This document shows positions 1 through 64,000 of a stretch of DNA of 64,000 bases, piece by piece. The DNA lies in contig JAHENF010000001.1 of the NCBI GenBank assembly GCA_024643255.1, forward strand, positions 121,301-185,300. The letters are read 5' to 3'. The notes under the pieces are model-generated. The model was not told where the DNA came from. It did not search any database and worked only from the letters and a program-made list of their open reading frames with translations. Within the stretch, counting starts at the first letter, position 1, and each line of letters starts with the position of its first letter. This DNA is from Ilumatobacteraceae bacterium. Its GTDB lineage: Bacteria; Actinomycetota; Acidimicrobiia; Acidimicrobiales; Ilumatobacteraceae. Made by a program: the position numbers and the translations under genes.

Positions 1-351
1 GTCGTCGGACCACAGACCTGGGGCGCGCTCCTCCGACAGGTCAGACCCGGCGACCGCGGCGCTGACGTCGTCGTCCTCCAGGTCACCTTGATCGTCCGCG
101 GGCTGATCGCCGAGACCGTCGGCAACCGTGACGGCGTCTACGGATCGGCCACACGGGACGTGATCCGTCAGTTCCAGGGGCTGGCGGGCCTGGCGGCCGA
201 CGGCGAGGTCGGGCCGAAGACCTGGACCGTCCTCATCGGAGCGAGAACACCGGTCGCGTCCCGGACCCGAGGCGCGACGACGCCGGACGATGGGGTCGAT
301 CTCGACGACCTCGACGTGCTCACCGCCTACGACGGTCTCCCGGCCGAGTGA
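1..351 (+). CDS. Peptidoglycan-binding (PG_binding_1-like) domain protein, 5' truncated by window edge
   Basis: Frame 1 is open from base 1: VVGPQTWGALLRQVRPGDRGADVVVLQVTLIVRG..GVYGSATRDVIRQFQGLAGLAADGEVGPKTWTVL; two repeats of the PG-binding motif (GxxGPxTW). Stop overlaps next start (GTGA at 348-351). Confidence 0.8.
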   Translation, partial: VVGPQTWGALLRQVRPGDRGADVVVLQVTLIVRGLIAETVGNRDGVYGSATRDVIRQFQGLAGLAADGEVGPKTWTVLIGARTPVASRTRGATTPDDGVDLDDLDVLTAYDGLPAE

Positions 352-1811
352 CCGCCATGTCCGACGGAGCCTCGGCATCCACCGAACGTGACATCGCAGT
401 GGCCTTGTCCGGCGGCGGCCATCGTGCGACCGTGTTCGGCCTCGGCGCGCTGCTCGCGATGGCCGACGCAGGGCTCTGCGATCGAACGGCCTCGATCAGT
501 TCGGTGTCGGGCGGATCGATCGCAAACGGCGCCGTGATGGTCGGGCCGGACTACGGGACTGCGCCCGTCGAGGAGATCGAGGCGCACATCGCCCGCACGG
601 TGCAGTCGATCGCTGAGCGCGGCGTCCTGCAGGGTGGAGCGCCCGCGACCAGGTGGTACCTGCGTTCGTTCATCGCGGCCATCACACTGACCGTCGTCGC
701 GTTCGTCGTCGCCGTCGTGGCGGGCATTGCGAAGTGGCCGGTCGTCGTGGCAGGCGCCGTCGCGGTGATGTTCGTGTTCGGCTGGCTGACCCTGTGGTTG
801 TTCTCCCAGCGATCGTCGGCCACCGAGCGAGCGATCGACAAGGAGCTCCTGGGCGCTGCGCACACCAGCCTTGCCGCCCAGCAGGCCCGCAACCTGAGCG
901 TCCACCATGTGATCTGCACCACCGATCTGCAGGGAGGCACGACGTTCTACTTCAGCAACCGAATGGTCTACGGATGGGAGTTCGGTGGGACGACACGGCC
1001 GACCGAGGTGCCGCTCTCGACCGCCGTCCAGGCATCGGCCTGCGTGCCGGGGGCATTCCGCGCTCGAGCCGTGGGCCTCGACCGGCTCCACCTCGTGCCA
1101 GGAACGCTCACCGCCGACGATCACCCATCACACGGGGAGGTGACGGTCGATCGGATCGTCGTCGTCGACGGAGGTGTCTACGACAACATGGCCGACAGTT
1201 GGGAGTACGGCTTCGCCGACCGTGCAGCGAGATGGCCCGGACTCGTCGGCGCTCAATCGCGACCGGCGCAGCAACTCGTCGTCGTGAACGCATCGTCGGA
1301 CTGGAACAGCCTGCGACCGATGCCGGGCGGAGGGCTCCGTTTCGAACTGGACGCATTGATGCGGTCCAAGGACGTGCAGTACGACGTGTCGACGTCGCAT
1401 CGTCGCCAGGCCCTCGGGCAGCTGTTCGCCACGGCGGCAGACGACGATGGCCTCGACGGCGTGTTCGTCCAGATCAAGGACAGCCCGTACCGGCTCGTCG
1501 ATCGTTTCACCAACGAGCCGGGGCGGACGCCCCTGGATCGGAACCGCTGGGCCGACGAGGCTCGCTCGTTCCTCGACCGATACGGCCTGTCGATGTCGGC
1601 ATGGGACGACATCGCCAAGGCGTCATCGTCCGTGCCGACGACGTTGAAGCCGCTCGGGGCCGAAGTCTGCGCCGCATTGTTGGAACACGGATACATGCTC
1701 GCGACCACGAACCTCCACGTCATCTTCGGCCATGGTGACATGACGAGAACGATCGAGCGAACTCGATTCGCGCGGCTCGCACGCAGCGAGACGACAGGAA
1801 CCCGGCGATGA
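348..1811 (+). CDS. Patatin-like phospholipase with internal transmembrane segment(s)
   Basis: ALSGGGHRATVFGLGALLAM (oxyanion GGG), SSVSGGSIANG nucleophile elbow, VDGGVYDNM (DGG Asp); hydrophobic insert FIAAITLTVVAFVVAVVAGIAKWPVVVAGAVAVMFVFGWLTLWLF. Confidence 0.85.
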   Translation: MTAMSDGASASTERDIAVALSGGGHRATVFGLGALLAMADAGLCDRTASISSVSGGSIANGAVMVGPDYGTAPVEEIEAHIARTVQSIAERGVLQGGAPATRWYLRSFIAAITLTVVAFVVAVVAGIAKWPVVVAGAVAVMFVFGWLTLWLFSQRSSATERAIDKELLGAAHTSLAAQQARNLSVHHVICTTDLQGGTTFYFSNRMVYGWEFGGTTRPTEVPLSTAVQASACVPGAFRARAVGLDRLHLVPGTLTADDHPSHGEVTVDRIVVVDGGVYDNMADSWEYGFADRAARWPGLVGAQSRPAQQLVVVNASSDWNSLRPMPGGGLRFELDALMRSKDVQYDVSTSHRRQALGQLFATAADDDGLDGVFVQIKDSPYRLVDRFTNEPGRTPLDRNRWADEARSFLDRYGLSMSAWDDIAKASSSVPTTLKPLGAEVCAALLEHGYMLATTNLHVIFGHGDMTRTIERTRFARLARSETTGTRR

Positions 1812-4800
1812 GCACGGTGACGGTGCGGGCATTGCCGGCTGCCTGCGGCGACTGCCTCGTCATCGAGTACGGATCGACCGGCACCCGGCCGCATCGGATA
1901 CTGATCGATGGAGGCCTGAAGAGCAGCTACGACGAAGGGCTCGGCAAGTACCTCAGCGAGTCCGCTGATCAGCCGACCGAGTTCGACGTCGTGGTCGTCA
2001 CCCACATCGATCTCGATCACATCGAGGGGATCATCGAGGCGCTCAGCAGGCCGCAGCTCGTCGCCGAGAGCATCTGGTTCAACGGCCGCGACCAACTCGA
2101 CGAGCTGATCAATCCGGAAGCGGACAGTCGCGGCGCCCGCCAGGGAGACGCCCTCGACCGGCTCATCCCCGCCGACAAGCGAAACCCGATCGTCGACGGC
2201 ACGGCGATCCACGTTCCCGCCTCGGGAGCCGTTCGGCTCGACGGGATGCCCGGCGCGGCACGTTGCACGCTGCTGTCGCCCTCCCGGGACCGATTGGCAC
2301 AGCTGCTGAAGAAGTGGCCGAAGCCCGCACGCGGCGACGCACTCGAGCAGCTCTTCGACGCGTTCGACGATGCCACTGACATCGGCGGCACCGACACCCG
2401 CGGCGCGGGGGTGTTCGGCAAGGACGGCAGCGTCGCCAACGGCTCGAGCATCGCGTTCCTCCTCGAGATCGACGACGTCACGCTGCTCCTCACCGGCGAT
2501 GCCCACGCGCCGGAACTGGAAGCGACGATCAGGCAGGTGCTCGCCGAACGTGGCGGCGACAAGCTGCGCGTCGACCTCTTCAAGCTCGCCCATCACGGCA
2601 GTCGTCAGAACATGACCGATGGCCTGCTCGATCTGATCGACCCCGCCGCGATCCTCATCTGCACCGACGGATCGAAATTCAAGCACCCCGACGCCGACGC
2701 GCTGCAGAAGGTCCGCGCCCACTACCCGGATGTGCCGATCCATTTCACCGACCGCACCGAGATCATCGTCGAGCGGGCCCGCTCGATCGGCATCGAGGCA
2801 CCCACCGCCGATCAACTGCCGGTCGAACTGCACTTCGGTGGCTCGACGCCGGACACGGGCGGCGCGCCGAAGACGACACGTCCCGAGCCGACCACGCGAC
2901 GAACCAGGCGGCCGCGTGACACCGGAGCGGGCGGCGTCAAGGTTCGTGGCGAGAACCTCGAAGTGAGACTGGACTGGACCGGTACGACCAGCACGCGCGG
3001 CGCCACGAGCGTCGACAGCTGGCCGGCGGCACTGACGTCACACGTGGCGAACAGCGAACGATCCGTCACGTTCGAGCTGGTCGCCGAAGCAACCGTCAAC
3101 GAGCTGGAACAGCCGAGCCGCGGTGCGAGCGACACCGTCGATTCCGGTGAACTGGTCGTCGAACTGGGGCGGCCGGACGACGACGAGCAGCGAGTCGTCC
3201 TGGTGGAGGAGAACGGTCGATACGGCTGGTATCTCCCCGATGGCGATGCGGACGAGATCCGCCTCAGCGCGACGCTGGGCCCTGCCGGCAGCCGCGGTCG
3301 AATCACGAATCTCGTGCGGCGCAAGCTACGAGTGATCGCGCTCAAAGGACTGAACCATGTGGTCGGTGCGGCGACCCACGCCGCCGTCGGCGCGTACGAA
3401 CAGCACCACCATCCACCTGCCCTTCGCTCGTGGACTCCTGACAACCATCGGCTGCCGAGCGGCGACCCGCCCGACCTGACTCGCTTCAACCGCGCGGATC
3501 GCGGCCTCCTGCTCGTACACGGCTTCATGGGCTCCATCCACGGGTCCTTCGGATTCTCGGAGTCCACCGTCCGCCGCCTCGGCGCCGCCTACGACGACCG
3601 CATGATGGCGTACGACCACCCGACGCTGGCCGCGACACCGCGCAGCAATGCCGCGGATCTCCTCGAACGTCTCGACGGTCACGAAATGAGCATCGACATC
3701 CTCGCTCACTCACGCGGCGGGCTGGTCGCACGCGAACTCGCCCGGCTGGCAGAGGGGTCCAAGATCGACATCCGCTCCATCGTGTTCGTCGCCTCCCCCA
3801 ATGGTGGCACACCCTTGGCAGACCCGGATCGACCATCAGGGCTCCTCGATGGCGTGACCAACCTCGTCGGGAACCTGCCGGGCACCGACGGGTTCACGCT
3901 CGTGCTCGAGATGCTCGCCGACGTCGTGCTCCACGGAGCACTCCCCGGCCTCGAGGGCCTGGTCGCCATGCAGCCCGGCGGCGACTACCTCAAGGAACTC
4001 AACAAGCACCCGATGCCCGAACACATCGTGTTGCGGTCGATTGCTGCCGAATACGAACCTGCGGCCACCGCCGGATTCCTGCCGACGAAGTACGACGACG
4101 CACTCGACATGTACTTCGGGCAACTCCGCAACGATCGCATCGTCCCGACGGCGAGTGCATACGCCCGATGCGGTGGCTTCCAGGTGAAACCGGGTCAGCG
4201 CCTCGTGCTCGATGCGTCCCGTGGGGTCGACCACAGCTCGTACTGGACCGATGCTCGAGCCACGCGCCAACTCCTGACGTGGTTGTCTGCTGACGAGGAC
4301 GCGCTCACGACGCCGGAGATCCCGGAGTCGGAGACCGATCCCGAGGCGGAGACGGCCCGGGTCGCCGAGACCGTCTCGGTCGAGTCGATCCTCGAGGGCG
4401 TTCAGGCGCTGCCCGATGCGATCCGCAAGAAGATCGGGACGGTGTCCGGCGGCGTGGCCGAGACGGCCTCCCCACCGACGGGCCAGCGCGATGCGGTGAT
4501 CGTCGTGCCGGGAATCATGGGTTCCCACCTCGCCGCAGACGGCCGCACGATCTGGGTCGATGCGCTCCGACTCGCGCGGGGCGGCGTCGCCGCCCTGACC
4601 TATGGCGGCACGACCGACATCACCGCAGTCGGCCTCAATCGGTCGTACCTCCCATTGATCACCAAGCTCGCGCGCAGCTGGGACGTGTATCTGTTCCCCT
4701 TCGACTGGCGAGACGACATCTTCCGATCTGCGGACGGGCTCGATGCGCTGGTCGGGCAGTTGCGTGAGGATCATCCACGTCGAGGGATCAACTTCGTCGC

Positions 4801-7800
4801 GCACTCGATGGGCGGACTCGTCGTACGGGCTTTGGTTGCTGAACACCGGCAACGTTGGGACGAACTGACCGAGATCCCCGAGACGGCGAGCGGACGTCTC
4901 GTCATGCTGGGCACGCCGAACCGAGGGTCGTATGCGATCCCCCTGACGCTGCTGGGCAGCGACCTGGCAGTCCGGGGGCTCGCCGCGATCGATCGCCAAC
5001 ACACCAGTGACGAGGTCACCGCGATCGTCGCCGGCTTCCCGGGGTTGTACCAGATGCTGCCGTTCGCCCAGGGGATCGAGGACGACAACTGGCAGGACCT
5101 GTACGAACGGGCAACGTGGGGGGAGCATGCGCATGTCGACCCCGAACTGCTCACGCTGGCCCGCGACACCCATGCGAAACTCGCCGAGCACGGGATCGAT
5201 GCTCGACGCTTCTGCTACGTCGCCGGGTACGGCAAGGACACCCCCTACCGCGTCACGTTCGGCAACGGGCAGGAGATGCGCATCGGGCAGTTCGCCATGG
5301 GTGACGGTCGCGTCGCCCACCGACTCGGCGAACTCGACGACATGGCGATGTACTTCGTCGACGCGACGCACGGCGGACTGATCTCCGATCTCACCGTCCT
5401 CGACAAGCTCGACGACCTGATCAGAGATGGCACGGCGGCGACCACCGACCGATTCCTGGCGAAGGCTCCACCGCGCCGTGGCGTCGGGGGAGCCCTGCCC
5501 AGGATGTTCGCCGTCGGCGACATCGACCGACAGCCGCTTGCACCGGTCATCTGTTCACGCGGCGGTGCCATCCACCCGCCGACCAGCGATGACCGACGGG
5601 TGATCGATGACGCATTGTCGATGGTGCTCGGCGGAGAGCCCGACGACAGCGTTCGACCCCGGATGAACATCAAGGTGGTCCATGCGAGCCTGGAGCAGAC
5701 GGCGCTGCCCGTCGCAGTCGGGCATTACGCGAGGATGCCGGCCGAAGGAGCCGAGGGGTTCCTCGATCGAAAACTCGGTGGGGTGCTCGACGCCCGGTAC
5801 CGCCTCGGCCTGACCGCCGACGACGCAGGACGGGCGCTCGTGGTCCGCGCCCGCGACGGGCAACGGCCCGGAGGCGCCGTCGTCGTCGGGTTGGGCGAGT
5901 TCGGCCTGCTGACACAGTCGATCCTGACCGACGGGATCTGCGACGGTGTGCTGCGGCTCGCCCGCACACGAATCGAAACCGGTGCCGACCGGGCCGAGCC
6001 GTTCGGATTGTCATCGGTACTGATCGGAACTCCCGGCCGTTTCGGCCTGGAGATCGAGACGTCGATGGTCGCGATCATCGACGGAGTGATGCGAGCACTC
6101 GATCGGCTCGGCGAGGATCGACCGAGCCAATTCGACCTCGAGTTCGTCGAACTCTACGAGCAGCAGGCCGACGACGCCGCCCGGGTGCTCTGCAGCATCA
6201 CCGATGAGATCGACCACAACCTGCTCGACGATCTCGACCTCGACATCATCGAGGCGGTCGAGACGCGCGAGGGAGGCCGTCCCGGTGCCCCGACTCACAA
6301 TGCGTCGGGTCGTCCCTGGATTCGAATGCAGGCGTCACTCCAGAAGCCCGATCCTGCAACGACGTCACCGATCACGGAGATCAGCGTGTCGGTCCTGTCG
6401 AGGCAGGCGCAGGCCGACAAGCTCACCCACGAAGTCGACCTCGACAAGATCAGCGACTACGTCGACGCGGCAATCGGCAACGCCGGCAACGTCGGGCACA
6501 CGCTCTACGAGCTGCTGCTCCCCCACCGCGTCAAACTGGAGCTCGGCCGGTCGGAGAACATCCATCTGCTCGTCGACGAGCACCTCGGCCAGCTGCCTTG
6601 GGAACTCCTCGCCGCTCGGGACTCAGGCGGCACGGCTCGGGGGGCGCTCGCGCTCCGGGCAGGCTTCCTCCGTCAGCTGCAGAGCGAACAGATCACCCGG
6701 CTGGGCTCGGTACGACCGACCGGCCTCCTTGCACTCGTGATCGGCGACCCTCCCACCAGCTTCGGCCGATTGCCAGGAGCGCGTCGCGAAGCAGGCGAGG
6801 TCGCAGAACTCCTGAAGAGCTCCGACTGGGACGTCAGCGAGCACATCTCCCAGGCCGATGACGAGCCGGGCTCCCAGTGGGTCGAGATCGACAACCTGCT
6901 CCACGCTGCCCCCTATCGAGTCGTTCACGTCGCCGCACATGGCATCTTGGAACCCGACGATCCCAACCGCAGCGGCGTCGTCACCGGGCCAGGGCAACAC
7001 CACCGGCTCACCGCACTCGACTTCCGTTCGATGTCGGTGCAGCCCGATCTGGTGTTCCTCAACTGCTGCCACCTCGGCCGTCTCGACGCCGCCGACCTGG
7101 ACAGACAACTCGAATCATGGCTCGACCCACGACAACTCCGACAGCCACACAAGTTGGCGGCAACCGTGGCGACGCAGTTGATGCAGAACGGTGTGAAAGC
7201 CGTTGTCGTCGCGGGGTGGGAGGTCGACGACCAGGCGGCGGCGGCATTCGCGGATCGGCTGTACCGCTGTCTCCTCGACGCCGAACCCTTCGGCGATGCC
7301 GTGCGCAAGGCGAGGACTGCTGCGTTCGACGTCAGCGGTGAGGCATCGAACACATGGGGGGCATACCAGTGCTACGGCGACCCCGACTTCCAACTCGTGA
7401 CCGGTTCGCGACCGAGCGGTCGCCATGAGCAGATCGTCAGCGACAACCAGTTGATCCAGAGCCTGCAAATCCTGACCGGCAATGCCGGGCAGGCCGACGA
7501 CGACTCCCTCCGCAGACTCACCGACGACCTGCAGAACCTCGTCGAGGAGGCCGGCGACCGGCTCGACAGTGCCCATGTCACCTTGGCGATCGCCGACGCC
7601 TGCCAGTCGATCGGCCAGTTCGAACAGGCCGCCGACTGGTACGAACGATGCTTCCGCTCACCTGATGGCCGAGGCGAGCTGCGAGCGATCGAGCAGTACA
7701 CGAACATGCTCGTCTGCGAGAGCACCGGCAGGACGAACGGCGCCGACATCGGGCGGTTCCAGACCGCGGCGAGAACGCTCGAGGCGACGATGGCAGCGGT

Positions 7801-8386
7801 CGGCGAAACATCTGATCGACTCGCGCTCCTCGGCTCCGTCCACAAGAAGCTCGCCGTTGTGTTGGCCGAGCATCCCGACGCGAAGATGCCACCGGACTCG
7901 ACGCTTCCGCGGACCTCGAGGGAGGCTCTCGACTCGGCGAGAGCCGACTACAAGGCGGCCAGTGACGCTTCCACGGCCGGACCTGCTGACGAGCCCGACC
8001 TCCACAGCACCAACGTCTGGTTGCAGCTGGATCACCTTGCGGGAGGCGCCGGGCAGGACCGCCCTCAGCATGTCGAACTCGGCGAGCGGCTCCTCGATCT
8101 GGCAAGGTCGAACGCCCGCTCCGCGACCGAATTCTGGGACCGAGCCCAACTCGGAGACACACTGCTCACCATGGCCCTCCTGAACCGTGACGAGACGAGT
8201 GATCGGTATGTCGAGCAGGCGATCCAGGAGTACGTCGCCGCCTTCGAGAACCGCTCCACCATCAGGCAACGAGATTCGGTTCGCACTCACCTCGACGATC
8301 TCCTCACGATCTTCGGCGCCCTCCCCGACCAGGCGCCCGGGCTCGAAGTGGTCAAGGAGCTGCGACACGGTCTCCCATCGGGCTGA
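1808..8386 (+). CDS. 2192-aa multidomain protein: metallo-beta-lactamase + alpha/beta hydrolase + LCAT-like hydrolase + CHAT protease + helical/TPR-like C-terminus
   Basis: MBL: VVVTHIDLDHIEGI, LLLTGDAH, FKLAHHGSR; hydrolase 1: GLLLVHGFMGS, AHSRGGLVAREL; hydrolase 2: VIVVPGIMGSHLA, FVAHSMGGLVVRAL; CHAT: VVHVAAHGILEPDD and LVFLNCCHLG, WEVDD, YGDPDF; C-terminal helical repeats. ATGA overlap with upstream gene. Confidence 0.88.
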   Translation: MSTVTVRALPAACGDCLVIEYGSTGTRPHRILIDGGLKSSYDEGLGKYLSESADQPTEFDVVVVTHIDLDHIEGIIEALSRPQLVAESIWFNGRDQLDELINPEADSRGARQGDALDRLIPADKRNPIVDGTAIHVPASGAVRLDGMPGAARCTLLSPSRDRLAQLLKKWPKPARGDALEQLFDAFDDATDIGGTDTRGAGVFGKDGSVANGSSIAFLLEIDDVTLLLTGDAHAPELEATIRQVLAERGGDKLRVDLFKLAHHGSRQNMTDGLLDLIDPAAILICTDGSKFKHPDADALQKVRAHYPDVPIHFTDRTEIIVERARSIGIEAPTADQLPVELHFGGSTPDTGGAPKTTRPEPTTRRTRRPRDTGAGGVKVRGENLEVRLDWTGTTSTRGATSVDSWPAALTSHVANSERSVTFELVAEATVNELEQPSRGASDTVDSGELVVELGRPDDDEQRVVLVEENGRYGWYLPDGDADEIRLSATLGPAGSRGRITNLVRRKLRVIALKGLNHVVGAATHAAVGAYEQHHHPPALRSWTPDNHRLPSGDPPDLTRFNRADRGLLLVHGFMGSIHGSFGFSESTVRRLGAAYDDRMMAYDHPTLAATPRSNAADLLERLDGHEMSIDILAHSRGGLVARELARLAEGSKIDIRSIVFVASPNGGTPLADPDRPSGLLDGVTNLVGNLPGTDGFTLVLEMLADVVLHGALPGLEGLVAMQPGGDYLKELNKHPMPEHIVLRSIAAEYEPAATAGFLPTKYDDALDMYFGQLRNDRIVPTASAYARCGGFQVKPGQRLVLDASRGVDHSSYWTDARATRQLLTWLSADEDALTTPEIPESETDPEAETARVAETVSVESILEGVQALPDAIRKKIGTVSGGVAETASPPTGQRDAVIVVPGIMGSHLAADGRTIWVDALRLARGGVAALTYGGTTDITAVGLNRSYLPLITKLARSWDVYLFPFDWRDDIFRSADGLDALVGQLREDHPRRGINFVAHSMGGLVVRALVAEHRQRWDELTEIPETASGRLVMLGTPNRGSYAIPLTLLGSDLAVRGLAAIDRQHTSDEVTAIVAGFPGLYQMLPFAQGIEDDNWQDLYERATWGEHAHVDPELLTLARDTHAKLAEHGIDARRFCYVAGYGKDTPYRVTFGNGQEMRIGQFAMGDGRVAHRLGELDDMAMYFVDATHGGLISDLTVLDKLDDLIRDGTAATTDRFLAKAPPRRGVGGALPRMFAVGDIDRQPLAPVICSRGGAIHPPTSDDRRVIDDALSMVLGGEPDDSVRPRMNIKVVHASLEQTALPVAVGHYARMPAEGAEGFLDRKLGGVLDARYRLGLTADDAGRALVVRARDGQRPGGAVVVGLGEFGLLTQSILTDGICDGVLRLARTRIETGADRAEPFGLSSVLIGTPGRFGLEIETSMVAIIDGVMRALDRLGEDRPSQFDLEFVELYEQQADDAARVLCSITDEIDHNLLDDLDLDIIEAVETREGGRPGAPTHNASGRPWIRMQASLQKPDPATTSPITEISVSVLSRQAQADKLTHEVDLDKISDYVDAAIGNAGNVGHTLYELLLPHRVKLELGRSENIHLLVDEHLGQLPWELLAARDSGGTARGALALRAGFLRQLQSEQITRLGSVRPTGLLALVIGDPPTSFGRLPGARREAGEVAELLKSSDWDVSEHISQADDEPGSQWVEIDNLLHAAPYRVVHVAAHGILEPDDPNRSGVVTGPGQHHRLTALDFRSMSVQPDLVFLNCCHLGRLDAADLDRQLESWLDPRQLRQPHKLAATVATQLMQNGVKAVVVAGWEVDDQAAAAFADRLYRCLLDAEPFGDAVRKARTAAFDVSGEASNTWGAYQCYGDPDFQLVTGSRPSGRHEQIVSDNQLIQSLQILTGNAGQADDDSLRRLTDDLQNLVEEAGDRLDSAHVTLAIADACQSIGQFEQAADWYERCFRSPDGRGELRAIEQYTNMLVCESTGRTNGADIGRFQTAARTLEATMAAVGETSDRLALLGSVHKKLAVVLAEHPDAKMPPDSTLPRTSREALDSARADYKAASDASTAGPADEPDLHSTNVWLQLDHLAGGAGQDRPQHVELGERLLDLARSNARSATEFWDRAQLGDTLLTMALLNRDETSDRYVEQAIQEYVAAFENRSTIRQRDSVRTHLDDLLTIFGALPDQAPGLEVVKELRHGLPSG

Positions 8387-8414
8387 CGCACGCGGAGCGC
8401 TGCGAAAACGTCGG

Positions 8415-8438
8415 AAGCCCCTGCGAGTGCAGGGGCTT
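8415..8438. terminator. Hairpin terminator-like inverted repeat (10-bp perfect stem, GAGT loop)
   Basis: AAGCCCCTGC-GAGT-GCAGGGGCTT between the stop of the large ORF and the convergent tRNA-Gly. Confidence 0.65.
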
Positions 8439-8444
8439 CTCTGG

Positions 8445-8517
8445 AGCGGACGACCGGGATCGAACCGGCGACCTCAACCTTGGCAAGGTTGCGCTCTACC
8501 AACTGAGCCACGTCCGC
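8445..8517 (-). tRNA. tRNA-Gly(GCC)
   Basis: Reverse complement GCGGACG..GTTGGTAGAGC..CAACCTTGCCAAGGTTG..GGTTCGATCCC..CGTCCGC; 7-bp acceptor stem, anticodon GCC at 8484-8482, T-loop TTCGATC. Confidence 0.95.
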
Positions 8518-8581
8518 GAGGAAGCCACAATGTAGCAGTCACCTCGCCGGATCGGACAACGCGATGCCGGACCGTTCAGGG

Positions 8582-8806
8582 TCAGCGCTGATCCGGTGAC
8601 CGGAGGTCGACGCGCAGCGTCAGGATGCCGTCGTCGATGCTCGCCTGGGCGTCGCCGAGCATGGCGAAGTCCTGGAAGTCGAGCTTCGACTGCTCGATGA
8701 AGTGACGCCGCCCCTCACCTTCCACGGGAGGCATGGGGCGCTTCTTCACCGCCGCTGCGCGCTCCTTGAACCGTTGGACCATCTCGTCGGGATCGAACGT
8801 TGCCAC
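8582..8806 (-). CDS. Small hypothetical protein (GTG start likely)
   Basis: ORF VATFDPDEMVQRFKERAAAVKKRPMPPVEGEGRRHFIEQSKLDFQDFAMLGDAQASIDDGILTLRVDLRSPDQR; follows the 8817-9296 ORF on the same strand. Confidence 0.55.
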   Translation of the reverse strand: MATFDPDEMVQRFKERAAAVKKRPMPPVEGEGRRHFIEQSKLDFQDFAMLGDAQASIDDGILTLRVDLRSPDQR

Positions 8807-8816
8807 ATCGTCGACC

Positions 8817-9296
8817 TTATCCCTCGTTCGTCTCGTCGGACCCGCCGGCAACCTGGCTCGCATCGGGAACCGGCAGCCCGAACACCGTCGAATCGATGTC
8901 CGAGGTGATCCCGGGACCGAGATCGTCGATCGACGCCACGGGGCGCTGCGCGAGTTCGAATTCGGCATCCAGATCGGGTGGAGCCTTCACGAACGCGAGC
9001 GGCTCGGCCCCTTCCGGACGCAGCTCGTCGAGGATGCGTTGCTGCGTCGCAGGATCGCGTTTGCGCCAGCTGCTGTCACCCATGCGTTCGAGCGGTGCCA
9101 GCACGGGCGGGTCGTAACGCGTCTGCCGAACGAGCCAGATGCCCAACACGATCAGGCTGATCCCGATCAGCACGAGACCACCGACCATCGCGTAGACCAA
9201 TCGGGTCGAGCCGGGATCGCCGGCTCCGACCAGGGTCGGCAGTGCCACGACCGACGGACCGGCGACGGTCGACAGCGGGGCGATGAGCACGTGCAC
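8817..9296 (-). CDS. Hypothetical single-pass membrane protein
   Basis: Hydrophobic LVYAMVGGLVLIGISLIVLGIWLV followed by a charged cytosolic tail. Confidence 0.6.
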   Translation of the reverse strand: MHVLIAPLSTVAGPSVVALPTLVGAGDPGSTRLVYAMVGGLVLIGISLIVLGIWLVRQTRYDPPVLAPLERMGDSSWRKRDPATQQRILDELRPEGAEPLAFVKAPPDLDAEFELAQRPVASIDDLGPGITSDIDSTVFGLPVPDASQVAGGSDETNEG

Positions 9297-9356
9297 GGAA
9301 CCGAGATTCTGCCAGTTCCCGCGGCGTTCGCGTCGGATCGCTCACCGAATCGCGCC

Positions 9357-10127
9357 TCAGCGCTGGTGATGTGGGCACCACACTGCCGTGCGCCCGCCGA
9401 TCGTGTCGCGCCGAAGCGGGTAGCCGTCGCGCTCGCACGGCGGACACGTCGAGCGGACCATCGGTGACAGCGTTCCGCGGTGGCTGCCACCGCGACGCAT
9501 CATCACGGGGAGCCGGCGACGAATGGCGGTCGCCAGCCGCGCGACGTCCGGTTCGTCGAGCGCACACGCCGGACGGCGAGGATCGATGCCCGCCCACCAC
9601 AGCACCTCGTCTGCGCACATGTTTCCCAGCCCGGCGACCACCGCCTGGTCGAGCAGCACCGTCTTGATCGCCTGCCGACGCTCCCCCAGCGCTCGACGCA
9701 TCCGGGCTGGGGTGACCGCGAAGATGTCGACACCGAGGGCGGAAACGTCCGGATCGAGCGTCACCCGACCGAGACGCCGTGGGTCGTTCAGACGAACGGC
9801 CGGCATCCCGGCAGCGTCGGTGAACAGCCTGAGCCGATCCCATTGCGCATCGTCGCGACTCGACGAGTACTGGAGCCGATCGATCGCCGAGACACCGTCG
9901 ACGAGCACCCGACCGGTCATCCCGAAATGCAGCCCGATCGTCGGCCCGTCGGTGTCGATCAGCACGATCTTGCCGGCGCGCCTGACACCTTCGAGCCGCG
10001 CGCCGACGACCAGGCCGACGAACCCCGGCGGCGCGACGCGCTCGTCGACCCAGGCGTCGACGACCGTGCGGCCGACCACCGTCTCGATCTCCGAACGCCA
10101 GATCTCGGCCTCGAGCCCCTCAGGCAC
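9357..10127 (-). CDS. Fpg/Nei (MutM) family DNA glycosylase
   Basis: N-terminal MPEGLE, GLHFGMTGRVL, GLGNMCADEVLWWAGI, C-terminal zinc-finger-like TCPPCERDGYPLRRDTIGGRTAVWCPHHQ. Confidence 0.9.
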   Translation of the reverse strand: MPEGLEAEIWRSEIETVVGRTVVDAWVDERVAPPGFVGLVVGARLEGVRRAGKIVLIDTDGPTIGLHFGMTGRVLVDGVSAIDRLQYSSSRDDAQWDRLRLFTDAAGMPAVRLNDPRRLGRVTLDPDVSALGVDIFAVTPARMRRALGERRQAIKTVLLDQAVVAGLGNMCADEVLWWAGIDPRRPACALDEPDVARLATAIRRRLPVMMRRGGSHRGTLSPMVRSTCPPCERDGYPLRRDTIGGRTAVWCPHHQR

Positions 10128-10139
10128 GTCGCCGCTCGC

Positions 10140-11324
10140 TCAGGTGTCGGACTTGGCGATGCCGTCGAGGAACCGCTCGAGTGGCTCGTCGAGTTGGTCG
10201 CTGTTGATCAGGAATGCGTCGTGGCCGTGGGGCGAGTCGATCTCGATGTACTCGCTCGGCACGCCATTCGCGAGCAACGTGTGGTGGATCTGCTGTTGCT
10301 GGTAGGCCGGATACAGCATGTCGCTCCAGATGCCGACCGCCATCGTCGGTGCGATCACTCGCGCCATCGCCCGCTCCAACGAGCCCCGACCGCGGGCAAC
10401 GTCGTGGAGGTCCATCGCCTTGCCGATGGCGAGGTAGCTGTTGGTGTCGAACCTGCGCGCCAACTTCTGGCCGTGGTACTCCAGGTAGCGCTCGACTTCG
10501 AAGCGTTGCCACATGCCGAGCGTGTCTCCGACCGCCGCCTTGTCGGCGAGTTCGCGACCGAACCGGTCGGTGAACACGTTGTCGCTACGGAACGTCACCT
10601 GCGCGACCATGCGAGCGATTTCGAGCCCTTCGCCCGGGCCATCCCCCGGTTCGGCGTCGTAGTAGTCGCCATCGCGCCACTTCGGATCCAATCGGATCGC
10701 TCGCCGACCGATCGCACCCCACGCGATCTGTTGTGCGGTCGCTTGCATACATGTGGCGATCGCGACCATCGAACGGATCCGTCGCGGGTACATCACGGCC
10801 CACTCGAGCGCCTGCATGCCACCCATCGAGCCGCCGATCACCGCCATCCAGCGACGAACGCCGAGATGTTCCATCAGCCGCGCCTGCGAGCGAACCATGT
10901 CGCGAATCGTGACCACCGGGAACCGGGACCCGTACGGCTGCCCATCGAGAGGATGCGGTGACGCCGGCCCCGTCGTGCCCTGGCAACCGCCGAGCACGTT
11001 CGCACATACGACGAAGTAGCGGTCGGTGTCGATCGGCTTGCCCGGACCCACCGTGTCGTCCCACCATCCGGACGTCGGATGGCCGCGGCCTGCAGGACCT
11101 GTCGCGTGGCTGTCGCCGGTCCATGCGTGGCAGAGCAGGATCGCGTTGGCGCCGTCGGCGTCGAGGACGCCCCAGGTCTCGTAGGCGATCGTCACGTCCG
11201 ACAGCGCGACGCCACAATCCAGAGCAAATCGGCGGTCGGTGGCGAACGTGAAGAACTGGCGATGCCCCGGCTCGTCGCCCGGCCGCCAAGCGCCGGTCAC
11301 CGGGAGTGGGCGTGCACTGCTCAT
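10140..11324 (-). CDS. metX: Homoserine O-acetyltransferase
   Basis: VTIAYETWGVLDADGANAILLCHAWTGDSHATG, CANVLGGCQGTTGPAS, VIGGSMGGMQALEWAVMYP. Confidence 0.93.
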   Translation of the reverse strand: MSSARPLPVTGAWRPGDEPGHRQFFTFATDRRFALDCGVALSDVTIAYETWGVLDADGANAILLCHAWTGDSHATGPAGRGHPTSGWWDDTVGPGKPIDTDRYFVVCANVLGGCQGTTGPASPHPLDGQPYGSRFPVVTIRDMVRSQARLMEHLGVRRWMAVIGGSMGGMQALEWAVMYPRRIRSMVAIATCMQATAQQIAWGAIGRRAIRLDPKWRDGDYYDAEPGDGPGEGLEIARMVAQVTFRSDNVFTDRFGRELADKAAVGDTLGMWQRFEVERYLEYHGQKLARRFDTNSYLAIGKAMDLHDVARGRGSLERAMARVIAPTMAVGIWSDMLYPAYQQQQIHHTLLANGVPSEYIEIDSPHGHDAFLINSDQLDEPLERFLDGIAKSDT

Positions 11325-11328
11325 GGAC

Positions 11329-11811
11329 TCACGCCACGGTACCGATGACGGGCTGGGCGAACGTCATGCGTTGTTCGAAACCGGCCTCGTAGGGCATGAA
11401 CCCGTTGCGATCGGGATAGAGCAACTGCACGATCTCGTACGGCCCACCGCGGTACCAGGCATTCGCGGTCGCGAACCACGGCCCCCAACGGTCGAGATCG
11501 ATCGACGCGAACATGCAGCGCAAGTCGTTGTCGAGCAGCCCGACCAGTTCGACACCGATCGGGATCTCGGTGCCGCCCCGGCACGCATCGGCCACGAGCG
11601 TGACCAACCCGTTCGCCGCCACCGGCGTCAGGCCGAACACGGCGACCTCGGCAAAGCCGACGGCCGACGGTATCCCGATCGAATAGGCGTAGCCGGGCGT
11701 CGGCGGATCGGATTCGACATCGGCCGGCACCGGCTCGAGCGCCCACCCGGTCGTCTCGATCATCCACTCGATCTTCTCCGCATGCGGAATGTGGAAATCG
11801 GGCAGCTCCAT
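11329..11811 (-). CDS. DUF4262-like protein
   Basis: ETTGWALEPVPADVESDPPTPGYAYSIGI..GFAEVAVFGL..YEIVQLLYPDRNGFMPYE. Confidence 0.7.
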   Translation of the reverse strand: MELPDFHIPHAEKIEWMIETTGWALEPVPADVESDPPTPGYAYSIGIPSAVGFAEVAVFGLTPVAANGLVTLVADACRGGTEIPIGVELVGLLDNDLRCMFASIDLDRWGPWFATANAWYRGGPYEIVQLLYPDRNGFMPYEAGFEQRMTFAQPVIGTVA

Positions 11812-11853
11812 CCCGCCATTGTTGCAGGAGGGGTTCGACCTCGGCCGCAACGA

Positions 11854-12888
11854 TCAGATCAGGGCGATCGAGTCCAGATCGAGTGCGTGTTGGAGGTGGC
11901 GCGACGCCATGGCGCCGAACATGTCGAGGCTTCGCGGATTCATCGTCACCATCTGCGAGGTGAGGACGGTGATCGTCAGGCCGTGGAAGGCCTCACGCCG
12001 GTACTGCTCCCACAACCATGCAGCGTCGACGTCGACCGAGTACGCCGCGAGCGATGCGGCGTAGAGGTCGACCAGTTCACGCTCGTGTGCCCGACGGTCC
12101 GCCGGGAGCAACCCTGCGCCGAGGAAGTAGGCCAGGTCGATCAGGGGAAGCCCACGCCGTGGCGACCCCCAGTCGACGACGGTCACCACGTCCTCTCCGT
12201 CGGCGGTGCCGAACAGCATGTTGTCGAGCCGGTAGTCGGTGTGCACGAGGCTGAACGGCTCGCCCCGCCCGTCGAAGAACCTGACGACCTCGGGGCCGAA
12301 TCGTTCGGCCAGCTCCATCAACTCGGGCGTGAGGTACCCGGCGTACGTCTCGGCGAAGCCCGGGAAGAACATCTGCCACGCCATCGCCCAGCTGTCGTTG
12401 GATGCGTTCGGGTCGTTCCCCGACAGCCACTCGAGCTCGGCCAGTGTCGGATCGTTCCAGCGTGGACCGTGCAGCGCGGCCAACGCCCTCACGGCGATCC
12501 TCGCCTGATCGAGGGAACAGCCCGCGACCTGATCGCCCTGCACGGCCGGCGCCATGTCCTCGAGCAGCAGCACGTAGTCGTTCGTCGCCGGCGTCCAGTC
12601 CGAGTAACGACACTCGGGAACCCTGATGTCGACGGTGTGGGCGAGCTCACGGTAGAACCGCACCTCGAATTCGTAGCTGCGCACCGAGGCCGCCAGCAAC
12701 AGGCTGCGTTCGTCCTGAGCAGGGAGTTTGGCGATCAACGACGTCGGCACGGCTGGATCGGAACTCTCCAGCCGAAGGCGCAAGCTCGTGCTGACGTGAC
12801 CGTCGCCGACCGGCCTGCTGGTCACCGCGTCGACCGTTCCGCCGAGGACCGATGACAACCAGGTTGCGGTGATCTCCTCAGGACTCAT
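11854..12888 (-). CDS. Phosphotransferase (APH/ecdysteroid-kinase-like fold)
   Basis: LLLEDMAPAVQGDQ, LVHTDYRLDNMLFG, VVDWGSPRRGLPLIDLAYFLG (HxDxxxxN and DW motifs). Confidence 0.85.
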   Translation of the reverse strand: MSPEEITATWLSSVLGGTVDAVTSRPVGDGHVSTSLRLRLESSDPAVPTSLIAKLPAQDERSLLLAASVRSYEFEVRFYRELAHTVDIRVPECRYSDWTPATNDYVLLLEDMAPAVQGDQVAGCSLDQARIAVRALAALHGPRWNDPTLAELEWLSGNDPNASNDSWAMAWQMFFPGFAETYAGYLTPELMELAERFGPEVVRFFDGRGEPFSLVHTDYRLDNMLFGTADGEDVVTVVDWGSPRRGLPLIDLAYFLGAGLLPADRRAHERELVDLYAASLAAYSVDVDAAWLWEQYRREAFHGLTITVLTSQMVTMNPRSLDMFGAMASRHLQHALDLDSIALI

Positions 12889-12933
12889 CGCGACGCACGG
12901 TAGTGCTGGGCCGCCGCTACCGTCGGGCCCGAG

Positions 12934-13761
12934 ATGTCCGGGTCGAGCCGTGCCTTCCTGCTGCGTCCGAAGTGGATCGCGTTCCACGTGCTGGTGTTCG
13001 TGGCGATCGCCCTCATGATCTCGCTCGCCTTCTGGCAGCTCCGACGTCTCGACGCGCGCCGCGCGTTCAACGACACCGTGACCGAACGGATCGACCAGGC
13101 GCCCGTGCCATTCGACGATCTCCTCCCCGAGGCGATCGCTGAACCGACCGCGGTCGAATGGCGCCAAGTCACCGTGAGCGGCGACTATCTCGCCGATCAG
13201 ATCGTGTGGTTCAACCGGTCGCAGGACGGGCTGGCCGGGAGCAACGTCCTGACCGCACTCGTCGACGGGCAGTCGACCGTCGTGATCAATCGGGGATTCG
13301 TCGTGCTCGGCGACGACGTCCCCGATGCCCCATCAGGCGCCGTCGAAGTGCTCGGCCGCATCCGCGTCCCCCAGGGTCGCCAGCTCGGTGAGCTGACCGA
13401 CAACACCGACGGGCCACTGAGCGAGGTTCGCCGGGTCGATCTCGAACGCCTCGACGCGCAGCTCCCCGGCGAACTCGCCCCCGTCTACCTCGACCTGATC
13501 GGCAGCATTCCCAACATCACCGCGAGCGACCCGGTGCCGGTACCGCCGCCGACGTTGGACGAGGGACCACACCTGTCGTACGCCGTGCAGTGGTTCATCT
13601 TCTCCACCGCGGTCCTCCTCGGCTGGGTGCTGGCGATCCGACGATCGATCGCCACTCGCGAGCGCAAGCTCGCCGCCGGACTCACGGACGCAGCAGACGA
13701 GCAAACGTCGTCGGATTCCCCGACATCAACCGACGTCGCATCGACCACGACGACGACCTGA
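12934..13761 (+). CDS. SURF1 family protein
   Basis: FWQLRRLDARRAFNDTV, ADQIVWFNRSQDGLAGSNVLTALV, VINRGFVVLG, HLSYAVQWFIFSTAVLLGWVLAIRR. Confidence 0.9.
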   Translation: MSGSSRAFLLRPKWIAFHVLVFVAIALMISLAFWQLRRLDARRAFNDTVTERIDQAPVPFDDLLPEAIAEPTAVEWRQVTVSGDYLADQIVWFNRSQDGLAGSNVLTALVDGQSTVVINRGFVVLGDDVPDAPSGAVEVLGRIRVPQGRQLGELTDNTDGPLSEVRRVDLERLDAQLPGELAPVYLDLIGSIPNITASDPVPVPPPTLDEGPHLSYAVQWFIFSTAVLLGWVLAIRRSIATRERKLAAGLTDAADEQTSSDSPTSTDVASTTTTT

Positions 13762-14929
13762 AGAGCTTGGTCATGACACCCGCCACGTCCGACGGTGGCG
13801 TGTCGATGCGCATGTAGCTGCTCCACTGGTCGACCGGCAGCGAGAAGAAGGCGCCGAAGAACGCCCGGATGCCGTCGTCGTCGAGGCGCAGCAGGAGTTC
13901 GAGGCCGTAGTCGTGCAGCAGCCGGCTCCTTCGGAACTCGATCGGCCACACCGATTCGGCGACGACCGACGAGTCGACCGGCGATTCGGATGGCGACGAA
14001 CCGAGTGCTGCAACCACTGCATCAGCGACGCGCGGGGCCGCCCGTAATGAGGACGCAACGCTGAACCCGGTGGCCGCGTGCACGTACCCGGCGGCAGCGC
14101 CGAACGCCACCACGGGCTGGTCGAGCACCGGGCGAGCCCCGCCGAGCGGAATCCGCACGTATTCGGTCCGGATCGCGTCGGCGAGCACGTCGTCAGGGTG
14201 TCGACCGAGTCGGGCGGCGAGTCGCGGAAGGAGCGCGATCGGCTCGATCGCCGGTCGAGCCGCGAGCACGGTCTCCTCGACCAGCCAGCCGTCGCGGACG
14301 GGCAAGGTGTAGCAGAACGTCGTGACGCCGGTCGGGCCGACCGACGACCGACGATCGTCGCCACCCGTGCCCTTCACCGGTCGGAAATCCATCAGCGTGG
14401 CGCGTCCCAGATCTCCCGGCGGCGGTTCGGCGAGCACGACGCCCATCGCCGTCTGCCAGGCCGGAGGTGCACCTTCCCGGAGACGTGCGAACTTCGACGG
14501 CCAGCCGCTCGTGTCGATCACGAGACGCGCGCGCAGCTCGGAGCCATCGACGAGCACGACCGTGTGTCGTTCACCTCGCGGCGAGCGCACCGCGACCACC
14601 TTGGCGGTGACGTGGTCGACACCGTCTCGCAACCGTGACCGCAACGTCGAGTTGTCGAAGATGCCGTAGGGACGGTGTAGTGAGACGGGCTCGGCGGTGA
14701 AGACGGCGATGGTCGACACCTGCTCGCCCAGCAGACTCTGGACGTCGGCGCCGACCGCCTCGACCCCGTCGAGGTCGTCGACCCACGTGCTGTACGTCGC
14801 CGACCAGCGTTCGTCCGGGCCGACGAGCACCACGTCGATGCCTCTCGCAACACACGACGAGGCGAGGGCGCTGCCGGCCGGGCCATCGCCGATCACGACG
14901 ACGTCGACGCCACGCTGTGGCGGGGTCAT
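13682..14929 (-). CDS. Lycopene-cyclase-like FAD-dependent protein
   Basis: VDVVVIGDGPAGSALASSCVARGIDVVLVGPD; VIDTSGWPSKF; FGAAAGYVHAATGFSVASSLRAAPRVADAV. Confidence 0.8.
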   Translation of the reverse strand: MTPPQRGVDVVVIGDGPAGSALASSCVARGIDVVLVGPDERWSATYSTWVDDLDGVEAVGADVQSLLGEQVSTIAVFTAEPVSLHRPYGIFDNSTLRSRLRDGVDHVTAKVVAVRSPRGERHTVVLVDGSELRARLVIDTSGWPSKFARLREGAPPAWQTAMGVVLAEPPPGDLGRATLMDFRPVKGTGGDDRRSSVGPTGVTTFCYTLPVRDGWLVEETVLAARPAIEPIALLPRLAARLGRHPDDVLADAIRTEYVRIPLGGARPVLDQPVVAFGAAAGYVHAATGFSVASSLRAAPRVADAVVAALGSSPSESPVDSSVVAESVWPIEFRRSRLLHDYGLELLLRLDDDGIRAFFGAFFSLPVDQWSSYMRIDTPPSDVAGVMTKLFRSSSWSMRRRLMSGNPTTFARLLRP

Positions 14930-14936
14930 CGGACGG

Positions 14937-15911
<975 letters not shown>

Positions 15912-15915
15912 TCTG

Positions 15916-17241
15916 TCACGAGCGACCCCGACGCCACCGGGCGCTCAGTCGCTCGGCGAGCATCGTGGTGGGAAGGTGGGTGTTGACGTCGGGAATCGTC
16001 GGGAACACCGAGGCGTCGCACACGTACACACCCTCGTATCCGAGAACTGCACCGTCGGCGTCGACGACGGTGCCCATCGCACAACTGCTCGACGCGTGCA
16101 CGTAGTCGCCGACCGCTCGGGGCAGCCACCGCTCGATCGCCACCTCACCGGTGAGCGCGTCGAGTGTCGTTCCGGCATGGTCGACGTAGATCTCCTCGAC
16201 GATCTCCGCGAAAGGACGGCTCCGGACCAGTTCGGCGGCGTCGCCGATCCCCGACGTGAGCGCCCGGATGTCGACCGGGTCGGCGAGCAGCGCGAAGTCG
16301 ACCAGCGGCGGCCCGCCGGGGTCCTGCGGGTCCAGCCGCACCGAACCGGAGCGCCCACGGGGTGTCATCAGCGCCACCAGGAGCACGCCGAAGCCGACCG
16401 AATCGCGGCCGACATGGTTCATCGGGAGGAATTGGATTCCCGCTCGCTGCCGATAGGCGCCGATGACCAGGCCGTCGTGGTCGACCGGCACCCCCGAACG
16501 CAACGCCAAGGTGAGCGGAACCGACGGGTGGTCCTGCAGACCAGTACCGATGCCCGGTGTGTCGAGTCCCGAACGCAAGAGGAGCGCCGGCGTTCGGATC
16601 GCCCCCGCCGAGACGATCACCCGCTCGGCGGGAATCTCCTCGCCGTTCGACAGCACCACGCCCACCGCTCGCCGGCCGGCCAGCGCGACCTGATCGACGG
16701 TCGTGGAGTGTCTGATGGTGAGATTCGGTCGGTCCGATGCGGGCCAGAGGTATGCCTCTGCTGACGTCACACGGCGGCCGCCACGGCGGGTGAGGGGTGC
16801 GCGTCGAGCGTCGACAGCCGCAGCGAGCAGGGCCCGATCGACCGCGCCGAGTTCGTCGTCGTCCGGTTCGATCTCGGGCACGGCGACCGCCGCCCATGCC
16901 TCCTCGATGTCGTCCCAGCCCCACGACCGGTACAGGCCGGCGTCGCCTCGCAGCGCCACCATTGCGTTGACCGCCGACGAACCGCCGACGCCACGGCCGC
17001 GTCGGTACGGCGTGGACGGTCCGCCGGTCACCCTGGTGGCGCTCACCCCGGGATCCTGTCGATCCGGCAGATCGGCGGTCGCCAGGAAGTTCGCGCCGTC
17101 GATCTCGGGGGGTACGGAACCGGCCGGGAGGCCCGGGCCGGACTCCAGCAACACCACCTCACGGTCGGCGTCCTCGGACAGCCGTGCGGCGAGCACGCAC
17201 CCGGCGCTTCCCGCTCCGACGACGACCCACGGTGCTGACAC
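15916..17241 (-). CDS. GMC family oxidoreductase
   Basis: WVVVGAGSAGCVLAARLSEDADREVVLLESGP, RGRGVGGSSAVNAMVALRG, VSAGAIRTPALLLRSG, YVHASSSCAMG, VCDASVFPTIPDVNTHLPT. Confidence 0.92.
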   Translation of the reverse strand: MSAPWVVVGAGSAGCVLAARLSEDADREVVLLESGPGLPAGSVPPEIDGANFLATADLPDRQDPGVSATRVTGGPSTPYRRGRGVGGSSAVNAMVALRGDAGLYRSWGWDDIEEAWAAVAVPEIEPDDDELGAVDRALLAAAVDARRAPLTRRGGRRVTSAEAYLWPASDRPNLTIRHSTTVDQVALAGRRAVGVVLSNGEEIPAERVIVSAGAIRTPALLLRSGLDTPGIGTGLQDHPSVPLTLALRSGVPVDHDGLVIGAYRQRAGIQFLPMNHVGRDSVGFGVLLVALMTPRGRSGSVRLDPQDPGGPPLVDFALLADPVDIRALTSGIGDAAELVRSRPFAEIVEEIYVDHAGTTLDALTGEVAIERWLPRAVGDYVHASSSCAMGTVVDADGAVLGYEGVYVCDASVFPTIPDVNTHLPTTMLAERLSARWRRGRS

Positions 17242-17330
17242 GAGTCGAGACTACGACAACCCGTCGGCGGGCAGCCGACACACACTTCGCACTCAAGAGT
17301 CCGTCGATTCCCGCCGATGACACAGTCATC

Positions 17331-18530
17331 ATGCAGGACACGACGGATCTCCAGGCGCCTCCCGCCGGACTCCCGATGGCCGGTGGCTTCCCACCGCCGC
17401 CACCGATGCCCCCTGCACACGTCGGCCCACCCAATCTGATCAGCCAGGCCGCACCATCGCTGCCCCAGATGGCGCCGGCGGTGCCACGCCCGGCAGTGGC
17501 TCCCGAGGCCAATCCGTTCGCATCGTCGATGAACGACCACTGGGCGCCGGCGCCCACGGCGGCCCGCCCGAAGAAACGCGGAGCCGCTCGTCGAAGAATC
17601 AGTTGGTTGTTGGTGTTGGCCGTGCTCGGAGGCCTCGCGTACGGCGGAATCATGTACGGCTCGGACCTGATGAAGCTCGCCACCGGCGACGACTCGGTCG
17701 ACGAGCCGGCGGCCCCGCTCGTGTTCCCGTCGTTCTCCACCTCCCCGGTCCCCGTGCGCACCGCGTCGTTCACGATCGAGCGACCAGATGCGTTGCAGGG
17801 CCCGCAGACCTACGAGGTCACGATGGACTTCGAGTCCGGGATCTCGCGTGTGGTCATCGACCGGAACGACGCCCCCGACCTCGAAATCTTGACGCTCTGG
17901 GACGCGGCCTTCATTCGACGCGTCGACGATCCGACGTGGTACCGGGTCGATCGCGGACAGTTCCCGGTCGATTCGGAGCTCGGGGTGGGTCGCTGGGTCC
18001 GGACGCTCGACCAGATCCTGCCTCCGGCCATCAGGCAATCAGCCGTGATCGAACGCGTCACGCAGTCAGCGGTCGGGACCGAGGCCACCACCAGGATGCT
18101 CATCTCGATCGACCCGGCCGTCATCAGCCTCGCCGCCGCTCCCCGACCGGTCCCATCCGATCCAGCCGTCACGGCGGCCCCGGTCGCGGTGACGCCTCCC
18201 GACGCCGCACCAGCACCCGCTCCCGACGCCGCACCAGCACCCGCTCCTGACGCCGTGCCCGCACCCGTCGCACCGGCACCGGCCGCTCCTGCGTTCACGC
18301 TTCCCCCCGGGATGACGCTGCAGCCCGGAACGGACGAGGCGCCGACGCTCACCATGGAACTGTGGATCGACACTGCCGGCATCGTCCGCAAGTCGATCAT
18401 GCCGGTCGAACTCGGTGCAGAGACGATCACGATCACCTCGCTCTCACCCGACCCGTGGCAGCCGATCTTCCCGACCGAGGACATGGTCCAGCCGCTCACG
18501 GCGATGGCCCTGTTCAAGCTCGGCCTCTGA
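17331..18530 (+). CDS. Secreted/membrane-anchored protein with Pro/Ala-rich linker
   Basis: Pro-rich N-terminus, TM segment ISWLLVLAVLGGLAYGGIMYG, extracellular-type domain, PAPAPDAAPAPAPDA linker. Confidence 0.75.
   Translation: MQDTTDLQAPPAGLPMAGGFPPPPPMPPAHVGPPNLISQAAPSLPQMAPAVPRPAVAPEANPFASSMNDHWAPAPTAARPKKRGAARRRISWLLVLAVLGGLAYGGIMYGSDLMKLATGDDSVDEPAAPLVFPSFSTSPVPVRTASFTIERPDALQGPQTYEVTMDFESGISRVVIDRNDAPDLEILTLWDAAFIRRVDDPTWYRVDRGQFPVDSELGVGRWVRTLDQILPPAIRQSAVIERVTQSAVGTEATTRMLISIDPAVISLAAAPRPVPSDPAVTAAPVAVTPPDAAPAPAPDAAPAPAPDAVPAPVAPAPAAPAFTLPPGMTLQPGTDEAPTLTMELWIDTAGIVRKSIMPVELGAETITITSLSPDPWQPIFPTEDMVQPLTAMALFKLGL
18201..18272 (+). repeat. 24-bp tandem repeat (about 3 copies, third degenerate) coding for APAPAPDA-type linker
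   Basis: gacgccgcaccagcacccgctccc / gacgccgcaccagcacccgctcct / gacgccgtgcccgcacccgtcgca. Confidence 0.8.
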
Positions 18531-18635
18531 GACCCACCCGCCCTCGCACCGCGGCACATCCTGCGCGCCGCGCCGATGCTGACATTTCGTACAATCGGCC
18601 CGGTCGCAACGAACGCGATCCGTAGGGTCGCATGA

Positions 18636-21437
18636 GTGGCCACCCGGCATCGTCTGACCATTCGAACACTCGACCGGGACCCCCGAGCGACCGCTCTCGC
18701 GACGGCCGCCGAACACGTCGGTCTGCCGATTCCCGAGACGATCGCCATCGCCGACATCGTGTTCGTCGACGCGCCACTCGAGGCTGACGACCGCGACCGC
18801 CTGCATGCGGTGCTCGTCGATCCGTTGCTCCAGAAGGGCAGTTGGGACCTTCCCACGACACCCGGTGTGGAGATCACGTTGCTCCCCGGCGTGACCGACA
18901 CAGCTGCCGACGCTGTCAGGCACGCGGCTGCACAACTCGGCGTCGACATCGACAGCGCCGCGACCGGACGCCGCATCGAATTCAGTGATGCGGTCGACGA
19001 CGAGACCGCCGACGACATCGTCCGGCGCCTGGTCGCGAACCCGGTCATCGAGCGTTGGCAGACGGGCACGATCGAGCCGCCACACGTCGACGACCGCCCG
19101 TCGTACGCCGCCGCCGAGGTCATCGTGATCCGCGGGCTCGACGACGGTGGGCTCACCGAACTGAACGAGCAGCGATCGTTGTACCTCGACATCGAGGAGC
19201 TCCGGGTGATCCGCGACGAGTTCGAACGACTCGGCCGAGACATCACCGACGTCGAGATCGAGGTGCTGGCACAGACATGGAGCGAGCACTGCGCCCACAA
19301 GACGTTCCGGGCGATCATCGATGTCACCGGCGGTCCTGACGGCGACGACACCGTCGCTCCCCTGCTCGTACAGCTCCGCGACTGCACCGACTCGATCGAC
19401 GCGCCGTTCGTCCGATCCGCGTTCGTCGGCAACGCCGGCGTCATCGAATTCACCGACGGCACGACGATTGCGCTCAAGGCCGAGACCCACAACCATCCGT
19501 CCGCGGTCGAGCCCTTCGGTGGAGCGAACACCGGGGTGGGCGGCGTGATCCGCGACGTGCTCGGCATCGCCCATCGGCCGATCGCCGTGACCGACGTGCT
19601 GTGCTTCGGGCCCGCCGATCTCCCCCTTGGCAAGCTCCCCGACGGTGCATTGCACCCCCAGCGCATCCGACAGGGCGTCATCGACGGCGTCGCCGACTAT
19701 GGCAACAAGATCGGACTGCCGACGGTGGCGGGCGCCATCCTCTACGACCCGGCGTACACGACCAACCCGCTCGTGTTCGCCGGATGCATCGGCACCGCAC
19801 CGTCGCGCCCACTGCACGACGGACCATTCCCCGGCGATCGAGTCGTCGTACTCGGTGGTGCAACCGGCCGCGACGGCATCCGCGGTGCCACGTTCTCGTC
19901 GGCAACCATGGACGCGACCACCGGCGAGGTCGCCGGCGCGAGCGTGCAGATCGGCGACCCGATCGTGGAGAAGCTCCTCATCGACGCCCTGATCGGGGCC
20001 GAGGACCTCTACTCGGCGATCACCGACTGCGGCGCCGGCGGCCTGTCGTCGGCGATCGGCGAGATGGCCGAGGGCGTCGGCGCCGACGTCGAACTCGACC
20101 TCGTCCCCCGGAAGTACGCCGGCCTGGAGCCGTGGGAGGTGTGGCTGTCCGAGGCCCAGGAGCGCATGGTCGTCGCGGTACCACCCCAACACCTCGAGGC
20201 ACTCCGGCAACGATGCAGCCGCGTCGGTGTCGATGTCGCCGACATCGGCTCGTTCACCGGCGACGGGCGACTCGTCGTTCGTAACAACGCGGCCGTCGTC
20301 GCCGACCTCGACACGGCCTTCTTGCACGACGGTCGTCCGCAGCGGCGCATGACCGCCGAACTGCCCATGCCGAACCGGACCGAACGGATCGCCCGCACCG
20401 TGGCCGACCCGGCGGCGACCCTGCTCGAACTTCTTGCGCACCCGAACATCGCCTCGAAGGCCGCGACGATCCATCGCTACGACCACGAGATCCTGGGCGC
20501 CACCGTCGTGCGACCACTCGTCGGTGCTGCCGGTGACGGACCTGCCGACGGCGTCGTGCTCGCGTCGCCGCTCGCCCACGAGGGAATCGCCATCGGCATC
20601 GGCGTCAACCCGTGGTACGGCCTCCACGATCCGGAGGCGATGGCATACGCCGTTGTCGACGAAGCGATGCGCAACATCGTCGCCGTCGGCGCCGATCCCG
20701 ATCGCGTGGCCCTGCTCGACAACTTCTCGTGGGGCGACCCGCGCCGACCGTCCACCCTCGGCGAGCTGGTCGTCGCCGTCGAGGGCTGCTGTGGGGCAGC
20801 ACGCATGTACGGAGCACCGTTCGTGTCCGGGAAGGACTCGCTCAACAACGAATACATCGGCTCGGACGGCCAACGCCATGCCGTACCGCCGACGCTCGTG
20901 ATCACGGCGATCGCACACGTCCCCGATGCCGACCACTGCATCACACCCGACCTCGCCGAACCGGGCAACGTGCTGCTGCTCGTCGGCGACACCGACGCCG
21001 AGTTCGCCGGATCGCACCTCGACCTGCTGCGGGGGGCACCGAAGAACCCCGGTGTCGCTCCGTCGCCTGTGCCGGAGGCTCCGGCGGACTATCGACATCT
21101 CCACGCAGCGATGCGCGCCGGGCTCGTCGAATCGTGCCACGACGTGAGCGAAGGTGGCCTGGCGGTGGCCCTCGCCGAGATGTGCATCGCCGGACGCCTC
21201 GGGGCGAACATCGACACGCTCCCCCACGACGATCTCGCGACGGCCCTGTTCGCCGAGTCGTGCGGGCGGCTGGTCGTCGAGGTGCAACCGCAGAAGGTGG
21301 TTGCGTTCACGAAGGTGATGGAGGCCCGAGCGCTCCGCCTCGGCACGGTGACCGATGACTCGACGTTGTCGATCGTCGGCACATCCCCCGTGGCCGTCCA
21401 ATCACTCGTCGCTGCGTTCAACCAGGTGGACGCATGA
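18636..21437 (+). CDS. Phosphoribosylformylglycinamidine synthase, PurS-like N-terminus fused to PurL
   Basis: N-terminal ~190 aa with DPLLQKGSWDLP..LLPGVTDTAADAVRHAAAQLG (PurS-like), then TWSEHCAHKTF, KAETHNHPSAVEPFGGANTGVGGVIRD, DCGAGGLSSAIGEMAEG, SCHDVSEGGLAVALAEM. Confidence 0.92.
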   Translation: MATRHRLTIRTLDRDPRATALATAAEHVGLPIPETIAIADIVFVDAPLEADDRDRLHAVLVDPLLQKGSWDLPTTPGVEITLLPGVTDTAADAVRHAAAQLGVDIDSAATGRRIEFSDAVDDETADDIVRRLVANPVIERWQTGTIEPPHVDDRPSYAAAEVIVIRGLDDGGLTELNEQRSLYLDIEELRVIRDEFERLGRDITDVEIEVLAQTWSEHCAHKTFRAIIDVTGGPDGDDTVAPLLVQLRDCTDSIDAPFVRSAFVGNAGVIEFTDGTTIALKAETHNHPSAVEPFGGANTGVGGVIRDVLGIAHRPIAVTDVLCFGPADLPLGKLPDGALHPQRIRQGVIDGVADYGNKIGLPTVAGAILYDPAYTTNPLVFAGCIGTAPSRPLHDGPFPGDRVVVLGGATGRDGIRGATFSSATMDATTGEVAGASVQIGDPIVEKLLIDALIGAEDLYSAITDCGAGGLSSAIGEMAEGVGADVELDLVPRKYAGLEPWEVWLSEAQERMVVAVPPQHLEALRQRCSRVGVDVADIGSFTGDGRLVVRNNAAVVADLDTAFLHDGRPQRRMTAELPMPNRTERIARTVADPAATLLELLAHPNIASKAATIHRYDHEILGATVVRPLVGAAGDGPADGVVLASPLAHEGIAIGIGVNPWYGLHDPEAMAYAVVDEAMRNIVAVGADPDRVALLDNFSWGDPRRPSTLGELVVAVEGCCGAARMYGAPFVSGKDSLNNEYIGSDGQRHAVPPTLVITAIAHVPDADHCITPDLAEPGNVLLLVGDTDAEFAGSHLDLLRGAPKNPGVAPSPVPEAPADYRHLHAAMRAGLVESCHDVSEGGLAVALAEMCIAGRLGANIDTLPHDDLATALFAESCGRLVVEVQPQKVVAFTKVMEARALRLGTVTDDSTLSIVGTSPVAVQSLVAAFNQVDA

Positions 21438-22156
21438 GCCGGGTGCCAGCACTCGTCATCAGCGGCCCGGGCACCAACCGCGACCACGACGTCGAACTCG
21501 CGCTCGAGTTGGCCGGCGCCTCTGTACAGGTCGTCCTCGCCGACGAATTGATCCGCCGGCCGGCCATGTTGGACGAGGCGCGCCTCGCCGTCGTCGCCGG
21601 TGGATTCAGCTATGCGGATTCGCTCGGCGCCGGCCGCATGCTCGCCCTCGACCTGGCGGTGGGTCTGGGCGACCGGCTCAGCACCTTCGTCGAGGCCGGT
21701 CGGCCGCTGATCGGCATCTGCAACGGTTTCCAGGTCCTCACCCGGACCGGCCTGCTCCCCGGAGCCCTCGGCCACAACGCGCATGGCCGGTTCGAGTGCC
21801 GCTGGGTGGTCCTCGATCCGGTTCCGAACAGTGTGTCGGTGTGGACGAAGGGGATCGATGACACGATCCACTGCCCGATCGCCCACGGCGAGGGCCGATA
21901 TGTGCACCCCGACCCTGAGGCGCTCGCCGCAGCCGGACAGGTCGCGTTGCGATACCGCAGCACGAACCCCAACGGCTCGGTGGCCGACATCGCCGGCGTG
22001 AGCGACGCGAGCGGCGTGGTGCTCGGGCTCATGCCGCACCCCGAGAACCACATCGTGCCCCGGCAACACCCGCGTCACCGCCGTGCCGGCGGAGGCAGCC
22101 AACATCTCGGCCTGCGACTGTTCGACAACGGTGTCGAACACGCGAAGGAGTTGTGA
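21434..22156 (+). CDS. purQ: Phosphoribosylformylglycinamidine synthase subunit PurQ
   Basis: VVAGGFSYADSLGAGRMLA, GICNGFQVLTRTGLLPGAL, GLMPHPENH. Confidence 0.93.
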   Translation: MSRVPALVISGPGTNRDHDVELALELAGASVQVVLADELIRRPAMLDEARLAVVAGGFSYADSLGAGRMLALDLAVGLGDRLSTFVEAGRPLIGICNGFQVLTRTGLLPGALGHNAHGRFECRWVVLDPVPNSVSVWTKGIDDTIHCPIAHGEGRYVHPDPEALAAAGQVALRYRSTNPNGSVADIAGVSDASGVVLGLMPHPENHIVPRQHPRHRRAGGGSQHLGLRLFDNGVEHAKEL

Positions 22157-23109
22157 TGACCGCAGACCTTCCGGAGCCGTTCCTCGACGTCGACCTCGCG
22201 CTGCCCGACCGCCGTGACGGCAAGGTACGCGTCTCCTACGCGCTGCCGGACCGGCGTCGCGCCTTCGTCACCACCGACCGGTTGTCGGCCTTCGACCGGA
22301 TCATCGCCGGCGTTCCCTACAAAGGTCAGGTGTTGAACCAACTGTCGTGGTGGTGGTTCGAGCACACCCGTGACATCGTCGACAACCACGCACTCTCGAC
22401 GCCCGACCCCAACGTATTGCTGGCAACCGAAGCCACACCGCTCACGGTCGAAGTGATCGTTCGCGGCTACATCACCGGTGTCACCGACACCGCGTTGTGG
22501 ACCCGATACGCCGCCGGGGAACGTGTCGTCTACGGCCACTCGTTCCCGGATGGCCTGGCCAAGAACACACCGCTTCCCGAGCCGATCATCACCCCGACGA
22601 CCAAGGGCGCCGCCGGCGCTCACGACGAGCCGCTCTCGTGCGCCGAGGTGGTCAGCCGCGGCCTGGTCGACGCGACGCTCTGGGCCGAGGTCGAGGCTGC
22701 GGCGCTGGGATTGTTCCGACGCGGTTCGCAGCGCGGGGACGAGACGGGCCTGATCCTCGCCGACACGAAGTTCGAGTTCGGTGTCACCACCGATGGCGAA
22801 CTGCTGCTGATCGACGAAGCACTCACACCGGACTCCTCACGGTGGTGGGTCGCCGACAGCTACGACGAGCGCATCGCGTCCGGCCAGGAGCCCGAGAGCC
22901 TCGACAAGGAGGTCGTGCGGCGGGCGCTCGCCGACGCCGGCTACACCGGCGACGGTCCGATACCGACGCTGCCGGCCGAGGTGTGGAGTGCGACCTCTGC
23001 GCGCTACATCGACGCCTACGAACGGCTCACGGGCACCAACTTCGTGCGGGGCGTCTACCCTGCCGGACCACGGATCAACGCCGCACTCGCGGGACTGGAG
23101 ATCACCTGA
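22156..23109 (+). CDS. purC: SAICAR synthase PurC
   Basis: GKVRVSYALPDRRRAFVTTDRLSAFDRIIAGVPYKGQVLNQLSWWWFEHT, VEVIVRGYITG, ILADTKFEFG, LIDEALTPDSSRWW. Confidence 0.95.
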   Translation: MTADLPEPFLDVDLALPDRRDGKVRVSYALPDRRRAFVTTDRLSAFDRIIAGVPYKGQVLNQLSWWWFEHTRDIVDNHALSTPDPNVLLATEATPLTVEVIVRGYITGVTDTALWTRYAAGERVVYGHSFPDGLAKNTPLPEPIITPTTKGAAGAHDEPLSCAEVVSRGLVDATLWAEVEAAALGLFRRGSQRGDETGLILADTKFEFGVTTDGELLLIDEALTPDSSRWWVADSYDERIASGQEPESLDKEVVRRALADAGYTGDGPIPTLPAEVWSATSARYIDAYERLTGTNFVRGVYPAGPRINAALAGLEIT

Positions 23110-23110
23110 C

Positions 23111-24568
23111 ATGACACACCGAATCCCGGTGACGGCACTGCCCGTCGACGACAGTCCCAAGGACGAGTGCGGCGTGCTCGGCCTGTCGACCCCGCATGGT
23201 GAAGGGGTCGCGCAGCTGTCGTTCTTCGGTCTGTTCGCGCTGCAGCATCGCGGCCAGGAGGCCGCAGGAATCGCCGTCAGCGACGGCAAGCGCGCTCGCG
23301 TCCACAAGGAGGCCGGACTCGTCGCCAACGTGTTCACGCCCGAGGCGCTCGCGCCGCTGACCGGCTACCACGCCATCGGTCACACCCGCTACTCGACGAC
23401 GGGCTCCAACGCCGACCGAAACATCCAACCGTTCCTCGTCGAGACGATGCACGGCCCGCTCGCACTGGCGCACAACGGCAACCTCGTCAACGCACCGGCC
23501 CTGCGCGACGAGCTCTTGAACCGCGGATTCGGCCTCACCGCCACCAGCGACTCCGAGGTACTGACACTGATGCTGGCTGCGGCAGGCGGCCAGACCTGGC
23601 AGGAACGTCTCGAACGGACGCTGCCCGCCTGGAAGGGCGCGTTCTCGCTGGTCCTGCTCGCTGCCGATCAGGTGATCGCCGTCCGCGATCCGTGGGGCTT
23701 CCGGCCGTTGTCGATCGGGCGGCTCCCGCACGGCGGTCACGCCGTCGCCAGCGAGACCTGCGCGCTCTCCACCCTCGGGTGCGTCGACATCGACGAGGTC
23801 CGCCCCGGCGAGATGGTCACGCTCATGGGCGCCGAGGTCCACCGTTCACAGGTGCTCGCACCCCAGCCACGCGGCGCACGGTGCACCTTCGAGTTCGTCT
23901 ACTTCTCGCGCCCCGATTCGGTGTGGGACGGACGCAACGTGCACCACGTTCGCCAACGCCTCGGTGTCCAACTCGCCCACGAGGCGCCCGCCGATGCCGA
24001 CGTCGTGATCCCGGTGCCCGACTCCTCGATCCCGGCCGCCATCGGGTACTCGAACCAGAGCGGCATCCCGTTCAACGACGGTTTGATCAAGAACCGCTAC
24101 ATCGGTCGGACATTCATCGAGCCGACCCAGGACATCCGCGAGCGCGGGGTGGCCCTCAAGTTCAACGCGCTGCGCGAGAACCTCGAGGGCAAGCGCGTCG
24201 TGATGATCGATGACTCGTTGGTGCGTGGCACTACGGCGGGCCCGCTCGTCAAGCTCGTGCGCGATGCCGGGGCCACCGAGGTGCACGTGCGCATCACCTG
24301 CCCCCCGATCACCCATGCCTGCCACTTCGGCGTCGACATGGGCCACGACGGGGACCTGATCGCCGGTCACCTCAGCGTGGAGGAGATACGCGAGCACATC
24401 GGCGCCGACAGCCTGGCGTTCCTGTCGCTGGATGGGATGATGCTCGCCGTCGCCGAGCGCGAGAGCAGCGACGACGACGGTTACTGCAATGCCTGCTTCA
24501 CCGGGAGGTACCCGATCCATGTGGGCGACGCGCAGGCCAAGTTGTCGTTCGAGGGCGTACTCGCCTGA
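23111..24568 (+). CDS. purF: Amidophosphoribosyltransferase PurF
   Basis: DECGVLGLSTPHGEG (N-terminal Cys region), LFALQHRGQEAAGIA, GHTRYSTTGS, PLALAHNGNLVNA, VVMIDDSLVRGTT. Confidence 0.95.
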   Translation: MTHRIPVTALPVDDSPKDECGVLGLSTPHGEGVAQLSFFGLFALQHRGQEAAGIAVSDGKRARVHKEAGLVANVFTPEALAPLTGYHAIGHTRYSTTGSNADRNIQPFLVETMHGPLALAHNGNLVNAPALRDELLNRGFGLTATSDSEVLTLMLAAAGGQTWQERLERTLPAWKGAFSLVLLAADQVIAVRDPWGFRPLSIGRLPHGGHAVASETCALSTLGCVDIDEVRPGEMVTLMGAEVHRSQVLAPQPRGARCTFEFVYFSRPDSVWDGRNVHHVRQRLGVQLAHEAPADADVVIPVPDSSIPAAIGYSNQSGIPFNDGLIKNRYIGRTFIEPTQDIRERGVALKFNALRENLEGKRVVMIDDSLVRGTTAGPLVKLVRDAGATEVHVRITCPPITHACHFGVDMGHDGDLIAGHLSVEEIREHIGADSLAFLSLDGMMLAVAERESSDDDGYCNACFTGRYPIHVGDAQAKLSFEGVLA

Positions 24569-26760
24569 TGCGGGTGCTGATCATCGGATCGGGCGGACGC
24601 GAGCAGGCGCTCGCCTGGGCGTGTCGCCACCACGGCCACGACGTACGCGTCGAGCGCGACCTCGGCGAGGCATCCACCAGCGACACCGACCTCGTCATCC
24701 CCGGTCCGGAGGCCGCGCTCGTGGCCGGTGTGGCCGACGAGTGTGCACGCAGAGGCCTCGCGTGCTTCGGGCCGACCGCTGCGCTCGCCCGGCTGGAGTC
24801 GTCGAAGTCGTTCGCACGTGAGCTCGCCGACGGCCTCGGCGTCCCCGGGCCGGCCTTCGCCGCCTTCGATGACGAGGCTGCCGCCACGTCGTGGTGGCAC
24901 GAGCTCGGACGCCCCGTCGTCGTCAAACTCGATGGGTTGGCCGCCGGCAAGGGCGTCACGGTTCCGACGAGTGAGGCCGAGACCCTCGCCGCGATCGCGT
25001 CGGCCGCAGCGGTCGGTCGGTTCGTGTTGGAGGAGCGGCTGCGCGGCCCCGAGTGTTCGCTCCTCGCGCTGTGCGACGGATCCCGTGCCGTGGCCCTGCC
25101 GCTCGCCCAGGACCACAAGCGCATCGGAGAGGGCGACACCGGACCCAACACCGGTGGGATGGGTGCCTATGCCCCTGCACCGGTCCCCTACTCCCCCGAG
25201 GAGCTCTCGGCGATCTTCGTCCAGCCGATCCTCGATCACCTGGCCGCTGCCGGGACCCCGTACGTCGGCGTGCTGTTCGCCGGGCTGATGCTCACCGCCG
25301 ACGGCCCGCGCCTGATCGAGTACAACGTGCGCTTCGGCGACCCCGAGGCCCAGACCGTGCTGCCGCTGGTCGAGACCGATCTGGCCGAGTTGGCACTGGC
25401 GTGCACCCGCGGAGCGGTCGACGAGATCCCGCTCGTCGTGCGGGCCCAGGCTGCGTTGACCGTCGTGGCCGCCGCGGCGGGATACCCGGACGCGCCGGTC
25501 GCCGGCGCCGTGATCAGCGACACGATGAGCAGTGGCGTCATCGGACACGACGGCACGACGACGCTGCGCTTCGACGCTGGCGTCGACGCCGAGGGACGAG
25601 TGGCAGGCGGGCGCGTCCTGGCGGTCACCGGTATCGGCTTCGATCTCGCCGAGGCCCGCCGTGCCGCCTACGAGCACATTGCCCACGTCCACTTCGACGG
25701 GATGCAGGTGCGTCGCGACATCGGCTGGCGCGCACTCGGAGCGGGTCTGGCCTCGTACGCGGCCGCCGGCGTCGACATCGACGAGGGCAGCAGGGCTGTG
25801 TCGGAGATGAAGGCCGCCGTCGAGGCGACGCACGACAACGGCGTCCTCAAGGGTGTCGGCAGCTTCGGCGGCGTGTTCTCCGCCAAGGCGATCCTCGAAC
25901 TCGACGACCCGGTGCTGGTGGCATCCACCGACGGTGTCGGCACCAAGGTCGAGCTCGCGGCGCGACTCGGGATGGTCCGCGGCGTGGGGATGGACATCGT
26001 CAATCACTGCATCGACGACGTCCTGGTGCAATCCGCTCGTCCGCTGTTCTTCCTCGACTACATCGCCGCCAGCGTGCTCGACGCCGACATGGTCGCCGAG
26101 GTCGTCAGGGGCATGGCCGACGCCTGTCGGGCCGCTGGATGCGCGCTGCTCGGGGGTGAGACCGCGGAGATGCCCGGTGTCTACCAGCCCGGCGCCTTCG
26201 ACATCGCCGGCACACTGGTGGGTGTCGCCGAGCGTTCACAGCTCCTCCCGCGTCCCGACGTCGGCGCCGGCGACCTGTTGATCGGCATCGGCTCGAGTGG
26301 GCCGCACACCAACGGCTACTCGCTGTTGCGCAAGATCTTCGACTGGATCCCGATGGACGTGGTGCCCGACGGCTTCGACCGCCCGCTCGGCGAGACGCTG
26401 CTCGAGCCGCACCGCTCCTACCTCGACGTGCTGGGCCCGGCACTGTCCGCCGGGCACGTGAAGGCCCTCGCCCACATCACCGGCGGCGGGCTCCCCGAGA
26501 ACCTCCCGCGTGTCCTGCCGAGCGACGTCGATGCCATCGTCGAGCTCGGGTCGTGGCCGGTGCCGCCGCTGTTCCGACTCGCACGTGAGCTGACACCGCT
26601 CATGTCCACCGAGGAGCTGTACCGAACGCTCAACATGGGTGTCGGCATGGTCGTCGTGTGCGCAGCGGACGAGGTCGACACGGTTCGTGCCTCGATCGGC
26701 GAGACGACTTGGGTCATCGGACGCCTCGAAGCGGGCTCGGGCACCGTCCAGCTCCGCTGA
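24568..26760 (+). CDS. Bifunctional PurD-PurM fusion (GAR synthetase / AIR synthetase)
   Basis: PurD: VLIIGSGGREQALAW, GPEAALVAG, KLDGLAAGKGV, DTGPNTGGMGAYAP, EYNVRFGDPEAQ. PurM from ~25747: SYAAAGVDIDEGSRAVSEMK, ASTDGVGTKVELA, GMDIVNHCIDDVLVQSARPLFFLDYIA, GGETAEMPGVY, GSSGPHTNGYSLLRK, AHITGGGLPENLPRVLP. Confidence 0.94.
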   Translation: MRVLIIGSGGREQALAWACRHHGHDVRVERDLGEASTSDTDLVIPGPEAALVAGVADECARRGLACFGPTAALARLESSKSFARELADGLGVPGPAFAAFDDEAAATSWWHELGRPVVVKLDGLAAGKGVTVPTSEAETLAAIASAAAVGRFVLEERLRGPECSLLALCDGSRAVALPLAQDHKRIGEGDTGPNTGGMGAYAPAPVPYSPEELSAIFVQPILDHLAAAGTPYVGVLFAGLMLTADGPRLIEYNVRFGDPEAQTVLPLVETDLAELALACTRGAVDEIPLVVRAQAALTVVAAAAGYPDAPVAGAVISDTMSSGVIGHDGTTTLRFDAGVDAEGRVAGGRVLAVTGIGFDLAEARRAAYEHIAHVHFDGMQVRRDIGWRALGAGLASYAAAGVDIDEGSRAVSEMKAAVEATHDNGVLKGVGSFGGVFSAKAILELDDPVLVASTDGVGTKVELAARLGMVRGVGMDIVNHCIDDVLVQSARPLFFLDYIAASVLDADMVAEVVRGMADACRAAGCALLGGETAEMPGVYQPGAFDIAGTLVGVAERSQLLPRPDVGAGDLLIGIGSSGPHTNGYSLLRKIFDWIPMDVVPDGFDRPLGETLLEPHRSYLDVLGPALSAGHVKALAHITGGGLPENLPRVLPSDVDAIVELGSWPVPPLFRLARELTPLMSTEELYRTLNMGVGMVVVCAADEVDTVRASIGETTWVIGRLEAGSGTVQLR

Positions 26761-26820
26761 GAGACAGATTTTTCGTTCAGCTTCAGCGGTCCGGACGACC
26801 GGCATCGCTAGGTTCGACTC

Positions 26821-27468
26821 ATGGGTAGCTCGTCGACCGACCACGACCGTCCGAGGCGCCCGAAACGACTCGTCGTGCTCGTGTCGGGCGGTGGTTCGAA
26901 CCTGCAGGCGATCATCGACGCGTGCGCCGGCGAGCAGCTTCCCGCCGAGGTCGTGGCAGTCGTGTCGAACCAGGCCGATGTCTTCGCGCTGCAGCGCGCC
27001 GACGCCGCAGGGGTTCCGGCGGTCCACGTCGGTGTGCATCCAGGCGAGGAACGATCCGACTACGACGCCCGCCTCGCTGACGTCGTCGCCGGATTCGACC
27101 CCGACCTGGTGGTCCTGGCCGGTTGGATGCGCCTGCTGACCATGAGTTTCCTCGGATGGTTCCCCCATCGCGTGGTCAACCTGCATCCTGCCCTTCCGGG
27201 TGATCTGCCGGGCACTCGGGCGATCGAGCGCGCCTGGGACGAAGCGATCGCCGGCACCCGAACCGGCACCGGCGTGATGGTCCATCTGGTTCCCGACGAA
27301 GGTGTCGACGACGGCCCTGTCCTCGGAACCGCCACCGTCGACATCGACACCACCGCCGGCTTCGACGCGTTCGCCGAACTGGTCCACGCCACCGAGCACC
27401 GTCTGCTCGTCGACACCCTCACCGATCTGTGCACCGACACACCCGACCGTACGGAGGTCTCCGCATGA
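26821..27468 (+). CDS. purN: Phosphoribosylglycinamide formyltransferase PurN
   Basis: [69 protein letters not shown]. Confidence 0.94.
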
Positions 27469-28988
27469 CCGATCAACTTCGCACCAGCCCGAACGACGAC
27501 TTCTTCGACCGCTTCGAGGCGCTCACGTTCGACGATGTCGTCGTGATCCCCGGGTACTCCGAGACCCTGCCCGACGAGGTCGACACCTCGGCGACCTTCG
27601 CCGCCGACATCGAACTCGCCGTGCCGCTGGTGTCGGCGGCGATGGACAAGGTCACCGAAGGTCGCATGGCCGTTGCCATGGCCCGCCACGGGGGCATCGG
27701 CGTCATCCACCGCAACATGTCGATCACCGACCAGGCTGCCGAGGTCCAGAAGGTCAAGCGCTCGCAGTCGGGGATGATCACCGACCCGGTCACTCTGCCG
27801 CCGACGGCGTTGCTGCACGAGGCCGAGGACCTGATGCACCGGTTCAAGTTCTCGGGTGTTCCGATCACCGATCCGAGCGGGCGTCTGGTCGGCATCCTGA
27901 CCAATCGCGACATCAGATTCTGCGAGGGATCCGACTTCGACCGGCCCGTCACCGAGTTCATGACCGCCGAGGGACTCGTCACTGCCGAGGTCGGCACGTC
28001 GCTCGACCAGGCCAAGGCCATCTTGCAGCAGCATCGCATCGAGAAACTCCCGCTGGTCGACGCCGACGGTCATCTCGCCGGGTTGATCACGGTCAAGGAC
28101 ATCCAGAAGCGCCTCGACTTCCCCAACGCCTCGCGCGACTCGCGGGGACGGCTGCGGGCCGCTGCCGCAGTCGGTGTTGGCGCTGACCTGGAAGAACGCG
28201 TCGAAGCGCTCCTCGCAATGGGCGTCGATGCCGTGTCGATCGACACCGCTCACGGGCACTCCGCCAACGTCGTCAAGGCGATCCAGCGGATCAAGGGTTC
28301 GTGGCCGGATCTGCCCGTCACCGCCGGCAACGTGGTCACCGCCGATGGCGTCGAGACGCTCGCCGCCGCGGGTGCCGATGCGATCAAGGTCGGCGTTGGG
28401 GCCGGGTCGATCTGCACCACCCGGGTGGTGTCGGGCGCCGGAATGCCGCAGCTCTCGGCCGTCTGGTTCACGGCGCAGCGGGCCCGTCAACTGGGCGTGC
28501 CGGTGATCGCCGACGGTGGCATCACCTTCTCCGGCGACATCGTGAAGGCGATCGTGGCAGGGGCGTCGACGGTCATGCTCGGCTCACTGTTGGCCGGAAC
28601 CGAGGAGAGCCCCGGCGAGATGGAACTGTTCGAGGGCCGCCGCTACAAGAGCTACCGCGGCATGGGTTCGATGGGAGCGATGACCGGCGACAGTCAGGAC
28701 CGTTATGCGACCGGTCAGTCCTCTGGCGGCAAGACCGCTGTCGGCGCCGGAAGCAACAAACTGGTTCCCGAGGGCATCGAGGGTCGGGTGCCCTACGCCG
28801 GCCCGTTGGGCGACGTCGCCTACCAACTCGTCGGCGGACTGCGCTCCGGCATGGGCTACGCCGGCGCGGCAACACTCGAATCGCTGCGCGGTGCCCACCT
28901 GATGCGCGTCACCACGGCGGGTCGCGAGGAGTCACACCCTCACGACGTCACGATCACCAAGGAAGCCCCGAACTACCAACGCTCCTGA
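27465..28988 (+). CDS. guaB: IMP dehydrogenase
   Basis: [11 protein letters not shown], paired CBS-like region, [49 protein letters not shown]. Confidence 0.96.
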
Positions 28989-29009
28989 GTGCACAGTCCC
29001 GCCCTCGAA

Positions 29010-29059
29010 CCCAGAACCCCAACCCCAAACCCCGACCCCAAACCCCAAACCCCAAACCC
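29010..29059. repeat. C4A2-3/G4T2-3 telomere-like degenerate tandem repeat; minus-strand G-quadruplex potential
   Basis: cccagaaccccaaccccaaaccccgaccccaaaccccaaaccccaaaccc: eight C-tracts, six of them four Cs long. Confidence 0.85.
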
Positions 29060-29071
29060 GAAAAATGGAGG

Positions 29072-29096
29072 GATCTGCCCGCTCAGCGGGCAGATC
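29072..29096. terminator. Strong hairpin (11-bp perfect stem, TCA loop), probable bidirectional terminator
   Basis: GATCTGCCCGC-TCA-GCGGGCAGATC between convergent guaB and the VWA gene, followed by ATTTT on the + strand. Confidence 0.7.
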
Positions 29097-29132
29097 AGCC
29101 CGAATTTTGGGGTGGACGGGAGTGTGAGAGGC

Positions 29133-30572
29133 TCAGGCCAGCTTTTCGACGAATGATTCGAGCTGGCGCAGATTGCGGCACTCGTACACACCATCGGTGT
29201 GGGTGCCGTACTCCCCGACGATCGAGTCGCCGGTGTTCCAGTAGCTGCGCGGCTCGGGATTCAACCAGTAGACGTGGCGAGCCTTCTGGGCGATCTCCTT
29301 GACCACCCAGGCCTGACTGGCGTGGTAGTTGTTCCGGGCATCGCCCAGCAGCAGCACGGTCGACTTCGGGCCGATGTCCTTGCCGTAGCGCTCCCAGAAC
29401 ACCTCGAAGGCATGGCCGTAGTCGGAATGGCCATCGACCCACACGACGTCGGCTTCGGTGTTCACCCGGTGGATCGCCTCGGTGATGTCCTCGGTCGCCC
29501 GGAAATAGTCGGTGACCTCGTCGATGCCGTCGATGAAGACGAATGACCGGACCTTCGAGAACTGATTCTGGATGGCGTACACGAGCATCAAGGTGAAGCG
29601 CGCGAACGCGGCGACCGAACCGGAGATGTCGGCGATCACGACCAGTTCGGGCTTGGCGGGACGCGGATACTTGAACTTCGGCTCGGCGGGCACGCCGCCG
29701 TAGCTGAGCGAATGGCGCACCGTGTTGCGGAAGTCGAGCGGGCCCTTGCGGCCGTGGCGGCGCTTGCGGGCGAGCCGGGCGGCGAGCTTACGGGTCAGTG
29801 GATAGAGCGACTTCTTGAGCGCCACCATCTCGTCACGCGAGGCGTGCATGAACTCGACGTCCTCGGGCAACGGCTTGCGGAGTGTCTTGGCCATCGCCTC
29901 TGCGCCTCGGTCGGCGACCAGACGGCGGCGGATCTCGGCCTCGATCTCGCCCTTGAACTTCTCGATGCGATGCTCGAACTCCTCGCGTTCGAGGCGTTCC
30001 TCGAGCGACGTCAGGTCACCATCGGCCTCCTGGCGGGCCTGCTCCATCATCTTCTCGAGCATGCCGTCGAGGTCGAGGTTGCGCAGCGTTCGGTACAGGT
30101 AGTACGTGCCGCCGACCGGACGTCCCGGCTCCATTCCTGCAAAGCGCTGCACGGACTGCTTGGCCATCGCGCGCATCACGCCCTGGTCGCCGTTCATCAA
30201 CGCCGACATGAGCATCTGCGCGATCTCTTCCGGCGTCAGGCTGTCGAGCCCGCCCGCACCTCCGGAACCATCCTGCTTCTGCTGCTCCTGCAGCTCCCGC
30301 CACAGTTCATCGATGTCGGTGTCGTCGTCGCCGCCCTCGACCAACTTGTACTCGGGGCCGCGAAGGCTGAAGTAGACCTCGAACACCGTCTCGAAGCTGC
30401 GCCAGTGCGCGTGGTTCTTGATCAGCGTGGCGCCGAGCGCGTACTTGAAGGCCTCACGATCCTCGATCGGGATGTGCTGGACGGCCTCCATCGCGTCGAG
30501 GTTCTCCGTCAGGCTGACGGGCAACCCGGCGTTGCGCAGTTCGACGACGAAGCCGTTGAGGAGATCGAGCAT
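29133..30572 (-). CDS. VWA domain-containing CoxE-like protein
   Basis: VVIADISGSVAAFARFTLMLVYAI (MIDAS DxSxS), VDGHSDYGHAFEVFWERYG, LLGDARNNYH. Confidence 0.88.
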   Translation of the reverse strand: MLDLLNGFVVELRNAGLPVSLTENLDAMEAVQHIPIEDREAFKYALGATLIKNHAHWRSFETVFEVYFSLRGPEYKLVEGGDDDTDIDELWRELQEQQKQDGSGGAGGLDSLTPEEIAQMLMSALMNGDQGVMRAMAKQSVQRFAGMEPGRPVGGTYYLYRTLRNLDLDGMLEKMMEQARQEADGDLTSLEERLEREEFEHRIEKFKGEIEAEIRRRLVADRGAEAMAKTLRKPLPEDVEFMHASRDEMVALKKSLYPLTRKLAARLARKRRHGRKGPLDFRNTVRHSLSYGGVPAEPKFKYPRPAKPELVVIADISGSVAAFARFTLMLVYAIQNQFSKVRSFVFIDGIDEVTDYFRATEDITEAIHRVNTEADVVWVDGHSDYGHAFEVFWERYGKDIGPKSTVLLLGDARNNYHASQAWVVKEIAQKARHVYWLNPEPRSYWNTGDSIVGEYGTHTDGVYECRNLRQLESFVEKLA

Positions 30573-30587
30573 CAGACGGTCAGACGA

Positions 30588-31493
30588 TCACTCGTCGACG
30601 GAGAGTTCCTTCGCCGCCTTGGCGATGTCGGTCTGGTACTTGAGCAGCACGTTGAGCGTGTCCTTGGCGGTCTGCTCGTCGATGTTGTCGATGTTGAGCA
30701 GCATCAGCGTGCGGGCCCAGTCGAGCGTTTCGGACACACTCGGCGACTTCTTGAGGTCGAGCTGGCGGATCGAGCGAACGATGCGGGCGACCTGGTCGGC
30801 GAGGTGTTCGGTGATGTCCGGCACCTTCGCCAGCACGATCTCCTTCTCGCGTTCGAGTTGCGGATAGTCGACGTGCAGGTAGAGACAACGGCGCTTCAGG
30901 GCCTCGGAGAGCTCGCGGGTGTTGTTCGACGTGAGGAACACCAGCGGGATCTGTGTGGCCGTGATCGTGCCGAGCTCGGGGATCGACACCTGGTAGTCGG
31001 ACAGGATCTCGAGCAACAGCGCTTCGGTTTCGACCTCGACGCGGTCGACTTCGTCGATCAGGAGCACCACAGGATCCGTGGCGGTGATCGCTTCGAGCAG
31101 CGGGCGGGTGAGGAGGAACTCGTCGGAGAAGATGTCGTCCTTGATCTCCGTCCAGTCCTCGCCCTGCTCGCCGCGCTCGGTCTGGATACGCAGCAGCTGC
31201 TTCTTGTAGTTCCACTCGTAAAGGGCTTTGGACTCGTCCAGGCCCTCGTAGCACTGGAGCCGGATCAGTCGTGCGTCGGTGATCTCGGCGATCGACTTGG
31301 CAAGCTGGGTCTTGCCGGTGCCGGCAGGCCCCTCGACGAGAATCGGCTTCTGCAGTCGGTCGGCGAGGTACGCCACGCCGGCGATGCCGTCGTCAGCCAG
31401 GTAGTTCACGCCGCGCAGGGCGTCACGCACCGACTGCACGTTCTCGAAGCGGTGGGTGGTGCTTCCGGGCGCCCCGGCATCCGTCGTGGTCAT
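30588..31493 (-). CDS. MoxR-family AAA ATPase
   Basis: PILVEGPAGTGKTQLAKS (Walker A), VVLLIDEVDRVEVE (Walker B), FLTSNNTRELSEALKRRCLYLHVDYP. Confidence 0.93.
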   Translation of the reverse strand: MTTTDAGAPGSTTHRFENVQSVRDALRGVNYLADDGIAGVAYLADRLQKPILVEGPAGTGKTQLAKSIAEITDARLIRLQCYEGLDESKALYEWNYKKQLLRIQTERGEQGEDWTEIKDDIFSDEFLLTRPLLEAITATDPVVLLIDEVDRVEVETEALLLEILSDYQVSIPELGTITATQIPLVFLTSNNTRELSEALKRRCLYLHVDYPQLEREKEIVLAKVPDITEHLADQVARIVRSIRQLDLKKSPSVSETLDWARTLMLLNIDNIDEQTAKDTLNVLLKYQTDIAKAAKELSVDE

Positions 31494-31581
31494 GACAACG
31501 AACGCTACCCGGCGCCTTGACCCGTGGGTCAATTGGGATGCTGCGCCACGACCAGGCGGGCGCTGCGTAGGGTTCGGACCC

Positions 31582-32322
31582 ATGTCCGGGACGTCGTTCG
31601 ATCAAGTCGCCGCGATCTACGACCAGACCCGCGGAGGCGAACGACGAGGCGACCACTTCGCCGATGCGCTCGCGCCGTGGATCGTCGGACCGACCGTGGT
31701 CGAGTTGGGCATCGGCACCGGTGTGATCGCCAAGGGATTGCAGCGTCACGGCATCGACGTCGTCGGATTCGATCTCAGCGACGCAATGATGCGCCAGGCC
31801 CTCGGGCGAGTCGGCTCGCGCGTCGTGGTCGCCGACGTCGACCGGCTCCCGCTCTCCGACGAGTGCGCCGACACCGCCTACTTCGTCTGGGTGCTGCAGC
31901 TGGTCGACGACCCGATCGCCACACTGGAGGAGGCGGCGCGGATCGTGCGTCCAGGAGGGCGGGTGATCGCGATCCTGTCGAACTCCGAATTCGACCCGGC
32001 GGACGAGATCGCGACGATCATCGACGGTCTGGCTCCCCTTCGCGCCGAGCGCCTCGGTCGGAACCAGATCGTGGAGGCGGACCTGAGCAGACTGTCGCTC
32101 GTTCACCATGGCTCGACGCCGTGGGACAGATTTCCGAGCACCGTCGCCGATGAGATCGACCACATCGAGAACCGCATCTACTCGTCGCTCTTCGACGTCG
32201 ACGACGCCACCTGGGCTGCCGTCGTCGAACCGGTCCTGACGCAACTCCGCGCGTTCTCCGACCCGGATCGGCCTCGCGAGCGTCGCAACCGTCATCCCCT
32301 CCTGGTCTGGACCGTCGACTGA
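31582..32322 (+). CDS. Class I SAM-dependent methyltransferase
   Basis: VVELGIGTGVIAKGLQRHGIDVVGFDLSDAMMRQA; ARIVRPGGRVIAIL. Confidence 0.88.
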   Translation: MSGTSFDQVAAIYDQTRGGERRGDHFADALAPWIVGPTVVELGIGTGVIAKGLQRHGIDVVGFDLSDAMMRQALGRVGSRVVVADVDRLPLSDECADTAYFVWVLQLVDDPIATLEEAARIVRPGGRVIAILSNSEFDPADEIATIIDGLAPLRAERLGRNQIVEADLSRLSLVHHGSTPWDRFPSTVADEIDHIENRIYSSLFDVDDATWAAVVEPVLTQLRAFSDPDRPRERRNRHPLLVWTVD

Positions 32323-32351
32323 TCGCGATCGGGGTCTGACCCCAATCGCGA
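32323..32351. repeat. REP-like imperfect palindrome
   Basis: TCGCGATCGGGGT-CTG-ACCCCAATCGCGA (13-bp arms with one mismatch) in the 75-bp intergenic gap. Confidence 0.7.
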
Positions 32352-32397
32352 CGTGTGCACGGATCATGACGGCACCGCAGCACTAGCGTCGGCTCGG

Positions 32398-33966
32398 ATG
32401 AGTGGGCTGCTGCGGAGCAACGTCGTCGTTGCCAGCGGCACGGCGCTGTCGAGGGTGACGGGTCTGCTCCGCCTGATCATCCTCGGGTACGTCCTCGGAC
32501 AGACCGCACTGTCGGACGCCTACCTGATCGCCAACGAGACCCCGAACATCGTCTACGAACTGCTGCTCGGCGGCCTCCTGTCGGCGACCCTCGTGCCGTT
32601 GTTCTCGACATTCGTGGAGACCGACGACGACGAAGCGACGAACGTCGTGCTCACCGTCTCGGTGATGCTGATGGCTGCGCTGACCGTCGTCGCGGTCATC
32701 GCCGCTCCCCTCATCTTCGGGCTCTACTCGGTCAACGTCGCCGACGGCGTCGACCCCGATCTCTACCGTTCGGTCGGGACCACGCTGGCGCGCATCTTCC
32801 TCATCCAGATCCTCTTCTACGGTCTGGTCGGGCTCGCGAACGCATTCCTCAACAGCCGGCGGCGGTTCTTCGCTGCAGCGTGGGCTCCGATCCTGCCGAA
32901 CCTGATCATCATCGCCTTCCTCCTCTCGCTGCCGAACCCGGGTTCGGGAAACTGGCAGCTGGAGGACGTGCTGTCGGACGATCGGCTCCGCTGGACGCTG
33001 GGCCTGGGCGCGACCGTCGGCATCGCGTCGATGGCCGCGGTACTGATCCCGGCGATGTTCTCGACCGGCTTCCGGTTCCGGCCCAGCTTCGACGTCCGCC
33101 ACCCTGCGGTGCGCAAGCTGTTGTCGCTGTCGTTCTGGACGATCGGCTTCGTCGTCGCCAATCAGATCGCGCTGCTCGTGGTGCGCAACCTCGCCGAGCC
33201 CGGATCGAGCGAGGCGAGCGCGTACATCAATGCGTTCACCTTCTTCGTGCTGCCCCACGGCCTGCTCGCGGTGTCGATCGCCACCACGTTCCAGCCCGAG
33301 ATGTCGCGATCGGTCGCGCGACGCGATCGTGCCGGCTTCGTCGACCAGGCCTCACTCGGACTGCGGATGACGGCGCTGTTCACGATCCCTGCGGGGGTCG
33401 GGATCTTCGTGTTGCGCCAGCCGATCATCGGCGCACTCCTCCAGCGCGGCGAGTTCAGCGCGGCCGACGCCGACGCTGCTCAACGGGCCCTTGCCGGCCT
33501 CGCACTCGGGTTGGGCGCGTTCTCGATCTACATGTTCGTCCTCCGCGGCTTCTACGCCCACAAGGACACCAAGACGCCATTCAAGATCAACCTGGTGGAG
33601 AACCTGATCAACATCGTGCTCGCGTTCGTCCTCGTCGACCGCTACGGGGTATTGGGACTCGGGCTCGCGTTCGCGCTCGCGTACATGATCTCGTCGGTGT
33701 GGGCGATGCAGGTGCTCAGCTACAAGGTCCCGGGGTTCTCCGTGCGCGCGATCCTGCTCAGCATCGGCCCGATGCTGCTGGCCGCGCTGCTGATGGCCGA
33801 GGCGGTGTGGCTGGTCACCCGACAGATCGGCGGCAATGCGGGTACCGATGCCATCGTGCGGCTCGTCGTCGGCGCTGTCGTCGGCGTCGCGGTGTATCTC
33901 GCGACGTTGTTCGCGCTCGGCGCCCCGGAGCTCGATGCCGTCCGTCGCCGTCTCCGCCCCACCTGA
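32398..33966 (+). CDS. murJ: Lipid II flippase MurJ (MviN family)
   Basis: SGTALSRVTGLLRLIILGYVLGQTALSDAYLIANETPNIVYELLLGGLLSATLVPLFS; multiple TM segments; QRGEFSAADA. Confidence 0.9.
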   Translation: MSGLLRSNVVVASGTALSRVTGLLRLIILGYVLGQTALSDAYLIANETPNIVYELLLGGLLSATLVPLFSTFVETDDDEATNVVLTVSVMLMAALTVVAVIAAPLIFGLYSVNVADGVDPDLYRSVGTTLARIFLIQILFYGLVGLANAFLNSRRRFFAAAWAPILPNLIIIAFLLSLPNPGSGNWQLEDVLSDDRLRWTLGLGATVGIASMAAVLIPAMFSTGFRFRPSFDVRHPAVRKLLSLSFWTIGFVVANQIALLVVRNLAEPGSSEASAYINAFTFFVLPHGLLAVSIATTFQPEMSRSVARRDRAGFVDQASLGLRMTALFTIPAGVGIFVLRQPIIGALLQRGEFSAADADAAQRALAGLALGLGAFSIYMFVLRGFYAHKDTKTPFKINLVENLINIVLAFVLVDRYGVLGLGLAFALAYMISSVWAMQVLSYKVPGFSVRAILLSIGPMLLAALLMAEAVWLVTRQIGGNAGTDAIVRLVVGAVVGVAVYLATLFALGAPELDAVRRRLRPT

Positions 33967-33981
33967 CCGACCCCCGAAAAC

Positions 33982-34118
33982 CCCGTTTGCGGCGCACTTC
34001 GGTTGGGGCGGGTCAACAGAATCTCGCCGCAAACGCCTGGCGAGCACCGGAGGGTCGCCGAAATCCCGTTTGCGGCGCACTTCGGTTGGGGCGGGTCAAC
34101 ACATCCGCGCCGCAAACG
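33982..34118. repeat. Two copies (83-bp period) of an intergenic element with a 37-bp identical core and terminal inverted GTTTGCGGCG/CGCCGCAAAC
   Basis: cccgtttgcggcgcacttcggttggggcgggtcaaca at 33982-34018 and 34065-34101, followed by cgccgcaaacg at 34025-34035 and 34108-34118. Confidence 0.9.
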
Positions 34119-34126
34119 CTGGAGTA

Positions 34127-35215
34127 TCAGGCGGGGAGGACGACGAGGTCGTCGCGGTGGACCACCTCGTGATTGACGCCGGCGGGCAGGTCGCCGGTCT
34201 GGCGGCCCACCACACCGCGCACGACCTCGGCATCGAGCGCGACCAGACCGCGCGCGAACGCCCTGCCGGACGGACCGGCGATGTCGACGGTGTCGCCCTC
34301 GGCGAAGTCGCCATCGACCGCGACGATCCCCGCCGGCAACAGGCTGTTGGGCCGGTCGGTCAACGCCCGCTCGGCACCCGCATCGACGTGCACGGTGCCG
34401 AGCACCTCGGCGGCGAACGCGATCCACAACTTGCGTGCCGGGAGCGTGCGATCGTGCGCCTCGAACGTGGTCCCCACCAGTTCGGCCGACACCGCACCGG
34501 CGAGCACATCGGGCCGCGACGCACGAGCGATCACACTGCGCATGCCCGACCACGACGCCATGCGCGCCGCGGTGAGCTTCGACGCCATCCCTCCACTCCC
34601 CCGGCCGCTGCCACCGCCGCCGGCGCGGATCGCGAGCAGCGGATCACCTCGACGCACGAGCGAGATCAGCGTCGCCGCCGGATCGCGCCGAGGGTCGGCC
34701 GTGTAGACACCGTCCATGTCGGTGAGCAGGACCAACACGTCGGCGCCGACGCTGTTGGCGACCAACGCGGCCAGTCGGTCGTTGTCGCCGTAGCGAAGTT
34801 CGTCGTTGGCGATCGCGTCGTTCTCGTTGACCACCGGCACACACCCGAGTTCGAGGAGCCGTTCGATCGTGCGGCGCGCGTGCAGATACTGCGTCCGGTC
34901 GACGAAGTCGTGCGGGTCGAGCAAGACCTGGGCGCCGACCAGGCCGTGGCGGGCGAACTGCTGGTTGTACGCCTCGACGAGGCGACTCTGACCAGCGGCC
35001 GAGATCGCCTGCAGCGTCGTCATGTCGGTGGGCCGAGTCGGCAGCCCGAGCGCAGCAACCCCAGCGGCGACGGCCCCCGACGACACCACGATGACCTCGT
35101 GGCCGTCGTTGCGGAGTGCGGCGACCTCGTCGGCCAGTTTGGCGAGCGCGACGAGGTCGATCGCTCCTGCCTCATCGGTGATCGACGCCGTGCCGATCTT
35201 CGCTACCACCCGCAT
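34127..35215 (-). CDS. proB: Glutamate 5-kinase with C-terminal PUA-like domain
   Basis: VVAKIGTASI, VVSSGAVAAG, VPVVNENDAIA, FGDND-like YGDNDRLAALVA, LLTDMDGVYTADPR, GTGGM-like GSGGMASKL. Confidence 0.92.
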   Translation of the reverse strand: MRVVAKIGTASITDEAGAIDLVALAKLADEVAALRNDGHEVIVVSSGAVAAGVAALGLPTRPTDMTTLQAISAAGQSRLVEAYNQQFARHGLVGAQVLLDPHDFVDRTQYLHARRTIERLLELGCVPVVNENDAIANDELRYGDNDRLAALVANSVGADVLVLLTDMDGVYTADPRRDPAATLISLVRRGDPLLAIRAGGGGSGRGSGGMASKLTAARMASWSGMRSVIARASRPDVLAGAVSAELVGTTFEAHDRTLPARKLWIAFAAEVLGTVHVDAGAERALTDRPNSLLPAGIVAVDGDFAEGDTVDIAGPSGRAFARGLVALDAEVVRGVVGRQTGDLPAGVNHEVVHRDDLVVLPA

Positions 35216-35237
35216 GGAACCACGATCTCCTGCGTGC

Positions 35238-36494
35238 CTAGAGATCCGGCGAGTACTCGAAGCTGAATTCACCGATCCAGATGACGTCGCCCTCGCGGGC
35301 ACCGGCCTTCGACAGCATCTTGGGCACACCCAGGCGTTCGAGGCGATAGTCGATGTACGACAGCGCCTCGGGCGTCGTGACGTCGTTCAGGGCCACCACG
35401 CGCTCGACATCACGGCCGAGGAGCCGGAACTCGCCGTCGGCGACCCGTTCCACCGCCGCGCCACTCGCCTCGGGACGCAACACGACGACGCCTTCTGCCC
35501 ACTCGATCGCCTGGCGGACGTCATGCACCTGTTGCGCGAGCCGACCGACCACCTCGGACACACCTTGGCGGGTCACCGACGACATGATCAGGCCGTCCCA
35601 GCCGAGCGCTTCGAGCTCGTCGGGCTGCACCACGTCGGCCTTGGTCCCGACGGTGACGCGTGGACGTTCGAGCAGCTCCGGACGGTAGGCGCCGAGCTCG
35701 TTGAGCAGGATTCGCTCCTGCTCCTGCGGGCTCACACCGTCCATCGACGCGAGGTCGAGCAGCAGACACAGAACACGCGCCCGCTCGATGTGCCGCAAGA
35801 ACTGATGACCGAGGCCCTTTCCCTCACTCGCGCCTTCGATGAGCCCGGGGATGTCGGCGACGACGAACTCGGTGTCGTCATCGACCCGCACCACGCCGAG
35901 ATTCGGCTCGAGCGTGGTGAACGGGTAGTTGGCGATCTTCGGCTTGGCGGCCGAGACGACGCTGATGAAGGTCGACTTGCCGGCGTTGGGGAAGCCGACG
36001 AGTGCCACGTCGGCCATCAACTTCAGTTCCAACCGCAGCCAGCGCTCCTCGCCGTGCTCGCCCTGCTCGGCGAAACTCGGTGCCCGACGCTTGTTCGAGA
36101 GGAACTTCGCGTTGCCGCGCCCACCTCGCCCACCGGCTGCTGCGAGCCAGCGGTCGCCGTGGTTGACCAGTTCGGCCAGGGTGTCGCCCGTGTACATGTC
36201 GAACACCACGGTGCCCATCGGCACGGTGATCTCCATCGACTCGCCGCGCCGGCCGTGCAGGTCCTTGCCCTTGCCGTGGACGCCGTTGTCCGCCCGCCGG
36301 TGCGGGTGGTCACGGAACGCCAGCAGCGACGAGACGTTGTGGTCGGCGACCAGCCAGATGTTGCCACCGTTGCCGCCGTCACCGCCGTTCGGTCCACCCA
36401 TCGCCTCGGGACCTTCACGACGGAAGCTGACGCAGCCCGCGCCGCCATCACCTCCGCGTACGTTCAGTTGGCACTCGTCGACGAAACCCGACAT
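35238..36494 (-). CDS. obg: GTPase Obg/CgtA
   Basis: FVDECQLNVRGGDGGAGCVSFRREG, GFPNAGKSTFISVVSAAKPKIANYPFTTLEPNLGVV, ADIPGLIEGASEGKGLGHQFLRHIER, C-terminal OCT-like domain. Confidence 0.96.
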   Translation of the reverse strand: MSGFVDECQLNVRGGDGGAGCVSFRREGPEAMGGPNGGDGGNGGNIWLVADHNVSSLLAFRDHPHRRADNGVHGKGKDLHGRRGESMEITVPMGTVVFDMYTGDTLAELVNHGDRWLAAAGGRGGRGNAKFLSNKRRAPSFAEQGEHGEERWLRLELKLMADVALVGFPNAGKSTFISVVSAAKPKIANYPFTTLEPNLGVVRVDDDTEFVVADIPGLIEGASEGKGLGHQFLRHIERARVLCLLLDLASMDGVSPQEQERILLNELGAYRPELLERPRVTVGTKADVVQPDELEALGWDGLIMSSVTRQGVSEVVGRLAQQVHDVRQAIEWAEGVVVLRPEASGAAVERVADGEFRLLGRDVERVVALNDVTTPEALSYIDYRLERLGVPKMLSKAGAREGDVIWIGEFSFEYSPDL

Positions 36495-36544
36495 TTCCCG
36501 AAGGCTAACGCCGTCGATCGGATGCCATCTCGTATCGTCTGCAC

Positions 36545-37735
36545 ATGGCCGGTCTTCCCTTTCCCGACTCGGCCGCCGATCGCGCCGATCGGTGGGCGGC
36601 AACGATGACCGGCCATGGCACCGACGACATCGTCGTGGCGCACGCCGACTCGGTCGCCACCGTCGGCGAGGCGGTCGTGCGGACCCGCGCTGCTCGCGAG
36701 GACGCCGAAGCGAATGCACTCGCCACGAATGCAACTCGCGGGGTCGGTGCCGGCAACCGGGCCATCGAGGAGCCACCCGATCCCTATCGCACCTGCTTCG
36801 AACGCGACCGCGACCGGATCCTGCACGATTCCGCCTTCCGCCGACTCGCCGGCAAGACCCAGGTCTTCGTCTTCCCCGATGATCACCAACGAACCCGGAT
36901 GACACACGCGCTCGAGGTCGCCCAGGTGGCCCGCTCCGTCGGCGATGCCCTGAGTCTCAACGTCCCACTTATCGAAGCGATGGCGCTCGGCCACGACTGC
37001 GGTCACGGACCGGGAGGCCATGCCAGCGAGGATGCGTTGTCGCCATACCTCGACGGCGGATTCGACCACGCTCCATGGGGCGCCGACGTCACGCTGCAAC
37101 CGTTGAATCTCTGCCGGGAGACCCTCGACGGGATCCGCAACCATTCGTGGAGCCTTCCGGCCCCGCAGACGCCCGAAGGTGAGGTCGTGTCGTGGGCCGA
37201 CCGGATCGCCTACGTGTGCCACGACTTCGAGGACGCGACCGCTGCTGGCATCGTCACCGCCGACATGCTGCCCGCGGTCGTCGCCGACCGGTGCGGACGC
37301 GACCGCTCGCGTCAGCTCGGCACGTTCGTCCGCGCGATGGTCGACACGACCGCTGCCACGGGCCGTATCGGCATGTCACCCGACACTGCAGAGGCGCTGA
37401 CGGCCTTCAGGAAGTTCAACTACGAACACATCTATCTCCGCCCGGCGAGCGAGCAGCAGGCGGGGGCGGTCGTCTCGCTGCTGCGTGCGCTGGTCGAGCA
37501 CTATGCCGACCGACCGCATTCGATCCCGGCGCAGACCATCGCCGCTGCGCTCGGAGCCTCGGCCGGCGAACATGTCGACGCCGGAAGCAACGAGGCATTG
37601 CGCGCGTCGGTCGCGTACGTCGCCGGCATGACCGACCGGTTCGCGTGCCGTGAGGGGCTGTCGCAACTCGGATGGGACCCCGCCAAGCTCCCTCAGGGAA
37701 TCGGCGTCAGTGGGTTCCGAGGTACATCGCCCTGA
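36545..37735 (+). CDS. dGTPase-like HD-domain phosphohydrolase
   Basis: HDSAFRRLAGKTQVF, RMTHALEVAQVARSVG, ALGHDCGHGPGGHASE, WADRIAYVCHDFEDA. Confidence 0.9.
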   Translation: MAGLPFPDSAADRADRWAATMTGHGTDDIVVAHADSVATVGEAVVRTRAAREDAEANALATNATRGVGAGNRAIEEPPDPYRTCFERDRDRILHDSAFRRLAGKTQVFVFPDDHQRTRMTHALEVAQVARSVGDALSLNVPLIEAMALGHDCGHGPGGHASEDALSPYLDGGFDHAPWGADVTLQPLNLCRETLDGIRNHSWSLPAPQTPEGEVVSWADRIAYVCHDFEDATAAGIVTADMLPAVVADRCGRDRSRQLGTFVRAMVDTTAATGRIGMSPDTAEALTAFRKFNYEHIYLRPASEQQAGAVVSLLRALVEHYADRPHSIPAQTIAAALGASAGEHVDAGSNEALRASVAYVAGMTDRFACREGLSQLGWDPAKLPQGIGVSGFRGTSP

Positions 37736-38078
37736 TCCCGAGCCCCATGATGAACAGGCTGCCCATGCCGTACAGCAGGTACAGCTTGTCCTTCACGAAC
37801 GGGCTCCCGCGATAGCTGTAGAGGATTCCGACGGCCACGATCGCGCTGAACCCGTAGAGCGCATGGAACTGGTCGAGTTCGATGCCGTCACGATCGACCA
37901 TCAGCACCCCGACGATCGCGATCACGAACGCGGACAGTTCCGCAACGCCGATCGACCACCACAGAGGTCGCACCCGCAGGACCGGCACGTACTGCGCAGC
38001 GAGCGCCCAGACGCCGACGGCGGCGTTGGCCAGGATCAGGAACCACGCCAGCGCGTGGTGGATCTCCCTCAGTGTCAC
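37707..38078 (-). CDS. Small polytopic membrane protein
   Basis: GTG-start ORF VTLREIHHALAWFLILANAAVGVWALAA..LWWSIGVAELSAFVIAIVGVLMV..LYGFSAIVAVGILY..LYGMGSLFIMGLGIRAM; convergent 29-bp overlap with dGTPase stop. Confidence 0.75.
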   Translation of the reverse strand: MTLREIHHALAWFLILANAAVGVWALAAQYVPVLRVRPLWWSIGVAELSAFVIAIVGVLMVDRDGIELDQFHALYGFSAIVAVGILYSYRGSPFVKDKLYLLYGMGSLFIMGLGIRAMYLGTH

Positions 38079-38098
38079 TGTTCGATGCGATCGCGGGC

Positions 38099-38833
38099 CT
38101 AGATGCCGCAGTCGTCGCCGCCGATGATCGCCGTCACGGTTGCGTCGTCGGTGACCCCGGTGAGGAATCCGCGCAGACTGTCGTTGACGACGAAGAACGG
38201 CGGCGTGAAGTCGTCCTCGGGGAAGATCTGTGCGGCGGGATAGGCAGCGCGCACGTCGACGACGCGCGAACCGATCATCACGCCTCGGCTGGTCTCGAGT
38301 CCGGCGGGAGCCGCACCGATCTCCGCCTGATCGCCGTACGTGTATCCGAAGAAGTGACGCCGACCCTGGACCACCGACGACACGTCGCCGAACAACAAGG
38401 TGAGCACACCCCACGACACCCGGCGGAGTTCGTTCCCCGAGCACAGACCGATCGTGAGCGGGTCGATCCATCCGGTGTCGTTGGTCGGCTGACCGATGTA
38501 CGAATTGAGGTAGGCGATCACACCCTCGGGTTCGGCGCCGAAGCCGGCCGTTCCGATCCCGTCACCGCTCAGCACCAGGGCGGCGATCGCCGGATCGGCG
38601 GCCGTGGTCGAGGGCTGCACGATCGTGGTGGTCGTCGAGGTGGTCGTCGAGCTCGTCGTGGTCGTCGAGGTGGTCGACGTCGTCGAGGTCGTGGGAGGCG
38701 AGGTGGTGGTGGGCAGCAGCGTGAACGGAGTCGTCGAGCCCGTCGAGGAACCGTCCGAGCCGCCACACGCGCCGAGCAGCAGTCCCGCCGCCGCCAACCC
38801 AGCAATCAGTTGCCGATTCATGCTGGACATCAT
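38099..38833 (-). CDS. Putative lipoprotein with Ser/Thr-rich linker
   Basis: Lipobox LLLGAC near N-terminus, then TTTSPPTTSTTSTTSTTTTSSTTTSTTTT linker and a folded domain. Confidence 0.75.
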   Translation of the reverse strand: MMSSMNRQLIAGLAAAGLLLGACGGSDGSSTGSTTPFTLLPTTTSPPTTSTTSTTSTTTTSSTTTSTTTTIVQPSTTAADPAIAALVLSGDGIGTAGFGAEPEGVIAYLNSYIGQPTNDTGWIDPLTIGLCSGNELRRVSWGVLTLLFGDVSSVVQGRRHFFGYTYGDQAEIGAAPAGLETSRGVMIGSRVVDVRAAYPAAQIFPEDDFTPPFFVVNDSLRGFLTGVTDDATVTAIIGGDDCGI

Positions 38834-38868
38834 GGTCCAGTGTTGCCGACGAGACAGGGATGTCGCGG

Positions 38869-39687
38869 TCAGGTCGACTCGAAGATCCAGCCTCGCCGCA
38901 CCGGTGGAACGGCATCGTGCTCGATGAACCATTCGGTCCCGAACGCCACTGCGAACAGATCGTCGGGCATCTCGAGGAAGAACGACGTGTCGGAGATCTG
39001 ACTCCGGTGACACCGCATGGCGGTGCGTTTTGCCAGCACATGATCGCTGACGTCGACGGCGAGGGTGAGCTCGGCTTCCGGTGTCCCCATCGGGTTGCCG
39101 TCGTCGGCTGGGCCGTTCGGATCGAACTCCTCGACCTCCCCGTCCGCTGACTCCCTGCCCACGCCGGCCTCGCGCATGTCGAGGACCATCCGTGTGAACG
39201 CGTCACGGTTCATCGTCGCCTCGAGGATTCGCACCGACGGCACCATGCGACCGGCAGCCACTCCGACACGGTGCACGGCGATGTGGTCGGGATGCCCGTA
39301 GTTGCCGTGCCAGTCGTAGACGGTCAGGACGTCGGCAGCCTCGTCGCGCAGTACGGCCGCGAGCTTGTCCGCCGCCTCCTCGGTCTCGGCGAGATGGAAG
39401 CTGGCGGGATCCTCGTTCTGCTCCCATCCGGTCATACCGGAGTCGGTGTAGCCGAGCCAGACGATGCGGCTCACGCCGAGCGCCGCCGCCGAGGCCTCGG
39501 TCTCCAGCCGGCGTCGTTCCACGAGCGTCTCACCCTCATGCAGATCGTCGGGCACCTCGCCGTGGTCACCGTTGGTCGCGACGACCAGCACCACGCGATG
39601 ACCCTCGGCCGCGGCGCGCGCGATCGTGCCGCCGGTGCTGATGACCTCGTCGTCCGGATGCGCGTGGAAGGTGACCAGGACCGCCAC
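38869..39687 (-). CDS. PIG-L/LmbE-family deacetylase
   Basis: VTFHAHPDDEVISTGGTIARAAAEGHRVVLVVATNGDHGE; YDWHGNYGHPDHIAVHRVG. Confidence 0.9.
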   Translation of the reverse strand: MAVLVTFHAHPDDEVISTGGTIARAAAEGHRVVLVVATNGDHGEVPDDLHEGETLVERRRLETEASAAALGVSRIVWLGYTDSGMTGWEQNEDPASFHLAETEEAADKLAAVLRDEAADVLTVYDWHGNYGHPDHIAVHRVGVAAGRMVPSVRILEATMNRDAFTRMVLDMREAGVGRESADGEVEEFDPNGPADDGNPMGTPEAELTLAVDVSDHVLAKRTAMRCHRSQISDTSFFLEMPDDLFAVAFGTEWFIEHDAVPPVRRGWIFEST

Positions 39688-39850
39688 TACGACCGGAGTC
39701 CTTCGTCGAGGACGCCGCCCGCTCCACACGACGCGGAGGACGCGGAGGACGTGGGTGCGAGTTCTGCATCGGTCGCCACGAACATGTCGTCCGAGCCTAC
39801 GCCGGCATCGACGAGGGCGTGGCGAGTACCATGACGAGCCTGGAGGTGCG

Positions 39851-40033
39851 ATGACCGAACTCAGTTCAGAACCCGAACGCGACCAATCGTCGGCCGGGTC
39901 GACGGAGCGATCGTGGTCGTCGATCATTCGAGCGGTGTTCGCTCGGGGTCGCCTCACTCGGCGTTGGGACCGCCTGACTCCCGAACAACAGGCCGAAGCG
40001 ACCGCTCACCAGGCGCGCATGGGTCGTTTCTGA
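39851..40033 (+). CDS. Small hypothetical protein (60 aa)
   Basis: ATG preceded by GGAGGTG; MTELSSEPERDQSSAGSTERSWSSIIRAVFARGRLTRRWDRLTPEQQAEATAHQARMGRF. Confidence 0.5.
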   Translation: MTELSSEPERDQSSAGSTERSWSSIIRAVFARGRLTRRWDRLTPEQQAEATAHQARMGRF

Positions 40034-40048
40034 AACACTCGTTCAGGT

Positions 40049-40073
40049 GCGTGTCGCAGGCGGCGCGACACGC
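40049..40073. terminator. Hairpin (9-bp stem GCGTGTCGC/GCGACACGC) between convergent genes
   Basis: GCGTGTCGC-AGGCGGC-GCGACACGC; no T-tract, so terminator role is only suggested by position. Confidence 0.4.
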
Positions 40074-40077
40074 CGGC

Positions 40078-41247
40078 TCAGCCTGCCGCCTCGGCCTGTC
40101 TGAGCGCCCCCGATGACACCCACGACTCGACCGTGTCGGCCGCGACCCCCCAGTCGGCGAACACATCGCGGGTGTGCGCTCCGGGGAACGCCGGCGGCAT
40201 CGACACCACGGGGGTGGTACGGCTGAAGCGTGGAGCGGGCGCGGGCTGCTTCGTGCCGGCCACGTCGATGAACGTGGAGCGCTCGACGTTGTGAGGGTGT
40301 TCGGCCGCCTCGCTCATCGTCAGCACCGGGGCGAAACAGACATCGGTCGCCTCCATGATCTCGCACCACTCCGCTCTCGACTTGGAGGCGAAGACCTCGG
40401 TCAGTCGAGCCTTGAGCGCGGGCCATTCGCCCTTGTCCATCTGCTTCGCGAACTGTTCATCGGTGTCGAGGCCGGTGAGCCGGAGCAGTTCGGCGTAGAA
40501 CTGCGGCTCGATCGAACCGAGCGAGATGTAGTTGTCGTCGCTGCACCGGTAGACGTCGTAGAAGTGTGCGCCCGTGTCGAGCAGGTTCGTCCCACGGGCA
40601 TTCTCGTCGAACATGCCGATCGACTTGAACGCCCAGAACATCGACATCAACACCGCGGCACCGTCGACCATGGCGGTGTCGACCACCTGTCCCTGGCCGC
40701 TGCGCTGGCCCTCGAGGAGCGCGCACACCACGCCGTAGGCGAGGAACATGCCGCCGCCACCGAAGTCACCGACCATGTTCAGGGGCGGTACGGGCGCCTC
40801 CCCGGCGCGCCCGAAGTGGGCCAGCGCACCCGCGAGCGCGATGTAGTTGATGTCGTGGCCGGCGGCCTGCGAATACGGACCCTCCTGACCCCATCCGGTC
40901 ATCCGCCCGAAGACGAGTTTCGGATTCCTGGCGAGGCACACGTCCGGACCGACGCCGAGACGTTCCATGACGCCGGGGCGGAATCCCTCGATGAGCGCAT
41001 CGGCCGATTCCACGAGCGAGAGGAGCGCCTCGACCCCCTCGGGCTGCTTGAGGTCGATCGCCACGTTGCGGCGCCCCCGCAGCAGGACATCGAAGTGCGC
41101 GCCGTCGGGCAGCGGTCCTCGGACCGCCGCCGCTCGTTCGACACGAACGACTTCGGCGCCCATGTCCGAGAGCAGCATCGCCGCGAAGGGCCCTGGGCCG
41201 ATGCCGGCGATTTCGATGATGCGGTACCCGGTGAGTGGTCCAGACAC
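40078..41247 (-). CDS. CaiB/BaiF family III CoA-transferase
   Basis: [91 protein letters not shown]. Confidence 0.93.
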
Positions 41248-41284
41248 GATTGCTCCTTGATGGTGGGGTCGGGGATCGGTGTTG

Positions 41285-42181
41285 TCAGGCGGTGTCGGTA
41301 CGCAGCGATGCGCGGACATGTCCGCCGATTGCCTCGGCGAGCACGGGCCAGAGTGGGCGCGGCATGTCGTGGCCCATGTCGGACAGGAACAGGTAGCGCG
41401 AGCCCGCCACCAATTCGGCGGTCCGCTCTCCGCCCTGCGGGGTGATCAGTGTGTCGTCGCGACCGTGGATCACGAGCATCGGCACGTCGAGCGCGGCGAG
41501 GCCTGCGCTGCGATCGCCGCTGGCGTAGATCGCGGCGAGCTGTCGGGTTCCGCCCTCCGGGTAGAAGCACCGGTCGTACTGGGCGGCGGCGAGCGCCTGC
41601 ATCCAGTCGGGGTCGTAGTACTTCTGCGACATCCAGACCTTGGCGTCCAACGAGGCGGCGATGTACCGCTCGCGATCGGCGGGCGGCGCGGCCAGCAACG
41701 CGTCGCGCGCCTCGGGGCTCGGCTTGCCGACGTGCGGGTCACCAGGGCTGCTCATCACCGAGATCACGCTGGCGACTCGGGACGGATGCTCGATCGCCAT
41801 CGTCTGCACGATCATTCCACCCATCGAGTTGCCGATGATGTGCGCTCGATCCACGCCGAGATGATCGAGCAGACCGATGCCGTCAGCGGCCATGTCGGAC
41901 AACGTGTAGGGCACCGGCGGAAGTGGATCGCCCGCGAGCGCCGCCCTGAGTACCGACGCGGGCGACACCTTCTGGCCGTCGAGCTTGGTCGAGAGCCCGA
42001 CATCGCGATTGTCGAACTGCACGACGAACAGTCCCTGTGCCGCGATCTGGTCGATGTACGCCTGCGGCCACGAGATCAGTTGCGTGGTGTAGCCGTTCAC
42101 CGCGAGCAGCACGGGGTCGGAGCGATCCCCGGTCGTGCGGTACTCCAGCTCGATTCCCGAGGGCAGTGTTGCGCGAGGCAT
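41285..42181 (-). CDS. Alpha/beta hydrolase
   Basis: [64 protein letters not shown]. Confidence 0.92.
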
Positions 42182-42240
42182 GCGGGCGAGTGTTGCAGAA
42201 CAAGACGACGGATCTCGATATCGTGCGCCCGGTGGTCGAC

Positions 42241-43260
42241 ATGCTCCGAGTCCACGCGCCAGGGCGGGTCAACCTGATCGGCGACCACACCGACTACACC
42301 GGCGGTCTCGTCTTTCCGATGGCGGTCGACCGTGGGATCACCATCGACTACAGGGTCGGCGGGTCCCTGATCGCGCTCGAATCAACCGCCGAGCCCGGCG
42401 CCGTCGTGGTGCCACTGCCCTTCGACTCCGACCCGTCGACGGTCTCGCCGCAGTGGGCGTCCTATGTCGCGGCGATGGCTGCCGAACTCGGCACGACGCA
42501 AGGGATCATCGGCACCGTCGCATCGGAGATCCCGTCCGGCGCAGGGTTGTCGTCGAGTGCGGCGCTCGAGTGCGCGCTCGGTCTGGCACTCGGCTTCGAC
42601 GGCCCGCCGCTCGATCTCGCGCTCGCCGCCAGACGAGCCGAACACGCGGCAACAGGTGTTCCGACCGGCATCATGGATCAGCTCTGCATCGCGTCGGCGA
42701 CCGAAGGGCACGCCACCCTGATCGACTGCCACACGCTCGACGTCGTACAGGTTCCGGTGCCGACCGATCTCGACATCGTCGTCGAGTTCGTCGCCCACCG
42801 CACGCTCGTTGGGTCCGCGTACACGGACCGGGTTGCGGAATGCGCTCGCGCCGAAGCCGTCCTCGGTCCCCTGCGTTCAGCGTCGATCACCGTCGTCGAG
42901 CGCCACCGGGCGGAGCTCGACGACGTCGCATTCCGCCGAGCGCGTCACGTCGTGACCGAGAACGAGCGAGTCCGAGACTTCGCCGACGCACTCGGACGCG
43001 GTGACTACCCGTCGGCAGGTCGGCTGATGACCGCGAGCCACGAGAGTCTGCGCTCGGATTTCAACACGTCGACCTCGGCCATCGACCGTGCCGTCGAGCG
43101 CTGCGTGACCTCACCTGGCGTCTTCGGCGCCCGGATGACCGGGGGTGGATTCGGTGGATGCATCGTCGCGATCTGCGAGCCGGGAGCGCTCGACTCGGGC
43201 TGGTCGGTTCGGCCCTCCGCCGGGGCCCATCGCGTGCGCGTCCTCAGCGACGGCGGTTGA
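42241..43260 (+). CDS. Galactokinase-like GHMP kinase
   Basis: APGRVNLIGDHTDYTGGLVFPMAVDRG, IPSGAGLSSSAALECALGLAL, GVPTGIMDQLC, GARMTGGGFGGCIVAI. Confidence 0.9.
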   Translation: MLRVHAPGRVNLIGDHTDYTGGLVFPMAVDRGITIDYRVGGSLIALESTAEPGAVVVPLPFDSDPSTVSPQWASYVAAMAAELGTTQGIIGTVASEIPSGAGLSSSAALECALGLALGFDGPPLDLALAARRAEHAATGVPTGIMDQLCIASATEGHATLIDCHTLDVVQVPVPTDLDIVVEFVAHRTLVGSAYTDRVAECARAEAVLGPLRSASITVVERHRAELDDVAFRRARHVVTENERVRDFADALGRGDYPSAGRLMTASHESLRSDFNTSTSAIDRAVERCVTSPGVFGARMTGGGFGGCIVAICEPGALDSGWSVRPSAGAHRVRVLSDGG

Positions 43261-43948
43261 CGGCGAGCACGTCGGCAAGCCTGCCGATGGCGCCAGGAGT
43301 TCGGATGCCCCACCAGAACAGATCGCGCCCGTCGACGCTGACGATCGACGCATCCGGCATCGCCACACGGAGTTCGTCGAGGTGTCGCTCGTCGAAGTCG
43401 TAGGGCTCGCTGGGGACCACGACGAGATCGGGTGCCAGCGCTGCCATGTCGGCCAGCTCGACGGTCGGGTACGGGTCGGAGGATCCCGATGTCACCAACT
43501 CGACACCGAGGTGACCGAGCACGGAGGCGCCGTATGTCGCGGCACCGATCGACATCCACGGCCGACGCCAGATGGGCACGAAGGCGCGGGCACCGAGGTC
43601 GGTGACGTCCGCAATCCGCTCCGCCGGTCGACGCGGCGATCCGGCCAGCACCGCGAGATCGTCGATCGCCGCCATGGCATCGTCGACACTCACGACGCGG
43701 CTCGCGTACACATCGATGCCACGAGCGACCAGTTCGTCGTGATCCTCGCGGCGATTCTCCTCGCGGTCCATCACCACCACGTCCGGACGGAGTTCGACGA
43801 TGGCCTCGATGTCCGGGTTCTTCGTTCCACCGACATGGCGCAGCCCTGGCTGCTCACAGAACCGGGTGCACGCCACGACATCGGCGCCCAGCGCCAGCAG
43901 CGTCTCCGTGCTCGACGGCACGAGGCTGACCACCCGAACCCCCATCAC
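43244..43948 (-). CDS. Helical-backbone metal receptor (BtuF-like periplasmic binding)
   Basis: RVVSLVPSSTETLLALGADVVACTRFCEQP, IVELRPDVVVMDREENRRED, PDLVVVPSEPY. Confidence 0.85.
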   Translation of the reverse strand: MMGVRVVSLVPSSTETLLALGADVVACTRFCEQPGLRHVGGTKNPDIEAIVELRPDVVVMDREENRREDHDELVARGIDVYASRVVSVDDAMAAIDDLAVLAGSPRRPAERIADVTDLGARAFVPIWRRPWMSIGAATYGASVLGHLGVELVTSGSSDPYPTVELADMAALAPDLVVVPSEPYDFDERHLDELRVAMPDASIVSVDGRDLFWWGIRTPGAIGRLADVLAVNRRR

Positions 43949-44559
43949 GACTCCAGCAGGCGGCGCTTCTGGCGCTCGAACTCGTCGGGTGTGAGGCTGC
44001 CGCGGATCAGCATCGACTCCAGTCGCTCGAGCTGGCCGGCGACATCGACGACCGCATCGCCACTCGACCGTTGCCGGCCGAGGTCCAGCTCGGCGTGGAT
44101 CACGCGCTGCACCCGGTCCGGCTGGCGGATGTCGGTGAAGCGTTGCTGACCGGACTCGCCGCCCGACTCGATCAGCAGGTCACCGGAGCCCACCACACGG
44201 CCCCAGACACCCTGATGGAAGTGGACGGTGTTGACCCGGTCCAAGGGGATCTCGATGCCTCGCTTGGTCACGAGACCCGACCGGAAGATCAGACGTCGGT
44301 TGGTGATGACGAAGTGCGTCGTCAACCATCGGGCGTACCGCACGACGAGCCACACGGTCGAGGCCGCGAGGGCTGCGAGCGACGCCCACCCGGCGATCGA
44401 CTGACCTGTCGTGTCCGTCTCGGTCATCGTCAACGTCGCCACCGCTGCGCCGATCGACGCCACCACGGCAACGGTCGGACCGGCGAGGAACCACCAGTGC
44501 GGATGCAGGTCGACGGTGACCGTCTCGTGATCGTTGAGCAGTCGCCGGGGGTAGGCCAT
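43945..44559 (-). CDS. PH-like (bPH2) membrane protein with SHOCT-like C-terminus
   Basis: Two TM segments, TTHFVITNRRLIFRSGLVTKRGIEIPLDRVNTVHFHQG, C-terminal LERLESMLIRGSLTPDEFERQKRRLL. Confidence 0.85.
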   Translation of the reverse strand: MAYPRRLLNDHETVTVDLHPHWWFLAGPTVAVVASIGAAVATLTMTETDTTGQSIAGWASLAALAASTVWLVVRYARWLTTHFVITNRRLIFRSGLVTKRGIEIPLDRVNTVHFHQGVWGRVVGSGDLLIESGGESGQQRFTDIRQPDRVQRVIHAELDLGRQRSSGDAVVDVAGQLERLESMLIRGSLTPDEFERQKRRLLES

Positions 44560-44567
44560 CGCCGGCG

Positions 44568-45908
44568 TCAGTCGGCTCGGTGGCCCGACACGGTCACGCG
44601 TACACGCAGGGTGTCGATGGCGAACCCGTCCATCCCGACGACCTCGAACTCGCCGATGTCGGTCAGCACCCGGTCGCCCTCCGATGGAATGTCGTCGAGC
44701 GCGTCGATCACGTAGCCCGCCACGGTCTGCCAGTCACCTTCGGGGAGCGCGACGCCGGTGCACTCCTCGAAGTGCTCGACACGCGTCGTGCCGTTCATCT
44801 GGTAGCTGCCGTCGGCGAGACGTTCGCATTCGCCGAGACGGCGATCCGATTCGTCGTCGAAGTCCCCGATCAGTTCCTCGATGACATCTTCGAGCGTGAC
44901 GAGTCCGAGCACCAGACCGTGCTCGTCGACCACGAGCGCGATGTGGTGTCGTTCGGTTCGCATCTCGAGCAGCAGATCCTCGAGCCCGTGATGTTCCGGC
45001 GTGACCATCACGGGTCGCACGATGCTGCCCGCCTGGGTGGTGGACCACGTGCCGTGTTCCAGACGGATCACGTCCTTGGCGTGGACGAATCCGCGCACGT
45101 GGTCGAGGTCGCCTTCGTGCACGATCACGCGGGTTCTGCCTGTGCGGTGAGCTGCCTCGGCCACGACCGCTGCCGTCTCGTCGGCCGCGACCGAGACGAT
45201 GTCGCGGCGCGGCGTCATCGCGTTGGCCGCAGTGAGCCCCGACAGTTCCAGTGAGCGCGCGAGCAACTGGTGCTCGTCGGCGGCGATGCCACCGCGCCCG
45301 GCCGACTCCTCGATCAGCAGCAGCAGGTCGCTCGGCGAGTGAGCCATCGCTCGTTCGTCCTGCGGTTCGACTCCCACGAGGCGTACGACGGCGTTCGCCA
45401 ACCAGTTGAGCAGTCGGATCAGCGGCCGGAAGATCCTCGCGAACAGCCGGAACGGTCGGGCGAGCAGGAGCGAGGAGTTCTCCGGGTGGGAGATCGCCCA
45501 TGACTTCGGAGCCATCTCGCCCACCACCATGTGCAGGAACACCACGATCGACAGGGCGATGGTGAACGCGATGAGGTGTCGGGCGGTGTCGGACAGGGTG
45601 AACACCTCGCCGAGCACTCCCTCGATGATGCGGCCGACCGCGGGTTCGGCGACCGCGCCGAGGCCCAGTGAACACATGGTGATCCCGAGCTGCGCTCCGG
45701 CGAGCATGAGGGTCAGCTCGCGGAGGCCCGCCAGTGCATGCCGAGCGCGCTTGTCGCCTTCTGCCGCCAGCTGCTCGATGCGCGAGCGGCGCGAGGCGAG
45801 CAGCGAGAACTCGGCGGCGACGAAGAAGCCGTTGAGCGCGAGCAGGATCATCGCGACGCCCAGGGCCACCCAGCTGATCTCGATCCCACTCGACGCGGCA
45901 ACCATCAC
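44568..45908 (-). CDS. CNNM/CorC (hemolysin C)-family protein with CBS pair
   Basis: ALNGFFVAAEFSLLASRRSRIEQLAAEGDKRARHAL, HMVVGEMAPKSWAIS, FVHAKDVI, GLVTLEDVIEELIGDFDDE. Confidence 0.92.
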   Translation of the reverse strand: MMVAASSGIEISWVALGVAMILLALNGFFVAAEFSLLASRRSRIEQLAAEGDKRARHALAGLRELTLMLAGAQLGITMCSLGLGAVAEPAVGRIIEGVLGEVFTLSDTARHLIAFTIALSIVVFLHMVVGEMAPKSWAISHPENSSLLLARPFRLFARIFRPLIRLLNWLANAVVRLVGVEPQDERAMAHSPSDLLLLIEESAGRGGIAADEHQLLARSLELSGLTAANAMTPRRDIVSVAADETAAVVAEAAHRTGRTRVIVHEGDLDHVRGFVHAKDVIRLEHGTWSTTQAGSIVRPVMVTPEHHGLEDLLLEMRTERHHIALVVDEHGLVLGLVTLEDVIEELIGDFDDESDRRLGECERLADGSYQMNGTTRVEHFEECTGVALPEGDWQTVAGYVIDALDDIPSEGDRVLTDIGEFEVVGMDGFAIDTLRVRVTVSGHRAD

Positions 45909-47242
45909 GAGTCCTCACCGTCGCCGTCGCCGGCGCGCTCGTCGACGATGTCGTCGCGGTCCACGCGGAGCTGCAGACGCTGGATCGCGAATCCGTCGAC
46001 CTCGACCACCTCGATGAGGATTCCGTCGACGACGAACGACTCGCCGACCTCAGGAATGTGCTCGAGTCGGTCGAGCACCAGCCCCGCGACCGTGTCGTAC
46101 TCGCCGTCGGGCAGATCGAAACCCGTGATGCGCTCGATCTCGTCGGGCCGCGAGCTCGCCACCACCGACCAGACGCCCGGCTCGATCTCGACATGTTCAC
46201 CCGGAGCGCTCGGGTCGTACTCGTCTTCGATGTCACCGACGAGTTCCTCGACGATGTCCTCGAGCGTGACCACACCCGCCGGACCGCCGTATTCGTCGAT
46301 GACGACCGCCATCTCGGTCGCATGCTCGCGCAGCTCGGCGAGGACCACGCCGAGGCCAGCGGCCTCCGGGACCGCGAGGATCTCGCGAACCAGCGACGAC
46401 ACCGCCGTCGTCTCGTACTCCGTGCGCGGCACCCCGAGCAGGTCCTTGGCGTGCACGATGCCGTACACACGGTCGTCGTCGCCGATCACCGGGAAGCGCG
46501 AGTGCGACGACGACATCAGGTCACGCAGGTCTGCCGCGGTTGCGTCGGCGTCGATCGTGACCACGCGGTTCCACGGCACCATCGCATCCGACGCCTCGAG
46601 CTCGCCGAAGTCGATCGCGCGCTCGAGGAGCTGCGCCTGCAGCAGGGTCAGGTGGCCGCTCTCCGCAGACGAATCGACGATCAGGTCGAGTTCCTCCGTC
46701 GAGACGGCGCTGTGGAGCTCATCGACCGGTTCGACGTTGACGAGGCGGAGCAATCGGTTGGCGGCGCCGTCGAAGAGGCGGATCAACGGACCGGCGACCC
46801 GCATGAAGAACCACGTCGACGGCGCGAGCGCACGAGCGAGCGGTTCGGGCCGGGCGATCGCGAAGTTCTTCGGCGCCAGTTCGCCGAACACCATCTGCGC
46901 CATGGTGGCGAAGACCAGCGCGAGGACGAGCGCGATGCCGACGGAGGCGGTGTCGGGAACTCCTGCAGCCTCGAGCGCCGGCGTGAGCACCGACGCGATC
47001 GCCGGTTCGGCGATGAAGCCGAGCACCAGCGTGGTGACGGTGATCCCGAGCTGCGCACCCGACAGCATGAAGCTCAGCCGCTTGTGCACCTCGATCGCTC
47101 GCCGCGACCTCCGGTCGCCTTCCTGAGCCTGCTCGACGAACCGCGAGCGGCGGGCCGCCACGAACGCGAATTCGACGGCGACGAAGTAGCCGTTCGCAGC
47201 GATCAAGGCGACGACACCGATCAGCCCGAGAGCAGTCAGCAC
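45905..47242 (-). CDS. CNNM/CorC (hemolysin C)-family protein with CBS pair, second paralog
   Basis: AANGYFVAVEFAFVAARRSRFVEQAQEGDRRSRRAI, FGELAPKNFAIA, GIVHAKDLL, GVVTLEDIVEELVGDIEDE; ATGA overlap with 44568-45908 gene. Confidence 0.92.
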   Translation of the reverse strand: MLTALGLIGVVALIAANGYFVAVEFAFVAARRSRFVEQAQEGDRRSRRAIEVHKRLSFMLSGAQLGITVTTLVLGFIAEPAIASVLTPALEAAGVPDTASVGIALVLALVFATMAQMVFGELAPKNFAIARPEPLARALAPSTWFFMRVAGPLIRLFDGAANRLLRLVNVEPVDELHSAVSTEELDLIVDSSAESGHLTLLQAQLLERAIDFGELEASDAMVPWNRVVTIDADATAADLRDLMSSSHSRFPVIGDDDRVYGIVHAKDLLGVPRTEYETTAVSSLVREILAVPEAAGLGVVLAELREHATEMAVVIDEYGGPAGVVTLEDIVEELVGDIEDEYDPSAPGEHVEIEPGVWSVVASSRPDEIERITGFDLPDGEYDTVAGLVLDRLEHIPEVGESFVVDGILIEVVEVDGFAIQRLQLRVDRDDIVDERAGDGDGEDS

Positions 47243-47396
47243 GGCGTCAACTTCGTTTTCGGTCGGCGGACATGGGTGCAACGATGTTATCCACACGGCC
47301 ACGCCACTGCGACGACCCGTTCCCGAAGCGCACGTCGAGCGGCCTACCATCGGTGCGGCGCCGTCGGAGATCGGCACGCGGTGGGAGCATGCAGAC

Positions 47397-49034
47397 GTGA
47401 CGACGGGAACACCAGACGCGACGGCCCGGAACCGACCCGGTGCGTTGCCCGGTGGGCGCAGCCTCTTCGGGATCACCTTCGTCCACTCGATGACCGAGTT
47501 CTCGGCGTGGATCACCGTGTTGGTGGTCGCGTTCGACCACGGCGGAGCCTCGGAGAGCGGACTTGCCGTGGCGGTGCAGCTCGTCCCGGCGGCGCTCCTC
47601 GCTCCCGTCGTCGCGGCCGCCGGCGATCGTTTTCCGCGCCATCTCGTCCTGTCCGTCGGTTTCGCAATCATGGCCGTGACGGCGGGTGGCATGGCCGTGG
47701 CGCTGGCATCGGACCTCGGACGGGCGACGGTCTATGTCTGCGCAGCGGTGTTCTCGGTCGCCCTCATGTCGACACCCGGCGCCGTCGCGAGTCTGCTGGT
47801 ACGCCACGCCCGCACACCCGTCGAACTCGTGCGGTGGAACATCGGTCAATCGTTCATGCGCGCGGGCGGCACCCTCGTCGGCCCCGTGATCACGGCACTC
47901 CTGCTGGCGGTGGCCGAACCATCGGTCGTCTTCGCGGCGATTGCGTTCGCCTGTGCTGCGACGGGGATCGTCGTCCAGGCACGGCTGCCGAACGACGACC
48001 GCCCTCGGTCCACGGTCCGGCTCGGGTCGATCATCGCCGAATCGCTCGACGGGGTCCGGTACGTCGCAGTGACCCGGAATCCGCGACGGGTCGTCGGATT
48101 CATCGGCGTCACCGGTCTCGTCCTCGGCGCCTTCGACGTCATCTTCGTCGCGGTCGCGTTCGACCAGCTCGGTGGCGGCGGAAGCACGAGCGCTGCGCTC
48201 ACCGCGTCGTTCGCGGCCGGGGCATTGGTGGCGGCAATGGTCGCGAGCCGCCGACTCGGCTGGAAGCTGACGTCGTTGGCAACGATCGGCGCCTTGCTGC
48301 TGTCGATCCCGCTGACCGTGCTCGGCGAGCTCGATCACCTCGTTCCGGCGCTGGCGCTCGTTGCACTGCTCGGCGCGGGCAACGCCCTGATCGAGATCAC
48401 TGCGCACACGCTTCTCCAACGCACCTGCGACGAGACGATGACGAGTCGGGCATTCGGTGTGCTCGGCTCCGTCCTCTACATCGCCACCGCGGTCGGTGCG
48501 GGGATCATCGGCCTCGTCATCGCCGCGAACGACCTGACGACGGTCCTGGTCGTTCTCGGTTCGGCTGCAGCAGTCATTCTCCTCGGGCTGTCGCTCGGGC
48601 TTCGCCGCACCGAGCGCGATTCCGCCGTCACCGCCGACGCCGATCTGCTCGACGCCTTGTGCGGCGTGTCGTTCCTCGAACCACTGCCGCTCCCGACGCT
48701 CGAACGGCTGGCGAGCGGCGCCCAACGGCGCGACGTCCCTGGTGGCGAGTGTCTCATCGCAGAGGGCGAGCACGGGATGGAGTTCTTCGTGCTGCTCGAG
48801 GGCGCCGCCGAGATCAGCATCGGCGGCCGCATCGCCGATCGCGTCGACGCGCCGGCCTCGTTCGGCGAGGTTGCACTCGTCCACGACTCGATGCGCACCG
48901 CAACCGTCACGACGACACGACCGTGTCGACTCGCAGTCATCGAGCGTGGCGCCTTCCTCGATGCCGTTCGACAGACGACGACGAGCCACGACATCGCGCT
49001 CGACGTCACGCGCCGTTACCGTCCTCCGGCGTGA
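47397..49034 (+). CDS. MFS-type transporter with C-terminal cyclic-nucleotide-binding-like domain
   Basis: About 12 hydrophobic segments, then FLEPLPLPTLERLASGAQRRDVPGGECLIAEGEHGMEFFVLLEGAAEISIGGRIADRVDAPASFGEVALVHDSMRTATVTTTRPCRLAVIER (cNMP-binding pattern). Confidence 0.88.
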   Translation: MTTGTPDATARNRPGALPGGRSLFGITFVHSMTEFSAWITVLVVAFDHGGASESGLAVAVQLVPAALLAPVVAAAGDRFPRHLVLSVGFAIMAVTAGGMAVALASDLGRATVYVCAAVFSVALMSTPGAVASLLVRHARTPVELVRWNIGQSFMRAGGTLVGPVITALLLAVAEPSVVFAAIAFACAATGIVVQARLPNDDRPRSTVRLGSIIAESLDGVRYVAVTRNPRRVVGFIGVTGLVLGAFDVIFVAVAFDQLGGGGSTSAALTASFAAGALVAAMVASRRLGWKLTSLATIGALLLSIPLTVLGELDHLVPALALVALLGAGNALIEITAHTLLQRTCDETMTSRAFGVLGSVLYIATAVGAGIIGLVIAANDLTTVLVVLGSAAAVILLGLSLGLRRTERDSAVTADADLLDALCGVSFLEPLPLPTLERLASGAQRRDVPGGECLIAEGEHGMEFFVLLEGAAEISIGGRIADRVDAPASFGEVALVHDSMRTATVTTTRPCRLAVIERGAFLDAVRQTTTSHDIALDVTRRYRPPA

Positions 49035-49061
49035 CGTCGGCGACGGGGTAGGGTTCGGCGA

Positions 49062-49535
49062 ATGTCAAGCTTCCACGAATTCGAGATGACCTCGATCACC
49101 GGGGAACAGGTCGCCTTCGACCAGTTCCAGGGCCAGCTCTGCCTGGTCGTCAACGTCGCGAGCGCTTGAGGCCTCACGCCTCAGTACGCAGGTCTGCGTG
49201 CGCTCCACGATGACAACGACGACGTCACCGTCCTCGGATTCCCCTGCAACCAGTTCGCCAATCAGGAACCGGGCACCGATGAGGAGATCCTCGAGTTCGC
49301 GACGTCGAACTACGGCGTGACGTTCCCGATGTTCCACAAGATCGAGGTGAACGGCGATGGGGCTGCTCCCCTCTACCGGTGGCTCAAGGCCGAGCAGCCC
49401 GGCGATGGCGACACCAGCGACATCGTCTGGAACTTCGAGAAGTTCCTCGTCGACGGCACCGGCACCGTCGTGGCACGATTCGGACCCCAGACCACGCCGG
49501 AGCAGGTGGCCGAGGTTCTCGACACCTACCGCTGA
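49062..49535 (+). CDS. Glutathione peroxidase, putative selenoprotein (in-frame TGA = Sec36)
   Basis: MSSFHEFEMTSITGEQVAFDQFQGQLCLVVNVASA[TGA]GLTPQYAGLRALHDDNDDVTVLGFPCNQFANQEPGTDEEILEFATSNYGVTFPMFHKIEVNGDGAAPLYRWLK..DIVWNFEKFLVDGTG; TGA at 49167-49169 is at the NVASxCG catalytic position; downstream frame continues through FPCNQF and WNFEKF motifs. Confidence 0.92.
49167..49201 (+). promoter_or_regulatory. Candidate bacterial SECIS element
   Basis: UGAGGCCUCACGCCUCAGUACGCAGGUCUGCGUGC; apical hairpin GUACGCA-GGUC-UGCGUGC at 49184-49201. Confidence 0.75.
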
Positions 49536-49565
49536 GGATCCTCGGCTCGACGACCACGGAGCCTC

Positions 49566-50717
49566 ATGACGATCGAGTTCACCCACAACGAGCGGCCGAC
49601 GGTCGGCATCGAGATGGAGCTCCACGTCGTCGACCGTGCCACGGGGGAACTCGTCTCCGCGGCGAACGAGCTGCTGGCCGAGTTGGGCTCCCCCCATCCG
49701 GCGGGAGAGCACCCGAAAGCCAAGCACGAACTGTTCCAGAGCACGATCGAGATCATCACCGGCGTCTGCGAAACACCGGCCGAGGCCGGCGACGACCTCC
49801 GGGGGACGCTCGAGGAGGTCCGCTCGGCAGCTGGTCGGCGCGGACTCACACTGATGAGCTCTGGCACCCATCCGTTCGCGCTCGCTCGTGATCAGGCGAT
49901 CAGCCCGGATCCGCGGTATCACGAGTTGATCGAGTCGATGCAGTGGCCGGCACGCCGACTGCTGATCTGTGGCATGCACGTGCATGTCGGCGTCGCGGAC
50001 GGAATCCGCGCCATCGCCATCATCAACGAGCTGCGACGCCACCTGCCGTTGTTCCTGGCGCTGTCGTCCTCCAGCCCATATTTCGAGGGCGACGATTCCG
50101 GGCTGGCATCGGCTCGCTCGAAGGTGTTCGAGTCGCTCCCGACCGCCGGACTTCCACCGCAGCTCGCCGACTGGACCGACTTCGAGGCGTTCATGTCGAC
50201 CCTGCTCGACTCGCAGTGCATCAAGTCGATCCGCGAGGTCTGGTGGGATCTGCGCCCACATCCCGACTTCGGCACGATCGAGTTCCGGATGTGTGATGCG
50301 ACGGCGACGGTGCGCGAAACCGTGGCGCTGGCCGGCCTCGCGCAAACCCTCGTGGCCTGGTGCAGCGACCTCATCGACGACGATCGACTCCCGGATCCGG
50401 CGCGCGAATGGACCGTGCGCGAGAACCGCTGGCTCGCGGCTCGATTCGGCATCGACGCCGAACTGATCGTCGAACACCCTGGTTCCGGACGCCCGGAACG
50501 ACGATCGGTGCGGCGGCTGCTCACCGACCTCATCGAGGTGCTCGGACCCACGGCACAGCGCCTCGGGACGACCGCACAGCTCGACGAACTCGTCGGGGTG
50601 CTCGACGTCGGCACGAGCACGATGCGCCAACGGAGGGTCGTCGAGCGCGGCGGTACGCTCGTCGACGTGGTCCATCTTCTCGTCGACAGCCTGGCCGCCG
50701 ACTCCCTCGAGCCATGA
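49566..50717 (+). CDS. Carboxylate-amine ligase / glutamate-cysteine ligase-like, YbdK (GCS2) family
   Basis: PTVGIEMELHVVDRATGEL, HPKAKHELFQSTIEIITGVCET, CGMHVHVGVAD, YFEGDDSGLASARSKVFESLP, WWDLRPHPDFGTIEFRMCD. Confidence 0.92.
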   Translation: MTIEFTHNERPTVGIEMELHVVDRATGELVSAANELLAELGSPHPAGEHPKAKHELFQSTIEIITGVCETPAEAGDDLRGTLEEVRSAAGRRGLTLMSSGTHPFALARDQAISPDPRYHELIESMQWPARRLLICGMHVHVGVADGIRAIAIINELRRHLPLFLALSSSSPYFEGDDSGLASARSKVFESLPTAGLPPQLADWTDFEAFMSTLLDSQCIKSIREVWWDLRPHPDFGTIEFRMCDATATVRETVALAGLAQTLVAWCSDLIDDDRLPDPAREWTVRENRWLAARFGIDAELIVEHPGSGRPERRSVRRLLTDLIEVLGPTAQRLGTTAQLDELVGVLDVGTSTMRQRRVVERGGTLVDVVHLLVDSLAADSLEP

Positions 50718-51913
50718 CGCCGTCCGGGTCCGGTGCACCATCGCTGGCCGCATGGCTCGACGAGCACGGTGAAGGTCTGATCGCGCTGCGACGCAATCTG
50801 CACGCCCATCCCGAACTCAGCGGCGCCGAACACGCGACGACGGAGCTGGTCGAGGAACGGCTCCGACTCGCCGGTCTCACACCGCGACGGCTCGCCGTCG
50901 GCACGGGCCTGGTGTGCGATCTGGACCCCGATGGCGACGATCCGGGCGTGCCGGCGTTCGCCTTGCGCGCCGACCTCGACGCGTTGGCGATGTCAGACGA
51001 CAAGGACGTCCCCTACACGAGCCAGCACCCCGGCGTCGCCCATGCCTGCGGGCACGACGTGCACACCACGATCGTGCTCGGCGCGGCGTTGTACTTCGCC
51101 CACCACCGAGACCAGCTCGCCGGGCCGGTTCGGGTCGTCTTCCAACCCGCCGAGGAACGCGTACCGGGCGGCGCCCTCGACGTCATCGGCGACGGGGGCC
51201 TCGACGGGGTCGGTGCGATCGTCGGGTTGCACTGCGAACCGAAACTCGATGTCGGCACCATCGGGCTCAAGTCCGGAGCGATCTCCTCGGCGGCCGACAT
51301 GGCGCTGATCCGCCTCGTCGGGCCGGGGGGCCACACGGCGCGCCCCGAACTCACCGTCGATCTCGTCGCCCTCGCGGCACGCATCGTCGCCGAGCTGCCC
51401 ATGCGCGTCGCCGATCGACTCGATGACGGAGCCCAGGTCAAGCTGGTGTTCGGATCGATCCACGCCGGTGACGCCGCGAACGTCATCCCCACACACTGCG
51501 AGCTCAAGGCGTCGATCCGCACGCCGTCGCTTCCCGTCTGGGAGCGGCTGCCCGAACTCGTCGAGCGTGAGCTCGTCGGCATCGTGGGCGAATCCGGTGC
51601 AATCGTGGAGATCGAGTACACCCACGGTGTTCCACCGGTGGTCAACGACGTTGCGATCACCGAGACGCTCCGGCGCGCTGCGACCGGCGTGGTCGGTTCG
51701 TCGTCGGTCGTGACGGTCGAGCAGAGCTGGGGCGGCGACGACTTCGCCTGGTTCACACGCGAGATCCCGGGCACCTATGTGCGCCTCGGCGTGCGCGAGC
51801 CCTCGGGTCCGACGCTCGACCTCCATGCCGGCCATTTCGACGTCGACGAGCGCTCGATCGCGCTCGGCGTGCGCCTCCTGGTCGAGGCGGTCCACGAGCA
51901 CTTCCGGCCATGA
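50714..51913 (+). CDS. M20-family amidohydrolase
   Basis: LRRNLHAHPELSG, FALRADLDALAM, HACGHDVHTTIVLGAAL, VFQPAEERVPGGALDVI, VEQSWGGDDFAWF. Confidence 0.94.
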   Translation: MTPSGSGAPSLAAWLDEHGEGLIALRRNLHAHPELSGAEHATTELVEERLRLAGLTPRRLAVGTGLVCDLDPDGDDPGVPAFALRADLDALAMSDDKDVPYTSQHPGVAHACGHDVHTTIVLGAALYFAHHRDQLAGPVRVVFQPAEERVPGGALDVIGDGGLDGVGAIVGLHCEPKLDVGTIGLKSGAISSAADMALIRLVGPGGHTARPELTVDLVALAARIVAELPMRVADRLDDGAQVKLVFGSIHAGDAANVIPTHCELKASIRTPSLPVWERLPELVERELVGIVGESGAIVEIEYTHGVPPVVNDVAITETLRRAATGVVGSSSVVTVEQSWGGDDFAWFTREIPGTYVRLGVREPSGPTLDLHAGHFDVDERSIALGVRLLVEAVHEHFRP

Positions 51914-52491
51914 GCGTCGACACCTGGGTGTTCGGGTACGGCTCCCTCGTGTCTCCGGCATCGCTGTCCACCACGATCGGGCGCGAGGTCGAAGCCGCTG
52001 ACGTCGTCGTGGCCCACCTGCACGGGTACGGCCGGCGATGGAACTACGGATCGCTCCATCTGCGCGGCGACTGGCGTCACGGGGAGGCCGACGTCCAGCA
52101 GGGCGTGGTCATCTCGCTCGGCGTGGTGCCCTCCGCAGGGGAACGCTGCAACGGGGTCGCCGTACGCGTCACCGCGGACGAACTGGCCCAACTCGACTGG
52201 CGCGAACGCGACTACGAACGAACCGACGTCACGGATCTGATCGTCACCGACCGTGTCGGTGCGGACCTGGGCCTCGCCGGCCGGCGTGTCGTCACCTACG
52301 TGCCGCGCCCGAGCGCCATCGAGCGTTACGAGGCGGCCCGCGATGCCGGCCGCGCGGCGATTCGACAGTCGTACTGGGATCTCGTCGGCCAGGCGTTCGC
52401 CGATCTCGGCGACGACCATTCGACGATCTACGCATCCACCCCGGCCCCGGACGTCCCGGTGCTGGAGATGTCGCTGTCAGTGCTGGGCTGA
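51910..52491 (+). CDS. Gamma-glutamylcyclotransferase-like protein
   Basis: WVFGYGSLVSPASL, HGYGRRWNYGS, GVAVRVTADELAQLDWRERDYERTDV. Confidence 0.85.
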   Translation: MSVDTWVFGYGSLVSPASLSTTIGREVEAADVVVAHLHGYGRRWNYGSLHLRGDWRHGEADVQQGVVISLGVVPSAGERCNGVAVRVTADELAQLDWRERDYERTDVTDLIVTDRVGADLGLAGRRVVTYVPRPSAIERYEAARDAGRAAIRQSYWDLVGQAFADLGDDHSTIYASTPAPDVPVLEMSLSVLG

Positions 52492-53079
52492 CAGCCCGAC
52501 GAGCGTCGCCCACAGCGCATCGACCTGTTCGACCAACCGATCGCGATCGCCGCCGTTGTCGATCACGTGCGTTGCCGTGGCCAGGCGTTCCTCGCGGCTG
52601 ATCTGGCTGTTGATCCGAGCGAGCGCGTCGGTCTCGTCCATTCCACGCTGGTCGACGAGGCGCCGTACTGCCACGTCGACGGGGATGTCGACGACGACGG
52701 TGGCGACGAGCCCCTTGCGAGGGTTCTCGCCGAGCAATGGGAAGTCGAGCACCACGACACGATCGGTGTCCTTGTGCAGATCGATCTGACGTTGGATCTC
52801 TGCCTGCATCGCCGGGTGGACGATGCCGTTGAGGTCCTTCAGCGCCGCGTCGTCGTTGAAGACGATCTTGGCGACGGCGCCGCGGTCGAGCGCGCCGTCG
52901 GCGAGCAGGATGTGGTCGCCGAATCGTTCGGCCATCGCCCGGAGCACCTCGGTACCCGGCATCTGGAGATCGCGGGCGATCTGATCGGCGTCGACGATTG
53001 CTGCGCCGCGTTCGGCGAGCATCGCCGACACCGTCGACTTGCCTGCTCCGATTCCCCCGGTCAGACCGACCAGGATCAC
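52477..53079 (-). CDS. coaE: Dephospho-CoA kinase
   Basis: GTG start; ILVGLTGGIGAGKSTVSAMLAERGAAIVDADQIARDL, VVLDFPLLGE, RRLVDQRGMDETDALARINSQISREERLATATHVIDNGG. Confidence 0.94.
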   Translation of the reverse strand: MILVGLTGGIGAGKSTVSAMLAERGAAIVDADQIARDLQMPGTEVLRAMAERFGDHILLADGALDRGAVAKIVFNDDAALKDLNGIVHPAMQAEIQRQIDLHKDTDRVVVLDFPLLGENPRKGLVATVVVDIPVDVAVRRLVDQRGMDETDALARINSQISREERLATATHVIDNGGDRDRLVEQVDALWATLVGLSAQH

Positions 53080-54449
53080 TCGGCGGGCGCTTCCTCCGCC
53101 ACGACGTCCTCGACGACCTCGTCGGCTGCGACTTCGACAGCCTCGACCGCTTCCGCGACCTCGACCGCTTCGACCGCCGCGCCTTCGCCGTAGTACTCGG
53201 ACCATGCGGCTTCGGCCTCGGCCGATGCCTCACCCTGGACCCAGTTGCCGGCGGAGTCGACCTCGAAGTGCTCGCGGTACTCCGCAGCAAGCTCGCCACC
53301 CTCGGCGGCCTGCTTGATCGACAGGCTGATGCGGCGACGAGCGAGGTCGAGATCGATGATCTTCACCCACAGCTCCTCGCCGGGGGTGACGACCTGTTCG
53401 GGCGAGTCGACGTGGTGCGCCGACATCTCCGAGATGTGCACGAGACCCTCGATGCCTTCGCCCACCTGGACGAATGCGCCGAACTGGACGAGCTTGGTGA
53501 CCCGGCCGTAGACGAGCTGCTCGACCTGGTGGCCTTCGGCGAACTCCTGCCACGGATCCTGCTGAGTGGCCTTCAGCGAGAGGCTGATGCGCTCGCGGCT
53601 GAAGTCGACGTCGAGGACCTGCACCTTGACCGGATCGCCCACGGTGACGACGGAGCCGGGGTGGTCGACGTGCTTCCACGAGAGCTCGCTGACGTGGATG
53701 AGTCCGTCCATGCCGCCGAGATCGACGAATGCACCGAAGCTGACGACCGAGGAGATCGTGCCTTCGCGGACTTCGCCGACCTTGAGGTTGGTGAGGAACT
53801 GATCGCGGGTCTCCTTCTGGTTCTCTTCCAGGTAGGCGCGACGGGACAGGACCACGTTGTTGCGGTTCTTGTCGAGTTCGATGATCTTGCAGTGCACGGT
53901 CTCGCCGATGTACGGGGCGAGGTCACGAACACGACGCAACTCGACGAGCGATGCGGGCAGGAAGCCGCGCAGGCCGATGTCGACGATGAGACCGCCCTTG
54001 ACGACCTCGATGACCGGGCCGGACACGACGGCGTCCTCTTCCTTCTTGGCCTCGATGTCGCCCCAGGCACGCTCGTACTGCGCGCGCTTCTTCGACAGCA
54101 GCAGGCGCCCTTCCTTGTCCTCCTTGGTGAGGACGAGTGCTTCGACGGCCTCGCCGAGCGAGACGACCTCAGACGGGTCGACGTCGTTGCGGATGCTCAG
54201 CTCGCGCGCCGGGATGACGCCTTCGCTCTTGTAGCCGATGTCGAGGAGCACCTCGTCCTTGTCGATCTTCACGACGGTGCCGTGGACGAGCTGGCCGTCT
54301 TCGACGGTGACCATCGTGCCGTCGATCGCATCGGCGAACGACATGCCGAGATCGTCGGACACGATCTCTCGGGGGGTGTAGACGCCCTCGTCGTCGAAGG
54401 TTCCCATCGCGTTGGCGGGAGACTCGGAGGTGGTGGTGGTGTCGGACAA
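53076..54449 (-). CDS. rpsA: 30S ribosomal protein S1 (TTG start at 54449 or ATG at 54407)
   Basis: Four S1 repeats e.g. GTVVKIDKDEVLLDIGYKSEGVIPARELS, GTISSVVSFGAFVDLGGMDGLIHVSELSW, GRVTKLVQFGAFVQVGEGIEGLVHISEMS; acidic tail. Confidence 0.95.
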   Translation of the reverse strand: MSDTTTTSESPANAMGTFDDEGVYTPREIVSDDLGMSFADAIDGTMVTVEDGQLVHGTVVKIDKDEVLLDIGYKSEGVIPARELSIRNDVDPSEVVSLGEAVEALVLTKEDKEGRLLLSKKRAQYERAWGDIEAKKEEDAVVSGPVIEVVKGGLIVDIGLRGFLPASLVELRRVRDLAPYIGETVHCKIIELDKNRNNVVLSRRAYLEENQKETRDQFLTNLKVGEVREGTISSVVSFGAFVDLGGMDGLIHVSELSWKHVDHPGSVVTVGDPVKVQVLDVDFSRERISLSLKATQQDPWQEFAEGHQVEQLVYGRVTKLVQFGAFVQVGEGIEGLVHISEMSAHHVDSPEQVVTPGEELWVKIIDLDLARRRISLSIKQAAEGGELAAEYREHFEVDSAGNWVQGEASAEAEAAWSEYYGEGAAVEAVEVAEAVEAVEVAADEVVEDVVAEEAPAE

Positions 54450-54584
54450 GGGACGGACTGCTTTCGAAACGGACGTTGGGTAGATGGACAGACGCGCCAC
54501 TGGCGTGACGCAGCCGACCATGGTACCAGTGGCCGGCCCAAACGGCCATGCCCCCTCTCGGTCCCCCGCCCGATCCCGTCCCGG

Positions 54585-55343
54585 TCAAGGGCGGTGGGCG
54601 AGGACGAGGAATTCGGGCGATTCGGTCACCGGCGCGGCGAGGGCGTAGGCGCCCGGTTCCACGCTGGAGATCGAATCGACCGAGAAACCGTGCGCCCCGA
54701 GGAGGAGTCGCAGCTCACGAGGGGTGTAGCACCCTGTCCAGAGGTCGACGGACCGCGCCGCACCCGATTCGGATCGGATCTCCGTGATCTCGTGGGAGAC
54801 CCCCGTCGCAGCGTCGAATTCAGCGTCGTCGTGGTACTTCACGGCGAAGTAGGCATTGAACGCACTGAGTGCCAGGCGGCCGCCTCGCCGCAGCGCGCGG
54901 GCCATACCGGCGACGACCGCGTCGTCGTCGCCGGCGGCCGTCATCATCCCGAACGCCCCCTGGCACAGGCAGATCACCGCATCGAACTCGTCGTCGAACC
55001 CCAACGCCCGCGCATCGGTGCGTTCGAACGTCGCAACACCCGCGAGCGATGAGCCCGCGGCCGCCGACACGGCGTCTCGCTCATCGCTCGAGCGTGATCG
55101 GGCGATGTCGACGAACCGTTGGCTGATGTCGACGCCATGGACGTCGATGCCACGCCGAGCGAGCTCGATCGCATGGCGACCGGTGCCGCAGCCGACGTCG
55201 AGCACGCGGTCGCCGGGCGCCAGACCCAACGCGCCGACGACGTGATCGACCTCCTGCACCGTGCCCTTGGTGTGGGCGTACCGGTCGTACGCCTCACCCA
55301 TGTGGTCGGCCAGGTCTTCGAACCAGTGGTCGCGCCCGGCCAC
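54585..55343 (-). CDS. Class I SAM-dependent methyltransferase
   Basis: RVLDVGCGTGRHAIELARRGIDVHGVDISQRFVDIA; DAVICLCQGAFG; ALRRGGRLALSAFN. Confidence 0.9.
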   Translation of the reverse strand: MAGRDHWFEDLADHMGEAYDRYAHTKGTVQEVDHVVGALGLAPGDRVLDVGCGTGRHAIELARRGIDVHGVDISQRFVDIARSRSSDERDAVSAAAGSSLAGVATFERTDARALGFDDEFDAVICLCQGAFGMMTAAGDDDAVVAGMARALRRGGRLALSAFNAYFAVKYHDDAEFDAATGVSHEITEIRSESGAARSVDLWTGCYTPRELRLLLGAHGFSVDSISSVEPGAYALAAPVTESPEFLVLAHRP

Positions 55344-55348
55344 CGGCG

Positions 55349-56041
55349 TCAGCTCCCGGCCGTGTCGCCGGGTTCGTCGGCAGCGAGGTCTGCCGCGTAC
55401 GCCTGCTCGAGGTACTCGCGCGTCGCGGCGTCGTTGGTCGCGACCAGGCCCTGGGCGGCGAGCACATCGAGGCCGTCGGGGGCATCCGCCAGCTCGTCCC
55501 ACGCCGCCGGGTCCCAGACCCGCCCCCGTCGGAACGCCTTGGCGCAGTGCATGAAGACCTCGTCGGCACGTACGACGATCGCGGTCGTCGGACGACGGAG
55601 TTCCTCGTTCCACAGGTCGAGCGTCGCTGGATCGGTGGTCACCCACGCGGGTCCGTTGAGCCGGATCGTCTCGTCCTTGCCGGGCACGACGAACAGCAAT
55701 CCGGCGCGCCCGGTCGCAACGATCCCGCGCAGACTGTCGATCAGATTGTTGCCGTTGAGGTCGGGGATCGCGACGTGACGCGCATCGAGCACTCGAACGA
55801 ATCCGGGCGGGCCGCCGCGCGGTGACACGTCGAGCGCACCGTCGGCTCCGGTCGTGCCGATCAGCACGAACGGCGATCGGGCGAGGAACTCGACGGTCGC
55901 CTCGTCGAGCACGTCGCCCTTCTTCGCCGCGACGAGGCGACTCGGCGCTCGGTACAGCTCGGCGAGTTCGTCATGCGAGCCGACGATCGACCCGACGGGC
56001 GGCTGAGGCTCCCCCACCGTCAGCCCTTCGCCGACGCCCAT
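55349..56041 (-). CDS. Pyridoxamine 5'-phosphate oxidase-like FMN-binding protein
   Basis: FLARSPFVLIGTTGADGALDVSPRGGPPGFVRVLD, IPDLNGNNLIDSLRGIVATGRAGLLFVVPGKDETIRLNG. Confidence 0.88.
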   Translation of the reverse strand: MGVGEGLTVGEPQPPVGSIVGSHDELAELYRAPSRLVAAKKGDVLDEATVEFLARSPFVLIGTTGADGALDVSPRGGPPGFVRVLDARHVAIPDLNGNNLIDSLRGIVATGRAGLLFVVPGKDETIRLNGPAWVTTDPATLDLWNEELRRPTTAIVVRADEVFMHCAKAFRRGRVWDPAAWDELADAPDGLDVLAAQGLVATNDAATREYLEQAYAADLAADEPGDTAGS

Positions 56042-58689
56042 GTGGCGCCCCACGACACGTTGACCTCCAACGGCACGTCCAGCTCTGCAGCGTCGTGCAT
56101 CAGTCCGATCACGAGGTCACCGACGACCTCGCGTTCGACATCGGGAACCTCGACGATCACCTCGTCGTGGACCTGCAGCACGACCCGGCTGTGGAACTCG
56201 CCGGCGACCAACGCCGCGTCGATGTTGACCAGCGCGACCTTGAAGATGTCGGCAGCCAGGCCCTGGATGCCGGCGTTCATCGCCTGGCGCTCACCCGCCT
56301 GGCGGACCCTGAAGTTCGAGTTCATCAGTTCGGGAATCGGCCGACGACGTCCGAACAAGGTCTCGGTGTAGCCCCGCTCACGTGCCTCGATGACGGTGCG
56401 ATCCATGTAGTTCTTCACGTTGGGGAACGCCACGAAGTACGCGTCGAGAATGACCGCCGCCTCGTCGGTCGGGATGTTGAGCCGCTGACCGAGCCCGTAG
56501 GCCTCCATGCCGTAGGCCAAGCCGTACGAGACCATCTTCGCCTTCGACCGCTGTTCGACGGTCACCGACGCGGGATCGACGCCGAACACCCGCGCCGCGG
56601 TCGCGTTGTGGATGTCCTGGCCACTCGTGAATGCCTCGATCAGGCCCGGGTCCTTCGCGAGATGGGCGATACAGCGCAGTTCGATCTGGTTGTAGTCGGC
56701 GACCAGCAGCGTCGTGCCCGGCGCGGGGACGAATGCCTTGCGGAACTGACGGCCCTCATCGGTGCGCACCGGGATGTTGTGCAGGTTGGGCTGATCGGAC
56801 GACAGCCGCCCCGTCCGCGCGACGGTCTGGTTGAACGTCGCGTGGATGCGCCCGTCGGCGGCGACCTCGGCGAGCAGGCCTTCGCCATACGTACTGCGCA
56901 GCTTCTCGACCTCGCGGTACCGCATCAGCGGCTCGAGGAACTCCGGCCACTGGTCCTTGATCTTCTCGAGGGTCGCGGCGTCGGTGGAGAAGCCGGTCTT
57001 GGTCTTCTTGCCCGGCGCGAGTCCCCGCTCGTCGTAGAGGATCTCGCGCAGCTGCTTGGGTGAGTTGAGGTTGAGGTCGTCACGACCGGCCACCTCACGC
57101 AGCTGAACCTGCAGCGTCTGCACTTCGTCGGCGAGGCGCTTGCCGAGGGCGCGCAGTTCGTCGACGTCGACACCGATGCCCACGTGTTCCATCTTGGCCA
57201 ACACCAGCACGAGCGGGTTCTCGACGGTGCGGTAGAGCTCGGCCATCCCCTGGGCCTGCATGCTCGCAACGATCGGCTCGGCCAGCGCGTTCACCGCGAG
57301 TGCATCCCGAGCGGCGAGTTCTGCGTCGCCCAACGAGGTGCCGTCGAGGTCGAGCTGGCCGGTGACCGAGGCATCGTCGGACGGCCTGGCGAACTTCGTG
57401 TACTTCTCGAGGAGGTCGGGCAGCGTGTAGCGCGCTTCGGCAGGGTCGATGAGATAGGCCGCGATCGCAGTGTCGAGCGTGAGTCCACGCACCTCGACGT
57501 CGAACTCCAACAGCGAGCGCATCAGCGGCTTCACGTTGTGACCCCGCAGGTCGGTGTGCGCGCCGAGAGCGACTCGCACGGCGTCGTCGGCGAGCACGTC
57601 GGCAGGGATCCACAGCACGTCCGCCATCGCCGGGTCGACCACGACGGCAATGCCGGCGAGCGGGGTTCGTCCGGGTTCGCCCGACCACGTCGCCGCCACG
57701 TCGAGTGTTGACGCCGCCGTGATGACCGCCGCAGCATCGGCGGCCGATACCGCCGTCGTCACCTCGGCGACGAGCTCGGCGCGTTCCTCGACGGGCCCGA
57801 GATCCACCGACGCGCCCATCGCCGAGAGCGCCTCGTCGAGACGACCCGCGAGCGTCCGGAACTCGAGGAAGTCGAAGAGTCGCTTCAGCTCGTCGGCATT
57901 CGGCGAGACCCCCAGGTCGTCGATGTCGACGTCGATCGGTGCGTCGTGATGCAGCAGCATCAGGTCGAGGTTCTTGCGGGCACGCGCTTCGTGCTCGGCG
58001 AGATTCGAGCGGAGCTTGGGCGTCTGTTCGTCGACGTGGGCGAAGATGCCGTCGAGACCGCCGTAGGTATTGATCAGTTTTGCCGCGGTCTTCTCACCGA
58101 CTCCGGGCACCCCTGGCAGGTTGTCGCTGTTGTCGCCGCGCAACGCTGCGTACTGCGGATAGAGCGCGGGGGTCACGCCGGTGCGTTCCTCGATGCCGGC
58201 CTCGTCGTAGAACGCGTAGTCACTGACGCCGCGCTTGTTGTAGAGCACCTTGACATCGGGGTCCCGAACCAGCTGGTAGCTGTCGCGGTCGCCGGTCACG
58301 ATGATCACCTGGTGACCGGCTTCGACGAGCCGGTCGGTGGCGGTGGCGATCAGGTCGTCGGCCTCCCACCCGGACAGGTCGACGGCGGTGATGCCGATCG
58401 CGTCGAGCACCTCGCGAACCAATCCCATCTGCTGGCGCAGGATGTCGGGGGCCGCCTCGCGTTGGGCCTTGTACAACGGTTCGGCCTCGTGTCGGAACGT
58501 GGGCTCGGGGCGGTCGAAAGTCACCAGGACGCCATCGGGACGATGGTCCTTCATCACGTTGATCATCATCGACGTGAATCCGAACACAGCGTTGGTCACC
58601 TGTCCGCTCGCCGTTGCCATGTCGGTCGGCAGCGCGAAGAACGCGCGATACGTCAGCGAGTTGCCGTCGACGACGAGATAGGTCCCCAT
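56020..58689 (-). CDS. polA: DNA polymerase I
   Basis: 5'-nuclease domain LVVDGNSLTYRAFFALP, GDRDSYQLV, GVPGVGEKTAAKLI; polymerase motifs TGRLSSDQPNLHNIPVRTDEGRQFRKAF, ADYNQIELRCIAHLAKD, RSKAKMVSYGLAYGM, LQVHDEVIVEVP. Confidence 0.97.
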   Translation of the reverse strand: MGTYLVVDGNSLTYRAFFALPTDMATASGQVTNAVFGFTSMMINVMKDHRPDGVLVTFDRPEPTFRHEAEPLYKAQREAAPDILRQQMGLVREVLDAIGITAVDLSGWEADDLIATATDRLVEAGHQVIIVTGDRDSYQLVRDPDVKVLYNKRGVSDYAFYDEAGIEERTGVTPALYPQYAALRGDNSDNLPGVPGVGEKTAAKLINTYGGLDGIFAHVDEQTPKLRSNLAEHEARARKNLDLMLLHHDAPIDVDIDDLGVSPNADELKRLFDFLEFRTLAGRLDEALSAMGASVDLGPVEERAELVAEVTTAVSAADAAAVITAASTLDVAATWSGEPGRTPLAGIAVVVDPAMADVLWIPADVLADDAVRVALGAHTDLRGHNVKPLMRSLLEFDVEVRGLTLDTAIAAYLIDPAEARYTLPDLLEKYTKFARPSDDASVTGQLDLDGTSLGDAELAARDALAVNALAEPIVASMQAQGMAELYRTVENPLVLVLAKMEHVGIGVDVDELRALGKRLADEVQTLQVQLREVAGRDDLNLNSPKQLREILYDERGLAPGKKTKTGFSTDAATLEKIKDQWPEFLEPLMRYREVEKLRSTYGEGLLAEVAADGRIHATFNQTVARTGRLSSDQPNLHNIPVRTDEGRQFRKAFVPAPGTTLLVADYNQIELRCIAHLAKDPGLIEAFTSGQDIHNATAARVFGVDPASVTVEQRSKAKMVSYGLAYGMEAYGLGQRLNIPTDEAAVILDAYFVAFPNVKNYMDRTVIEARERGYTETLFGRRRPIPELMNSNFRVRQAGERQAMNAGIQGLAADIFKVALVNIDAALVAGEFHSRVVLQVHDEVIVEVPDVEREVVGDLVIGLMHDAAELDVPLEVNVSWGATWASAKG

Positions 58690-58697
58690 GGCCGCTG

Positions 58698-59282
58698 TCA
58701 GTCGACGCCCGGGCGCAGCGAGCCGTCGAGGATCCGATCGGCGACATCGCGCATCCTGGTTCGCTCGCTCATCGCGGTGCGCTGGATGAAGGCGAAGGCG
58801 TCGCTCTCCGACATCGCCGCCTCGTCGATGAGCACGCCCTTGGCGCGGTCGACGATCTTTCGTGATTCGAGTTGCTCACCGAGCGCATCGATCTCACCCG
58901 TCAGGGAGCGGAGTTCCTTGAATCGACCCATCGCCACTTCGATCGCGGGAATCAGGTCGCTCTTCTGGAACGGCTTGACGAGGAACGCCAACGCACCCGC
59001 GTCGCGCGCCTGCTCGACGACCTCGCGCTGGCTGAATGCCGTGAGCATCAGCACGCCGCAGATCTTCTCGCCGTTGATGATGCGGGCCGCTTCGAGGCCG
59101 TCGATGCCCGGCATCTTGATGTCGAGGATCGCCAGATCGGGTTGCAGCCCCCGAACCAGTTCGACCGCCTGGTCGCCCCGGCCGGTCTCGCCGATGACCT
59201 CATAGCCCTCTTCCTCGAGGGTTTCGCGGAGATCCATCCTGATGATGGCCTCGTCCTCGGCGATGACGACACGCAACGGCAT
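58698..59282 (-). CDS. Response regulator with ANTAR RNA-binding output domain
   Basis: VVIAEDEAIIRMDLRETLEEEGYEVIGE, DLAILDIKMPGIDGLEAA, FLVKPF; C-terminal LESRKIVDRAKGVLIDEAAMSESDAFAFIQRTAMSER. Confidence 0.93.
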   Translation of the reverse strand: MPLRVVIAEDEAIIRMDLRETLEEEGYEVIGETGRGDQAVELVRGLQPDLAILDIKMPGIDGLEAARIINGEKICGVLMLTAFSQREVVEQARDAGALAFLVKPFQKSDLIPAIEVAMGRFKELRSLTGEIDALGEQLESRKIVDRAKGVLIDEAAMSESDAFAFIQRTAMSERTRMRDVADRILDGSLRPGVD

Positions 59283-59348
59283 GGCTCTTATCTAGCAGGT
59301 GACGGACGGCAACCGCTCCTGCACCGCTCCGACATCACTCGGGCACCG

Positions 59349-59819
59349 TCACCAGTAGTCGACCATCAGCTCGCTGATCCACGCGGGCTGACGGACCGCG
59401 GATCGAGGTTGGAACTCGAGGACGAACGGTTTGATGTCGAGCACCGGGGTCTCGTCGATCGCATCGAGCCCGCGCACTCGCACGTCGAGTCCGTCGACGC
59501 CGATCAGCTCGCACGTCGTCAGTCCGAGCCGATTCGGACGAGAACTCGCACGCTGGGCGAAGATCCCGACCTTCGGCCACGCTTCGTTTCCCCGAGGGCG
59601 ACGGGATCCAGTGCTGACCTGGGACTCGTCGAAGCGGTCGAAGAGGAACACGACCTCGATGTGGGAGAACGCGTCCAGTCCGGCGAGCGCGTCAGCGGTG
59701 AACCGCGTGGCGTCGAGCCGAATGATGCTCTCCACATCACCCCACTCGTCGTCGGCGCGACCAGCGCGCGGTGAGACGACCCGGCCGATCGGCGTGACGA
59801 CGTACTCCGGGTTGCTCAT
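59349..59819 (-). CDS. TsaA/TrmO-like domain protein
   Basis: VVTPIGRVVSPRAG, LDAFSHIEVVFLFDRFD, VGIFAQRASSRPNRLGLTTCELIGVDGLDVRVRGLDAIDETPVLDIKPFV. Confidence 0.9.
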   Translation of the reverse strand: MSNPEYVVTPIGRVVSPRAGRADDEWGDVESIIRLDATRFTADALAGLDAFSHIEVVFLFDRFDESQVSTGSRRPRGNEAWPKVGIFAQRASSRPNRLGLTTCELIGVDGLDVRVRGLDAIDETPVLDIKPFVLEFQPRSAVRQPAWISELMVDYW

Positions 59820-60643
59820 CCGAATGCCGATGCCATCGCCTTGCTCATCGGCCTGACGAGCTCGCGCAGTCGAGCGCAGCCGTCGGCACCGATCGCGTCG
59901 TACGGCGCTGCAGCGAGTTCGTCGGTGCGCTGTTCGATCCAAGCTCGGCGATCCCGACCCAGATCGGTGAAGGCGAGGTCCGGGTCGAGCCAGCCGATCG
60001 AGCGCAGCCGCTCCTCGGCTGCGAGCCAGTCGTCGCCGGTGCGCTGCCGAGTCGCCCGCAGGATCTCGGCCGACACATCGCCGGCCGCCGCATGGGTGAC
60101 GAGGGCCTCGCAACCGTTCAGACCCTCGACCGTGAGCGCCACGATGTGGCCGTCGCCGCGGAACTCGCGGAGCAGCGACTGCGCGTGCCACAGCACGAGG
60201 TGCGGTTCGTCGGGCCACGCGAGTGAGGCGTGGCCGGCGAACAGCGGCCGCCCCTCCGGCCGGTCGCAGGCTGCCAGTGCGGCGATGCGTGCAAGTTCGG
60301 CGGCCTCCGCCATCTCCGGGGTGTCGACGGCGTCCGGCGCCAACCGGCGCAGCATCCGATCGGCGGCGCGCAGGCGGGCGGCCGTCATGGATTCCGGCGT
60401 CACGTGGTCCCAGACTCCGTCCATGCTCCGGCGCACGAGCTCGAGGTCGAAGTTGAAGAACGTCGCGATCACGACCGATGCCGGCACGGCGCCCATCGGC
60501 GCGGCCCGTGACGCGAAGTAGCCCCGCATGCGGTCGTCGATGCCGACACCGGCGTACTCCTCGCGGGCCTCGGGCACGAAGTAGATGGCCCCGTGTACCG
60601 GTTCGAGGGTGCGCCAGGTCTTGCGTGCGATCAACGGATCCAT
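59816..60643 (-). CDS. SCO6745-like hypothetical protein
   Basis: Long ORF ARKTWRTLEPVHGAIYFVPEAREEYAGVGIDDRMRGYFASRAAPMGAVPASVV..FNF; ATGA overlap with downstream gene. Confidence 0.7.
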   Translation of the reverse strand: MDPLIARKTWRTLEPVHGAIYFVPEAREEYAGVGIDDRMRGYFASRAAPMGAVPASVVIATFFNFDLELVRRSMDGVWDHVTPESMTAARLRAADRMLRRLAPDAVDTPEMAEAAELARIAALAACDRPEGRPLFAGHASLAWPDEPHLVLWHAQSLLREFRGDGHIVALTVEGLNGCEALVTHAAAGDVSAEILRATRQRTGDDWLAAEERLRSIGWLDPDLAFTDLGRDRRAWIEQRTDELAAAPYDAIGADGCARLRELVRPMSKAMASAFG

Positions 60644-60671
60644 CGGCCGAGCATGACAGCTGACCGGTCTG

Positions 60672-60956
60672 TCACATGCGGTCGAGGAGTTCGTCCTGGC
60701 GGACCTCGAGTGACGCGATCTCCTCGATCACCTTCGAGCGGTGCTTCGCGAGCGCATCGACGTGACGGCGTGCGTCGCGCGCCTCGTACGACGCGCCGGC
60801 GGTCTCGGACACCAGTGCTCGGATCGCCTGATCGTCGGCATCGTCGCCGAGGTGGATCATCTGCTCGTCGATCACCGACAGCTCCGAGCGCAACGACTTC
60901 AGGCGCGTCGCCACCTGCGAGAGTCGCCGTTCGACGAGCCAGTTGCCCATGATCAC
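60672..60956 (-). CDS. Small coiled-coil hypothetical protein
   Basis: MIMGNWLVERRLSQVATRLKSLRSELSVIDEQMIHL..HRSKVIEEIASLEVRQDELLDRM. Confidence 0.65.
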   Translation of the reverse strand: MIMGNWLVERRLSQVATRLKSLRSELSVIDEQMIHLGDDADDQAIRALVSETAGASYEARDARRHVDALAKHRSKVIEEIASLEVRQDELLDRM

Positions 60957-61033
60957 TCGATGCTACTTGCGGCCCGTCGGCCACCGAGGGCTCGCTCCGA
61001 TCGCGCCTGGAGGCACTGCGATCCACCGTGCGG

Positions 61034-61107
61034 TGCCCCGGGTCGGACTCGAACCGACACTTGACGGTGTTTGAGACCGTTGCCTCTGCCAATTGGGCTA
61101 CCGGGGC
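61034..61107 (-). tRNA. tRNA with CAA anticodon (nominally Leu) but class I short variable loop
   Basis: Reverse complement GCCCCGG TA GCCCAATTGGCAGAGGC A ACGGT CTCAAAC ACCGT CAAGT GTCGG TTCGAGT CCGAC CCGGGGC A (74 nt). Confidence 0.88.
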
Positions 61108-61184
61108 GCGCGTGACGGCCGAGGTTAGCGGGCTTACCGGGCGGTAGCTCGTGCAAACGGGGGCGGAGGTCTAGCCTGCGGCCA

Positions 61185-62366
61185 ATGCTCGCTTTCACCT
61201 TCCCCGGCCAGGGCTCCCAACGCCCGGGCATGGGACTGCCCTGGCGTGACCACGAGAGCTGGGAACTCGTCGACGAGGCCAGCGACATCGCGGGCCGCGA
61301 TGTCGGTGCCCTGCTCTGTGATGCCGACGCCGATGAATTGAAGGACACCCGCAACGCCCAGTTGACGACGTTCGTGTCGAGTCTGATGGTGCTCGACGCC
61401 GTCGAGCGGCTCGGCATCGAGCCCAGCTACTGCGCTGGCCACAGCCTCGGCGAGTACACCGCACTGACCGCAACGGGTGCACTCGGCTTCGATGACGGCG
61501 TGCGACTCGTGGCCGAACGCAGCGCCGCCATGCACGATGCCGGGCTCGCTCAGCCGGGCACGATGGCGGCCGTGCTCGGACTCGACGACGACCATGTCGA
61601 GGTCGCCTGTCGCCGAGCGGACGCCGAAGTGTGGGTGGCGAACTTCAATGCCCCCGGTCAGGTCGTGATCGCCGGTTCACCTGCCGGTGTCGAGGCTGCC
61701 TCGGTCCACGCCAAGGAACTCGGCGCCAAGAAGGTGATGCCGTTGCAGGTGTCGGGAGCGTTCCACACACCGTTCATGACCGCAGCGCGCGACCGACTCC
61801 GCGTCGCGCTCGCGACGGCCGACCCGCGCGACACCGACGTGCCCGTGGTGTCGAACGTCGATGCGCTCGCTCACGACCAGGGCGCGGACTGGGCGAGCCT
61901 GCTGTCGGCGCAACTCTCGAGCCCCGTGCGCTGGAAGCACTGTCTGCTCACCCTCGCCGAGTGCGGCGTGACCGACTTCGCCGAACTCGGCCCCGGAGCG
62001 GTGCTCACCGGCATGGCCAAGCGCACCGTCACCGGCGGACGCACGATCTCGGTGTCGACGCCAGAGGACCTCGACAAGCTGCTCGAGTGGGTCGGCGCGG
62101 GTACGACATCGGCGCCCGCCCATCACGAGGGAGAACACCTCTTCGCCGTCGAGCGCCTCGTCGTCAGCCCTGGGGCGGGCATCTTCACCCCGATCGGCTC
62201 GCTGGTGGAGGGCTCGATCATCACCGTGGGCGCGGTGCTCGGCCACGTCGGCGACGTCGAGGTCCGGTCGCCGTTCGCCGGAATTCTCCAGAGCTACATC
62301 GCCCTCGACACCGAACGGGTCACGCCGCGCCAGCCGATCGCCTGGCTGCGCAGCGACGGCTCATGA
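61185..62366 (+). CDS. fabD: Malonyl-CoA:ACP transacylase (FabD) with C-terminal biotinyl/lipoyl-like extension
   Basis: FTFPGQGSQRPGMG, YCAGHSLGEYTALTATGAL, QVSGAFHTPFM; C-terminal VVSPGAGIFTPIGSLVEGSIITVGAVLGHVGDVEVRSPFAGILQSYIALDTERVTPRQPIAWL. Confidence 0.92.
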   Translation: MLAFTFPGQGSQRPGMGLPWRDHESWELVDEASDIAGRDVGALLCDADADELKDTRNAQLTTFVSSLMVLDAVERLGIEPSYCAGHSLGEYTALTATGALGFDDGVRLVAERSAAMHDAGLAQPGTMAAVLGLDDDHVEVACRRADAEVWVANFNAPGQVVIAGSPAGVEAASVHAKELGAKKVMPLQVSGAFHTPFMTAARDRLRVALATADPRDTDVPVVSNVDALAHDQGADWASLLSAQLSSPVRWKHCLLTLAECGVTDFAELGPGAVLTGMAKRTVTGGRTISVSTPEDLDKLLEWVGAGTTSAPAHHEGEHLFAVERLVVSPGAGIFTPIGSLVEGSIITVGAVLGHVGDVEVRSPFAGILQSYIALDTERVTPRQPIAWLRSDGS

Positions 62367-62382
62367 CCAGCGAGGAGATCTG

Positions 62383-63357
62383 ATGCCAGCAGTACCGATC
62401 GGCACACGGGGTGCGGTGATCACCGGGTGGGGAACTGCACTGCCCGAGCGCATCATCACGAACCACGATCTCGAACAGACGATGGACACCAGCCACGACT
62501 GGATCGTCGACCGCACCGGCATCAGCGAACGTCACGTCGGAGGCACTACCGCGGGCCTGTCCGTCGAGTCCGGTCGCCGGGCACTCGAGATGTCCGGCGT
62601 CGACCCCGCCGAGATCGACCTGCTCATCCTCGCGACCACGACGCCCGATCGTATGGTGCCCGCCACATCGGCAACCGTGCAGAACGCACTCGGCCTCAGT
62701 TGCGGCGCGTTCGACGTGAACGCCGCTTGCTCGGGCTGGGTCTACGGTCTCGTCGCCGCGCACGGGTTCATCGCCACCGGCGCCGGCAAGATCCTGCTGA
62801 TCGGCACGGACACGCTCGCGCGTATCACCGACTGGACCGATCGCAACACCGCCATCCTGTTCGCCGACGGATCGGGAGCTGCGGTGATCGAGGCCGTCGA
62901 GGGGCCCGGGCAGTTGCTCGGGTGGGATCTCGACGCCGACGGCAGCGCGGAGGACGCCCTGTACTGCGAGCACGGCGGTCTGCTGCAGATGGAGGGCAAG
63001 GAGGTCTTCCGGCGGGCGGTGCGCATCATGGTCGATTCGGCCACGAAGTCGATGGCCCACGCCGGAGTCACCGCGGACGACATCGCCCTCGTCATCCCCC
63101 ATCAGGCGAACATCCGCATCATCTCGGCATCGTGCGATCGGCTCGGCATCGGCCTCGACCGCGCCTCGACCGTGCTCGATCACACCGGCAACACCTCGGC
63201 GGCTTCCGTGCCACTCGCCCTCGCGGCCGCCCTCGACGCCGGCCGCGTCACCGATGGCGACCTCGTGTTGTTCGTCGGATTCGGGGCCGGCATGACATCC
63301 GCCAGCGCGGTCGTGCGCTGGAACCAGACTGCGCACGAACGGAGTGCCGCCCGATGA
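62383..63357 (+). CDS. fabH: Beta-ketoacyl-ACP synthase III
   Basis: ITGWGTALPERIITNHDLEQTMDTSHDWIVDRTGISERHV, DVNAACSGWVYGL (Cys), VIPHQANIRI (His), DHTGNTSAASVPLAL (Asn). Confidence 0.95.
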   Translation: MPAVPIGTRGAVITGWGTALPERIITNHDLEQTMDTSHDWIVDRTGISERHVGGTTAGLSVESGRRALEMSGVDPAEIDLLILATTTPDRMVPATSATVQNALGLSCGAFDVNAACSGWVYGLVAAHGFIATGAGKILLIGTDTLARITDWTDRNTAILFADGSGAAVIEAVEGPGQLLGWDLDADGSAEDALYCEHGGLLQMEGKEVFRRAVRIMVDSATKSMAHAGVTADDIALVIPHQANIRIISASCDRLGIGLDRASTVLDHTGNTSAASVPLALAAALDAGRVTDGDLVLFVGFGAGMTSASAVVRWNQTAHERSAAR

Positions 63358-64000
63358 CCACCACCGGACGCATCGTGCTCGTCACCGGCGGGTCGCGCGG
63401 GATCGGACTCGCCTGCGCGCGCCGATTCGAGGCACTCGGCGACCGGGTCGCGGTCACCTACAACTCGTCTCCCCCACCCGACGGCCTGTTCGGCGTCAAG
63501 TGCGACGTGACCTCGAACGACGAGGTCGATGCCGCCTTCACCGCGATCGAGGAGCACTTCGGCGGCAGCGTCGAGATCCTGGTGTCGAACGCCGGCGTCA
63601 CGCGCGACGGGCTGCTGCTGCGGATGAGCGAGGACGACTTCACCTCGGTCGTCGACGCCAACCTGACCGCGGCCTACCGCGTGGTCAAGCGGGCGGCACG
63701 TGGCATGTTGAAGGCGCGAACCGGCCGAATCGTGCTCGTGTCGTCGGTCGTCGGTCTGCTGGGCTCGGCGGGGCAGGCGAACTATGCGGCATCGAAGGCC
63801 GGCCTGGTCGGTTTCGCTCGATCCGTCGCCCGCGAACTCGGATCACGCTCGATCACCGTCAACGTCGTCGCTCCCGGGCCCGTCGCCACCGACATGACCG
63901 CCGCGCTGGGCGACGACCGCCTCGCCGACCTCACCGCGATGGTGCCGCTGCAACGCATGGCCGAGCCCGACGAGATCGCCGGCGTCGTGTCGTTCCTGGC
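63354..64000 (+). CDS. fabG: 3-oxoacyl-ACP reductase (SDR), 3' truncated by window edge
   Basis: GRIVLVTGGSRGIGLACARRFEALG, VSNAGVTRDGLLLRM, YAASKAGLVGFARSVARELG, VVAPGPVATDM; ATGA overlap with fabH. Confidence 0.93.
   Translation, partial: MTTTGRIVLVTGGSRGIGLACARRFEALGDRVAVTYNSSPPPDGLFGVKCDVTSNDEVDAAFTAIEEHFGGSVEILVSNAGVTRDGLLLRMSEDDFTSVVDANLTAAYRVVKRAARGMLKARTGRIVLVSSVVGLLGSAGQANYAASKAGLVGFARSVARELGSRSITVNVVAPGPVATDMTAALGDDRLADLTAMVPLQRMAEPDEIAGVVSFL

Follow-up and report, generated by a model that had tools for sequence, protein, structure and literature searches.

REP-like repeats are usually explained as sequences mobilised by RAYTs, and they are known mainly from Proteobacteria. REPs and BIMEs are palindromic repeats of 20-40 bp with stems of 5-13 bp and a one-sided GTAG or CGTC tag, found mostly downstream of genes, between convergent or codirectional ORFs (PMC3733652). 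REPINs are short replicating palindromic units; in P. fluorescens, 71 bp is among the common distances between REPs (PMC3116915).

Here we describe a palindrome family found by following up a C-rich tract downstream of guaB in an Ilumatobacteraceae genome, within an analysed stretch of 64,000 nucleotides (the window). The family resembles REPs and BIMEs in being multicopy, interspersed, extragenic, palindromic and gene-downstream, with species-specific stems and copies that occur both singly and as dimers. It differs from them in measuring 55 bp with about 26 pairable positions, in having fully symmetric tips (CCCGAAAT and ATTTCGGG) with no one-sided tag, in lacking a linked RAYT, and in its outward G-rich micro-repeats and its shared gene-end positions with replaced stems. 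With REPINs it has in common short palindromic units and doublets at characteristic spacing, but a unit on its own already forms a whole palindrome, doublets are in the minority in every genome but one (G001), and the genome of the window (G000), which has the most copies, yielded no RAYT. Our literature search returned no report of such a palindrome family in this bacterial group.

We consider it probable that the tract represents the expanded C-rich/G-rich edge of a single REP-like interspersed palindrome of Acidimicrobiia, a gene-end hairpin that is homogenised within genomes and has slippage-prone edges. If this is true, a RAYT-independent REP-like class in Acidimicrobiia would be a clean example from nature of short palindromes evolving in concert, and would connect hairpins and gene ends with the expansion of G-rich micro-repeats in a way that can be tested.

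Results and discussion

The C-rich tract is the edge of a 55-bp palindrome

An earlier note on this DNA had reported a telomere-like tract of eight minus-strand G-runs with 2-4 nt loops, downstream of guaB and between convergent genes. The letters at 29010-29059 match its quotation exactly, with G-run lengths of 3, 4, 4, 4, 4, 4, 4 and 3 and spacers of 2-4 nt, and its placement is confirmed by the guaB stop at 28988 and a CoxE-like gene running from 30572 to 29133 (Table 1). The minus strand does carry a quadruplex motif (at least four G-runs of at least three, with short loops), and TRF reads the tract as an imperfect array with periods of 7, 13 and 20. The pattern CCCC-N1-5-CCCC-N1-5-CCCC has 4 overlapping matches in the window, all inside the tract, where shuffles give 0.42 expected and reached four in 0 of 100. 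Counted across the genome (3.57 Mb, 100 contigs), CCCCAAACCCCAAACCCC at ≤1 mismatch occurs elsewhere only at C58:6102; no second place in the whole genome has a chain of C4-A2-3 matches like that of the tract, which holds the longest C4 run among such flank repeats found there.

The note identified the C4A3 tract correctly and missed what adjoins it: the last three tract bases (29057-29059) are the first three bases of a 55-bp near-palindrome that is dispersed in the genome. The tract runs into CCCGAAAAATGG...CCCGAATTTTGGG (29057-29111), just as the shorter G-rich run at C58:6102 directly adjoins the hairpin CCCGAAATTCGGAGC...GCTCCGAATTTGGGG. The near-palindrome is complementary at 20 of 27 opposed positions and folds as RNA at -31.7 kcal/mol (z -5.1), though it is among the most divergent members in this genome.

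Table 1 Features at the guaB locus (window coordinates).
Feature	Start	End	Strand	Remarks
guaB (IMP dehydrogenase)	27429	28988	+	3' end 21 bp before tract, 68 bp before palindrome
G-rich micro-repeat (G3-4 T2-3)8	29010	29059	-	Outward-facing; left flank of palindrome
55-bp near-palindrome CCCGAAAAATGGAGGGATCTGCCCGCTCAGCGGGCAGATCAGCCCGAATTTTGGG	29057	29111		CCCGAAA(41)TTTTGGG; member of CCCGAAAT(39)ATTTCGGG family
Perfect inner hairpin GATCTGCCCGC TCA GCGGGCAGATC	29072	29096		11-bp stem, TCA/TGA loop
Short right flank with G-runs (GTGGACGGGAG...)	29112	29125	+	Unexpanded at window copy
CoxE-like VWA-domain gene	29133	30572	-	Convergent; 3' end 21 bp from palindrome

A stand-alone telomere-like repeat is ruled out, the tract being the edge of a dispersed palindrome. 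Its likeness to ciliate-type G4T3 telomere repeats lies in the letters of the unit, in this single tract only, whereas the tract is internal, short and imperfect and other copies each have a different unit. It also lies away from any contig end, 150 kb inside a 213-kb contig (C52:150310-150359 of 212941 bases). The telomere analogy of the earlier note is therefore misleading, while its quadruplex motif and its idea of an expanded microsatellite hold up.

A known RNA family was likewise rejected: Rfam scans returned two tRNAs only in the window and, at element loci, weak microRNA-shape matches only, far under gathering scores.

The palindromes form an interspersed family of fixed size

The family has the tips CCCGAAAT...ATTTCGGG and is almost always exactly 55 bp long. 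A tip pattern with open distance, allowing a total span of 31-61 bp, matched about two dozen places in G000, about 15 in the sister species G002 and two in G001, a third member of the genus; all three are draft assemblies. Every family copy among these matches is exactly 55 bp, and the single 47-bp match (G002:C405:19060) is unrelated to the family. Of 201 genomes of the bacterial family, 6 (spanning three genera) contain the exact fixed-length 14-base form CCCGAAA(41)TTTCGGG, and its reversed control has 0 matches in those six. At ≤3 mismatches we found 73 (G000), 66 (G002) and 26 (G001) places, against 0, 3 and 2 for controls. Because chance accounts for some of these matches (in G001, about a quarter are non-palindromic), we put the copy number at roughly 60, roughly 60 and about 20, respectively. 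In an unbiased 458-kb sample of G000 that includes the window there are two clear copies, which would suggest a lower total, so the figure of about 60 is approximate.

A covariance model built from aligned copies found the family in 12 of the 201 genomes; across 298 genomes of the order, 14 had matches at E≤1e-5, and weak single matches in further genomes are unconfirmed. Similar elements extend beyond the two sister species to several other genera and families within the order. G292, from another family, carries 55-bp copies whose tips are the same but whose stem is new (CCCGAAATTGCGGTGCTGGCGCGCGCTCAGCGCGC...); G339, of the same family as G292, has 51-bp copies with CGAAAT/ATTTCG tips; sizes in some relatives are 49-57 bp.

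Carriage by phages was considered and rejected: among 2.9 million viral contigs the exact 16-base pattern matched once, and this match, complementary at 17 of 27 opposed positions (the pattern itself forces 8 of them), was judged to be chance.

G002 also contains a second palindrome family of 59-61 bp (GTTTGTGTCAGCAGAAACCGGTGGCGCACCGGTAAGTGCTGACAC), seen at L230 826-956 (upstream of ftsY) and L239 993-1053; it too forms a doublet, with a spacing of about 71 bp.

Stems change on both sides and are homogeneous within genomes

Among 46 distinct copies from six genomes, compensatory change is evident in the stem: 17 of 26 pairs have changes on both sides, and the covariation score is 0.329, compared to 0.151 for shuffled and ≤0.119 for slid alignments. 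The tips (columns 1-14) and the centre pair most strongly, columns 15-20 least; the tips are imposed by the search, and columns 8-14 and the centre are free of that constraint. The stem is specific to the genome: TTCGGAGC... in G000, ATGCCTGGATTCATGCGC... in G002, TTTGCTGTTAATCG... in G001 and ACCGGGGAAAACGTGC... in G018.

Two variants were seen along the way. G002 has a minor 55-bp subfamily with the stem CTTGCGGAAATCG beside the major ATGCCTGGATTC type, for example at L230 2104-2158 (ftsY 3' end). At L224 (G099:C131:6931 region), a palindrome and two truncated copies stand in tandem, which suggests local amplification of half elements.

A concatenated protein query was used to find, in G001, G002 and G018, the orthologues of genes adjacent to G000 copies, and element-bearing loci were compared gene by gene. 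An element stands at the ftsY 3' end in all three genus members. G000 and G002 have elements in common at ilvE, pyrF, guaB and two further boundaries, and G001 and G002 at prs-rplY, at the boundary on the upstream side of prs and at two others. In total, G002 has an element at the counterparts of 5 of 9 loci from G001 and 6 of 31 from G000; the binomial probabilities are about 5e-6 and 5e-4 under an expectation of 3.4% per boundary, itself a rough estimate from copy number. At the guaB locus, in G002 a shorter C-rich run lies beside that species' own palindrome at the guaB 3' end, neither element nor tract was found at the syntenic guaB-coxE boundary of G001, and more distant relatives, e.g. 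L022 and L027, have neither after guaB.

At these shared gene ends the stems are fully different. Identity over the inner 39 bases is 43% at shared sites and 44% for random between-genome pairs, compared to 74% within genomes. Either the shared sites hold ancestral elements rewritten by within-genome copying, or gene ends repeatedly attract or retain elements. Stems may be homogenised inside each genome by copying or conversion between copies, with a putative trans factor, not evidently a RAYT, that would read tips and size; no candidate for the copying enzyme was found. The broader reading is an order-wide class in which position, 55-bp size and tips are kept at orthologous gene ends and the stem is rewritten genome-wide in each species by a non-RAYT trans system measuring tips and length; we offer this tentatively, as possible but rather doubtful.

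Copies lie mostly at gene ends

Gene orientation around the genus copies was taken from a simple codon-usage gene caller, with doublets counted once and the background drawn from G000 only. The copies are biased to gene ends: 34 are convergent, 38 codirectional and 6 divergent, against a background of 40/143/55 (convergent excess p 5e-6; divergent deficit p 0.003), and the median distance is 24 nt to the flanking stop codon versus 62 nt to a start codon. The six copies between divergent genes have no 3' end there and speak against a gene-end role. Judged from these positions and predicted folds, the most likely picture is a bidirectional gene-end hairpin on converging transcripts, homogenised by a putative copying process: the long hairpin would mark 3' ends, where it would terminate or protect the transcripts that arrive from either of two convergent genes, and the element may be kept for this reason.

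The same placement could be had from ordinary bidirectional Rho-independent terminators of a high-GC genome, with the C-rich side perhaps also acting, in the guaB transcript, as a rut stretch that loads Rho. Family members do form stable hairpins near stop codons, with folds of -31.7 to -48.2 kcal/mol, and like bidirectional terminators they sit in excess between convergent genes and have short A/T tips. However, a fixed size of 55 bp, tips conserved across several families and homogeneous stems within a genome would be superfluous for terminators, and the other intergenic hairpins of G000 are without this form. The U-run also looks poor: most element tips have no real one, and the window copy has one minus-strand terminator site in a region with no excess over shuffles (4 sites versus 3.5 by chance). 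Both observations tell equally against the proposed gene-end role. We regard plain terminators as an unlikely account of the family.

Doublets have characteristic spacings

Two copies are present at 8 of 9 G001 loci, nearly always 72 bp apart, and doublets in G002, G099, G155 and G074 are spaced by 61, 71-74 or 82-83 bp; together the five genomes yielded 18 doublets, whose stems and linkers differ. A phase test at 10.5 bp gave R=0.92 (p about 0.007 with distinct values only). The spacings, one helical turn apart, are suggestive of phasing at the level of DNA, in cases that are non-independent.

Such phasing, together with the conserved tips and size, might reflect a DNA-level protein site, for an architectural protein or for gyrase-like or condensin-like loading, with doublets of about 61, 72 and 82 bp as side-by-side binding. 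Single copies nevertheless predominate, doublets within one genome are not independent of each other, and the stem varies across species, so a binding protein would read only tips, centre and shape. This explanation seems about as improbable as plain terminators.

RAYT-like genes do not track the palindromes

Mobilisation in trans by a RAYT (Y1 tyrosine transposase), as for REP/REPIN elements, would fit palindromes that are interspersed, extragenic, species-specific and sometimes paired, and RAYT-like Y1 proteins are present in G001 and G002. However, G000 has the most copies and no detectable Y1 protein, and G014 has several Y1 proteins and zero elements. In G001 and G002 the palindrome that flanks the RAYTs is a different one, built on a GGGGTCAGACCCC core; Y1 searches and a check of the gene flanks found no linked Y1 gene flanked by the 55-bp palindrome. 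REP tags are also rare near copy ends (GTAG in 1/31, 2/49 and 1/18; CGTC in 2/31, 4/49 and 3/18), and 55 bp exceeds the 20-40 bp of REPs. RAYT mobilisation is thus a misfit, and we think it quite improbable.

A different palindrome in the window, CGATCGGGGTCTGACCCCAATCG at 32317-32357, resembles the GGGGTCAGACCCC palindromes beside RAYT-like genes of G001 and G002 (L193, L194), even though no RAYT was seen in G000.

Flanks are G-rich outward, and micro-repeats are private to each locus

To the left of the palindromes the flanks are rich in C and to the right they are rich in G, with a skew difference of 0.88 compared to 0.05 at 137 control intergenic points (p 4e-12). This outward G-richness is strong mainly in G000 and G002, where it fades to nothing within about 80-100 bp, and weak in G099. 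The hexamer TTCGGG, the element's own tip, occurs outward 0.79 times per G000 copy versus 0.06 in controls, and a canonical G4 motif lies on the outward strand in 15 of 58 G000 flanks versus 3 of 274 controls. No target-site duplication of the MITE type was visible by eye in the flanks, which are complementary rather than direct repeats.

Outward G-rich micro-repeats recur beside these palindromes, in line with the idea of an expanded microsatellite, and their units are private to each locus: CCCCAAA in the window, TTGGGAGTCGGG at L154, GTGTTTCGGG at L151 and TTCGGGTTGG at L178. We propose that local tandem duplication starts at the element edge ending in CCC/GGG, where the adjacent hairpin would favour slippage, and that slipped-strand duplication there could yield locus-private micro-repeats such as (CCCCAAA)n. 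The predicted quadruplex potential of the tract would then be a by-product, because slippage at CCC/GGG edges would grow G-rich micro-repeats; it may have gained a role later. A telomere-like or quadruplex switch at guaB, selected as such, could claim the eight G-runs and the run beside the G002 palindrome, but is very improbable, given that the unit is private to each locus, that unit and strand follow the palindrome's edge, and that guaB is followed by no tract in G001 or in more distant relatives.

Other repeats were noted in passing. The window has two short tandem repeats that are probably intragenic, at 18196-18267 (24-bp unit, x3) and 38642-38692 (9-bp unit GGTCGTCGA, x5.7). At L343 (G059:C426:5951 onward), from another family, a GGGGCGC array starts about 11 bp past the palindrome's right edge and is similar in kind to the edge repeats of the 55-bp family.
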